Assembly: GCA_037039685.1 (NCBI GenBank)
Contig: JAWNGF010000001.1
Location: forward strand, 310,001 to 374,000
Origin: Ceratobasidium sp. AG-K
Taxonomy: Eukaryota; Basidiomycota; Agaricomycetes; Cantharellales; Ceratobasidiaceae
Length of the DNA stretch: 64,000 bases
Reading direction: 5' to 3'
Shown here: positions 1-64,000 of the stretch, in pieces
Layout: each line of letters opens with the position of its first letter
How positions within the stretch are numbered: position 1 is the first letter of the stretch
Translations under genes and position numbers: made by a program
The notes under the pieces: model-generated
Databases searched by the model: none
The model's input: the letters and a program-made list of their open reading frames with translations, nothing else
What the model was told of the DNA's origin: nothing

Positions 1-714
1 CAAAACAATATGATTGGACATCAGGGTCCAGAGCTCGTTCGGAAGCGTACGTAATTACCACGACTTGCCGGTCCTAAAAAGGGAAATTCCGTCCACTACC
101 AAAACGGTCCACACGATCCGCTGGCGGAGGGGTAGGGCCAAGGAACACATCCAGAATGACTACGAGATTTTAAACCCCAGTCGTACAGCGACACTAGTCT
201 ACCATATGCGTTGTACCACGGTTGTCTGGGAAAGTACATTCTTCAAGAGTCCGCCGTGAAAAGGCAGTGAATGAAGTCCTGCGTTGTAATCATGGTCGGG
301 CATTACTCATGCATTCAGCGGGTCGCGGGTGTGCAGCCTAGCACATACGTATTCCACAGGGTCCTCACCGCTCCGAATGGAATATTCGAATCCCACCAAT
401 GACGCGGCTTGGCGTGGAGACAGTAACCGCGCTTACTTACGTGGCAGTTGCTGACACATACCGCCAAATCCAACCGCGACGATCGCCATGCCGAATGGAG
501 GGCAGAGGCCAGGCCAGCCTTTCCAGCCGCGAACGCGCGGCTTGCATATCTGAGGCTGAAATACGTCTGTGCTTCCCTTTTCAAATGCGTATATATACAA
601 TCTAGGCCTACGTTGTCCAGCATCCACTCAGACTTTTCTTCTCCGCTGGTATTCACAGCACACCCCATTCGAACCCACTACCGTTCTACATAGACCACTC
701 TCTCGACAACTACC
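1..714. other. 5' flank of first SDR gene
   Basis: No convincing gene is seen here. The last 260 bp resemble the sequence upstream of the second SDR copy (around 10425-10686): both contain a TTACGTGGCA block, a later GACGATC block and a TATATA box (about 587-598 here, 10558-10566 there) ahead of an ACTACCATGG start context. This is therefore the promoter and leader of the following gene, duplicated with it. The first 400 bp hold nothing I can support. Confidence 0.5.
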
Positions 715-2151
715 ATGGGAAACCTCTTTTCTCAAGGCCTCGTGTCTCAAACCTTTCCTCCCAAGCCCCTCTTTACTGTTGAACAAATACCGGATTTGAC
801 TGGACAAGTTATCATTGTTACTGGGTGGGTAACGGTTTCTCGTAACGCAGCATTACAACTGACGTCATGTCCCTTACAGCGGAAATGCTGGCGTTGGGAA
901 AGAAACCATCAAGGTGTGTTCGACCACACCCAACCTTGACAAGTTCTAACTTTGGCGTCCAGGCTCTTTTGAACAAGAACGCCAAGGTCTACCTGGCTGC
1001 GAGGAGCAAATCAAAGGCAGATGCAGCCATCGAATGGCTCAAGCAGGAAACCGGTGGCAAGACTCCGATCTTCCTTGAGCTCGACCTTGGAAACCTCGCA
1101 TCGGTTCGGAAAGCTGCAGAAGAGTTCAAGAGGTACGGATTTCCACACAACGCACTATCGTTTACTGATGTTCTATCGAACTTTAGCAAAGAACAAGAGC
1201 TCCATGTACTGTTCAACAACGCGTGAGTGATACCCGCATATTTTGATCGCTACGATACTAAATATGGCTTAGGGGGGTGATGACCCCGCCCGTAGATCAA
1301 AAGACCTCGGACGGCTACGACCTGCAGTTTGGTACCAATGTGCTGGGACACTACTTCTTCACCTCCCTGCTGCTTCCCACGTTGATCCACACCGCAAAAA
1401 ACTCGCCCCTAGCTCGTATGTCCTTGACTCGCTCATTTTGCACCTGCCTAACATCTACGCTAGATGGTCATGCCCGTGTTATTAACACTTCGAGTTCCGC
1501 CGTCTATTTCATGCCCAAGAGCGGCATCGTGTATGATACCCTCCGACCAGACCAAGAAGGTGCACAGGCGTGCAAAAAGACCGGCACGCAGGTATTATAT
1601 GCCCAGAGCAAACTTGTAAGTCTTTATTTCTCCCCGGCTACCATATCCTTACCCTCGTTCGCAAGGGCAACGTTCTCTTTTCGAACGCACTCGCAAAGAA
1701 ATACGCCGACCAGGGTATCATCTCAGCCTCGCTGAACCCAGGTACGTTACGCTCTATTTTGGACCTGCTGAGTGAATTAATCTCGATCCGTAGGGAACCT
1801 GAGGACCGAGTTACAGCGCCACTTGTCCGCTCCATTCGCTTGGGTCTTGGTAAGTTCCAATTGTACCTCCACCCTCGGTATAATAAACTAACGACATGTA
1901 GAATCAAATGATGTACCACGCAAGCTATGGTGCTTTGACTCAGCTCTGGAGTGGAACCATGCCCGAGGGAGTGAATCATAACGGCAAGGTTTGTTCACTG
2001 TGCCCATCTTATCGTGCTTTAATACTCATTAGTTCCTCCACAGTTTTTGATTCCGTGGGCGAGGGTGGGAGATCCAGGCGCGCTGGGGCGCGACGAGGCT
2101 GAAGCCGAGAAGCTTTGGACGTGGCTAGAGGAACAGGTCAAGGGGTACTAA
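715..2151 (+). CDS. Short-chain dehydrogenase/reductase, copy 1
   Basis: NAD(P)-dependent oxidoreductase of the classical SDR type; sequence style is close to the retinol-dehydrogenase/WWOX-like fungal SDRs, substrate unknown. The reading frame is intact after removing about seven short introns (for example 825-879, 914-962, 1133-1186). Exons give, in order, a Rossmann glycine motif [10 protein letters not shown], an [11 protein letters not shown] strand, NNAG, and the catalytic YAQSK (Tyr-x-x-x-Lys), then a C-terminus ending WLEEQVKGY. Length is about 320 residues, normal for the family. The start is the ATG in ACTACCATGG, 115-130 bp after a TATATA box. It is a close paralogue of the gene at 10687-12113; the two flank a transposon-type block. 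Family assignment is secure; substrate and cellular role are not predictable. Confidence 0.9.
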
Positions 2152-2894
2152 TCCCCAGAACATGCACGATTTCACTGTAATTCATTTTCATGTTGTACCT
2201 TTGCCTTGGGATTTAGGCCTTGTATTTGCTTGTGATATAGTAATCCAGCTTTAATTAATTCTCGGGCTCTATGCGCGCAGAATTTCGAGACCCTTATATG
2301 GTATGGGCTACGTACTCGTATCGTCGAATGGTCGCAGATGTTTGCGTCATACATATGAACCACACTCTCCGTTCAATTCCGCAATTTCAGTGGGCTCGAT
2401 TGGTTGTAAGGTCCTCGGCTGGTTCGGCTGAAATGATTGCAAGCGCCTAGATGAACTCCCGGTCTTTCGAGGGCGACTTAAGCCCTCGTGCATCAGGGAA
2501 AGCTGCCCGCGCTTACTTTGATTACATGATTGATAAGTTATCTCATCACGATGATGGGCTGTTGTACTTGATCCTGCATGACCAAAACGCCTCCATTTGA
2601 GGGCCCCAAATAAGTCTGTTGTGCAATTGATAAAGCCGCTCAGCGACTCCTAATATCTAGCGCATGTTTATTAGTAAAGTAATGGTGCCCTAAGTCTGAT
2701 AAACACAGCCATCAGCAACCGTCACTGGCAGAGCGCAGATTTGGCTGCGAATCCTATGTGCATTTGGCCAACAAACGTACTAAAAAGCAATGGCGCAACA
2801 CTATGTATATAGCTCACTGTAACTCATCATACGCTTGTACATATCTGGCCTAGTATAGTGCGCCGGTGAAGGTAACGCCTTGATTACTGGCATG
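2152..2894. other. Intergenic, SDR copy 1 to Plavaka gene
   Basis: No gene is seen. It probably contains the 3' end of the SDR transcript and one boundary of the Plavaka-type element, but I could not find a terminal inverted repeat matching the 9.1-10.4 kb side. Confidence 0.3.
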
Positions 2895-5800
2895 TTATTC
2901 ATCTTTCTCGAGAAATTCGCACTCCTTCGCCTCCCGACACACACGTGTATCTAAGTGACCGAGTCCGCCGCCAAAATACCGCATCCCCATGTCTCGATCT
3001 ACAAACCTAGATGGATATGATGATTAGTACAAATGAGAGACGTGAAGAGAGCAAGCACTTGCCGAATAACATAGTATGCGACCCAATCGCCCTCATCCAC
3101 GTCGTCCCAGGCCATTGACTGGTCAAGTAGCTCCTTGCTACGCCCAAGTTCAAACGCGGGGATCAAGTACGAACCACGAACAACTGTTTTTGGGTCGATT
3201 AATCCAAAAGATCCTGACTTACTTCCATCGTCGACATAACCGATAAGATCGAGCCGATTTTGAGCCCACCCGCCCCATCGAACCCCTCCTAACCAGCGCA
3301 CCCAGAGAATATCGATACGTTTAGTGAGTCGATCGCCCCGAACATTGCCACTTGAGTTGGGGATCTCGGCTTCAACGTGGAATACGGCAAGGAGTTTGGC
3401 ATAAGAGAAATGATGCTGGGCTTTGGCTCCGACGTTCTGAACCATAAGAAAATGCTGAGAGGATGACGGGTTGATGGTATCACGAGCACGCCTGATATCA
3501 TACGTCGTGTAGTTGATACGAATGACGTTGTGCTGGTACAACTTTCCGCCCGGGAATCGGACCATCGGCGCCAACTCGTTGCATGCTAACTTTGCCAGGT
3601 TCCCAGCAGTTCGTGCGAGGGCATGCTCCTGTAAATGGCGAAAGAATCCCTGTACGAGGACTATTAGACAAATGTAAATATAATAAATAGTGCTTGTACC
3701 TTAGTAGCTGGGTCGTTTCCGTGCATATGCAGAAAATCTCCAATCCGGATTGGCGTCCCCCGTTCAGACATGTGGTACTGGTCCGAGCTCAGACCCCAAT
3801 GGAGTTCGTCGTCGGGCCCTCCTGTTGGATTTCCGCTTTGTAGTAGTACACTTTCAAAGCCTACATTTCCTCCCATGAATTCCTTTTCCAGTTCGTTTAG
3901 TTCATCAGCACGGTTTTGAAGGTGAAACCTCCGCCGCTCTAGCTTGGTCATTTGCGGTATCGGATCGACAAAATTGGTGCGCTTGTACGCATCCTTAACG
4001 CTCCGATGTTCCCGTTCACCCTGTGTGAATGGTTTTGCTTCATTTCAACCACTGTAGAGCCAGATAGACTAAGTATTACTTACAATTTGTGTTGAGTAAG
4101 AGTCAGTCGTTCCAAAACGCCTGATGTCACCTTCGTAATCTCCTAACGAGTGAACCTTGATTCCCTTGAGTGTGAAAAAACCTTCAAAAGTCGACGAGCG
4201 TCTAGCCGCGTGTTGGGGTTGCCTTCCGAAGACGAATCATCGGAATTTGAGCCTGCATCTTCATCGAGGTGTTCCCCTGCAACCATTTCAGGCGGGGTCC
4301 CCGTAGTGGGGATCGATGGTGCATTTACGATCTTCGACCTTCGGCCAATTCGCTTTGTGTACTCTTGCGGGGTTTCAAATGTAGTGTATGATTTTGCAAT
4401 CTGATCGCGAAAGTTTCGTAGTCGGGCACCAAGGAGCTTGGTTGTTAGGTGCAACGCCTGTAGGGTAGTATCCGTATGAGTGTGTAGTTTGGCAAGAAAG
4501 TGCCATTTGGTGAGGACGTATATCAGAGCGTGAATATCCTCATCGTGGTAGGTGAACAATCCACCAAAGCAAGGTATGCAGCACTAGGGAAATTGTCCAA
4601 TTAACTCAAGTCCGCCAAGCGCATACTGTCACGAACCTGCAAAATGTCCTCATACTCGTGTGCTGTAAGCCCTGTCAGCTCGGAAACCTCACAAGGGAAT
4701 CTTCGGATGGTGTCGATGCCAAAGTTGCCAATCTGACGAAATCTGCAAACCGGGGCCAGTGCTGATGAGATGCAAATCCAAGGGATAAATCATTAGAAAT
4801 ATACCGGTAATTAAGCTCTGCAATTGCATCGGCACCTTCGCACGCCAACATCCGGATAAGATGTGTGAAAACTGACTTCCAGACTCCCAATTCGAATTCG
4901 TGCAAAATATCTGGGACAAGTATGGAGTGTATCGAAAAGGCATTATCATCGTGAAGCTTCACGGAGAATGCATTCTATGGTGGGAACAACTATAGTTAAT
5001 AAACCTAGATAAACGCAGAAGAAAAACAGAAATACTCACCCGAGTGGGAACCAACGAACTTGGCTGAAGAATGTTTTCTACCAATCTACCATTGATAGGG
5101 TTACCACTGCGGTAAATGAAACTTCGTGTCAAGTTGATATCAAATGCACGATATTGCCTGGTTAGTGTTGCCCGCACTCGATAATCGCGCTCCGTTCCAA
5201 GGAGTGAGACATCAGCAAGTGGTACTAGACATCTTGGACAAGGACGAAGCCCCAAGTTACGTATAAGCGCAATCAATATTCTGAATAGGATATTTTGGTG
5301 TTAGCTTTTAGGCATGGATAGCCGACGAGGACTCAACTCACCTCTCAATATAATCTGCAGAGTAAGTCATGAAACGAGGGAAAAGCCGACGGAGGACCCC
5401 GTCTCCACATTTGACAATAATTCCGTTGTGGTAAGCGTGGATGAAATCGTCGTCAAGTAGTACAGCCCAACAAGCATGAAAAAGCTCGCGCCGACAGTGT
5501 GCTAAAAGAGGAGCACGAGTGGACTTTGCGCTGCATAATTTCCATAATAGAGTTTTGATATCCGAGGGCAACTTTGTGATTATCCCTGATTAGTGCAATA
5601 TAGCTGTTAATAAACAAGGCACAGACCTTTGGGAAAAATGCTACGTGTTCAGCAGCAAAGGAACTTGGCTCTCGGCGTTCACGTTTTGGCTGGTTGCCAA
5701 AATAAATGTAGACAGGTGACACGGATGTCTGACCCAGCTCAGTCACTTGTGTAGGGTCAGACCAAACCATTAATGCAACTACAGCACGTTCAAGGCTACA

Positions 5801-7104
5801 TGTTGTGGCATGTTTGTCATTTTCAATCTTGATTTGCTGGATTCGTTTATGTTCATCCAACCAAGCATCAGATGTATATAATTCGTTTCGCACACGAATG
5901 TCTTCTCCCTCAGGTCTTGTTTGAAATACCTTGTAGGGGGTATAAATAAAGCCCGTGGACCGTAAACTGTTTGAAAATCTTGACCTAATCACTTCCACCA
6001 AACTCCGGTGATGCAGGCCAGGCACTTGTAGGGGAGTACCAGGTTCAATCTCGTTGCTTTTGGGAAGTGCTATGGGGTTTGTGCTACCTGATCGATTCCC
6101 AGATGGAATTGTGATGGTGACCGAGGTCATTTGCCATCCATTGTGTGTCGTTGGTTTAGGGGAGTTGGCAGATACTGGCTGGTCGATTGCATCAAGAATA
6201 TCGTTAATAGCCTTCATCTTAACGCCCTCCAAGTCTTGTGGGTGGAATTTAGGTGCACAAATGACACCTGCAAGTAGCCGATTTGCCAAACTCTGTGTGT
6301 CATTACTCCCGCCAGTATAGAACCAGTGTGCAAATCGAAAAGTTGAAAGGTTTGGGAATGGATATATAATCTGGTGAATGCGACTGATGTATCCGCAGTC
6401 AACCTGTGTGCGGAGAGAGGTGTTGACCTCCTGGAGTCCAGATCTAATTTGGGCCAGGCTTGCAAATAGGCAGGAGTACTCGTGTATCAACCCAAAGGAG
6501 TTTGGGGTGGTGCGATAAGTCTGAATTGGTGGAGGCGTACTTGTAGATACTGCATCTGCATGCGTTGGGGGCTCACTTGGTATTTGAAATGTTGACGCAC
6601 AATCGGGTGGGGTGTTGACTGACTGCGGGATCCGGCGTGGAGGCAGAAGGGATGATATCATCCCTGGAAACAGGCGTGGGGGCCTGCGGAGCCTCACAGG
6701 ACAAAGTTGATATCCCGACTTATGAGCTAACAACTAAAACTTGTGTTAGAACAGATCATCTTGTATGCCAATGTATCTCTGAACAATAACATGTATGCAC
6801 ACCTCTTCATTGTCCAGTGCCTCCTGTCGAGCCCAACGCTCCTGTTCTTGTTGTTCTTGTCGCACCTAAGTACATAATATACCTTGTAAATTGAATTCAC
6901 ATTATCTATACGACTCACCTTCTCCGCCTCAGCCTGTGCCTTCCTTTCAGACACTTTGGCCACCATCTGTTTTTTCAGAATTGCCTCCGCAACCCGTTTC
7001 TCTTGTTCTTCCTTGTATTTTTGACAATTTGCTGTATGCCTAGTCCACATTCCAGCCTGGTACACTTTATCAGGGTCGCAGGGGCAGCTCTTGTTCATAG
7101 ACAT
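2895..7104 (-). CDS. Plavaka-type (CACTA-like) transposase
   Basis: Large multi-exon transposase of the Plavaka family, abundant in Agaricomycetes. The N-terminus has a Cys/His cluster (CPCDPDKVY...TRHTANC) followed by a charged Glu/Lys/Gln helix. Recognisable family blocks follow in order: LPGLHHRSL, ALMVWSDPTQ, VYIYFGNQPKRERR, LLAHCRRELFHACW, LLDDDFIHAYHNGI, PRFMTYSADYIER, CPRCLVPL, a VPDILHEFELGVWK segment, FGLIDPKTVVRG, LIPAFELG, and a C-terminal FVDRDMGMRYFGGGLGH. All exons I checked join in frame, so the gene may be intact. The last intron uses a GC donor (GCAAGT) and ends CATCTAG; only that choice gives the conserved YYVIR-FVDRDM junction. Stop is TAA at 2895-2897. It lies head to head with the gene at 7632. 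Family confidence is high; activity is unknown. Confidence 0.82.
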
Positions 7105-7631
7105 TGAGGATGATGAGCACGGAAATCTGTCTAGTCAAGGAGAACTGCATAAGCCGTAGCAATTGACAACAAGTGATACCTGATTGTGGCATAGTACTTG
7201 CCTAATAATGCACTCAAAAGTGCCCTCAAAATCCCTACTGCAAGACAACTTTAACAGCCCAATCACAACGTCAGTCCCAGCAAGTCATCAAGTGCCTCAA
7301 GTCTTATGTTGGTCAATGCAGTTGGTGACACAGTGCAAAGCAATATGACATGTGGCTATCTGTGGTGCACAGAGTTGTCGGTCAATCGGTTGGGGAGAGA
7401 ACGGAGTACAATTGATGGATAGTGAGAATTATTCTAATACTAAAGCAGACTTAACTGAGTTCGAGGCCACTGGCCACAATCATATACTGAATCTGATGTC
7501 AACTTACCGTTCAGTCCTATTGCTCTTGGGGTCACTAGGGTGAATAAAGGCTCCCCGGCCTCTGGCAATCATTACTATTTGTCCCTCTCCTTGCTTTCAG
7601 GCTGTTCTACCAACCTTGAACAATCACTAAC
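7105..7631. promoter_or_regulatory. Shared divergent promoter region
   Basis: A 527-bp gap between the divergent starts of the Plavaka transposase (minus) and the DUF6698-like gene (plus). It must hold both promoters. No TATA box or other element is clear enough to name. Confidence 0.4.
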
Positions 7632-9085
7632 ATGGCTGAACATGTGGCCACTACGAGAATCCCTGATGAGTGGGCCTACCAGCCACGTCGGAAGTGTGTA
7701 TTGATTGTCTCTTATGTCAACCTTGACTCGAATGAACATAGTACTGAAATGAGTCTGCAGACGAAGCTCTCAGCCTCTCCCTCATATTATTGGGAAGACA
7801 TTTGGTCGGATTACTCACCAGACTGTTCCTTTCTGCAATGTGCTTGACGAGGGCAAGGTTTACCTTGTGCTTCGTGGAGCTGATGTCAGGGAAATTCCAG
7901 ATGACTGGCACGGGCTCTCCTTTTCACTGTACTTGTTCTGATTGTTAACGCTATTTATTGCAGCGTGCAAATCTACTGCAAGTTTTTCACCCCAATCCGT
8001 CACAAGTACGGCCCAAGCCTCGAGAAACAGCTTCTCAATGACAATCCCGAATGGGACTTTCGGAACTCGCTTTCCCAAATGGTATGTAGTCAGTCCAACA
8101 AAAAGAACGAGATCTACATTTCTTACCTTTATTAATGCAACAGCTTCAGGAGGGCCGCGCTCAAGCCCGTGCTGATGATATTGCTGTGCTGAAGTCATTG
8201 TGTGCTGACTGGCCCGTGTTTTCGGCGCTTCCACATGGCCACACTCGTGGCTGGGCTACGGACAAGTATGCAGAACTACTTCGGACCCCGGATCTGAACT
8301 GGATGGAGCCAGAGTAAGTTAAAGGATGCTTGATGTCGCTCAAATCGATGCTAATACTTATCTGTTCCATTCTGCAGGATACGCCAAGCGCTAGACCATG
8401 GCCTCATTGACGCACCACCCAATCAGATGTATGCAGGCCTCTATGAATCCTACAAGTTCCCGTCCGAGAGTGAGCATCCATTGACGGGCTTTTGTCGCAG
8501 CGAGCTATTTGTTGATGTAAGGCGTTAGCTTTGTATACCAAAGTTTAATAAACTGATTTTTTTCGTATTATTCAGGCCACCTTGGGTATCTTCATCGGCC
8601 CTCGAGCATCAAAGCATCTGCCTGTGGCATCGCGTGGAAGGAGGAGCAAAGCGTCTATAGCTGGGATGACTTCTATCACCAAGCCGTCCATCGCTTACGT
8701 TGCAATGCTGGTGCGTGTCGCCATGCGGTTACTGAGCACGCTCACCAACTGTCGCTTTTGTTTCCTGGTAGCTCCGGTTTACGCTGCATCAAGCCACCGC
8801 ATGGTACAGCATCGAGTCGGCCGATGATTCACGATTCAATTATGTCCGTTTTTACTCCGAGATACTTGCTTTACTTGAAGAGAACGAGTTCAAGGACGAG
8901 GTTGAAGCATTGATTGCTTATCTCAACGGGTGAGCGTTCTCTGCAATTAGATTTCGTCTAGCTAACTCTTATTGCAAAGGAAAATATTCCCTCATTTCCA
9001 TCTCCTACCCCGTGACGTCCCGTCAAATGGCGCTCAAAGCACGCGCGAGAAAGCCTTGGCGATTATTCGCGCTCGTCAGACCTAA
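7632..9085 (+). CDS. DUF6698-like protein next to Plavaka transposase
   Basis: An intact gene of about eight exons encoding roughly 390 residues. Exon joins read by eye include CGGAA|ACGAAGC after a GTGTGT...CTGCAG intron. The C-terminal half has the pattern I associate with fungal DUF6698 proteins: a FIGPRASK segment, RGRRSKASIAGMTSITKPSIAYVA, then an RFTLHQATAWYS helix, RFYSEILALLE, and ending YLNGKIFPHF. Function of that family is not known. The N-terminal part contains KVYLVLRGADVREIPDDW and a short helix-rich stretch. The gene starts 527 bp from the divergent Plavaka transposase, so it may be a second gene of the same mobile element; equally it could be a resident gene. Assignment to DUF6698 is from memory of the family pattern and should be tested by profile search. 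Confidence 0.68.
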
Positions 9086-9881
9086 GTTAATTTCCATTTC
9101 TAAAAATTTGTTGTCAACTGAATAACCGAATTGGTACCTGTATTGTATGCTCTGTTATCTGTGTTCTCCGTAATTTTTCAAATGAGATTGAATGATTCAC
9201 TTGCCTGAATATCAAACCGTGTGAGAAGGAAGCGGCCGACCTATCCCTATCATACTACGACACTCTCATTCGAACTAGTAAGAATATATTGTATGGTATA
9301 CTGCCTCACAATGAGTGGCCCGATATTAGGTATAATTCCGAGCTTGTAGATATGCACCGTAGAATAAACCAGACTAAGATCAAATCGATGACTACCCGTC
9401 GAAGTGTTGAACAGGCAGAACTATGATCGCCTAGATGTGTGGCATCAAAATAACAACCCAGTCTAATCTCGACGACCGCTTGTCATGATGACAGATCACC
9501 GCCAGTAGGACATTGAGTACCAAGCTCGTGAACTTAATGAGAACCCTTCGACTGAGGTTGTGCCTATCAAACTCGACTAGATGAACGTCATGGTGATCAA
9601 TATCAGAATGACATCATTATCAACCAGCGAGGCCGGTATATAGCATACATAAGCGTGTCATCATCATTATAGTCATTATCCCTAATACGACCATGATCAG
9701 CAGTTGACAAGCGTAGATAAGCGCAGCTTATCGCGAGCACCTTTTCCTGATGTGGGGCCCTACTGTAACCCCCTGGTGAGAGCTACTGTATGAGTATTGT
9801 GTGCCATACAGCTTATCACGGTAAATTCAAATTCTGACAGTCACTATACTCAAGCAAATCCGCCGGTTCTCTTTTGGGCTC
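9086..9881. other. Intergenic, 3' of DUF6698-like gene
   Basis: AT-rich sequence with no supported gene. It probably contains the 3' UTR of the upstream gene and perhaps the other boundary of the Plavaka-type element, which I could not place. Confidence 0.3.
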
Positions 9882-10003
9882 GTGAGCGCCGATTTGCTTG
9901 GGCGTGCTCGCTTAGGTATAGGAGCACCAATTGCACAGCCACTCGGGTGCTCCTGAGTGCTCCTTTACCCAAGCGAGCACGTATGAGCAAACCGGCGCTC
10001 GCC
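9882..10003. repeat. Imperfect long palindrome (hairpin-forming)
   Basis: Two arms of about 47-49 nt face each other across a spacer of roughly 16-25 nt. The left arm (about 9882-9928) contains GATTTGCTTGGGCGTGCTCG and GGAGCACC; the right arm (about 9945-10003) contains the inverse GGGTGCTCC and CGAGCACGTATGAGCAAACC. Mismatches are scattered. It could be a small foldback/MITE-like element or a fragment of one. Confidence 0.7.
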
Positions 10004-10686
10004 AGCGTCAGAGGATTTTGGTGACGCACTATATCAGATTCAGCCTCGACGATAGGCTTCCCGAAAGATGCCCGAGCGATCTGCGCAATTTCAACTGCAA
10101 ATGTTTCACGCGGGGAGCTCATGCGCGCGAATACAATATCTCAGACAAGCAAACGTGAGAAATGCATCCAGCTACGGCGTCCGCCAAAGTCATTTCGGGG
10201 CTTTTCAGTACTTTAGCAGGATCCCAATTGGCCAAAGTCAGGTTTTGATGACGTACAACAGAAGGCAGAGTCGACAAAAGCTGCACGGGCTACTCGTAGT
10301 AGGACCGATCACGTACAGCATACGCTTTGATCAAAGGAGCATTCAATAGTAACCTGGGGACTCCTGATAGTTCCAAATAGAATGTATCTTGAGAGACACG
10401 AGATGGTGCTGACCATACTAGCTTACGTGGCACTTGCGTACGCATTCGGCGAAATCAAACTGTGTTCGACGATCACCGAGGTGGAGGCGGGACTATAGCC
10501 CGCTCAGCCGTGAACGCGTGGCTAAGCCCAAGGATACGACTATGGGCATAATAATGAATGTATATATGTGCGCAATGCATAGGCAATATCTGACATCGAC
10601 TTCGCCTCGTTCAGACTTTACTACCGACACCCGAGTCTAATCTAAATCTATCGTTTTCTTAAACAATAAACCTCTCTGCAACTACC
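10004..10686. promoter_or_regulatory. Duplicated promoter of SDR copy 2
   Basis: From about 10425 the sequence resembles that upstream of the first SDR gene (TTACGTGGCA block, GACGATC block, TATATA at about 10558, start context ACTACCATGG), so the duplication included the promoter. The first 400 bp contain no supported gene. Confidence 0.55.
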
Positions 10687-12113
10687 ATGGTGAATACATT
10701 GTCTCAGTTCTTTCCACCCAAGTCTCGTTTTGCCGTTGAGCAAATCCCAGATTTGACTGGTCAGGTTATTATCGTCACCGGGTCAGTAGCGACCCTTTCT
10801 CGTCTGGCGTAACGAATTGACGCCATTCTACAACAGTGGAAATGCCGGAGTCGGAAAAGAGACTATCAAGGTAAGCCCAAGTGCTCTCAACTCGACTTCT
10901 TCTAACTTGGGCTTCCAGGCTCTGTTGAACAAGAACGCGAGGGTTTACCTAGCAGCGAGGAACAAGTCCAAGGTAGACACAGCGATTGAATGGCTCAAAC
11001 AGGAAACCGGCGGCAAGTCACCGATCTTCCTCGAGCTGGACCTTGGCAATCTCGCGTCGGTTCGGAAAGCTGCCGAAGAGTTCAAGAGGTAGTCCACTCT
11101 CGTCACTCCATCATACTCTACTGACGGTTCATTGAACTGCAGCAAAGAACAAGAACTCCACGTGCTTTTCAACAACGCGTGGGTGGTATCCTCTCGTTTT
11201 GATACCTGGGTACTGATTTTTGGTTAGGGGAGTGATGATCCCACCCGTAGATCAGAAGACCTCGGATGGCTATGACCTCCAGTTTGGCACCAATGTTCTG
11301 GGACATTACTTCCTCACCACCCTGCTACTACCCACGTTGATTCATACTGCGAAGAACTCACCTATAGCTCGTATGCCTATTGCTTATTCGTTGCATATCC
11401 TCTTCTAACGCGTGGGGCAGATGGCCATGTCCGCATCATTAACACTTCGAGCGGCGCTATCTATCTCGCACGCAAGGGCGGTATCGCATACAATAGTCTC
11501 CGGACGGACCAGGAAGGCGCAAAAGCATGCAAAAAACTGGGTACGCAAACACTGTATTCTCAAAGTAAACTAGTACGTCCAATTCTCTCTAGTTGTTACA
11601 ACTACTCAACTTTCTGCTAGGGCAATGTTCTCTTTTCCAATGCGCTGGCGAAGAAATATGCCGAACAAGGTATTATCTCGGTCTCGCTGAATCCAGGTAC
11701 GCTCCACCTCTATCCCATATCGATTTCAACCGGAACTAATTTCAAATGTCAGGCAACCTCAAGACCGAACTACAGCGTCACCTACCCACCCCGGTTGCTC
11801 GAGTTTTGGTGGGGTTTCGAAGTGCCTTTCACCCCTGATATGTAGGCTGACGTGTAGCAGGACCTGATGCTGTATCACGCAAGCTACGGTGCTCTGACCC
11901 AGCTTTGGGCCGGAACAACGCCCGATGGGTTACAACACAATGGCAAGGTCGGTAATTCCACGTCTGATCCATTGTCTTCAAATGCTTATGAGTTACTTCC
12001 AATAGTTTCTGATTCCTTGGGCTAGGGTGGGAGATCCAGGCCCACTGGGGCGTGATGATGGTGCAGCCGAGAAGCTTTGGTCATGGTTGGAGGAACAGGT
12101 CAAGGGCCACTAG
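10687..12113 (+). CDS. Short-chain dehydrogenase/reductase, copy 2
   Basis: Close paralogue of the gene at 715-2151 with the same exon plan. Spliced motifs are [10 protein letters not shown] (cofactor binding), [15 protein letters not shown], and catalytic YSQSK, ending WLEEQVKGH. The frame stays open throughout when the intron before the [10 protein letters not shown] segment is ended at GTAGCAG rather than at the two earlier TAG sites. Differences from copy 1 are mostly conservative (for example MIPPVDQ for [15 protein letters not shown] for MPKSGIVY). About 320 residues, complete. Its promoter is duplicated too. Substrate unknown. Confidence 0.9.
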
Positions 12114-13161
12114 CCCTAGGAATCTGTATAGCTTTTCTGTAATAATTCAGCTTCCAGTGGGTATTGTAGACCTCAGTAATGGGTATATGCGCTTTCTCAA
12201 ACTTATACTGGAGTGATTGTGATGCAATCTCAATTACGCCGAATGAATGAGAAGTCCTCGCAAGGGATCACGGTAAAAGCGCCCACTCAAGGGGAGAGGT
12301 TAGTGGCAATATCCACAAATCTCAGTTCGGCCAGGAGCCCGAGGGGACCATGATGGCTGTAACGAAGCCGATTTCAATACGGAACCTCCAACGCACTAAT
12401 CAGAATTTCGAGCAATGGGCATGTGAGACCACGCTGAGAGTATACGGGACACACATCCGTTATTACTTTGTGTTGCGTTGAATGTTTCTATCGAATCACC
12501 TGGGTGTTTAGGATGGAGTTAGCGCCTTGGAAACCATTGATTTGGCTCGCCAAGTACTCTGATTTGAAATTACTGCATTCTGGTTCCGTGGATTCCAATC
12601 TTATTACAATAGCGCACCGCCTCGCGGAGATCTGTGGATATGGCAGAAGTAGACGGTCGTGTTCCTGCTCCCTGCCAGGCTGGTCGGCATAGACGAAAGG
12701 TATCTAGATTTCATAGTGACTAGTAGGACACATACACATCGTCCAGTTATTATCTTCATGACCTTATAGCACTCTCATCGGTGGGATGCAAATGATTGGC
12801 GCCCCGGTGTCTCGACCAAACACTGTATGGGTGAGCTGGGCTGCCTGCAATAACCGGTGGACTCTGATGCATAACCTGTGGCTAGATTGAACGACCCTCC
12901 GTTTGATGGGCGTCAAAAATACCTTCCTGTTCTACGGGTCAATGCAGCTAAAATAATCGAGGTACAACTGCACGGCCTGAGGGGTGTACACTTCCTTTGG
13001 GTTGGCGTATCATTTGATCGAGAGTTATAACCTCTCAACACCATGGGTTCGCCACCATAGGGGCTAGTGTGTTGTCCTACTCGGTTTCGGTCACCGTGCC
13101 ATACCGATCTTTGATCATCCAGGTACAGAATGGGCGCTAAGCGGTTTCTAATCATGATCAC
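12114..13161. other. Intergenic before caspase gene 1
   Basis: No supported gene. It contains, at 12904-12917, a TGATGGGCGTCAAA motif that recurs upstream of the three other young caspase-like paralogues. Confidence 0.5.
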
Positions 13162-13244
13162 GCCTTATAGCGCCAGAACTTTGCGGTAGATCGGCTTTTG
13201 ACCCCCCCCTCCCCCTGGTGCTACACCAAACATACATCCATACC
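13162..13244 (+). promoter_or_regulatory. Core promoter of MC1
   Basis: A TTATAG box at 13165-13170 lies about 78 bp before the ATG, followed by a GCC step and a pyrimidine-rich CCCCCCCTCCCCC run. MC2, MC3 and MC4 have a TATA-like box at nearly the same distance. Confidence 0.5.
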
Positions 13245-15967
13245 ATGAGTAAGCTGCATTTATCAATGACCGGCTTGACAGGACGGGCAAGGAGTGTGTG
13301 CGTAGTGTGGCTTGGCTCGCAGTTGTAATGCAGCTCATCAGTTTTACCCAAATGGCAGGTATCATCGCAGGAGGTACCCTCAGTACGTGCGTCGGTACTC
13401 TATTATTCCTTTCCGTATGAACCCCTTGTAGGAAACCAATTCCGAATATGTATGCCCTCGTAATCGGCATCGACACCTATGAGTGCGACAAAGTTTCTAG
13501 TCTGTCGGGTGCGGTGGCCGACGCCGAGCGCATGGACCAATTTCTTCGTGACGAGCTCGCAGTCCCCGCCAACCAAATTGTTCTCCTTCGCAACGAAGCG
13601 GCCACTCGTCGGGCGATCATTCACCACTTCCGAGCCTTTCGGCAAAATCCAAGCATCAGCCCGCTGGATCCGATTTTGATATATTTTGCTGGTCACGGCA
13701 CCGAAGTTGATACTCCCAATGTATGTACCCAGCGGGGACAAAAGCCAAAGACGCAATGCCTCGTTCCTCAGGACGTTGGTTTACGAGACGAGGCCGGAGA
13801 CGCAATCTGTCCGATTCCGGACTATACTATATCCTTGCTACTCTACGATCTAGCTGAAGTAAAGGGTAATAATATTGTAAGTACTAGCATCAATGTCAAC
13901 AACAAGATTCAAGGGAGCTAAAATCAAATAGACTGTGATACTCGACTGCTGTCACTCCGCTAGTACCACACGAGGTGTCTTGAATAGCTCAAGAAGGCTC
14001 TCTCTATCAGTATCATCTATTCCATCCCGAATCAAATCCACGTTGTTTGGTACCATCCAAGCACAAGCACGCTATACCGACCCATCTGCGCTTCCCAAAC
14101 TCAAAGACCATCTCGATCATGATATCATTGTTCGGTCCGCCCCGGAACTACCGCAGTCTCCTATCGCTAGGGAGACACTGGGTTCAAGAAAATCCTTGCA
14201 GCGTGGTATGCGTTCCCACGTGCTATTAGCTGCTTGTGCACACTCCCAGCAAGCTTTTGAGCGACGGGCGGGTCGTGGAGGCTACTTTACCTCATACCTG
14301 CTAGGTTACCTTCGACGCCACGAGATCGACAAGCTGACCTATAAGACCTGTATGGACGACTTTCCAACTCTCAACACACCACGGTGCGTCTTTCAATCTC
14401 AAATTACATACTTTTGCGTTGCTGATGTCACTTGTTGGGTAGTCATCAGACAGACGCCAGTGTGTGAAGGGGAACATGTGAATCGATTCTTCTTCAACGC
14501 TTCAGCGCCTGAGGCGCATTCATCCTTGATTCCGATCATATTCGATGGGGTGAAGTACGTGCTGAAAGCAGGGACTGCCCAAGGCATCATGCCCAACTCT
14601 CGATTCAGCATACATCAGGGAAATACACTCGGCCCTCATAACCCCGACATCGGGCAGTGTCGTATCCACGTCGTGATCGGTAAGCCGTCGGTATCTGCCT
14701 GTCGACTCAGTGCGCAGATCAAGGACGCACTGAACAGATTTCGCATGGCGATGAACGACGCTCATTTACTTGGAGCTGACTCGTTTGTTCCACTGGCGCC
14801 AACCACACCCCATCCGAGGTCTCGCGGTACCCTGGATTCCAACATATCACCTACTAGTACAACTCGTATTGTAGCATTTGCTCGTCTACTGCAACCGATG
14901 CCGTCTCATACCTTGGATATTTACTTCACCGACGCCTTGAAGAAGGCTTTTCTTGGGGATATTGCTCAGCTAATTGGTACAGAGCGGACAGAACGGCAAG
15001 ACCAAGTTCAGCTTGAGGCCCCGTCACCAGAAGAGGCAAACGTGATTGTAGGGTTGGACGATCGGAACGACCGTGTGACGTTTACCCTCGCCAATCGGAT
15101 AGCAAGCTCGGAGCATAGGTCATACGTTCTGCCCCATACAATAGCTCCAGCCCCTGATGGTGTTAAGGCCGTATTATCATCCATGTTACAGTGGCGATGG
15201 CACATGCTGCGTGAACCATGCGATGGAATCCGTCCATTCGAAAAAGATCTGCACATCAAGTTCTACAAACTTGGGCGGGCGGATTACAGCCGCGACGACG
15301 ATAACTTGGTTCCCGTAACTAGGAGTCTAAACGAGAATGGTACTGCAATTATTTCCGGCTCCTCAGAGGAACAGTATGGCCTCAAGATTATCAACAAGTC
15401 TTATCGCTCGTTGTATGCGTATCCATTCTATTTCAGCACTGCTAATCAGTCTATTCGTATGCATTTGATTTCTCACTGTCTTGTATGATAACTGACCAAT
15501 ATTCGTATATAGGGCCACTGTTCTTCAGGGTGTACGGCAGAAACAGAGTCGACGCGCCTCTCGAGGTGAATGGCGAGATGTCAATGGGATGCGGCGACGA
15601 CGACTACCTACCGCTCTCGTTCCAGCTTGCTGAAGCCACAGAAATATCCGAAAATCTGCTGGATGTGGGGATTATTAGATTTTTCGTCACAACCTCATCA
15701 GCAGATTTCGAGTCGGTTACGCAACTATCACCTTTCACAGCGCCCTCCTGGGTCAAATCCGACGCAGACGAGTTTTCAGATGGACTTTGTTTCGAGTCGA
15801 AGCGACATGCGATGGCGGCGCTCGCGAACGAAAGTGTTAGGATTGCTGCTTCGCCGCTCTCAGCTCAACGTACCGATGTGCGAATGTTTACCGCAGAAAT
15901 GGCTGGAAATTTCGAGCTCTGGGATGTGGTGGACATGAAGATAATTATTAGGCGGGATGCTGAATAA
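13245..15967 (+). CDS. Caspase-fold (C14) protein MC1, metacaspase-like
   Basis: Predicted caspase-fold cysteine protease. The gene has two small leader exons: 13245 to about 13297, then a 24-nt exon 13359-13382. The main exon starts at 13432, with further introns after NNI, after the NTPR segment and after FSTANQSI. The p20-like core starts MYALVIGIDTYE and carries the catalytic His in YFAGHGTEVD and Cys in ILDCCHSAST; a p10-like part has RGMRSHVLLAACAHSQQAFE and GGYFTSYLLGYLR. The C-terminal half has QTPVCEGE, WRWHMLREP and YPFYFSTANQSI, then GPLFLRV-like and MGCGDD blocks ending DVVDMKIIIRRDAE. The intron before QTPVCEGE must end at GTAGTCATCAG to keep phase. About 820 residues, intact. 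Substrate, activation and cellular role are not visible. Confidence 0.88.
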
Positions 15968-17467
15968 ATGTATTTTATGGAGAATGGAAACCTGTATGGC
16001 ATTGTTTCAGCTGTAGTATTGTAGTATTTTGTTTCACCGTTGTTTAGTAGTCATTCGTTCCATCTATACTTCGTGCTATGGTATGCACTTCTACCACTCA
16101 TTTTGTTATGGTGAAGGGGTTTTATGCTCAATTCTTGAGCGTCTGGAGTCATTGGAAGGCGATTCGAATTCACAGTAGCTCAAGCTGGCCCTTCTTGGAT
16201 ATATGTCGACCACCAAGCTCAATAACCGGCTATATGCGTGGTGTGTTATAAATACCAAGTAGTGTGCAGGACAAGGGTTACTGAAGATAAATGAGAACAG
16301 AGAGAACATTTTTCTCGACTAGGCTAGACTGAAAAACGTACAAAGACAATAGGAATGCAACTATAACATCTACGAAGTTTGCTGCTCTCCATGGATCGTA
16401 GAGACTACGCCTCCAGGGTCGCCTACCTGAGTTGCAAACCCCAAACCTAACCGCAGTTATCAATCGCATTTATGAGTTGAACAGGGGGTTTGAGAATGAA
16501 ACTGCTGTTCCTTTTCACTCGAACTTTTCATTTCACGCGCTCGAATTCATGTTCTGATGCATCCTCATGAGGCTGAAAATTTTCGCATACAATACAAGTA
16601 CACCAACTGTCCGACATTTATAGGTCCCAGTCGCCCCGCTGAACAGCTAGGCGCAAAATGACGCCATGCTTGATCCCATAACCAGTGAGGTAAATAAGGA
16701 TACCTTGCGGCACGCAGTGGTCGCGGCTGCCGGGATGAGCGTATTCTTGGATCGACGTGCAGGCACCTCGGTTAACGTTTTGCGCTAAGGCCTTTAGTGA
16801 TGGGCGTCAAAAGACATTTTTCAGACGTTGGTGACCCAGTTGCGTGGCCTTCTGAAACGAGCGCCGACTGATATATGCAAAACAAAGGGTAGTGACTCCA
16901 AGTCCGCGTCAATCGCACGGAACAAGCCACGTCCTTGAGACAACACGGTAATGCAGTGGACATGATGTCACATAGCCGGTGTGTTGAATGCTCACGTCGG
17001 TTGTCGCCTGTGTGCGGGCTCCTGATATCGGCGCCCGCTGCTGACCCGAACAATCGTTCGTGTCCGTGGTTAATTTCCATATAAGGCTTAAGCAACGCCA
17101 CTCGTTAGGCGCCGTTGATGAACATTCCGGCACTGGATTTCTCCTGGGGCATGCCTTAGTTATTCTACTGTACGGCGATCACGGTAAACCGAAACTCACC
17201 CAAGTTGTAAAACGTTCCTCGTGGTCAAGGCTGCACCGGATAAAAAAACTTGATGAACGGGGGCAATACCCAGGCCGGGGACCAGGGTCCGACCTGATTC
17301 GTTCGAGAGGCAAACGCTGTGAGCTGCTTGGTTTGTGTACCGGCTGCGCTTTCGCCGATCGGTCCTGTGTGATGCTACTAATTGATTGTTGAGGCGCAGG
17401 ACGGGCGCCAACAGGTTCCTGGAAGCTCTTGGGCCATTTTCGAGTGTGGGATAGCATAGATGTCAAC
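15968..17467. other. Intergenic MC1 to MC2
   Basis: No supported gene. The distal part holds the conserved CTAAGGCCTTTAGTGATGGG motif followed by CGTCAAAA (motif core 16798-16812). From about 17200 the sequence is recognisably related to the flank upstream of MC3 (GGTCAAGGCTG..., ATTGATTGTTGAGGCGC). Confidence 0.5.
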
Positions 17468-17540
17468 TATAAAGCAGCACAAGTTTTTCGTTGGGGCACT
17501 ATCGATCCCCTTTGGAACGTTCAGAATACTTTGTGTCCTC
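17468..17540 (+). promoter_or_regulatory. Core promoter of MC2
   Basis: TATAAAG at 17468-17474, about 70 bp upstream of the ATG at 17541. The position matches the TATA-like boxes of MC1 (13165), MC3 (23106) and MC4 (35815). Confidence 0.6.
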
Positions 17541-20284
17541 ATGAACGTACTACAAGCATCGTTAGCAGGCTTGACGGAGCGTGTTCAAGATGTGTACGTT
17601 GTCTCTTTCCCTCTAATCGTCCTGGGGCTCACAGTATCGGCTTATTAGGTACCGCCGCACGAAGTATCCCCAGTACGTAGTTTGATAGTTTATCCACCCG
17701 TTAATATAAGCTCATTATTTGCAGAAAGTCAATTCCGAAAATGCATGCGCTCGTTATCGGCATCGATAATTATGCGTCAGAAAAAATTTCCAAACTCTCA
17801 GGAGCTGTCTCGGACGCCGACCTCATTGACCGATTCCTCCGAAACGAGCTTTCAGTTCCGGCCAGCCATATCAAGGTCCTACGAGATCAAGAAGCGACCC
17901 GTGCGGCCATCATTGCCGAATTCTGTGCGCTGCGGGAGAACCCCTTGATCGAACCCCTCGATCCTATTCTGATTTATTATGCGGGCCATGGCAGCGAAGT
18001 GGATACACCTAATTCTTATGTCCGTAGAGGGAGCACGCCAAAAACGCAGTGCCTCGTACCCTGCGACGTCGGAGTTGGAGAAGCTGGAGCTGAGATCTGT
18101 CCAATCCCGGATTTTACTCTTTCTGCGCTTCTCTATGATCTGGCAGAGGCAAAAGGAAACAATATTGTAAGCATTGATAATTACCTCTTAGAACGTTCAG
18201 ATACTAATTTATGCAATAAGACTGTAATATTCGACTGCTGCCATTCGGCGAGTAGCACTCGAGGTGTCCTAAGTGGATCCAGAACACCATCTCCCTCCGC
18301 CTCATCTGCATCCTTGTCATCTGCGAGTCCACCTCCAACACCCATCTCACCTGCCTCAACTATCTCGTCAATCTCATCTGGTGCCATTAAAGCCCGATAC
18401 ACAGACCCATCTACCCTCCCCAAACTCGGTGTTCAACTCGACGATAATATACTCACTCGGTCGAGCCCAGACCTACCTCGGGGCTCTATTCTACGGGAGG
18501 CGCTCGGGTCTAGAAAGTCGTTCCAGCGCGGTATGCGCTCGCACGTGTTGCTCGCAGCCTGCGGCCACTCGGAGAAGGCCTTCGAGTGGCCCTCGGGTAA
18601 TGGTGGTTATTTTACCTCGCAGCTCTTGGCGCGTTTGCGACGCGTTGGGGTTGAAAAACTGACCTACAAGACGTGTATGGAAGACTTTAAACTAAAGACC
18701 CCGCTGTAAGTCTTCCATTTAAACTTTGAAGTCGCCTCCAAGAGCTAACAATGGCGTTTCTGACAGCACGCAAACCCCCGTCTGCGAGGGAGAGTACGCC
18801 AATAGGTTCCTCTTTAACGCTTCCGAACCAGGAGCCCATTATTCTTTCATCCCAATCACTTTTGACGGAACCAAATACATCCTCAAAGCAGGGGCCGCGC
18901 AGGGTATCACCCCTAACTCTCAGTTCGGCATATATACAACCAATATCCTTGGCTCTGATAACCCCCAAATTGGAACTTGCCGTGTCGACATCGGGCCGGG
19001 CGAGCATTGGATATCGGCTTGCCGTCTGGGCAAGACGGATCGGGATCGGTTGGATCAGTTGCGCTTGGCAATAGAGTTGCCGGAGCCCGACGCCTCTCTG
19101 CTTCAACCACCCATGGCTCCCGGCATGCGACCTCCCGTTCCGCGCGCCACGATTGACTCTGTCGAAGCGGGCTCCCGCATCATTGCTTTTGCTCAACTGA
19201 TTGAATCGCGGCCGACGCATACATTGGACATGTACTTTACCGACGCATTCAAGAACGCCTTCCAAGGCAACACGAATCAGTTTGTCGACGTGAAGCAGAC
19301 CAAGTCGAAGGTTCAGATCAAGAGGGAGGTCCTCTCCGAGCATGAAGCGAACACCATGTTAGGCATCGACGCTCAAAGCGCTGAAGTCACGTTTACGCTT
19401 GCCAGTGAGGATCCTCCGGAGGAAGAGTCAATTCATCGACCTTGCGTCCTTCCTCACACAGTCCCCACCAATTCTGACCAAGTCAAGTCCGTGTTGTTCT
19501 CGATGCTACAATGGAGGTGGCACTCCCTGCGAAGTCCACCAGATGGAATCCGTCCGTTCTCCGGAAACCTTCAAGTCGAGTTGTACAAACTTGGACGGGG
19601 CGAGTACGATGGCGGTAACTTGGTGCCCGTTGGCGATAGCTTGAACATAGGCGGGGAAGCGACGATTTTTGCCTCGCCAGGGGAGTTCTACGGTCTCAAG
19701 GTGGTTAATAACACCCCTCGCCCATTGTATGCATATCCGTTTTATTTTAGCACCGCCAACCAGTCAATTCGTACGTCGCCTTTCATGCATTCATATAGGT
19801 ACAATAACAACTAACGTCGCAATTAGGCCCACTGTTTCTTCGAGTACATGGCGGAGACGGAGTTGATGCACCAATGGATGAATATTCGGACATGGCGATG
19901 GGATGCGGCGAGGACGACCACCTTCCGATCTCGTTCCACCCTACAAAAGCTGCCGAAATATCCGAAGGTGTTCTGGATGTCGGGATAGTGAGGTTTTTTA
20001 TTACAACTTCACACGCAGATTTCGAGTCGGTCGCTCAGCCCTCGCCCTTTGCCGCACTTGGATGGGTTAAGCCTGGAGATGATGAGTTTGCAGACGGTTT
20101 GTCCTTTGAGCGAAACGAGCAGGCGAAGGCGACTCTGGGCGGGGAGAATGTGGGCGCCGACGTTGCGCCTCTACTCCCACAAGCCGGTAATTTGCTAGCG
20201 CGCGACAGCGATATGAACTGGAATCCACAGGTTGAGCAGTGGGATGTTGTGGACATGAAGATTGTTATCCGGCGTGATCATTAG
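17541..20284 (+). CDS. Caspase-fold (C14) protein MC2, metacaspase-like
   Basis: Same design as MC1. Leader exon 17541-17593, 24-nt exon 17649-17672, main exon from 17725. The spliced start is MNVLQASLAGLTERVQD-VYRRTKYPQK-SIPK, leading into MHALVIGIDNYA. Catalytic His lies at about residue 114 (IYYAGHGSEVD) and Cys at about 179-180 (IFDCCHSASS). A Ser/Pro-rich linker of about 45 residues follows, then RGMRSHVLLAACGHSEKAFE and GGYFTSQLLARLR. The C-terminal half includes QTPVCEGEYANRFLF, TLDMYFTDAFKNAF, WRWHSLRSPPDGIRPF, YPFYFSTANQSI, MGCGEDDHLPISF and WDVVDMKIVIRRDH. Complete, about 830 residues. Caspase-fold assignment is strong; proteolytic specificity (Arg/Lys in metacaspases, Asp in caspases) cannot be read from sequence here. 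Confidence 0.9.
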
Positions 20285-23105
20285 TCTTTCGTTCTACCCG
20301 TCGTTTCTTTGGTCTCGTTTTAGTGTATCGATTCATGTCTTCGGTTTTGGGTTTTGTTCATTTTCGTCAGTAACTTTGTCTCGTATGATAGTAGTTTAAT
20401 ATGTTTATGGATTTCTTTAGTCTAATGGTTCGGATGTGCTTCATTGTTGATTGGCTCAGAGCGCCACGCTATCGAGATTATAACGGGAATGGCCGCTTGA
20501 ATAAAAAGACATAAAAATCAAGAGCGCCAGGCCGCTAAACTCGGGACAAGGCATATTTCAATTCCGTTGGATCATGTGTGCTCATGGGCGCACAAGCATT
20601 CGCACCTTGCTGTGCAGAGATACCAATGTCATCGCCACCCCGTTGTCTATATTAGCTATCTAGTTCTGATCCATGGTCTAGTCCTCGAAAAAATCCCTCG
20701 GCCCGTTCTTGAATATTCCGTGAACAGCTGTGGCAAGCGACGCGCCGAATCGTCATGAGAACCGCCACTCGGTGGGTCCATGGTTGCTGGGGGGGTCGTG
20801 GGAGTCGATAGGGGGTGTCGAGAAAGGCCTGGGGATCGCCAGACTTGTAGATGTTGGCTTGCGCTGGACATGCCGGCACACGAAGTGTGGTGGTGGAAGC
20901 GAATACGATACGATATGGGGTGTACTCTTACAGACGCGTGGCTTCGAACTAAGCGCTGACCCTCTCTGCCAGACCACAGCGCTCACATCGCTGGGTCGGA
21001 AGCATGCAAGGTCGAGTCTCCGTAGCGGATTGCTTCCGCACAATCGCCCAGCGTTGTTCCCGGGCTTCTCAGCAGATCCAGTAGGCGTTCGCCGCTGTAG
21101 CGGACCTTTCCTTTAGGTGAGGGACCCCAAGGGCCGGTTCGGGCGACGAAAGTTACGCCCAAGAATGCGAATTTTGAGGCGTCGATTGCACGCGCCGAAG
21201 TGCTTAAATCCCGAATCGATCTTCTTCCAGCATGTAGCTCTGGAGGGGCAACGGAGGGGATTGATGGGGCGATTGCTAGCATTGATTTTCTATAGGATCC
21301 GCCACCCCTTCCAGCTAGACCCTTCGACACTTTAATTTACTCCTAAGTGCGAAACGAAGCAAATCAATAAATGCATCGAAATTCACGACCGGGACAAGAC
21401 GTACTTACAAGCGTAGTGGTGAGTGCTTGGCTCCTCTGTAACTCTGACTATTCCACTGAACCGCGGGGTGGCCGGCAGCCCGATGCCGACAGCAGGCCGC
21501 CGCATTGGCAGGAGCTTACGTTCCAGGCACCGCTAGCTATGCCATGGATAGTCCACATGACAATAATATGGTGTTCGCTTGTTTTCGGATACCCATGGTT
21601 TTAGTCATAGCATCTTGTTCGTTATCTGGGCTACCTGAATTATCATCTCCCCGTTTGACAGCCAAGTCGTCCTGATACCTGTGGTCCGTGTGGTTGAGTC
21701 ATATACCTGACCCATAAGCAGTAATACATACTTATAATTACTAGCCTACCCATGCATTGAATGGAAGCCCACTTCCATTTACACTTTAGTTTGAGGACTT
21801 GGAAATTATGCCCTCATAATTTTCCACACACCCAATTCTCTGTTATAAATGTACAGGGGGGTGGTCAATATTTCGATAATCATAGATTTCAGGCGGTCTA
21901 CTGAACGACGAGAGGTGAACGGGAATGTCGTGGGCCGCCGGGACGAGCGGCTTCTTCGACTTACATGCAAACCCCACAGTTTCGCGCTAAGACTTTTAGT
22001 GATGGGCGTCAAACGTAAGTTAATATTTTCAGATCTCGATGACTCGGAGCGTTAGTTGCCTTATACGGGACAAAGGGTGCGCAGCTCGGATCCGTGACGA
22101 CGGCATGGAACATGCTACCCCCAGGGGGCAACAGTGGGGCAGCATAGAAATGTGGTGGTACGTAGAACTTTCTTGCCGTGTCAAATGACTCACATTGGCA
22201 ATCGCCTGTGGGGGTTTTGATGTCGCCGATGGCGACAGACACGAAAAATACACATCCGTCGTAAATATCTCCGTATAAGGCTTGGAGCGACACAGCCCAT
22301 TGAACGCTGGGGGTGATCATTGCGTTATTTGGGCGTATCTAGGACGCAGCCTGCGGAGGAAATAGATACGCTACTCGGCCGCAAAGAACGGCCCGACTCG
22401 TGGGCGCTTATTACGCCCTCGGGTCTCTGGTTCCGTTCCGATTACCTCTAGACTACGACATTCGTACGCGATGTCCGCCCGCGCGCGCAGCGCGACGGCG
22501 ACTGCCCCCATACTCACACGTTTTTGTATCCCTCCCACCCTCCGCTCGATTTCTTTCCCTTTTCTTCAGAGACCTGGTTTTGCCGCCCACCCGCGAGCCC
22601 AGCTCGCGAGCGGTCGGCCCGGCCACTCATCCGAGCGTCACCTCCGGTGACCCTCTGGACCCCAGCATCACCGCGTACCGGTCTCTGTCCCTTCCTTGTA
22701 TGTATTTAATCCATATTATACATTTGCCGTACCCCACATCTCGTCGCACACGGACAAGGCCGCTGCAGGCTGAGTTGCCCATCCTCGACGTGCACGTCAC
22801 GTTACTTCCCCTTACAGCAATTGGATTCAACCGAACTCCATTCATTCCCCATGGTCAAGGCTGAACTGGGAATGGAAAACGATGAACGGTGTGAGTTACC
22901 GTCGCCGGTGAGCACGGTCCGATCTGGATCGCTCAAAAGACGCAAGTCGCAGGTTGCCTGATTTTTTGACAGGTTGAGCATTCAATAGACTTTGCTGTGA
23001 AGCCAATAATTGATTGTTGAGGCGCTGGATCGGCGTTGTATCGGCGCCAAGTGGTTCGGAGAACTCTTGAGCGATTTCCGAGTCGAACAGGCCATAGCGG
23101 ACTAG
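20285..23105. other. Intergenic MC2 to MC3
   Basis: A 2.8-kb stretch without a supported gene. It contains the MC2 3' UTR (about 20285-20420), the shared motif GCTAAGACTTTTAGTGATGG (core 22000-22013), and a GC-rich pyrimidine-biased segment at 22400-22700 that is absent from the corresponding place upstream of MC2 and MC4 and may be an insertion. Downstream of 22850 the sequence again resembles the MC2 flank. Confidence 0.4.
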
Positions 23106-23177
23106 TATATTAGGTGCCACAAGTCGCTTGTAGGTCGGCATCAATCCCCCTTATAGCCTTTGTGATATTTCTCTCCC

Positions 23178-25886
23178 ATGAACCTATTACAATCGTCAAT
23201 AGCTGGCTTGACAGAGCGCGCTCAGGATGTGTAAGTTTTCTCTTCGGCGTGGTATAGTAGCTCGGCTTACGATTCGTGATACTAGATATCATCGTACGAG
23301 ATACCCCCAGTACGTATCTAAACATTGTATCTTTCCATGAATGCGTACTCATCGCTTGCAGAAAGCCGATCCCGCAAATGCATGCACTCATTATCGGCAT
23401 TGACAAATATGCTTGCAACCGGATCTCTAACCTCTCAGGCGCAGTCTCGGACGCCGACCACATGGAACGATTCCTTCGTAACGAGCTTGCGGTTCCTGAA
23501 GACCATATTACCGTCCTACGCAACCAAGAAGCGACTCGCGCGACGATTATCGCCGAATTTCACGCTCTCCAACTGAAGCGTTCGATTAGGCCCCTTGATC
23601 CTATTCTAATTTACTACGCTGGCCACGGGAGCGAGGTGGAGGCACCAGGTTCTTCCGTCTGCAAAGGTAGCACGCCCAAAACCCAGTGCCTAGTTCCCCA
23701 GGATGTCGGAACCTGGGACAAGGTTGAGATTTGTCCAATTCCTGATTATACCATTTCCACCCTTCTTTACGATTTAGCAGAAGAAAAGGGAAACAACATT
23801 GTGAGTGCTAATACATTGTAGTCTGAAATACCGCGGGACTGACCTATCCTATAAGACTGTGATACTTGATTGTTGTCATTCTGCCAGTGGTACTCGAGGC
23901 GTCGTGAGTGGATCTAGAACGCCTTCTCCCTCGGCGTCTTCGGTGTCCTTGGCATCCATGTGTCCACCTCCATCGACCAATGATTCTGACTCCTCAGAGT
24001 TAAAGAACGCCCGATACACTGACCCGTCGATACTCCCCGGGCTCCAAATTCTACTTGACGATGAGATCCTGGTCAGATCGAGCCCAGAGCTACCCCAAGC
24101 TTCGATTCTACGTGAGGCGTTAGGATCTAGGAAACCATTCCAGCGTGGCATGCGCTCGCACATTTTGCTTGCAGCTTGTGGTCACTCCGAGAAGGCATTT
24201 GAGCGGTCCTCAGGCCGTGGTGGTTACTTTACCTCGCGCCTCCTGGCACAGTTTCGACGCAAAGGGGTTGACGAGTTGACATACAAAAACTGCATGACCA
24301 ACTTTCCGAAACTCAAGACACCCCGGTGAGTCCTGTATTTAACCATTACACCGCCTCCAAAGACTGACAGTTGTCTTTCTCATAGGAAACAGACACCAAT
24401 CTGCGAGGGGGAGTACGTCAACAGGCTCTTCTTCAATGCTTCTGAACCAGGTTCCCATTATTCTTACATCCCAATCACGTTTGACGGGAAAAGATACACC
24501 CTCAAAGCAGGAGTCGCGCAGGGCATTACAACCAATTCGCGTTTCGGCATATACGAAACCAATATTACTGGTTCTGATAACCCACAGATTGGTACCTGCC
24601 GGGTCACCACTGAGCCGGGCGAACATTGGGTATCGCTTTGTAGACTTGGCGACACGGAGCGGGATTGGTTCAACAGGTTGCACCAGCCAGCAGATATACC
24701 CAGACCCGATAACTCTCTACTTCAAGTTCCCACAACCGCGAGCGTCCGCCCTCCCATTTCGCGTGGCACTATTGACTCTATTGGTCCCGAACATTCTCCT
24801 GTTGTCGCTTTTGCTCAACTAGTCGAATCCAAATCGACGCATACACTCGACATCTTCTTCACCGACACATTTAGGAAGGGAGTCCAAGGCGACAAGAGTC
24901 AACCGTCTCTTGATCTGAAGCTTCCGCTTCACGTCGAGGAGTTTCCGTCTGAAGACGGAGCAAACGCCGTACTGGGTTTCGACGCTCAAAGCACGAAAGT
25001 TACGTTTTCTCTCAGGCTCTCCAGCGAGGAGGAGTCGAACCACCGATCATGCGTTCTTCCTCACACAGTACCCACCGATTCCAAGAAACTTGAAGCCGTG
25101 TTATTCTCCATGTTGCAGTGGAGGTGGCACTCCTTGCGAAATCCACCCGATGGGTCTCGTTCGATCTCCAAGCATCTTCAGGTTGAGTTACACAAACTTA
25201 AGAAAGATGACGGCGACGGCAGCTTACTGCCCGATGGTGAAAACCTGAACATAGGAGGCGAAGCGACTATTTTCCCCTCCTCGAAAGTGTTCTACGGGTT
25301 CAAGATTATCAATAGCAGCCCTCGCCCACTGTTCGTATACCCATTTTATTTCAGCACCGCCAACCAGTCAATAAGTATGTCAATTTTTCGTGCGCTTATA
25401 CCCGCTATTGTATACTAACAAAATACGTTAGGGCCGCTCTTCCTTCGAGTGCACGGGGGGGACGGAACTGATGCGCCGATGGACCGACATTCAGATATGA
25501 AGATGGGATGCGGCGACGACGATCATCTACCGATCTCCTTCCAACCCACGAACACTACAGAGATATCCGAGGGCGTTCTCGACATCGGGATAGTGAGGTT
25601 CTTCATCACGACCGAGCACGCGGATTTCGAGTCGGTCGCTCAGGCATCGCCGTTTGCTGCGCTTGGATGGGTTGGGCGTGGCGAGGACGAGTTTTCAGAT
25701 GGGTTATGCTTTGCGCGCAAGGAGCACGCGATGGCAACCCTGGGGGGGGAGAATGTGAAAAATAGTGTAGACGCACTACCCCCGCAAGACAATGGTTTCA
25801 TGGTGCACAACGACGGAACCAACTGGAATGCTCATCGGTGGGATGTAGTGGATATGAAGATTATCATCCGGCGCAATCCTCAGTGA
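23178..25886 (+). CDS. Caspase-fold (C14) protein MC3; stop codon altered by transposon
   Basis: Third young paralogue. Leader exon from 23178, 24-nt exon 23286-23309, main exon from 23362. Catalytic His in IYYAGHGSEVE and Cys in ILDCCHSASG; then a Ser-rich linker shorter than in MC2, RGMRSHILLAACGHSEKAFE, QTPICEGEYVNRLFF, TLDIFFTDTFRKG, WRWHSLRNPPDGSRS, YPFYFSTANQSI and MGCGDDDHLPISF, ending WDVVDMKIIIRRNPQ. The final TGA (25884-25886) is a chimera: its T is the last base of the AGT target duplication and GA are the first bases of the adjacent transposon. On the far side of the element the sequence resumes AGTAGTCTTCC, so the ancestral end was CAG TAG. The protein is unchanged but the native 3' UTR is now 8 kb away, from 33897. 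Confidence 0.9.
25882..25884. repeat. Target-site duplication AGT, left
   Basis: AGT immediately before the left end of the element; the same AGT follows the right end at 33897-33899. A 3-bp duplication is what PIF/Harbinger elements make. Confidence 0.75.
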
Positions 25887-26280
25887 GGGGCCGCAATTCT
25901 CAGATCGCACGGACAGACAGACGTCAAAAATCACTAAATTTGGGCGTGCCTGACCCAAAACGGGTCCAGAACGGGTCCAGAACGGGGTTTCGTACATCTT
26001 AGGACGGTTCGGCCGGTTCTCGCTCAATTAGATTGCTTCTTTCTCGGTTATGAGTGATCTGCGTCAATCGAACCGGGTTCGAACATCTAGCCCAAGGCAC
26101 TAGGACGCCATGCCCTACTCGTTATCACACATGAACATGTTTCAGTTCGAGCGTGACTGAGTGTGAATCATTCCGTTTTGTGTGACAGTTATTTTTTCGG
26201 GTGAACTCATGCGTGCTCGTCTGGTCACTTGGGCAAACAAAATCACTATTCCCTGGGACAGATGGTCACGGTCATATACT
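25885..26280 (+). repeat. Left terminal inverted repeat (about 396 bp)
   Basis: Matches the inverse of 33498-33896 with scattered mismatches. Shared blocks include GTGACAGTTATTTTT, GGTGAACTCATGCGTGCTC and, at the inner end, GGTCACGGTCAT. The inner 80 bp are more diverged than the outer 310. Confidence 0.88.
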
Positions 26281-26438
26281 CTACCCCGTATCCCAAGCGA
26301 CCGCCCATCCTCGCCGCATAAAGCACAATATTCCCCTGCCGCCCATCTTCCTTGCTAGTTCTGCATCCAAACCGCACCCCGTGTCTCGCCCTCGCGTTGC
26401 TCGTGTATATACTCGTATATTTGGGTCTCGGCAGACTA

Positions 26439-28037
26439 ATGCAAGCTCTTCAAGACCCGCTCGCGCTCCTTCTGCAGGACGTATTAGGCGCACGGGCCAA
26501 TCAAGCGGACGAGCTCACCATGGTCCAGGATATTCTGGTGTCTATGCGTCGGCGCTCACAGGAGAGCCAACCTTCGATCCAGCACCTCCTTGAGCAATGG
26601 GATGAAATCGCGCCTTTGCGCCGTCGAGACGACATCGAATTGGAGCTGGCTCTGCATCCAACATTCGGTCAATTGGGACACATGGGTGGGGGCTTTGTGG
26701 ACGGAGCCGATCGCCTACCCGACGGAGACCCGGAGGAGCCCGAGTACGAGAACATTCGTCCCACCGGCCGCGGGCGTTGGGAACGCGAGCCTTACACCAT
26801 CACCATAGCTGCTCGCCAAAGCGACTGGTATGAAGTCTCTATGGACTTCAACGATCGAGACTTTCGAACGGTTTTCAGGTGGGTTAAACTTATATAGACA
26901 AACGCCAGACTCACGGTATTGGTTCAAGGGTGTCCCAACGGACTTTCTGGCTGATCGTGACCCTAATTGCGGCCGATGAGGTATTCATTTCACGAGGCCG
27001 TCGGAAACAGCGCCCGGTTCATCAGCAACTTGGTGTGTTTCTCCTCAGATACGGGGCGATGGGAACACGCATAAACTTTACGGCGTTGCTTACCTCGTTT
27101 GGTGAGGGCACGGTGACGCTTTACTGTCGCCGAGTGGTGCGTGCGCTTCGGGGATTCGGGTTGAAATGCGTTGGTTGGCCAAACGAGGCGCGGAAGGCGG
27201 AGATCAAGGCAGGCTTCAAAGAGCTCTGTGGCCTTGACGGGATAATCGGAGCGCTGGACGGCTCGCTGATCGATATTGCCAAGCGACCGCCCGGCTCAGA
27301 TGCCTCCTTTATTTCTAGAAAGGGTACTATTGCGGTGAGTATTTTATTGAGACGGTCGCGTAGTTGCTTATCGTGTAATACAGGCGAACATTCAGGCGAT
27401 TGTCGATCACGAAGGTCGCTTCATATCATTTGAGACAGGGTACCCCGGATCCAAGAACGATACTTACGTTTGGAAGCACTCGTACGTTTGGCGACATCGA
27501 CGGATTTACTTCGGAGAGGGAGAGTTTCTGCTAGCTGATGGGGGTGAGTATTCGACCTTTGGAAGAAGCCTGAGAGTGACTAGACTTACCGTCGTGAAAG
27601 GGTATCCACTTAGTCCATTTGTCCTCACCCCATTTGCAAGAAACGAGCGCCTAGAGGACGGAGAGCGTAAGCGTAAGTTCGGGAAGAAGATATCGAGCGC
27701 TCGAGTCGGCATTGAACGTACCTTCGGTCGACTGAAAGCCCGGTTCCCGTCCTTGGTCATGATGGGGGAAGTCGAGGCACTGGACGACCTCTACAGAGCA
27801 ATCGAAGCCCTGATGGTACTCCACAACATGTGTTATGACCTACACGATACGATGAGCGGACTAGCTGATGACTTTACTCAGCTGAATATGGACCGGGACG
27901 ATGGAGACTTGTATGACGCGGTGGGACAGGAGCCGGCCGATGCAGACTGGGGCCAGGGTGCCAACATCAACGAGGCGATGTTGGAGGCCGGAAGGGCATG
28001 GCGCCAGCATTGTATGGATTTAATCTGCCCCGAATAA
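26439..28037 (+). CDS. Harbinger-type DDE transposase (DDE_Tnp_4)
   Basis: Four exons; introns at 26880-26929, about 27334-27384 and about 27543-27600 join in frame. The start is taken as the ATG giving MQALQDPLAL, because a TATATACTCGTATAT box lies just upstream at about 26405; an upstream in-frame ATG at 26352 would precede that box. The N-terminal part is an acidic/leucine-rich region, then a FRVSQRTFWLIV helix-rich segment. The catalytic part shows GIIGALDGSLIDI (first Asp), a YPGSKNDTYVW block, LLADGGYPLSPFVLTPF (second Asp), and SSARVGIERTFGRLKARFP (Glu), then EALMVLHNMCYD. All three acidic residues are present, so it could be active. Ends at a TAA (28035-28037), 200 bp from the convergent second gene. 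Confidence 0.88.
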
Positions 28038-28236
28038 GTGTACTTAGTTACTGGTGTGCAAAGGGGCAACATCGTTATATTCGCATCGAGGGAAAACATC
28101 GTAATCAATGTATCAACGTATGGAGGGGCAAAACAATCTACAAATGGATAAGTACACGACAAACCGACGATAATTAGGTGCTTACCGTGGAGCAATCATA
28201 TCATAAATGTCGTAGTAACAATCCGTCATACATACC

Positions 28237-31200
28237 CTAAGCATCCGCCGCCTTGTCATGAATTGCGTACATGGCACTGTCAACGTGTACAAAGCCATCA
28301 CCATGGGAGTCGGTTCCATCTTGCTCGGCAGCTCCATAGATGGTAGGAGGGCAGGAAACTGAAGTGCCTCGAGCGTTGGACAAAGCAATCGCTTGGCCAC
28401 GACCTAAGCCAGGGGGGTGCATGACAACACCAGTGCCACCACTAGCCAACAAGGATGGGCCGGGGCCACCGAAGATACCAAGGTGAGGCGACGAAAGTGA
28501 GGTGACTGCGGGGATGCTGGGGAACAAGTTTCCAGAACTAACACCTTGACGCGTGGATGAAGCGGGGGTTGAGACGGGCCCGAGAATACCAGGAGGAACC
28601 GAGCCACCAGACCCAGGGGCGAAGATAGAACGCATTGAAACTGGGGTGGCGCAAGCCTGGCCGGATGTACAAGCAAGGTGTGAAGGGGCAGCGACGGGGG
28701 TAGAGTGTACACGGGGCTGTGGGAGGAAACCTGAACCTGAGCCAGGGACCAAAGAAACGCCTGGAGAAGGTGATGCGACAGAATTTGCACCAATTGGAAC
28801 CGAGCGCCCAGCTTGGAAAACAGGTGGTTCAGCAGGAGCTTCACTAGATTTGGGGGGTCCAGTGACATTTGCAACAGCACTGACAGCAGACACGGTGTTT
28901 GCGCGGAGCGAGGCCAGGGGTTTGGTTCCAGGAGGCGGTATAACGGGTGCGAGATGCAAGGGAGGGACAGGAGCGGTATGTGCAACCAAAGGGACAGCGC
29001 CAGAGGCCGGTGCAGGCACAGGGACTGAGGCAGCGCGACGGGGAATGGACCGGACAACAGAAGGGGCACAAGGCAGAGCAAAGCCGGGCTTGAGGTGCGG
29101 GCGGTTTAAAAGGGCTTCGCGAACCTGGTTGCTAGCCATTTCGACAATATCCGAAGGGAGGTTGCTCGCGCTTGCAGCACTGAGACACAGCTGGAGATAT
29201 GAATGTTCGCGTTCGGCATTGATCCGCTCCTCCATTGCAGCGGCTTCGCACTCAGCACGGGTCATTTCCATCTCGTGACGGTGGACCCGCTCTTCCTCCA
29301 TCCCCTTCTGTTCATCAACTACCAGCTTGTAACGCTGCTGGGCGTTGTGCTGGTCAAGATCGAGCTGTGCCTGTCGGAACGCAAGCAACTGCATTTGCAA
29401 GTCAACCACAGCTTCCGGGGATTTCGAGCCATCTGCCGACCTAGCGGGCTCAGTCGCCACAGGAGTGCGCTTTGCTCGCGCAGGGGCAACAGGGGCTGGC
29501 TGGAGTGCAGCACGACCGAGAGGAGGAACAACGCTGTGAGCATGAGCAGTAGGCAGGGATGCCGAGGGGGCGGGCTTCGAAGCACTCGGCTGAGGCACAA
29601 TTGGTGTGAGGGAGCGTGGAACAGAGGACAATAGTCTGTGTGGATCGGGGACATTGACATTGACAAAGGTTGGACGCGGTCGAACTGCAGCCTTAGGACG
29701 AGGAGAGCTGACCAGTCCTGGGGTCTCGTCCTGGTTGTCGGAGTCGTCTTCGCGTGGCCGCTTCTCTTTGCCCTTGCCCTTTGACGTAGATGGTGGTGGG
29801 GGTGTAACCCGCCCGCTGTGATGTTGACCGGAAACTTGAAAATTTGGGTGGTTTCCAAGCCTGTGATGCACAAGTGTTAGCATTGGTTCTGCATGCGTAG
29901 CTTGCGGTGGACTTACTTGGCATCCACCAATGCATACCATCCACCCACAGGATTGCGAGTCCAGATGTAATAGTCCCACGGGGTAAGGATACTCGTGAGC
30001 GGGGCACCAGAGTCCCGTGCCTTTTCAAGCGCGTCCATGATTGCAAGCAGAGCATCGTCTTCCATGGTTGGGTCATATTCGAATCCAATCACTTGACGCA
30101 TGTACTTGATGTCCTTGTACACAAGTAAAAGTTTGCCGAACATAACACCAATTGCCGTTGCCCTGCGTGAGCCACGGAATGCGTCCTTTTGAAGCTAGGA
30201 AAGTATGTCAGTGATGCAACTAGGGTGTTGGGACAGCTATTTACTTACGTCCTCCCAGAATTTTCCAGGTCGCTTCTGGTTAAGCGGGGCAAGAGCTTTG
30301 GGGAGACGACTTTCTGGAGCGTCTGGACCGAAAACATAGACAATAAGCACTCCCTTCTCGGGCACAACCCAAAGCCTTGCATGGTGGTTCGTGGAGAACA
30401 GGGTGTCGAGGCCAGCTTTGTCTGTTATTGGGTACCCGCCCTTGACGATGATGTCCTTGGGGTCGATCGGGCTAGAGGACCGACTGCTCGAGGCTGCACG
30501 GTGATGTGCCTCTTCGATTCCCTCAACCTCGTCAGGCATTTGGAACTCGCTATCCGAACCTTGGGTATCACTGAGCATTTCGACATCGTTGTCATCACTC
30601 TCCTCGTCCTTATCGCCATTCTCAGAGGAGCACAGATTGATAGGACTCGACTGTTGACCCGAATGTCCAAGCCCGGCGACAGACCCCTTGGTTTCAATGA
30701 TGTAGAACTTTGGTACTTCAAGCTTGGGTGGAGTCTGACAGGGCGGGGGGGGGATTACAGGGTGCAAGGACAGGGGAAACCGATCGCTTAATGCGTAGAC
30801 CACTGGGACCAGCGTTCGAACAAGCAAAGTGGACGTGATTTGCCATCCCGTGCCCCACAAAAGGTCCTTTCATTGGCACAACACGTGTCTGAGCCTGCGC
30901 CTGGTTACGACGAGCCTGTGACATAGGGTGGACTACGTGAGAAGGGGGCCATGCAACGGTTGTGACGTGTGTCATCCCAGATGAAGGTGAAGGTGAAGGC
31001 GGCGGCGGTGGGCGCATACGGGGGTAGGTGCGCCGAGAGGATGTTTTGGCAGTGGACCGAGTGTCAGTTGGGGCCTGCACTCCCTCATTTGTGATAGATT
31101 GCAAGGGAGGGACATAGTCGTGGTTGTAGAATATGGTTGAAGCATCGTGGGCGTCATAATAAATAGTACCATTGGGGTTGGTATAAATAGTACCGTTGGG

Positions 31201-31780
31201 ATTGGTGAATATATGAGGCGAATCCTGAGGCACTAAAGTCCAGAATGCTTTGGATTACTACAAACAGTACATGATTGTGAGGGCACATTCACTTACGCTG
31301 CGCGGCCATATGAACAGGAGTGGATCCAGGGGCAACGCGCATACCAGCCACATGAGCAGCAAGGGCAGGAGAATTATGATGCAAGGTCTGGGGGGACATG
31401 TTCATCACGATGTGCTGAAGACCATGGTCGTCAACCTGTGATCCAATGCAGTCAGCATGTATACAAGTAGATAGTCTGTTTGACTATACCATAGCATTCC
31501 ATTGGTCAGAACCTTCGTCCTTGGGCTGGCCGTTCATGTTCCCACTCAAACTACACCAAGTGTTAGCACGGTAACTTTGAGCGGAAGAGAATACTTACGT
31601 AGGATCCAACATTAAGAGGGCAGCCAAGAGTTGGTCGTCTGGTGAAGAAGTAGAACGAGATGGGGCAAAAAGTGAATCAATGATAGATATAAAATCACTG
31701 AGTCGACGTTTGGATGGGTCAAGTTGCAAGTAGGCACGATAGGATGCAAGAGAATCCAATAAGTCGCAATGTTGTCGCAT
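28237..31780 (-). pseudogene. Second gene of Harbinger-like element, frame broken at a G9 run
   Basis: A long minus-strand gene of unknown function inside the transposon. Exons run from MRQHCDLLDSLASYRAYL (31780) through TNPNGTIY repeats, a Pro/Ser-rich part, an acidic stretch, a globular region (YDPTMEDDALLAIMDALEKA, PWDYYIWTRNPVGGWYALVD), a coiled-coil/charged helix around HEMEMTRAECEAAAMEERIN, and a 300-residue Pro/Ala/Val-rich tail ending at the TAG at 28237. Between the 31233-30718 and 30860-30237 segments the frame changes at a run of nine G (plus strand 30745-30753; nine C in sense). Removing one base gives NPPPPCQTPPKLEV and joins the two frames. It may be a true mutation or a homopolymer error. 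No Myb/SANT domain, typical of Harbinger partner proteins, is obvious. Confidence 0.65.
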
Positions 31781-33497
31781 TTTTGACGAAGCGGAGAGAG
31801 TATTTATATGAGTTGCAGTTGGGTGGTTGATATAGCGGCAAACTATACCAAACCCTCATGATGATGCAGAGGACAAGCCAGCTGTTCACGTGATATGCCC
31901 GAGCCTCAAGGTTCCACCAACCCCAGAGTGAGCCTCGTGCCGAACGAGCAACACAAACGAATTTCCTCAATTGGTAGGTGATATTGTGAAGTATAAGGTT
32001 GAAAATTTGTGGACTTATTGATTTCTATAGAATGACACTGCCGCTCATCAAACACGAGGGTGATACGAACCCACTCAAGTAAGTCGCACATCACGCGCCC
32101 TGCCCGGTCTGCAGCTAATGAACATGTGTTACCTCTTCTTGTCATCACAGATGCAAGGTTATCTGTTCCTTGTACATATGTTTGTTGAATGAACAAATGG
32201 TTACCAGGGCTCCTTGGTTGGATGGAAGCAAGTGGTTGATCATGGTGAGCATCATTGTGCCCCAAGACTGCACTAGCTCAACAACCATCCCACATCTCAT
32301 GATGCCAGCACTCCAAATCCCAGGAACGGTGAGCGCTTGTATGATACCGACTTGCCCAAACTGACCACCCCTAACAGAGAGAGCAAGGCGACCTACTGTA
32401 AATGGCTAAACAACCTCCCAGTTCAATGCCACCTGCCCAGCAGAGATCCGGCCGTCACAGAAAGTGCCAAGCGAACAAGTGGTGATTCAAGACCAGTGAG
32501 TGCGCAACCCGAGTTAGAGAATTCAATATCTAAACTAGTTCCCCTGACAGTTGATTTTGTATCTTTTTCAGCCCCCTCACCACCTTGGCCGCTGCCCCTT
32601 CCTCAAGTTTGTTTCCTGTCTGTCCTTACTTGGCTCAAGTCTCACTGACCGTTCTTGTCTATAACCCGGAATGCCTGCACCACTTACATGCAGCGAGACC
32701 CTTGTTTTCTACCAATCCTTGTGCTTGCCAATGACTGAAACCAAATACTATGCCGGCATCAAGGCCATACTCCCTTGTCTCAATCCCTCTGACGTCAACG
32801 TTGAGCTGACCCGGTTCTACATGCAGTTCCAAACCAAAGTGCTCCGTCATGGAGCTATGGGTCCAAACAGGCACCCAAGGGATACAACAATACCTCCAGC
32901 CAGACCCAACACTCTACCCACTATGGATTGACTCACCCACACTTATAACACTGGTCACATCTTACCAAAATGGATGTTTGACCCCAACAAGCAACAAGAT
33001 AAGCTCTGCCACCTCCAATACCACCTGGCACGTACAGTCTCTCCTTATGACAATGACGTGAGTAGTATTTGTAGCAACCTTCCACTGTTCTATCTATTGA
33101 CCACTGACTCAGTGCTGGGCATGTGCTGCCAGAAACTCACAAGGCTTGACTGCGCTCTTGGCAAAGCAAGCTGTACCAGTGTGGTGTGTATGACAAAGCT
33201 CGTGATACACAACTGCACTACTGCCTGTAACCATGGTGCGTCTCCTGCTGGCCCGACCCCTACAGGGTTGTACTAACTTGTTATTTCAGATAACATATTT
33301 TATGCATTGCTCAAATTAATATCTTTTTTGTATACACTTCCAGTTACACAAATATATGCACGAACTACCTAGTATTGAGAAGAGTGCGCAATGTGCCTTT
33401 GACGAACAGGTGGGAGGGAGCTAGCCGTACAAGGGTGGAGACAAAATTGTTTGCTGTTATGTGGGAACGGGGATGGTTGGGATGCACAGTGTGCGAC
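31781..33497. other. Unassigned interior of the Harbinger-like element
   Basis: About 1.7 kb between the second gene and the right inverted repeat. Several short plus-strand open frames occur (32671-32931, 32974-33276) but none shows a recognisable domain, and they do not join convincingly. It may hold a decayed third gene or promoter of the minus-strand gene. Confidence 0.35.
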
Positions 33498-33896
33498 ACA
33501 TGACTGTGACCGTCTGTCCTAGGTAAATAATTTAGTACATACTTTTGTCTGCCCCAAGCAATGAGCACGCATGAGTTCACCCAAAAAAATAACTGTCACA
33601 CAAAACGGAATGATTCACACTCAGTCACGCTCAAACTGAAACATGTTCATGTGTGATAACGAGTAGGGCATGGCGTCCTAGTGCCTTGGGCTAGATGTTT
33701 GAACCTGGTTTGATTGACGCAGATCACTCATAACCAAGAAAGAAGCAATCTAATTGAGCGAGAACCGGCCGAACCGTCCTAAGATGTACAAAACCCTGTT
33801 CTGGACCCGTTCTGGACCCATTTTGGGTCAGGCACGCCCAAATTTAGTGATTTTTGACGTCTGTCTGTCTGTGCAATCTGAGAATTGCGGCCCCTC
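33498..33896 (-). repeat. Right terminal inverted repeat (about 399 bp)
   Basis: Inverse copy of 25885-26280; outer end reads TGAGAATTGCGGCCCCTC. Followed directly by the AGT target duplication. Confidence 0.88.
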
Positions 33897-33899
33897 AGT
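33897..33899. repeat. Target-site duplication AGT, right
   Basis: AGT followed by AGTCTTCC; the displaced last bases of the ancestral MC3 stop codon (TAG) and its 3' UTR start here. About 60 bp on, GGGGTTTTGTTCAT parallels GGGTTTTGTTCAT in the MC2 3' UTR. Confidence 0.75.
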
Positions 33900-34301
33900 A
33901 GTCTTCCTACTTGCTATGTTTGGTATCATCTGACCGTAGTGGTTCACATCCTTGTCTGGGGTTTTGTTCATATTTATATTATACTTACTCTCTGCTAGCG
34001 TTGCCTTGTAGTGTTTCGAGTATCTGTTCTACGATAGGTTGGCTGTAACTTGTAATACATGGCATTACTAATCACATCATTATGCTGGACCGAGCCCGGG
34101 TCGCGGCAGTCTACACCATCAGTCTAGGTCACGCAGTGGCACAAATCCTGCAAGCACATGCTGAGCAGGTGTCACGATGATGAAACCTTGCTCTCTCTGT
34201 CTCTCTATCCATGTTGACTATGTAATTTGTACTTGCATTCATTACCATCCTTCTGGTTGGGCAATTGGACCAGTGCGTTTATGAAAATCAGGTCGCAAAA
34301 C
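33900..34301. other. Displaced MC3 3' UTR and flank
   Basis: The first 100 bp resemble the 3' UTR of MC2 (TAGTCTT..., GGTTTTGTTCAT). No gene is seen. Confidence 0.5.
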
Positions 34302-34671
34302 ATGTATTTTTGGGAGGGTAAATGGAAACGCCGAGCACGTGCTTTTTACCCACGGTGACAGTGCCACCTATTTCCAACTCGCTCTGTTGTTCAATTACAA
34401 CCCGAAACAGCAGCACGACCCCACCTCTCATCGCTGGAATGGTATTCGTGAACCTCAAAGTCAGTGATTTGCTCTACGATATCAGGACGTAGTTGTGACT
34501 CCAGTAGCGTCCCAAATCGAAACCACCTGGCTTTTTCACTCAGTTTTCATCTCATGTGCGAAGCCTGAGGACATCATCGACAAACGGAACTTCTGCGCGA
34601 AATGCCATCCACGGGGTAATGTAGCCTGAGAATCGCGGGTTTTGTTTAATCAACCCAAACTACCACAGCTA
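34302..34671 (+). repeat. Diverged tandem repeat, unit A
   Basis: About 370 bp repeated directly by the next 363 bp. Shared blocks include GAGCACGTGC, CCTATTTCCAACTCGCTCT, a CCCACCTCT block and CCACAGCT. No coding capacity is evident. Confidence 0.6.
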
Positions 34672-34673
34672 TA

Positions 34674-35036
34674 TATGTATCTTTGCAGGATAAATAAAAA
34701 CGCTGAGCACGTGCCCCTTACCTACGGTGGCGGTGCTCCCTATTTCCAACTCGCTCTACTGGTGAATTGCAGCCCTGGGAGTAAACCCGACCCACCTCTT
34801 GTCGCAAATATTCGTAAAGCTCCGAGCCATCAATCCGCTCTAAAATAATCAGCACGACCTCAGATCTCCAATAACTTCCCTGATCGAAGTTACGTGGCCT
34901 TTTCACTTGGCTGCTCTTCATTTCAAGTGTGTAGCACGGCATTGACAAATTTACCTTCCGTGTGAACTGTCACATCAGGGGGCAAAATGGTCTGAGACTC
35001 ACGCGTTTCGAACACTCTACCAAGTCACCACAGCTT
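34674..35036 (+). repeat. Diverged tandem repeat, unit B
   Basis: Second copy of unit A, with roughly one substitution every four to five bases; it runs into AT-rich sequence ahead of the MC4 upstream region. Confidence 0.6.
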
Positions 35037-35814
35037 GCAATGATGATATCATACCCACTCGCTACTATTGATGGGATGTTCATCTTCCTCGGTTAACTTG
35101 CATGTTCCTCGTGATCCGTCTACGTGCTAGGACTTTTAGTCACGGGCGTCAATATTTTCTTGTCAAGCCACGAGCATCTATTCGCATTGTCCTTAAAATA
35201 GACATGAGCTACCCCACACCAGACAAAGGACGATCGGAGGCGGAACCATGTCCACAACCTACGGGACAGACCGGACCTTCAAGTTGAGACAACAGGCAAC
35301 GTAGTGAAGAGGACTCGACGTTGGATTTCGCGTTAAAGGGCCCCTACCAGTTGGTCTCTGCGTTGTATCCTGACTGCCTGCGACCGCTACTTTCCCGACG
35401 AGTTCGTTTCGTGAGTTTTCCATATCTGGCGTGGGAGCGTGCCACTCAATTAGCGCCGACAATCTATATTCCGGTATTTTGTGCTTCCAGAAGTATATTG
35501 AGCATTAATACCTCACGGTGATCTCTGCACGCCGAACCTTGTCTAAGCTGTAGAGAATTCCGCGTGGGCGAGGCGGCATCGAATAGAGAAACTGGGACGA
35601 AGAAGGACGATAGCCTTGGCCGGAGATCAGGATCCGGAGCTTGTTCGCTCGAGGATTGATCTCCCAAGTTGCCTGATTCATTCACCGGCACAGCATTCTC
35701 CGATCAAACTTGCGATATTGCCTAATTGACAGGTGAGGCGCAAGGCGGGCGTCAACATGTTGTTAGGAGCTCTTGGACTGCCGTCTATAGGACAGCATAG
35801 GCACAGATGTCAAG
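35037..35814. other. Upstream region of MC4
   Basis: No gene. It holds the conserved motif GGACTTTTAGTCACGGGCGT (core 35140-35152) and a proximal block with GAGGCGCAAGGCGGGCGTCA that matches the MC2 flank (GAGGCGCAGGACGGGCGCCA). Confidence 0.5.
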
Positions 35815-35892
35815 CATAAAAACGCCACGGATCTCCCGTAGATCACCTGTCAATCCCCCCCCCCTCGTATCTTTTTGAGATATTTGCTTCCT
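35815..35892 (+). promoter_or_regulatory. Core promoter of MC4
   Basis: CATAAAAA at 35815-35822, about 75 bp before the ATG, followed by a run of nine or more C. Same spacing as in MC1-MC3. Confidence 0.5.
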
Positions 35893-38654
35893 ATGAAGGT
35901 ACTACAAGTGTCGATAGCAGGCTTGACGGAGCGTGTTCAGGATGCGTATGTGGTTATTCATGCCATTCGTGTCGAGGCCGTAACTGATCTCAGTCTCGGT
36001 ATTAATTCAATAGGTACCGCCGCAAGAGGTATCCTCAGTACGTACCTTCACCAATTATCTATTTTATGAGCACGAGCTTATTGTTTGCAGGAAACCAATC
36101 CCAAAGATGCACGCGCTCATCATCGGTATCGACGATTATGCGAGCGATAATATCCCTAAGCTCTCTGGGGCTGTCTCGGACGCCGAGCTCATGAACCGAT
36201 TCCTTTGCAAGGAGCTTTCAGTTCCTAGCGACCAGATCAAGTTCCTACGTGACCAAGAGGCTACGCGCGCAGCCATTATCTCTGGATTTACGGCTCTGCA
36301 ACATAACCCCAAGATCAACCCGCTCGATCCTATTCTAATTTACTATGCGGGTCATGGGAGCGAAGTGGATACACCGAATGCTTATGTCCGCAAAGGGAAC
36401 ACGCCGAAAACACAGTGTCTTGTTCCCCACAACGTCGGGATGATGGACGAGGCTGGAGCTGAGATTTGTCCTATTCCGGATTACACACTCTCTACGCTTC
36501 TTTACGATTTGGCGGAGGTAAAAGGTAACAATATTGTGAGTACTAAATGTCGTTGTCCGAAACGCTCCATGGCTAATCTATCGATAAGACTGTTATATTC
36601 GACTGCTGCCACTCGGCCAGTAGTACTCGAGGGGTTTTGAGTGGTTCTAGAACACCTTCTCCCTCCCTATCATCTACTTCGTTGTCATTCACCAGTCCAC
36701 CTTCCTCTCCCATGAATTCCTCCGCGAACTCTCCTATTGATGCTGCATCGCTTGGCGGCAGTAGAGCGCGATACACCGACCCCTCCACGCTTCCTGGGCT
36801 CAATGCTCAACTTGACGACAAGATCCTCACCAGGTCGACCCTAGATCTGCCTCAACCTTCCATCCTACGCGAGGTGATAGGGTCTAGAAAGCCATTCCAG
36901 CGTGGTATGCGTTCGCACGTTTTGCTCGCAGCTTGTAAGCATTCAGAGAAGGCCTTTGAGCGGCCCTCGGGCCGTGGCGGTTACTTTACTGCCCAACTCT
37001 TGGCACGCTTTCGACGCTATGGAGTTGACAAGATGACCTACAAGGGGTGCATGGATAACTTTCCTACACTCAATACACCGCGGTAGGTCTCCTCTCGCCA
37101 CACTTATAGTCTCTTTCGGAAATTGACAACGTCCTTTTCTATAGCCAACAGAACCCGGTATGCGAGGGAGAATATGTCCACAGGCGTCTTTTCAACGTCT
37201 CCGAACCAGGGGCCCATTATTCTTTCATTCCTATCCTATTCGATGGTACCAGATACGTCCTCAAGGCGGGAGTCGCACAGGGCATCAGCCCCCACTCTCA
37301 ATTCGGTCTATACAAGAGTAACATTCTTGGTTCCGATAACCCACAAGTTGGAACCTGTCGCGTTGACATGGCGCCAGAGGAGTATTGGCAATCGGTTTGC
37401 CGGCTTGGCGACAATGAGCGAGGCTGGTTGGATCGTTTGCGCTTGGAAGCAGAATTGCCTGAGCCTGATAGCTCTCTACTTCAAGTGCCCGCGGCTCCAG
37501 GTATGCGCGCTCCCATGCCGCGTGGCACAATCGATTCAATCCTGCCCGGACCCCCTCGAGTTATCGCTTTTGCTCAACTGATCGAAGCCAGACCGACGCA
37601 TACACTCGACATCTTCTTCACCGACGCATTTCGGAAGGCATTCCAGGGCGATACGAGTCAGTTCGTTGACTTGAAGCAGGCCAAGTCGAAGGCTCAATTC
37701 AAGCGAGAGGTCCAGTCCGAAGATGAAGCGAACACCGTGCTGGGTCTGGACACTCGGAACGCCCAAGTAACGTTTACTCTTGCCAACGACGAGGAGGAGT
37801 CTGGTTATAGACCATGTACGCTCCCTCATAAGGTACCTGCCAGTCCAGGCGAAGTCAAGGCCTTATTATCCTCGATGCTGCAATGGAGGTGGCACTCCTT
37901 GCGAACCCCGCCCGACGGTACTCGTCCGTTCGCCGAGAACCTTCAAGTCGAGCTGTACAAACTTGAAAAAGACGCGTATGATGGTAGCTTGGTTCCAATC
38001 GGTGAAAGCCTTAACGTGGACGGAGAAGCGACGATTATAGCCTCTCCTAAGGAATTCTATGGCCTGAAGGTTGTCAATAACACCCCTCGTCCATTGTTCG
38101 CGTATCCATTTTATTTCAGCACTGCCAACCAGTCAATTCGTACGTCATAATTCGGGCATCTATACCTGCGTTGCGTGATTCTAACATCGCAATCAGGTCC
38201 ACTCTTTCTTCGAGTATATGGCGGAGATGGGGTTGATGCACCGATGGAAGAATATTCAGACATGTCGATGGGATGCGGCGAAGACGATCACCTGCCGTTC
38301 TCATTTCAACCGACGGGGGCTCCGGAGATATTCCAGGGCATCGTGGACATCGGGATTGTCAGGTTCTTCATCACGACCTTGCCCGCAGATTTTGAGTCTG
38401 TTGCTCAGCCCTCACCCTTTGCGGCACTTGGGTGGGTCAAGCCCGGGGAAGACGACTTCTCGGACGGATTGCGCTTCACGCGAGAGGAGCAGGCGAGGGC
38501 GACTCTAGGCGGTGAGAATGTCGTTACTCCCACCACCCCTGTTACTCCATCAAGCAGCGGACTCCTAGCGCGTGACGACGAAATGAACTGGCAGCCACAG
38601 GTTCAGAAGTGGGATGTTGTGGAAATGAAGATTATCATTCAGCACAGCACTTAG
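35893..38654 (+). CDS. Caspase-fold (C14) protein MC4, metacaspase-like
   Basis: Fourth young paralogue. Leader exon from 35893 (MKVLQVSIAGLTERVQD), 24-nt exon 36014-36037 (YRRKRYPQ), main exon from 36091. Catalytic His in IYYAGHGSEVD and Cys in IFDCCHSASS; Ser/Pro linker; RGMRSHVLLAACKHSEKAFE; GGYFTAQLLARFR; QNPVCEGEYVHRRLF; TLDIFFTDAFRKAFQGD; WRWHSLRTPPDGTRPF; YPFYFSTANQSI; MGCGEDDHLPFSF; ending WDVVEMKIIIQHST. Intact, about 840 residues. Closest in sequence to MC2. Confidence 0.9.
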
Positions 38655-39484
38655 CGAGTGTTCGTCATCTTGGTGCCTGATTCATACTTGATTACGCTTT
38701 CGTTCATATTCGTCTTTGGATTTTATTTTGTTTGGTAGCTGTATTATGCGCTTGCGAATCTCGATACTATACTATAATGGTGCATATATCATTTTTGCCG
38801 ATACCCAGCACGTTGCTGGGACTACACCCAAATTAGTCAATTCAAGATCAAGAGAAATGTAGAGAAAGTAAGGTCATCAAGCCGCTGCATTCGATACAAG
38901 GCACATGTCCGCTCCGACGGACTGTGCTTTCTCATGAGCGCCCAAAATGTCGGTTTGAGCATATCGAGCAACCTTTTCACTCCCCACCAGAACCCGCGAA
39001 CTTGACGCTGGCAATGATCGGACGTAGTTCCGGACAGTCGGGTATCGAAGCTCCGAGACGCCACTTTGAAATCGACAGAAACGATTGATCGACTATCATA
39101 TATATAGACAATTTGCTTGATTCTATGATCACACCACACATGTGGCTATTTTGTTGGGACAAACGTGTTCTCAGTCATATTAGAAAGGCCGCGGAGCGTT
39201 CATTCTTGCTCCTATCCCCACGGTTCAGCGTCCCACTCACTACGGAACCCGTTGCCATTCCTTGATATACTTTGTACCCGTGATCAATATGGCGAGAAAC
39301 TGGTCGAGCGCTGTACATAAATTGTAAACCTACCCTTTGTCATCTGGGTCCTTGAATTTGACTTCTAGATTACAGATGCGGTACAAGCGATTATGCTCCC
39401 GCCGGTGATCTAGGTCTCGTCCCAAGTACTACAACGCCAAACACAAGGTAAGCGAATCATATAACGCAGCTCCCGTCTAACCCT
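38655..39484. other. Intergenic MC4 to MC5
   Basis: Contains the MC4 3' UTR and the unresolved 5' end of MC5. Just before MC5, a splice-like acceptor TTTTGCAG (39485-39495) overlaps the first possible ATG, so an upstream MC5 leader exon may lie here; I could not find one with an open frame and ATG. Confidence 0.4.
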
Positions 39485-42233
39485 ATGTTTTGCAGTGAAA
39501 TCAGGTCGCCGCTCCACGCACTTGTGATTGGTGTCGACGACTACAAGAGCGGTGATATCAAGAACTTGTCCGGGGCGGTTAACGATGCAAAAGCATTCTG
39601 GAGCTACCTTACTGAAGACTTATCGACCCCACAAGATAACATCACAACTCTATTTAACGAGCAAGCAACCCGAGTCGGAATAATCTCAGCATTCCAAGCC
39701 GTTTGCAAAAATGAAGAAATCAAGCGGGACGATCCCATTGTCATTTACTACTCGGGCCATGGAGCAGAAATCAAGCCACCGCCAGATCGCTCGGTGAATG
39801 GACCGCTGGTACAGTGTATCATTCCACACGATGCCAGCACCCGATCCGAGGCAGTTGTTTGCCCAATTCCTGATTTTACTATTGGTGCGCTTCTGGGAGA
39901 GATAGCGGAAGCCAAGGGTGATAATATCGTAGGCATATTCCCTGATTATACGATGGTATCGATTATGGAACTATTGAATTTAGACAGTAATTTTCGATTG
40001 TTGTCACTCGGCAGGTGGCTCTCGCGACGGCGAAGATGATGGTGCGCGTTTTATCGAAATGGACAAGCTCCCCTCTTTTCCAGCGGCGGTGGATGCTGAA
40101 ATCGTTGACCGTGCGCCGTCCGATACGGAAACTTCCCGAAATCCCGCCGGATTTGCCAAGCAGGCGATGGGCTCCCATGTTCTCCTCGCGGCCTGCGCTC
40201 ATGGCGAACGGGCATATGAAAACATGAAAACAAAGCGTGGCTACTTTACATCTGCTCTACTGGAACTTCTTCGTCGTGTAAAAGTTGACAACTTGACATA
40301 CAAGGGTTGTATGCAGAGGTTGCCAGCGCTCGATACCAAAAAGTACGTTCGATTGGTTATCCTGTAGGGGTAATAACCTTAGTATCGCCTGTCACTCTAG
40401 GGATCCTCAAAACCCTGTTTGTGAAGGCCATAACATTGGGCGATTATTCTTTAATGCTAAAGTTCCTGGCGCGGATAGCTCTTTTATAGTTGTCAAGACC
40501 GCAGGATCGGAGCATATACTTCAAGCTGGTATCGCCGAAGGCATTTCTCCTGGCTGTACTTTCGCTTTGTATGAGAATCATGTCCTGGGCGCGAACAACC
40601 CCGCCCTCGGTACCCTCGTAGCTCACAGTTGCGGTCCTTCCCATACCGTCTTACTCCCTCTTGATGGAGCCACCAACTTCGCTATTCCCACGTTGGCTTA
40701 CGCACGACAAACTGGATACGGCAGTGAACAGGCCCTGGACGTGCATTTTACAGATGACTTTTTGAACTCGGTCAAGCCTAGCCCCAAGTGGAAATATCTC
40801 TTCTCTGGCGGACAAAATAACGTAACGATCCGTCCTGCTGATCAGGCCATAGCCCAGTTGACGGTGGGGATTAGCGAGGACAAGCAATACGCGACGTTTA
40901 CGCTTGCACAACAAGCAGCAATCAAGTATCAGTTTCAGTCTCTCACCCCCCCAAAACCTATACCCGCTACGGCTGATTTCGTGTCCCCCGTGCTTCGCGC
41001 TACCGCACTTTGGAGTTGGCACTTGCGACGTACAAACGGCGAGCACCCGTTCCAGCCTGCCGTGAAAGTCGAGTTTTATAAGCTCAGGAATGTGAACCCC
41101 GACAAGAATACGTCTAAGGTCTTTGAGCCAGCGGGAGAGAACCTCAACATTGGAGGAGAAGCCCATATTGTGGTCAAGGATGGCGAATACTACGGCTTCA
41201 AGATCATTAACAATACGACACGCGACTTGTATGCGTACCCGATCTACTTTTCGATTAGTGACCAATCCATTGGTCAGTCTCTACTTTGATACTATATTGC
41301 ATCGCTGATTGACGTGTGAATGCAGTACCAAAATATAACAATGTCTGCGGCAACGGTAAAGTCGACCCATCCCTACCTCATGATCACACACCCAACGATC
41401 CGACTCAACCTAAATGGAACTACGTGACCGTGGGTTACGGCTCGGGCGGCGTACCTCCTTTGAAGCATCTATTGGCGCCAAATCAAGACCTTGACGTAGG
41501 AATATACAAAATCTTCTTGACTACTTCTCCCGCCGACTTTTCCTCGCTCGAGCTTCATAGTCCTCTTGAGTTGACGCGCGCTCTGGTTGTGAGCAAAGAT
41601 GTCCAAGACTCGCTTGGAAGCGTGCCGATGTGGGATACAATATCCATGACCATCATTCAACATCGCCATGCGATTCCGTGTGGGCAAGGTTCAGTGCAAA
41701 CAGCGGAAGTGAAGCCAGCAAGCCTCGGACCTAGACCCATTCTAAACTCCCAGTGCTTGCGTCCACTCAAGATCCAGGCTGATAGCGCAGCGGAGAAATC
41801 TCATATGTGGTTTGGGTCTGACGCCCTGACTGAAGAGATGATTTCCAGAGCGACTCATCTGCAACTTCGCACACGTTCGAAAGTTACTCCCCCCGCCAAG
41901 GGACCTGCGTCTATACTGGTAAGCGTTCATGCTGCAGCCAAAATGCCAGTCTGATACTCGCTCCAGTCCAAGACTGACTGTACTTGGTTTGATCTTAACA
42001 TCGTTGGTAGCGATGGTATTACCAAGTGCGATGAGCAAGACGAACCACTCACGTGGACAAGTCATACAAACGTGCCCGGCACGGAGCTTGGCTGGATCGA
42101 GGGCCTGGATTTTGATCGTAGGCATGAGATTTGGGGGTGTTTGGAGGCTGGAGATACAATTCAAGTCATCGCTAAAGCTCAGTATCGGGGTTGGACTAAT
42201 ACCGCAGAGGAAGGGAGCCTTGTTATGTGGTAG
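39485..42233 (+). CDS. Divergent caspase-fold protein MC5 with extra C-terminal module
   Basis: Older member of the cluster. The core begins SPLHALVIGVDDYKSG; His in IYYSGHGAEIK; Cys in VIFDCCHSAGG, reached by ending the intron at TTTAG|ACAGTAATT; then MGSHVLLAACAHGERAYE and RGYFTSALLELLR. The Ser/Pro linker of MC1-MC4 is replaced by a short acidic one. C-terminal blocks NPVCEGHN, WSWHLRRTNGEHPF, YPIYFSISDQSI and VGYGSGGVPP correspond to the other paralogues. After the usual end (MWDTISMTIIQHR) it continues for about 175 residues that MC1-MC4 lack, including LTWTSHTNVPG, DFDRRHEIWGCL, GDTIQVIAKAQYRGW and a final LVMW, joined through an intron at about 41920-41966. The start is uncertain: MFCSEIR at 39485 is in frame but overlaps an acceptor-like GCAG. 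Confidence 0.82.
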
Positions 42234-42749
42234 ATGAGTCAATGTATGCGGCTATGTTAAAGCGGTCTACGAACAAGGTCAAAATTAAGCTCAGAGTTTC
42301 CGCCACGGAGAATTTGAAATTACAAACGCAACAAGCGTTTGGAGCTTGAGGTTGATACACATACATCAGCAAAAGTGGAGAACTGATTCAGTCCAAAACG
42401 ATCCGAGATTAGCTGACCCATGGCAAAACCAACTAATAAGGGTCCTACTCAAGTGTGGCGTTGCTTCTATTAGCCTTTTTTGTCAGCCCCCGCTAAGCTT
42501 GGGCGGATTAGCACGCACTAACCTGCCGCCTTTTTCTGATGTGTAATCAGCGTGGGGGACCTCACAACAATAGGTTTCACAGTATGATGTGACAGAGAAC
42601 TTTTTCCGATGTCAAGATTGTTGTGATAAGTTGGCAACTTCATACAAGCGGTAAGAATAAATAAATACAATGACATTCCTATGTTGTCGGCAATATCCAG
42701 GGGATGCAAGCAATCAAACTACAGAACGGAGAAATCCTCTGGTCCTACG
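42234..42749. other. Convergent 3' intergenic MC5/MC6
   Basis: A 516-bp gap between two convergent 3' ends; nothing coding is seen. Confidence 0.5.
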
Positions 42750-45301
42750 TCATCGACGAGCTTTTATCACTACTTTCGTCTCGACTACATCCCAAAGCAT
42801 TTGTGGCTGAATTTGTCTGTCGACTTCGTCCTCATCCATTACCATATGGGCCACCTTGGTTAAAGCTCTGGGCGTATGTGACGCGACGCTCTGCTTGACT
42901 CGGTTAAAAACCCCTAATGTAGCTGTCTGACCAAACGCGGGGAAACTAGGTTGATTCTTGGGCTGGGGAAGAATATTGATACCATAAGTGGTCTTCGTAT
43001 TTTCGGACGCCGACCGAGGTTTTCCAAGGTTCAAGAACGGCGAAGGCTGAGTTATAAAGTCGAATTCACTATGAGCCGTCGTCACGAAAACCCTGAAAAC
43101 TCCAATGTCGACTTGGATGCCCTCCTCAAGTTGAAAAGTAAGAGCGCCAATGTCATCGTTGCCATACCCGATAGTGAGAGACGAGCCACTCTCTAGAGTA
43201 GGATCTATGCTTTCGTTCCCGGCGACCTTCAAAAATAGAGGCCCTTGCAGATAATATGTAACAAGCACACGAAATTATAATAGGTGTGACTCACTTATGG
43301 ACTGATTTATGGTACTAAAGTAGAAAGGGTACGCATATAACTGATAGTTTGTCTGATTTGTGATTTTGATGCCGTATTTGGTTGTGGAGGAGGACGTTAT
43401 CTCTGTACCCTCACTGCGAGTCAGATTACTACCAAGTGGCCAAAGCGTAACCTCAGTGGGACCGAGATCAGGCGCTTCGTGATCTTCAAGGACATGTAGC
43501 TCCAGTTGTAGCCCACCTACAATTTGGCGCCTCTCGGGGACTCGTGAAACGTGCCAGTTCCAAGTTTGCATTAACAAAAATGCTCTCTCGGCGTGTTCGG
43601 CATCTGGAGGGATGGCATTGGGCAGGACTCCCATGACGAATGCCCTTCCAGGCTCGGGGATCGCTTCCCAGGTCAGATCACCTGTTCGATAATCAACACT
43701 TGGCGTAAATTGGTCCCGACTCAGTGAACCAAACTGGATTGGATCATCCGGTGACTGAAGGGTCCGTCCTGACGCTTGATTCGGAGGAGTGAGCATATTC
43801 AAGTTGGAACCCGAAAAGCTAGAAGATTCAAGGAGCAGTGCATATGCGTGCACACTATGAAGAGCCGACAAGACACTGGATAGGTGAGAACCCATTATGC
43901 AACGAGATCGAAAGGGGTTGCTAGTACAAGCATCGATCATGAAGGTCCCAAGCGGAGGATTGCTAGATCCAAGTAGGTTGTTTGCGTGTAAAGTCAGGAT
44001 GGATTTTGGTGCAAATCCATGAGCGATACCAGCCGCGACGAAATAAGCATCCCCCTCCTTGATGACTGGAACAAATGAAGGGTTGACGATAGATTCGTTG
44101 GCGTTGAAAAAGCAGCGATCAACAAACTCGCCCTCGCATACTGGACTTTGAGCTCTAGTAATGAAATTTTGTGAGTTGACTACACCATGGTGAAAAGTCT
44201 AGGAAATACCCTAGAGTACGAAATTTCGAGAGTTTCTCAACGCAGTTTCTGTATGTTAACGTCTCGAGTGCTGTGTTTCGGAGGACATGCAAAAGATTCG
44301 AAGTAAAGTATCCACGGTGGTGTGTTGGGCATTCGTAGGCTAGCTCCCGTTTCCCACAAGCAGCTAATAGTACATATGGGCGCATTCCGTCATGAAAGGA
44401 GGTTTGCGGGATGCTATCTGGACGTAGTCTGGAATCAATAGTCGCATGGATATGGGGGTTGTGCCTCGCACCGGGCTGGATGGAAGTAGCTAACAAAATG
44501 TGGGGATCCAGCTCAGTATGGAGCGTTGGAAATTTTTCAGATATTGAAACGTAGCGTGCCCGGGCTGTGATTTTGGGCACAAGAGCATCCGGAACCGGCA
44601 GATGAGAAACAATGGCGTGAAGGCGGTTACGCAGGATAATGTGGGGTCGGTGCAAACTGGTTCCGACTCCTTTCGTGCCGCCTGCCGAGTGACAGCAATC
44701 AAATATCACTGTCTAGGAATAATATTATTGGATCGGGTTTACGAGTAAGTAGCTAGAAACTCACGATATTATTACCCTTTACCTCGGCTAAGTCGGACAA
44801 TAAACTAGAGAGTGTGTATGCAGGAATTGGAGGAATTAACTGGCCCATATAATCTTTGCCTTTGACATCCTGGGAAAGGATACACTGAACCTTTGCTATC
44901 GTTTTGCCGTCCGGAGAATCCACCTCGGTTCCATGACCGGCATAGTAAATAAGAATAGGAGTAGACGGCTCGATGTTAGGGTTATTACGTAGTTCGAGCA
45001 ATGCTTGGATAATCGCTGAACGAGTAGCTTCCTCATCACGTAGATTGGTGATTTGAGATGTGGGTATAGCTAAATCCTTCGTCAAATAATCACTCATTGA
45101 GTTTGCGTCTGCAACAGCCCCCGAGAGTTGTGTGATGTTGGCATATCGATCGATACCCACAATAAGGGCATGTAACCCTGAGTATAGTCTGACAGGATTT
45201 GAGTCAGCGACGCGAAAATATTCAGTAGAGTAATATCAGATGAATCTCGTACCCGGAACTCGCAACTGCTTGGTCGTGTGTCCGGTCGCGCCTTTCAGCA
45301 T
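42750..45301 (-). CDS. Divergent caspase-fold protein MC6
   Basis: Minus-strand member. A first exon from ATG 45301 (MLKGATGHTTKQLRVP) joins, through an intron ending CTATACTCAG, to GLHALIVGIDRYA; this phase-1 join is the only one I found that keeps frame. His in IYYAGHGTEVD; Cys in VIFDCCHSAGG; MRPYVLLAACGKRELAYE; HRGYFTSNLLHVLR. Downstream SPVCEGEFVDRCFF, WNWHVSRVPERRQ, YPFYFSTINQSI and IGYGNDDIGALTF match the family, and it ends MLWDVVETKVVIKARR. No extra C-terminal module. It is convergent with MC5. Intact as far as can be seen, about 780 residues. Confidence 0.85.
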
Positions 45302-45565
45302 GTTAGACGAGGATAGGAGAGCATTAAAAGTGTGCTTACGAGTCCGAACAACACACATCTGAGTCTTGAGAATGCAGCGCGGCCCAGTCGTGATTCATGG
45401 CTGATGGAGGTTGGGTTGGGATCACGGCCTGAACGCGAGGCCGTGATCGCATTGGGTTATTGCAAATTGGAACATACAAACAAGGTCATAATGTAACATT
45501 GAGCGGTACGTACACATTCCAGCAGTCCGGCACTCGTACATAAAGGCAGAAAATACACATGTGAG

Positions 45566-48298
45566 TTACTCTAGGGTCCCACGCTCTTCAACAGGTCGCT
45601 CCTTTTTCGTCTCGTCAATCGAGGGTGAGTCCCGGTCGTGCAGAGCTTCAGGGTCGGGGTGCTCAACGATGTTCGATTCTTGTTCTTGCTCTTGTGGAAT
45701 AATCAGATTAAGAATCACGGCTACAACTCCTGCAATCAAGACTATCACAGGCTTGGTTAATGGACAGAAATAGGTAAAACGCATAGTAGACTTACAAGGC
45801 GTGCTGAGTACAATTGTAATCGAATCGAAGAAGCCTTTGAGGCCCGAGTTGGCTTCGACACCATCAAACAAGTGGGCGTACCTAGATCGCTCACATAAGT
45901 TGCATGTAAATATAAATACGAATCTGGCGTGCCATTCGGGAACTAGCAAATCACCCAGGCCAAACGACAAGGCCGCGGCCAGGATAAACCGATCCCGCCT
46001 TTGCCATTTGATGGTTGACAGGACACGGATGCCAGATACCATGACCGAGGCAAAAAGGAACGTCGTTACGCCGCCCAGCTAGATAACATAGTTAGGTATT
46101 GGTCCTAGGTGATAATATTTGTAGTGGGCTTACCACGGAGTTAGGAACTAATACACGCGGATGAGTTGCCATAATAAGATACCGTGGACAAGATGTAACT
46201 CACTACTCAAGAAGACGCCGGAAATCTTTCCAAGGATACCGAAAAAGATCAAGAACCCGCAGCACCACCTTCCAGCGGTACGGTTCGCACAGCGAGTAAT
46301 GGCAATCTGACAAAGCATTTAGGCCGAATCCCGACGAAGGAAGCGACATTCTTACCACACCCTACAATTCGTTGTGAGTGATGATCCCCCGAAATTGAAG
46401 ACAGAATAATACGCACGTTATTCTGAGCAAAAATAGAGAGCGGGGTGACCGTGAACAATGCCGAGATGAACCCGCCAATTCCGTCTGCCAAAACGCCACC
46501 CTGAATTCGGGTATCGAATACCTCTCCATCGACTTCGACACGAGAGACCTCGGCACTGGCCGTGATATCCCCAATAGCTTCCATAGCGAGAGAGACTAAA
46601 ATCAAAGTTTTGTTAAGCAGGTTTAGATGGAGCATGGTAGTTTTACGTACCGTATACAGCCAGCATGGGGAGGATTGCGGGTGCGTATACACGGAGTTTA
46701 AACGTCTTGACCCTATTACGTTCATGAATATTATAAGGACACTGTATTCAGCCAAACTCACCAAATGAATGTGATAGCAGGCGCGCGATTGATGGCGCTC
46801 GCGTCCATGTATCTGTCCCAAACTCAGTCTCCTCCAACCATCAATAACTGGAGTTTAGACTCACCCGGCTGCACCGGCAACAATACACCCGACCAACAAG
46901 CCGACAATAATGCTCGCATTCTTCAAGAACGGAGATCCGAATAACTCCACGAGAACAATGGTGATGAACGACAGGAAGCCGAGACCAATGAACTCGGGAG
47001 AACCCCAAGGAAGCGGACGCCTATAGGAGTAATTTGAGCACACGAGCAAACATTTACGTGGATCAACGATAATGTTTTGATGAACAATGCGTGGGTTCGA
47101 TCAATAATTGGCTCTCACTAGCGTAGATAAGGAACGCACTTGGCAAAGATAGTCGGGCATAACTGGAAGATCCCCGTCTCCGGGCGGAGGTGGCAGTCGT
47201 TGGAGCCTCCAGCCCAGTTGAGTACACCGGACTCGCCAATCCTGTCAAGCCATGAGTGTCCATTGTAAAACCGAGGTTCGAAGGCTTACAAAGATGCACC
47301 GATAAGAAGGATAACAGTTCCGGTCACGATGGGTGGGAAGATTTTCTTCAATTTCTTGGGTGGAACGAATGCCATGCCCATCTCAAGGAACGAACAAACG
47401 AGAGAGGTACCTGTCTTTGGGTCAATTTGAGAGATGCGGAGCATCGGCTGGAGGCGTACCGAGTAACATGCCATATGCATCTGGACAAGGCCCTTTGGTT
47501 ACCGTTCCGTCTGCGTTGGTTGTGCTGGGACAGGTGCCGTTCGCGTAGAGGCTATTGAAAATCTAAAGGCGCAAATCATTCAGCACTTGATTCGGATAAT
47601 TGTGAACCTGTCGCTGACCGAAAATCCTGTGGAAAGAGTTGCGAAACTCGTCCCGACGACGGTAATCAATCCCGTTCCGAGATAATAATTGCGCCAAATG
47701 TGTAACCGGGACATTTGGACCAGTGATAGGATGCCACATCCTATCAGAGAAGCGCTAATCTATGGTGACGGATGAGTATGTGAAGCAGGAGTGAGGAAAT
47801 TACGTACCATGTAGGCTTGTGTGCTTCCGTCCAAGTTGAGAGCCGAGGAGAAAATGATCGGAGGGGTGATGAGACCTGCCAGCATGGCGAGGGCATGTTG
47901 GAACCTAAGAACCGTAGAAAGTAAGTCTTGCCGGTGGGAAGTGGTACAATGGAAACATACCCGCAGGTCATGGCCAATAGAATCGGCAAGTCGGCATCAA
48001 GAGCGTAGAACTGAGGTGCACGGGTTGCCTTGCGTTTTCCCCATGGTAATCCAGGAGAACAACTATAACTGGGTAAGGATTCTCTTCAATAACAAGATGT
48101 CGTATTCGACTCACAGCCAAGCTGAACCACACGTCAGAACTAAGCAGGCAATAAAGAATCGAGTCGTACTCACCAAAATCATAATCGCCCAACCAACCAT
48201 CGCGTGTCGTGAACTTCTTTCCATACCGCTTCACGCTTCGAAAGCGATCAGTCGTGGGTGGAGCGTACGGCTCCAGGTTGCTCGTTCACATAAGACAT
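45566..48298 (-). CDS. NAT/NCS2 purine permease, xanthine-uric acid (UapA/UapC) type
   Basis: Multi-pass membrane transporter of the nucleobase-ascorbate family, which in fungi imports xanthine and uric acid with protons. Seen: N-terminal RDGWLGDYDF, then PWGKRKATRAPQFYALDADLPILLAMTCG, YYLGTGLITVVGTSF-like region, MLRISQIDPKTGTSL, PPIVTGTVILLIGASL, LPWGSPEFIGLGFLSF, LFGSPFLKNASIIVGLL, AMEAIGDITASAEVS, and the NAT signature QNNGVIAITRCANR. The Gly-Val of that signature comes from a 6-nt exon (46356-46361). The C-terminus is acidic/charged, typical for UapA-like proteins. Start ATG 48298 follows a TATAAG box by about 90 bp; a 51-bp intron (GTACGC...GGAAAG, with CTGAT) then joins MSYVNEQPGA to KFTTRDGWLG. 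That first intron is a best guess. Confidence 0.88.
46356..46361 (-). other. 6-nt microexon (Gly-Val of the NAT signature)
   Basis: On the minus strand ...GAATTGTAG|GGTGTG|GTAAGAATG.... The upstream exon ends CAG AAT AAC before GTGCGT (intron 46362-46416, 55 bp); the downstream exon starts ATT GCC ATT after TTTGTCAG (intron 46307-46355, 49 bp). Joined it reads QNN-GV-IAITRC. Without it the invariant Gly of the family signature is missing. Confidence 0.85.
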
Positions 48299-49305
48299 GG
48301 CGAGTGGAGGCACCTAGTCGAGCAGATGATGCCTTCGTCGAGGAGTGATCGACGAGAGCGGGTTGCAACCTCGACTTGCGGCTTATAAGGACAGAAGCAT
48401 CGTATCACATCGAAATAGAGCCGAGGGCCGAAGTGCAACTGTCAGCGCGAACCACAATCAAGCGAGCGTGCGATAAGGTGATTAGATAAGCGGAGATAGG
48501 ACATTTGGATCGCGGGGATTGGAAGATACGGCTCAGGTACGAAGTGGAGTGTTCTCGACGTCTGTTTGTCGTGGAGGCCTATTTGATGTTATTGTGAGGG
48601 GTCGTCCGATACGGCTCATGACATGTTGCGTCGAACAGCCATGCTGATATGGTAATATAGAAATCAGGGTTGAACGTTACTTAGGGCCATTGATGGAATG
48701 TATTCCGAAATCTGCCTATGGTACCATGACGCCGCACGGGATCGTTTATAGACTGAGGATATAGTAAACTGAAATCAGTTGTCGGCTCGTCGCGGTGGTT
48801 GTTCATCCCACCCAATTCACCAAAGAACTCACGTGACCACTTATCGGACTCTTGGCCGGACTTGGCTGGCAACGGCTTGCCTCCTAACCACGCGGCCGAA
48901 AAAGCCTGGGTTGTGCTGAGACGTCAACTGCTTTGATCCTCGGTACAAACTACAAGCTCGGTGTTTTGTTTGAAGCTCGGAGGCCGCGGAAAAAACTGTT
49001 GGTCCGGCTCTATGCGCCGTCTTGTGCTAGCTCGGCCTGGGGTCTCTGGTCGCAATTTTTTCGCCAACTTGATCACCGAGACTGGGAAGTCTTGACTCTG
49101 TCTACTTCACCTATGAGGCTTACGTAGTCTAAACCATCCGTGCGAGCGCTGATTAAATTACTCGCCGGTGACTCTAAGAGCTGCTTGCGACTCATTGCTG
49201 AATCTCAGAGGATTCAAGCCCCATCACCCCGAGCCCAGGCATTACAACAAAAATATGTGCGACTACTAGTACATAGAACACAATCGTTCAAAACGTGATT
49301 CAATC
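48299..49305. other. Intergenic, permease 5' flank
   Basis: A TATAAG box (minus strand, about 48383-48388) belongs to the permease promoter. The rest shows no supported gene. Confidence 0.4.
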
Positions 49306-50049
49306 TTATTGTCCTCGCCGGATTTTGTCATCCAAGTCTCTTGACAGGCCATCCATATCCAGACCGCTCTTCCACCAATCCCAAAGGAAGGCCGCCGTCT
49401 TGTTCTGCAGCATCTCCACATAATCCAGATATATAATTTGCCTGTACACTGGATGAAGCTGCGCCGACTTGCTCAGGCATGCCGCGAACGATTGGGAGAG
49501 GTCGCTCGCCAATACGCCCGTAAAGTATATTCCCTTGTTTGATGTTCCAAGTACGTCGTTTTCTATTATGATCAAAGGATGGAGTATACCGGATGGAGAG
49601 CGAACTCCCACGCCTGTTTGGGTGTCAGTTTGGATGAAATGAGAAAGGATGTAAAAGTAGCGCACCAATTACCAGTCCCTTTCCATCACTCCCTGGTAGC
49701 TGCCTACTGTCGTATGTCAGAAACACTACACAGACTCCCAATGTTTATTCGACTTGCCGTCTGAAAAGTTTGAGAGCATGTGTATTCACTCTTTTCTCTC
49801 CGCTCTCGACAAACTGACAACACGCTTCAGCCGCAGCAGGACAACTTTCATACTGATCAACAAGCTCCCCACGGGTTGGTTTGTATTCAGAGGAGTCGGA
49901 TCTGGAAGTTATGAATGAGACTGCGCAATGACAACGTAACAATCAGCCTATTATACCAGATAGTGAGATCCTCACAAACCTGTGTCGAGTGGTGGACTTG
50001 GGGGTGGACTATGTTGATGATACGAATACGCATGGCTGTAGAATGGCAT
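49306..50049 (-). CDS. Unrecognised small protein, about 200 residues
   Basis: No family recognised. Exons join as MPFYSHAYSYHQHSPPPSPP..., VSFITSRSDSSEYKPTRGEL, QYESCPAAAEACCQFVESGE, then QLPGSDGKGLVIG-VGVRSPSGILHP, LIIIENDVLGTSNKGIYFTG, HPVYRQIIYLDYVEML, and end LDDKIRRGQ. A continuous frame needs a GC donor (GCAAGT after TTCAGACG, about 49750) and a donor at GTGCGC. A TATAAAG box lies about 150 bp upstream (about 50193-50200). The LIIIEND strand within a globular region and the soluble composition give no firm function. It is a plausible gene because a long coherent frame emerges only with proper splice sites. Confidence 0.5.
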
Positions 50050-51211
50050 CTTGGTGGCTTGAATAGAAAAAATACGAATAACTGAATCATTTCGCTGACG
50101 TCAGTAGCAGTTCTCGTCTTGTTGCTCCCACACCTACCAACTGAACGCACTGAACGCAAGGTTCTGAACTCGCTCGTCGGGCTGGAGCTCTTTATACCCA
50201 AATCGAAGGCGCAAGGCAATCACGTACCCCACAAAAGAGTCGAAGAAGCCAAATTCTAATTGGCCTTTTCGCCGCGAGAACGCACGCTCGGTGACGGATT
50301 TGGGCAATAAGTTTACGTTTTTCTCCAGCGGACATCAAACGGATCTTGTGATACTCTAAAGGGATGGTTCAATTCAGACGAACACGAGGCGATGTGCAGA
50401 CATGTGCCGAGTAAGGCGGTAGTCATGTGTCCCTTTTTGAAAATTTAAGGGCTGGGAGCTCGTTAGCATAGATTTGGTCGAAACAAAACCTGGACGTTAC
50501 GGGAGCAACACGGTGTCAGGCGCAAAATCGGCTTTCCATTTTGGCTTATATTCCACCATTCAGGTTCTACCACTAGCCTCAACTATGTACCTTCTTCGGG
50601 GGACCTCCGACTAGCGACCTAACATAAAGCCTTCCAGAGTAGTATTATCCCCAAGTAGGGTGAATATACCTATATTTCTGTCAGTTTGAACAGGCCGATA
50701 ATGAAATGGTAATACCGGTTAGGGGCCGACAGAGTTACATATCGGCATTTCAATTTCTTTTTGGTAGGATGGGCGACTATAGATAACTAGCCCTCATGGG
50801 ATCCTTGGATCGTGTCTCTGAGGTAGTCCATCAGCAGAAGGGCATAAATAAATACAATACAATTTAGTTCCGGATGGATAGTGGTCAAAATTGTATCTTG
50901 AGTTTGAGGTTGAGCGACTAGCTGTTTTCAGGACGAATTTACGACCCAAGTGATTGAGGGGTGGCAGGTGTATTTGAGGTGATTGTGGTCGAGCGACGAC
51001 TGTGTATCACATTTGTTCAGGCGTAAAGCGATGTCTATAACAACGGATGAGAAAAGACTGTTGCGGCATTTGTTCATCTATTCAACTGTTGGAACAAGAT
51101 TAAACGGATGGTCAGGTTGAGCGAGTAAAGGAAAACTGACCCAAACACAGATCTACTTAGTTGACCATTTTATCCAATACATTATACGCTACGTCGAGTT
51201 GGATGGTGACG
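50050..51211. other. Intergenic
   Basis: About 1.2 kb with the TATA box of the preceding minus-strand gene at its left end and the 3' flank of MDP1 at its right. No gene is supported. Confidence 0.4.
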
Positions 51212-52663
<1,452 letters not shown>

Positions 52664-55600
52664 ATGTTTTCCCATCGCTTATGCATTTATCAGCGAGGAT
52701 CACGGACAACTGGGGATGCTGACACGAGGCTGCCACAGGCGACAAACCACTATGTCCACGCGTTTCGCACAGTAAATGTAAGTCGAGAACGCTTCAGATT
52801 GATAGAATGATCACAAAAATGAGTGCATGCGTTAGAATAAATATTATGACTGACATGCCAATATAATAGGGTGTAAGCCAGTTGGTTTATGCGTTAAAAT
52901 CAATTAACTTATCCCGTAATTGGTTTGCGACCAAAGGGAGTGAGTAAAAGCTTCCTTATTCGGTAATCAAAGGCCTCTACTCACCATACCTATAGAGGGT
53001 GAGTGCCAAACTATGCACTCAAGCCATTTCCTAACCACTAAATCGATCGAACACACTCTCAGCTGGTAAGCACTTCAACATTTATCACGGAGTAGAACAA
53101 TAGGTGTTTAGGTACCACATGACATGAATGGTTATGAACGTAGATTGTGAGTATGATACCATCCATCTCGAATTTACAATCAACGATGTGGGAACTCTCC
53201 GGCTGTAAAGTCGGTGCGATACAGATAATGTGCGCCGCGAATCGAACTAACCCAAAAGGCTCCTCGGCGTTTCCTACTATGATAGCTGGTGAGCATCAAT
53301 GTTCCTCTCGTGATTGATCTGACCTAACCTTGCTATATCGCTGGTTGCTAGCCGGTAAGACAGTCGGACTAATATTCTTGAATAGGCTCACTCTCATTTG
53401 ATATAACCCCTTTCTCATAGGAAGTACGTAACTTTTTGGAGGAGTCTGAAAATAACTGACTTGAACGCATACATTGCTTACAGCGAGTAAGTAACATATC
53501 CTCACACAATTCAACAGAAATCCATCCGTTTCCTCGCTGAATATCTTGTAGGATGTAAGTCTTGACTTGTCTAAGTTATGTTTATCTGACGGGTGCTACT
53601 ATCACATCACGCTAATAGGAGGTGAGTGTCTCTGAATATTTTCTCGCCAAGCACCGTCATATCGTCCCTGAGCCCATCTTCCATGTGACTTGAGGTGCCC
53701 AGCCAGCGCAATTCAGAGAATCTATATTCTGACTGACTATCATTTCATTACACTTTTCATTATAGATAGTAAGCCAATTGCAGTTTTCGTAAAGAGCGAT
53801 TCAATCATTGTACGGCGACGACTCGTGATTTTAGTTGTTCAAGGTAGGTAATCCACACCAAATCCAATAAGTTCAAGCCCGTCTACTAAATATTATGCTT
53901 ATAGTTGGTAAGTAAATTGTCGGGCTTGTACCATTGCACTGAGGCGCGTTTGCGTGTCTGCTTGCTTATAGAGGGTGTGTTATATGTTGCGTTGACTCAG
54001 GTTTTGTTCTAATCGTATTCGGGTATAGGCCTCTAACATGAGTATACCGCCAGTCAACGCGGGGGTAAGCGATAGTCAACCCAAAAGTGCGGGATTGATT
54101 GGGCCCAATACATCGAACCCAAATTCAACTCAAATCCGATCGAATAAACCCAAGCCAACTAGTACCACCCCAGCCAAGGTCGGATCTGCCAATTCGCCAT
54201 CTTCCGAGGTGAATCCACTCAAAATCAAGGCAAAACCGTCCAAGTCCAAGGCTTCGAATACATCCCATGGCGAACCAAAGGCTGTAATTCGCAGCGATAC
54301 GGTGCGTTTACGCGCATATAGGTATTAATCTTGCAATTACTGAAGGAGTACAGGCATTTCTCGATATTATCCACCTGCTTGAGAAGAGTGGCTGCCCGGA
54401 TCTTACGAGTCGGCTGGATCTCGGGAACTGCTCCGCATATCCTGTTTCCAACGGTGGTGCTGGAGATGTCTTTTCGGGAAAATTGGATGATGGGACTAAA
54501 ATAGCAATCAAGATTATACACGCATGCTCATCGGAAGGTCACCCCACTGGAAAATACCAGAAGGTGCGCGCGGCTCAGCTGGATAGGAAGCCACTAATAT
54601 TTCCTGCGTAGCGTGCGGCGAAAGAAATTCACGCATGGGCCAAGTGCAATCATCCCAACGTCGCGAAGCTCATGGGACTGGTGCAATTCAAGGACGGCCT
54701 AGCAATGGTTTCTAGATGGGCCAAGAATGGGAATCTCCTATCGTATCTCAAGCAAAACCCATCGGTGAACCGGTGTGCCTTGGTATGACCTCTTCATATG
54801 ACATACGATCTTTTTATAATCCACCTGTGCGGTCTTGTGCCTCCGGTAGTGCACCTCTATCTGTGAAGGACTGGCGTACTTGCACCGAAACAATATTGTG
54901 AGTCAATCCCAGACACGCTTTGAAAGTGTCGCCGTTTAACGCCTGCGTAGGTTCATGGTGATCTCAAGGGGGTGTGTGCATATGTCCCAATGACACAGTT
55001 GCACAACTGTTGACCACTCGCCTAACTCCTAACTGCAGGCGAACGTCTTGATATCAAATGATGGAATTCCGATGCTTACTGACTTTGGGAATGCGAACAT
55101 GGCGGCTTCCACTCTTGTATTCACACAAACTGCCACCGCTGCGAGCTTTTCGTTCCGCTGGACCGTCCGTATCCTTTCACTTATTGAGATCTTTTGTTAA
55201 TTAATAGTCCCAACAGGCGCCCGAGATATTTCGAGAAGGCAACAGACGTAGTACTGCCGGGGATGTATATGCGCTCGGAATGGTTGGTAGTTACCATGCA
55301 TGGATAATTCACGACGCTGATGTCCCTGCTACTACAGACTATACTGGTAGAGTCACCTTTTGGCCGTCGTGGTTCCTAGACTCAATGCAATGCCGATAGG
55401 AAACACTCACCGGGAATGTTCCATATCCCGAGGTCAATGATATGACTATATTTTTCACGGTCATCGTCAAGCGCAAGCTACCCCAGCGGCCAGAGGATCA
55501 GATTCCCTCGAGCAGCGTTTACGGAAATGTACTTTGGGCGCTACTTCTGAGCTGCTGGTCTTATAAATCACGCCTACGTCCAAGTGTATGGGATGTCAAA

Positions 55601-55757
55601 GACATTGTAAGTCACTTGAAATATTCGTGTGCAATGGTCTAGGATTACCTGCTGAAAACTGTGCTACTAGATGAAACAAATTACACCTGAGAAACTACTC
55701 CCAGTTGAAGCTGATTCAGATAGCGATGACGAGACGTTGGGCATCAATCTGGGGTAA
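52664..55757 (+). CDS. Tyrosine-kinase-like (TKL) protein kinase with one-codon exon array
   Basis: Exon 1 (52664-52777) reads MFSHRLCIYQRGSRTT...AFRTVN and ends at GTAAGT. It is joined by a chain of single-codon exons (52870-53974) to a large exon from 54029 encoding a Ser/Pro/Lys-rich, probably disordered region. The kinase domain follows: glycine loop GGAGDVFSG, Lys in IAIKII, helix-C Glu in AKEIHAW, NHPNVAKLMGLVQF, NGNLLSYLKQNP, CEGLAYLHRNNI, catalytic loop VHGDLKGANVLIS, TDFGNA, APEIFREGN, GDVYALGM, a 9-nt exon ACTATACTG (55338-55346), LTGNVPYPEV, CWSYKSRLRPS and an acidic end DSDSDDETLGINLG. HGDLKGANVL is usual in fungal TKL kinases. Every catalytic element is present, so it should be active. 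Function and partners unknown. Confidence 0.85.
52870..53974 (+). other. Array of one-codon microexons within the TKL kinase gene
   Basis: Repeated pattern acceptor AG | 3 nt | donor GTRNGN at: 52870 GGT, 52937 GGA, 52996 AGG, 53063 CTG, 53144 ATT, 53211 TCG, 53286 CTG, 53352 CCG, 53421 GAA, 53484 CGA, 53552 GAT, 53619 GAG, 53766 ATA, 53835 TTGTTCAAG, 53905 TTG, 53972 AGG, then the long exon at 54029. Introns between are mostly 54-78 bp (one of 144), many with CTRAY-like branch sites and TATAG ends. All are phase 0 and together read GGRLISLPERDEILFKLR with no stop, linking two ordinary exons in frame. The acceptors before GGA and TCG are AAAG and therefore weaker. Confidence 0.8.
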
Positions 55758-56829
55758 ATAAAAATTTGCGCCGAGTAGAGCTCGCAGAAAATCTCCTTGA
55801 TGCCATTGTACTGAGATGTAACGCGTACCTTTCTTGTAGTTGATGTACAGTAGCTCAAAGTGCGTTGTATAACACATATCACATGAGAGCTTCTCGATTT
55901 CTCTTTTTTGACCGTGCCTGAGTTACCTTTGTGTGGACAGTTTGTTTTCTTACTTTCTTTTCCGATCGTTGGGTCTCCGTTGACTCCGAGCGGTTTGACC
56001 TTGTGTTCGTGTAGCTCGATAAAGATGTATTCAAAACAAAAAATTAAAATTAAAAATATCACGTGACATTTTGTCACGCCTCTTGTCAACCACTGTCGTT
56101 TGAGTGCCTCGATCCGCAAAGGTTCCCCCCACGAGGATCACGGTATTGTAGGATCGATATCTGGGTCAAGATTAACCTGTATTGAAACATTGCTTTGACT
56201 AACGGATGCTTGCTACGGTCGCAATTGAATACTCTGCGAGCTACTCTCAGTCGAGTCGCCTTGGGTGCTGCCCCTATCGAGTAATTGAGCTATCTCTTGT
56301 TGACATCGGATCTTGCTCCGAAGCTACCAGAGTCGCCTCCTTTCGCCAGGTACGGAGGAAGAACTATTAACGCGTTCGATCGAACTTTCGCGATCACGTG
56401 TATCATCGGCCGTTCACTCACGATCTCGACCTCGCGCCATCGATAGCTGGACCTCTGCCCTATCCATTGAAACCGATACGAATCAACCCTGGAGAAGTCC
56501 GACACGATGCAGCGGGCTGGACTCGACGCATACTATGCGGTCACCCCGACATGACACCGACGTCATCTTGGCCGAGCTCAAATCCCATTCTCACGTAGGT
56601 CCAGTCGCGTTCTCACATTTTGTTTCTCACGTTGTAATTAAATTTATATTTCTGAAGGTGTCTCACGATAGTAATGTGCTCTGAGAGTACTGGGAGTTTA
56701 TCTTGTTGTTGGTGGTGGTGCAGCGAGAACGCGGCATGGGCCCTGATCTGATTCCCACGCTGAGCGTTCCCACGAATCGAAGGCATTTATAGCCCCTGGC
56801 CCATAGTGCGCATAGAGACACCATCCACT
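55758..56829. other. Intergenic, TKL kinase to glycogen phosphorylase
   Basis: No supported gene. A TTTATAG box at about 56787-56793 lies about 40 bp before the phosphorylase ATG and is probably its TATA element. Confidence 0.45.
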
Positions 56830-59800
56830 ATGGCTCCCACCTCGCGACGCAACTCGGAATCTTTCCAGACCATCGATACCGCTGCTATCGGCAAGCCGCC
56901 TGAGAAGCAGGCGCGCAAGCACAAGCGATCGGCCACTGGTGCGCGCATATATGCTATATACATATATATGGTATTCATGTTTATATCTAGGATATATCCC
57001 CACCGCTGAGGGCGGCAAGGAGGTATGGCCGCGCGGCGACGAGAAGACTTGGAAGGCTGGTATTCGGGGTGTCGATTCGACTAGAGAGGAGATTACAAGC
57101 CACATCGTGAACCACGTCCAGACGACTATCGCTCGTCAGGCATACAACCTTGATGATGTACGTTACCCTGATCTACGAGTGATCTATGCTAATATCAAAT
57201 CGACTTTCAGCAAGGCGCGTACCAGGCTGTCGCGTATGCCGTCCGAGACGACCTCATCGTGAACGTGCGTGTTGTTTGACCAGATCAAGATCGAGATCTG
57301 AGCTGAGCTGACGCGTCCCACAGTGGAATGAAACCCAAATGAACTTTACCCGAAAGGGCCCGAAGCGCGCATATTACCTCTCCCTCGAATGGCTCATGGG
57401 ACGTACACTTGATAACGCGTTGCTCAATTTGGGTCTCAAAGACAAGTACCGTGATGGCGTCAATAAGCTCGGATTCGTGAGTGCCGACCCCGCACCCTAC
57501 CCCACACCGAATCTGATCGCTCCTTTCCTCCCACGTGATGTGATTTACGATAGAACTTGGAAGATCTCTTCGAGCATGAACGCGACGCTGGTCTCGGAAA
57601 TGGCGGTCTTGGCCGCCTCGCCGCTTGCTACGTCGATTCGTCCGCCTCTCAAGAGCTGCCCTTCTGGGGTTACGGCCTCCGTTACCACTATGGTATCTTC
57701 CAGCAGTTGATTGCCGCCGATGGATCCCAGCTCGAAGCGTAAGTTTTATTTCCGATGCACTTTACAAGCCTTCCCGTCTATCCATCATCTATCTTCATCC
57801 GTTTATGGACTAACACTGCTTTTCTCAAAGTCCTGACCCATGGCTCAACCACGCCAATGCCTGGGAAATCCCCCGTTATGACGTGACCGTCGATGTTCGG
57901 TTCTATGGTCAGGCTGAGCGCATCGGAAACACTGGACGCGCAACTTGGAGCGGTGGACAGGAAGTCGTTGCTGTCGCGTATGACGTTCCGATTCCAGGAT
58001 ATTCGACCAAGAACACCAACAGTACGTTACTCATTTTACGTAGATTCGTATTTGCGACCAATCATTGATCGTAGATCTGCGTCTTTGGGATGCTCGCGGA
58101 AAGTCTGGATTCGATCTTCAATCCTTCAACGCTGGCGACTACGAAAAGTCCGTCGAGTCGTCCAACTCTGCCGAGAACATTACTCGTGTCTTGTACCCGA
58201 ACGATAATCACATGGTCGGAAAAGAGTTGCGCTTGAAGCAGCAATATTTCTGGTGTGGTATGTGAGATCCCGTTAGCCTGTCGGCGTATCTTTCTCACAT
58301 TTTCTGTAGCTGCCTCGTTGTCCGATATCCTACGTCGTTTCAAAAACTTGGACAAGCCTATTAATGAATTCCCAGACTTTGTTGCAATCCAGCTTAACGA
58401 TGTGAGCACTTGCCTGCCTTGGTTGGGTTCACATTACTGAGATTAGGTTTAGACACATCCCACGCTTGCTATCCCTGAGTTGATGCGCATTCTCATTGAC
58501 GAGGAGGAGATTACATTTGAACAGGCATGGGACATCACGACCCGGACTTTTGGATATACCAACCATACCGTCCTGCCGGAAGCTCTCGAGGTACAGGATT
58601 GTGTTCATCAGAGCGATATGTTATGCTGACTACTCCTTGGTAGAAATGGCCCGTTCCACTTTTGCAACACTTGCTCCCACGTCACATGCAGATCATCTTT
58701 GACCTTGTAAGCCCTTTCACTGACCCTTAAGATTTACAGACTTATATCCCCCTTTATAGAACTTCCGGTTCCTCAAGCAAGTCGAGAAGAAGTTCCCAGG
58801 AGACCGTGAGAAGATCGAGAGGTTGTCGCTGATCCAAGGTCGGTGTTTTCCCCACTTTATCCATATTAGGTTACAAATGCGAGTAAAACAGAGGGGTACC
58901 CCCAGTATGTCCGCATGGCCAATCTGGCTGTCATCGGTTCGCGCAAGGTGAACGGTGTCGCCGAGCTCCACTCTGAACTCGTCCGCACTACAATTTTGAA
59001 GGACTTTGTCGACTTCTATGGCGCTGAAAAGGTGCGTTGGCTCTCACAGCCCCCGCTTACTAAACACTTATCTGGGACCCTTAGTTTGGCAACGTTACCA
59101 ATGGTATCACTCCTCGTCGCTGGCTGGACCAGTGTAATCCCGCACTAAGCAATCTCATTACTGAGACCCTCGGCGGCGACAAGTCTGCGTGGCTCAAAGA
59201 TCTCTACAAGCTTAAGGGTCTGCTTAAGCATGCCGATGATCCAGCGTTCCAAGCCAAGTGGATGGCTGCCAAGCAGAAGAATAAGGAGCGTCTGGCTCAC
59301 TACGCACGCGAGACTTTGGGCGTAGAGGTCGACACCAAGAGCTTGTTCGATGTTCAGATTAAGGTATGTTCTGCTCGTGTTGTTATTGTACTAATTCTGA
59401 TACGCCACGGCGAATAGCGTATCCATGAGTACAAGCGTCAAACCCTGAACATCTTTGGGGTGGTTTACCGGTACTTGAGGCTCAAGTCGATGACTCCCGA
59501 GGAGCGAAAGAAGCAGCAGGCTAGGACTAGCATCTTTGGTGGCAAGGCTGCTCCCGGATACTACATGGCCAAGCTCGTGAGTTAAAATCTTGGCCTTCGA
59601 TTACCTGGTGTGCTCACTGTACGCTTAGACAATCCGTTTGATCGTCAATGTTGCCAAGGTCATCAACTCGGATCCAGACATGAAGGGATTGTTAACTGTT
59701 ATCTTCTGCCCTGATTACTGTATGTCGCTTCTGGGGGTTGGAAGAGCAATCAGTTAACCTTGGACTCAGCCGTCTCGCTCGCCGAGATTTTGATCCCTGC

Positions 59801-60782
59801 CGCCGACATTTCTGAACATATTTCGACTGCGGGTACTGAGGCTGCTGGAACTTCCAACATGAAGTTCTGTAAGTGGGTTTGTTATATGTCCTTGTTAAGT
59901 AAGTAATATCTCCGTTGCTCATCAGGTTTGAACGGCGGTCTGCTCCTCGGAACCGTCGACGGCGCGAACATTGAAATCGCCGAGGAGGCTGGCGAGGAAA
60001 AGTAAGTCGATTTTTTGACCAGCGGTACCGGTTATTAACATTCGGTTCTAGTGGTACGTTGACAAAGTTTGAATTATAAAGGGGGTTTTATTTATTTTTA
60101 TACTGATTCCTTCGCGCTTGTTTTTGTATCGCAGTGTAAGTCCAACCACCTCTGGGTTGCATCACGGTCCACTGACAATATTTCGTATTTAGCTTCTTCT
60201 TTGGTCACTTGACGCCCGCTGTTGAGGACCTCCGCTACCAGCACGCCTACCATCCCGTCCCCGTCGAGGAGAAGTCTCCTGCTTTGGCCTCGGTCTTGGA
60301 CGAGATTTCGGCCGGTACGTTCCGTGTCTAATGTTTAGATTTTATACTTACGTTTCGTAACCCCAGGTCGCTTCGGTGATGGCGAAGTCTACGAACCTCT
60401 CTTGAACACCATCCGCCAGAGCGACTACTACCTTATCACTGTAAGTTGTTATAATTCAGCTACGATCCTCGTAACTAATACGTACCACGCTTGTAGGAGG
60501 ACTTTGATTCTTGTTAGTACTCGTTTACTTGTGAAATGGCGGTATATGCTAACGGTTTTTTGTAGACATCGCCTGCCAGAATATCGTTGACGAGGCATTC
60601 AAGGACAAGGCTGCTTGGGCCAAGAAGTCGATCACGACTGTTGCCAAGGTATGACTTTTGCCTGATTCCCACTTGGGTGGTACTAATTCGGAGGTATATA
60701 GATGGGCAAGTTCAGCTCCGACCGTGCCATCTTGGACTATGCTGAGTCGTACTGGAACGTCGAGCCGGTCAAGTGCCCGTGA
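56830..60782 (+). CDS. GPH1: Glycogen phosphorylase
   Basis: GT35 glycogen phosphorylase, releasing glucose-1-phosphate from cytosolic glycogen; requires pyridoxal phosphate. About 870 residues after removing some twenty introns. Seen in order: N-terminal [12 protein letters not shown] (basic/Ser-rich, reminiscent of the regulated N-terminus), [110 protein letters not shown], and the PLP-site region [18 protein letters not shown] followed by [10 protein letters not shown]. The lysine of SNMKF is the expected PLP Lys. Ends VEPVKCP. Three tiny exons: 2 nt (60052-60053), 1 nt (60135), and 16 nt (60497-60512). The symbol is by analogy with yeast. Confidence 0.95.
60052..60135 (+). other. 2-nt and 1-nt microexons in glycogen phosphorylase
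   Basis: Upstream exon ends GAG GAA AA (60001). Then GTAAGT...TTCTAG | TG (60052-60053) | GTACGT...TCGCAG | T (60135) | GTAAGT...TTTAG | CTTCTTC (from 60193). Joined: GAA AAT GTC TTC TTC TTT GGT, giving ENVFFFG. A single 191-bp intron would also stay in frame but give ENFFFG, one residue short of the conserved spacing. Confidence 0.72.
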
Positions 60783-62430
60783 ACGAGCAATAAATGTTAT
60801 GTGGGCCTGGGGAAAACAGAAAACAACGAGATTGTATACTAGTGTATCCGCTGTCAAATGATGTGAATACAATAAACTGACGAATGATGTGAGATAATCG
60901 GGTGTATGCGCGACTCAACTCGATAATGCCAGTATGGGACCATCTGAAGACTAAATTCCCACCGCTAAGCCATGATGCCTTGGTAATTCTGCAGAGAGCG
61001 TGACTTAATAAAAATTGCGCTCTTTGGGGCTCAGGCAGCATTGACAAAGCGAGTTGTCATTTATGCAATCCAAGAAAGATTGAGTATTTAGCAAGATTTG
61101 TGCATTTTTAGGGTGCATTTATCGTAGAGTACCACCTCATGTGAGCGAATTGACGATCCCAGAGCTCGATGTGGACGAATGGCCATCATCTGTGTTACCT
61201 ATCATATAATCGGTTCCCGGATCCTCGTCACTATTCCATGAATCCCTTTCGTAGCCTGCGTAATATCTGTACGATAAGGCAAGCTCTGTATGCGCATTCC
61301 CAGCTGCTGCAGGCTCGTTCATGTTCTCTACAACGCATATGGATGGCAATCCATATTTGATACCGTAGCGAGATTATGGAGCTACTTGTCCTGCGGATAA
61401 AAATAAAATACCAACCCCGTATGACCCCTTCAGCCTCAAATTACTGGGAAGTCTCGAAAACACCCACATAACGTTGAGCCATGAAATAGTACATGCTATA
61501 GCATGGCTCCTACGTCAGGCCACGAGCAAGGGATACCACGTGTCAAGACTAAGCTCCCCTCTGATTTTCTACGGAATCATCTAGGAGTGCTTGGTTTTGC
61601 ATGCCACTATGAGCTCAATCTTCCAGACGAGGACAGGCCTGCAGGAACGCAGGCAGGCATCCCTCCATACTGTCCACTCCCAGACAAAGTTGCGTTGCAA
61701 CCATGTCTTCGGACGCAACATCCGAGATACGTAGGCCTGGCGTTAGTCTTGAAAAATCAAACAGCTCGTCTTGTTCCTAAAGCCCGTGTGAATACCTAGC
61801 TAGGAAAGGGAAGAGTTTAAAATAGCCACTTGCATAATCATCGAGCCATGCGTGCAATAAAAGTTCCTCAAGCATTGGCGCATATTTCTCCCCTATCTCA
61901 TTACTTGGGAAAGCCGGATCCTTGATATTGCCAAGATTTCTTGCGCATATATGCATCTATAGAACTACATAGCTTCCTCTCTCAAAGCTGTATCTAGCCC
62001 AAGTAAAAGGCTACATGACAAATTTGATCAGTGCCTCACAAAATTGCTAACAAATGCGACCATTTTGATTTGGTCACTTCTCATTCATTTTCTACCCATT
62101 TGCGATGCCCTTAGGCTTTTTGGATAGCGCGTATGTTGTAGTGTCATTAGCTGGATTATTTACATTTTTACAACCTCGTTTTGGGTCTCCATTCTGCGGG
62201 CTGTGTAAAACACCTGTTTCTGCGAACAATTTTGTGAGGAACTGTAGACTATAACATACGCATGCATTCGGTCGTCCACAAGAAATTATGAAACTTTTTG
62301 AATGCACAAAGCCTGTCAAAGTTTCATAGCCTCAGAATTGGATGTAGCTCGGGAACACTCTAAAATCACACTCTGAGAAATCCTCGACAAGTATTACGTT
62401 AGGTTTTCTCAGACAAACAAACAATATTGA
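60783..62430. other. Intergenic region with weak open frames
   Basis: 1.65 kb. A minus-strand frame 61137-61349 (ending SSSGIVNSLT) and a plus-strand frame 61503-61799 look gene-like in composition, but neither joins to neighbours with proper splice sites nor shows a family motif. Left unassigned. Confidence 0.3.
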
Positions 62431-62907
62431 TCACCCGCCACTATCATACTCGAAATCGTCTGGAGACTCAACAATTGACCAATGTACCGAGCGCAGTCCG
62501 GGGCAATTGGTCTGGAGTGCAGAAAACAAGTCAGGATTGTGAGGCACAAATATCAAATCCCAGTGCCAGCGTTCGAGGTGTCTCAGCTTCGACACAAACA
62601 CGACAAAATGTCCAAGGTCACCCCCCTTAATAAAGTCGTTCTCATAACCCTTGCATTTTATGTAGCTACCATCTACGGGCAAGGCAAGTGAGGAAGGTTT
62701 GTTTGTGTCAGACGTAGTACGCTCAGCGAAGTTCTGTAAATCGCGAGCAAGCATCGAGAAAACTGTGCGATGAAGATATGGGAAAGTGCAGGGCCGTGTA
62801 TCCCAGGAAACCAGACCGAATTGCGCAAGGTCGTGCAGGGGAAGGCCGGTCAAAATACCCGACGCCATCGTCTTATGAGCAAGAATACGACTAAATTGAG
62901 AGGACAT
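62431..62907 (-). pseudogene. F-box-like N-terminal fragment
   Basis: Resembles the start of the F-box/LRR-type proteins common in Agaricomycetes: ILTGLPLHDLAQFGLVSWD (F-box-like helices), PYLHRTVFSMLARDLQNFAE, then LRHLERWHWDLIFVPHN and LRSVHWSIVE (LRR-like strands). It stops after about 158 residues with a run of acidic residues, whereas complete family members are usually several hundred residues longer. No downstream exon could be joined. It is either a truncated copy or a short gene. Confidence 0.45.
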
Positions 62908-63202
62908 ATTCAGCCACTTTTGGAACTATTCAGGTTAAGAGGATGCAGTAGGTAGATGGGAAGATCCGTTGGGCGGAGAGACCCTGGTGGGTGCCGTTCA
63001 AGGTGCGAGGGATTCATTTAGTTTGTACCAGTACATCATCGCGGCTCTGTCACGTGTTCGGATTGTCACGGTTCATCGAGCAAAATGGATCAAATAACAC
63101 ATGTACAAGCCTCGCATTGGCTTGTAGTTCTGAATTAACACGACAGCACCCCCAATAGACACTCTATATACTGTCCAACTACACAACCAGAATCGCTACA
63201 TA
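62908..63202. other. Intergenic between F-box-like sequences
   Basis: 295 bp. Likely the promoter of the minus-strand fragment and the 3' end of the next gene; nothing else is visible. Confidence 0.4.
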
Positions 63203-64000
63203 TCATTCGTCGCCCGCTATTTCAGGCCATGAGCATGGAATAGCCCTTGTAACAACTGGATCCCCCCCAGAACCCCTGTTAATATTCCAAGACTCCGTGG
63301 TATCATAGGCGGTTATAAGATTAAGCCTCTCAAGTCGGGGGCAGACCATTAGAAACGTAGGAATGCATTCCAAGAAGTTGGAAGCCCCCAGACGGAGCTG
63401 TACTGCAGACAGCTCCCTGTTATCGATGCCCAAAATTCGCAGACCCGGTGCCCGTTCCAACACATCAAACAACCGGCCTTTATCCTAAGCGTGGAATGAA
63501 GATTCGACCACTAAGGATAACATAATAACTCACAAGTTCTGATAGCCAGGTGTGCAACGCGAGCTCTTCGAGCGCTGGCATAGCGTCCAATATTCTGTTA
63601 AGCAGATCCACAGAAATGTCGCAATACTGATTAGACGAGTCTCCGTGGATAACTAGTTGACGTAATTTTGGTAATGGTGCTATTGCTTGACTGACGAGAC
63701 CCAGATCCGGTTCATAAATTTCTCGGTCATTATAAAGTACCACAAGCCTCTGCAACTGGTTCGACAATCTTGATGATAGGATCGGCCCACAAATAAATGG
63801 CGTCGCCTCAATGTGTATGAGTGAGGGAAACAGCTGAGCCAGGTGTTCAGAGTCGGCAGGCTGAGGGTATGGAGGCCCATCGACGCATCCGATTCCTACG
63901 GTGCGGAAACCGGGATGACGTACAAAGGATGTGCGGAGAGGATGGGAATTGGGTTGATTGAAGAAGCCGTACCAGTCGGGGTCCACGGGGCCATGGATGC
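63203..64000 (-). CDS. LRR-like C-terminal part of an F-box-type protein, partial
   Basis: Open at the window edge: the frame continues through PVDPDWYGFFNQPNSHP beyond position 64000, so the start and any F-box are outside. An intron (GTGAGTTATT...CACGCTTAG, about 63483-63533) joins LALHTWLSEL to DKGRLFDVLERAPGLRIL. Leucine-rich, repeat-like strands recur (LPKLRQLVIHGD, MPALEELALHTW, APGLRILGIDN, CPRLERLNLI), as expected for the substrate-binding part of F-box/LRR proteins. Ends WPEIAGDE at 63203. Confidence 0.6.

Follow-up and report, generated by a model that had tools for sequence, protein, structure and literature searches.

In principle, codon-sized exons in arrays have been described before. 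According to papers that cite the original description (Iotti et al. 2012, Fungal Biol 116:261-275; cited in PMC3689799, PMC4986451 and PMC10197012), genes of the nank (NACHT-ANK) family of Tuber melanosporum contain tens of codon-sized, alternatively spliced microexons. As far as these citing papers describe it, the nank family resembles the genes presented here in being fungal, expanded and fast-evolving, in carrying tens of 3-bp exons per gene, and in its suggested role in diversification. Its members are ascomycete NLR-type receptors with reported alternative splicing, whereas the genes presented here are basidiomycete kinases known from genomic sequence alone. The initial annotation of our locus held that no gene with an uninterrupted series of such exons was known, a claim superseded by the Tuber genes. 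Schistosome micro-exon genes (MEGs) have many very short exons of 3-81 bp (PMC10526429). They combine variable short exons with long introns, encode secreted proteins and do not place one codon in each exon. Single exons of 3 or 1 nt are spliced in Drosophila homothorax and in Arabidopsis (PMC7392893, PMC4674806); these exons are isolated, unlike those of the kinase arrays. In the available part of the Rhizoctonia solani AG8 genome paper, microexons come up solely in connection with a setting of the aligner. Our literature search, outside which most subscription papers fall, found no codon-sized exon arrays for Rhizoctonia, for kinases, or as tandem intron-codon repeats.

The tandem repeats of TAL effectors are homogenised and contain a hypervariable codon site, and recombination changes their length. 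High internal conservation with hypervariable codons in homogenised repeats is also described for the WD40 repeats of Podospora HET-D/HET-E (PMC12222747). Both systems resemble the kinase arrays as homogenised tandem repeats with a hypervariable codon and a length altered by recombination. They are wholly coding, whereas the repeat of the kinase arrays is nearly all intron, and the variable codon alone would reach the protein. Introner-like elements of Dothideomycetes are near-identical spliceosomal introns in multiple copies (PMC4457414). Introners occur in hundreds of unrelated genes, whereas the near-identical introns described here are found in tandem in kinase-family arrays.

We analysed a window of 64,000 nt (C1:310001-374000) from the genome of Ceratobasidium sp. 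AG-K, which comprises 53.6 Mb in 17 contigs. An array of 15 three-nt exons and one nine-nt exon, all in phase 0, occupies positions 52870-53974 of the + strand. The features of the gene are as follows.

52659..52661, + strand: proposed start codon ATG with the donor GTATGT directly 3', missed by the decoder that favours three-nt exons
52662-52738, + strand: intron of 77 nt, from a looser decoder and the sequence
52739..52777, + strand: exon of 39 nt, ATNHYVHAFRTVN, from the looser decoder, phase 0 into the array
Between the 39-nt exon and the array: intron of 92 nt, recovered also by the decoder that favours three-nt exons
52870..52872, + strand: one-codon exon GGT (G)
52937..52939, + strand: one-codon exon GGA (G)
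52996..52998, + strand: one-codon exon AGG (R)
53063..53065, + strand: one-codon exon CTG (L)
53144..53146, + strand: one-codon exon ATT (I)
53211..53213, + strand: one-codon exon TCG (S)
53286..53288, + strand: one-codon exon CTG (L)
53352..53354, + strand: one-codon exon CCG (P)
53421..53423, + strand: one-codon exon GAA (E)
53484..53486, + strand: one-codon exon CGA (R)
53552..53554, + strand: one-codon exon GAT (D)
53619..53621, + strand: one-codon exon GAG (E), followed by the 144-nt intron
53766..53768, + strand: one-codon exon ATA (I)
53835..53843, + strand: nine-nt exon TTGTTCAAG (LFK)
53905..53907, + strand: one-codon exon TTG (L)
53972..53974, + strand: one-codon exon AGG (R)
54029..54301, + strand: exon encoding a Ser/Pro/Lys-rich linker (ASNMSIPP...)
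54354..54563, + strand: first kinase-domain exon (PF00069 on the spliced protein)
54612..54782, + strand: kinase-domain exon
54850..54897, + strand: kinase-domain exon of 48 nt
54951..54971, + strand: kinase-domain exon of 21 nt (VHGDLKG)
55039..55164, + strand: kinase-domain exon
55217..55283, + strand: kinase-domain exon, the last of the gene model (the 3' end of the gene lies beyond the model)

The decoder that favours three-nt exons recovered the array together with the 92-nt intron and stopped short of the ATG. An ATG directly 5' of a donor is also seen by eye in the related genes K225, K238 and K595. The array introns (52873-54028) measure, in order, 64, 56, 64, 78, 64, 72, 63, 66, 60, 65, 64, 144, 66, 61, 64 and 54 nt. 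The unit proposed in the initial annotation, recurring about every 64 bp, holds as a regular array and fails as a strict 64, the repeat step being 57-81 bp with a single step of 147. The 144-nt intron may represent two fused units; here, and at a 133-nt intron in the related gene K210, a unit seems to have had its exon lost or skipped with the reading frame intact. The array codons spell GGRLISLPERDEILFKLR, and the frame, as had been proposed, stays open through 54029-54301 into the kinase exons.

The spliced protein contains a protein kinase domain (Pfam PF00069, E 1.6e-31). A Pfam scan covering its 337 residues, up to the excluded 3' end of the gene, returned kinase-type families only, with neither NACHT nor ankyrin. 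In the genome as a whole, NACHT genes gave 89 matches. The best protein matches share 55-63% identity over 63-70% of the query, and those that are named belong to Rhizoctonia solani. The gene encodes a tyrosine-kinase-like kinase whose closest relatives are those of Rhizoctonia/Ceratobasidium.

The longest chain of AG-NNN-GTRNG units in the window has 15 members on the + strand, against 2 on the - strand. When the window was shuffled 300 times with its dinucleotides preserved, the longest chain was 1 (156 times), 2 (138 times) or 3 (six times), and never more; the run of consecutive one-codon exons noted at the outset is borne out by this comparison. Among spacers of 0-15 nt, 3 nt alone produces the long + strand chain (15), with at most 2 for all others. 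On the - strand, no spacer of 0, 1, 2 or 4-15 nt yields a chain longer than 3. Tandem Repeats Finder detected no repeat at the window array, and its regularity is therefore not that of a recent repeat. A branch-like CTRAY motif lies within 45 nt of the acceptor in 7 of the 16 array introns, which is a weak point. The looser decoder parsed the array otherwise, with some units merged into exons of 35, 19 and 66 nt; the parses of the looser decoders were inconsistent and were rejected.

Paralogues were sought with a query of 127 residues from the start of the kinase region, and the returned loci were scanned for chains. Arrays were read in ten distinct related kinase genes with differing sequences: the window gene, K210, K190, K232, K264, K225 and K238 on C1, K595 on C3, K289 on C6, and K1075 on C7. 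The window gene and its paralogues thus have multiple consecutive phase-0 three-nt exons of the kind described for Tuber nank. K289 and K595 each have a near-identical second copy, and the spacing of intron matches implies five further array loci. By a strict count, chains of at least four three-nt exons are present in 10 of 12 contigs; K254 and K3036 have no such chain, and the antisense strand has none in any of the 12. Eight less related kinase loci (L001-L008) have no chain longer than 1. In a tree of 23 loci, of which 13 have arrays if near-identical copies are counted, arrays fall on several branches with array-less genes between them; some supports are low, and the array-less loci were often seen to just ~1.5 kb upstream. 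K490 was considered as a close paralogue with the introns removed and rejected, as the stretch read has no array and the upstream DNA cannot be aligned to the K595 array.

The distribution of arrays among ten genes on four contigs and the chain of 15, compared with 3 in shuffles, make chance or an assembly artefact an extremely improbable source of the pattern. An artefact might be suspected from the three near-identical copies of the window segment in the assembly (C1:362k, C1:6667k and C6:3126k). The other two copies have 9 and 14 listed differences over 4.8 kb, the alignment edge counted, and there are 0 differences among the three copies in the array exons. The copy at C1:6667k has a one-base insertion within a kinase exon.

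The diverged paralogues K225 and K238 each have 24 tiny exons of equal size in the same order: 9, 3 and 6 nt, then three-nt exons, then 6 and 3 nt. They were parsed separately with the decoder that favours three-nt exons and penalises stops. The 9- and 6-nt starting exons of K238 were set by hand; they lie outside the 21-exon test and inside the 28-residue peptide comparison. A parse with phase-1 and phase-2 three-nt exons next to 10- and 7-nt exons was rejected, since GTCAGT/GTTAGT donors make the latter 6 and 3 nt long and in phase 0. The 21 three-nt exons of the two genes match at 41 of 63 nt, compared with 21.3 (sd 3.7) in random pairing, where none of 100,000 pairings reached 41. The peptides of K225, PDPGTRLVLRFGLRMLNLVLDHEDLPQE, and K238, PSPKQRFILRMGLRAANLMLDQMDASEE, are identical at 14 of 28 residues and score 71 in BLOSUM62, against -25 (sd 12) at random (0/100,000). 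The stretch of the K225 peptide that spans the array codons is LNLVLDHEDLPQEER. The intron cores of the two genes are 0.683 identical, compared with 0.704 (sd 0.016) for shuffled intron pairs, and are thus saturated. The quantitative test of codon conservation covers this one pair of paralogues. K232 appears by eye to be related to K225 and K238.

Stop codons are absent from the 113 codons of diverged arrays, compared with 12 among 195 isolated AG-NNN-GT sites (Fisher p 0.0047). There are none in the 47 codons of K210 or the 36 of K1075, and one TAG among the 21 array codons of K190. The K210 frame is open from the ATG through the array: MQLGTHSLG-KKG-KLNRDTLERENELEAAR(E)AARERELRERELSQYLVELRR(S)HEQAEAEL. 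The bracketed residues stem from units skipped by the regular expression, the first of which has an unusual donor.

It has been our concern that the array might be intronic or untranslated, spliced over as one intron or bypassed by a downstream start such as the ATG at 54038, and that the AG-NNN-GT units might be leftovers of a tandem repeat. Such an explanation could draw on the TAG inside the K190 array and on the young arrays described below, which are tandem repeats; a repeated unit bearing splice sites would give the pattern mechanically. We consider it improbable, as the window array, K225, K238 and K232 have lost repeat similarity yet keep exact three-nt exons and splice sites, the codons of K225 and K238 are conserved and their introns are not, and stops are depleted. 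The K225/K238 comparison is strong evidence, at the level of DNA sequence, that array codons would be spliced together and translated, and we infer that this is probably the case for the arrays in general. The assignment of the one-codon exons to the kinase gene, made from the window itself, is upheld mainly by these paralogues, with codons kept and introns unrelated, and by the stop depletion.

We estimate at roughly 83% the probability that the phase-0 one-codon exons are a real run in the 5' part of a tyrosine-kinase-like gene, with introns removed singly and codons joined before the kinase domain, and that they belong to a family-wide system. Intron definition is a reasonable inference from the architecture: each donor would pair with the next acceptor 50-110 nt downstream, and a three-nt exon would be whatever sits between one acceptor and the next donor. 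Splicing would link the single codons into a peptide N-terminal to the kinase domain. Since the unit is one phase-0 codon, its gain, loss, duplication or skipping shifts the protein by one residue and never changes the frame; skipping might in this way yield protein variants, as the initial annotation suggested. In the 5' region of the kinases, arrays of intron plus one codon appear to originate as tandem repeats, to change in length by block duplication, and to age as introns diverge while three-nt exons and splice sites are kept.

The arrays of K210 and K190 are tandem repeats with a period of 68, composed of a 65-nt intron and one codon; K210 has 44.5 copies at 79%, and K190 has 18.1 at 87%. 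The introns are 0.824 identical in K210, 0.892 in K190 and 0.847 between the two genes. Codon identity is 0.409 and 0.375, compared with random expectations of 0.432 and 0.412. One fully identical 65-nt intron is flanked by AAT and CGG in K210, and by CTT on either side in K190. All 56 genome matches of the 65-nt intron lie in the K210 and K190 loci. We rejected the window introns as clear relatives of this family: their likeness is weak (mean z 0.79), with 11.5 for K190, 1.97 for K595 and -0.16 for the kinase-domain introns of the window gene.

The K1075 array comprises 36 one-codon exons, GYYYRLTRYVYRDGGYYYYGVVGYRGDRVVDYGVVD; a second intron family is formed by its 32 introns of 109 nt. The overall identity of these introns is 0.975, rising to 0.992 in the first 95 nt. 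The diversity of the three codon columns is 0.65, 0.68 and 0.51, compared with 0.008 over the 95 intron columns, so that K1075 combines homogenised repeats with excess codon variation. Where two introns are fully identical (81 pairs), the codons before them match in 28%, against ~21% predicted from codon frequencies. The 3' bases of the introns have three forms linked to the following codon, one of which, CGAGAATAG, is followed by TAT in 11 of 11 cases; intron and codon are therefore not wholly unlinked. Seven more clusters of this intron are present on C7, C3 and C5, and 74 of the 83 gaps measure exactly 3 nt. Five of the seven are situated ~1.5-1.7 kb upstream of same-strand kinase matches: C7:2384k, C3:2622k, C3:5603k, C5:2274k and C5:2117k, of which C5:2117k is represented by just two partial matches. 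The clusters at C5:2155k and C5:2291k have no kinase match among the matches listed. Of 129 matches to the 109-nt family, all are in arrays except an isolated 53-nt piece at C5:2126082.

Two origins of the young arrays were weighed. Near-identical introns may have been inserted, in the manner of introners, either between codons already present or with duplication of a 3-bp target, the intron being the mobile unit. Near-identical introns are indeed present in K210, K190 and K1075, with diverged introns in the window array; codons in the three genes are unrelated despite the likeness of the introns, and the identical intron lies in differing codon contexts in K190 and K210. The CTT on both sides in K190, and the codons that neighbouring K190 units share above expectation (5 vs 2.1, p 0.04), would also suit this origin. 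Copies across unrelated genes were not found: the 65-nt family is confined to two loci, the four longest 109-nt clusters are upstream of same-strand kinase matches, and both families occur in arrays only, save the 53-nt piece. K210 has no lag-1 codon excess, and its recent block duplications bring codons along. We know of no mechanism that would insert introns at every codon boundary and nowhere else, which counts against insertion. We regard it as possible and rather unlikely.

In the second scenario, to which we give about an even chance, units of intron plus codon duplicate in tandem, after which recombination homogenises the introns and selection diversifies or protects the codons. In K210, recent block duplications comprise several units with matching codons and intron lengths, and the codons have a lag-2 excess (p 0.005). 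Of 15 pairs of K210 introns with at least 0.95 identity, 67% have the same codon before both introns. The Podospora HET-D/HET-E WD40 repeats (PMC12222747) are a precedent for hypervariable codons within homogenised repeats. The scenario is strained by the need for very short tracts or strong selection, if 109-nt introns are homogenised to 99% and three-nt codons spared. It also fits poorly with K210 and K190 introns being as alike between the genes as within them, and with K1075 codons that are near random even beside identical introns. We lean towards tandem duplication of units, with intron insertion close behind.

By intron identity, the arrays form an age series from K1075 (99%) through K190 (89%) and K210 (82%) to the window gene, K225, K238 and K232, which have no clear repeat similarity. 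The old arrays keep exact three-nt exons and splice sites while intron length drifts. If transcripts confirm the arrays, one gene family would contain intron arrays of graded age, with introns ranging from 99% identity to full divergence, and the origin of dense introns and one-codon exons would therefore become directly testable. Confirmed arrays would also be an extreme test of the smallest exon that the spliceosome can join, dozens of times per transcript. A search of the protein database with the window array peptide gave five candidates, none at E up to 10, and a search with the K225 array peptide gave none. As neither search found its peptide, annotation pipelines would be expected to miss the arrays, and a truncated N-terminus may therefore be routine among proteins of the family.

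The array peptides differ widely between genes. The K210 peptide looks like a coiled coil, those of K225 and K238 are leucine-/methionine-rich, and that of K1075 is of a Gly/Tyr type. This variation, together with the analogy to the Podospora HET repeats and Tuber NACHT-ANK genes, suggests that the array peptide may be a variable recognition or interaction segment preceding the kinase. The runs reach dozens of one-codon exons, and in the youngest of them the combination of near-identical introns with differing codons looks like a repeat-driven means of varying a protein. We tentatively speculate, with less than even confidence, that the arrays are a spliced diversity generator, a tandem intron-codon repeat of which all but the codon would be removed from the RNA. 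Recombination would reshuffle, lengthen or shorten the peptide residue by residue in frame, and introns would multiply independently of codons. The arrangement would be akin to TAL-effector and HET repeats with the scaffold spliced out, and might serve self/non-self recognition.

We also considered homology between the window peptide and a contiguous helical N-terminal domain of the Ceratobasidium kinases P0113, P0067 and P0019. It was rejected as not significant, with p 0.005 against these three, which were chosen after the fact, and p 0.05-0.15 against all 69 N-termini. The peptides of K225, K238, K232, K264 and K210 have no likeness to this domain. The domain itself is encoded in contiguous exons elsewhere in this genome.

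The kinase gene with the array of one-codon exons is embedded in a near-identical large duplication, further copies of which are present on contigs C1 and C6 of the same genome. Probes taken from 45 kb and 60 kb of the window each match both of the other copies, the match of the 45-kb probe on C6 being limited to 59 nt.

Copies of the duplication
window ~45000-61500, first copy
C1:6659507-6675843 (6.66-6.68 Mb), second copy
C6:3118768-3133843 (3.12-3.13 Mb), third copy

Compared with the gene in the window, the copy at C1:6667k (stretch L010, C1:6665603-6670402) has a 1-base insertion in a kinase exon, at the site that corresponds to window position 54479. This copy could be a pseudogene, or the insertion could be an assembly error.

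The array of the kinase paralogue K190 (C1:190-192k; L035 and L043) is composed of 21 codons, and one of its units carries TAG. The gene may be broken, or the TAG unit may be skipped. The paralogue K595 (L079/L028, C3:592-597k) seems, by eye, to have a GC donor (GCAAGT) at one unit (ATG), and GC donors also seem to occur at some units upstream of the array of the paralogue K1075. The near-identical 109-nt introns of the K1075 array (L087/L077, C7:1069624-1073.7k) end in three 3' forms, each linked with the codon that follows; the form CGAGAATAG precedes TAT in all 11 of 11 cases. This pattern looks like the exchange of a cassette some 12 nt long.

The N-terminal domain of the Ceratobasidium kinases P0113 and P0067 is present in this genome in a contiguous version.

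Contiguous P0113/P0067 N-terminal domain
C6:2284780-2285405, minus strand
C2:1052092-1052458, plus strand

NACHT domains, found in the Tuber melanosporum genes with codon-sized microexons, have 89 matches across the whole genome.
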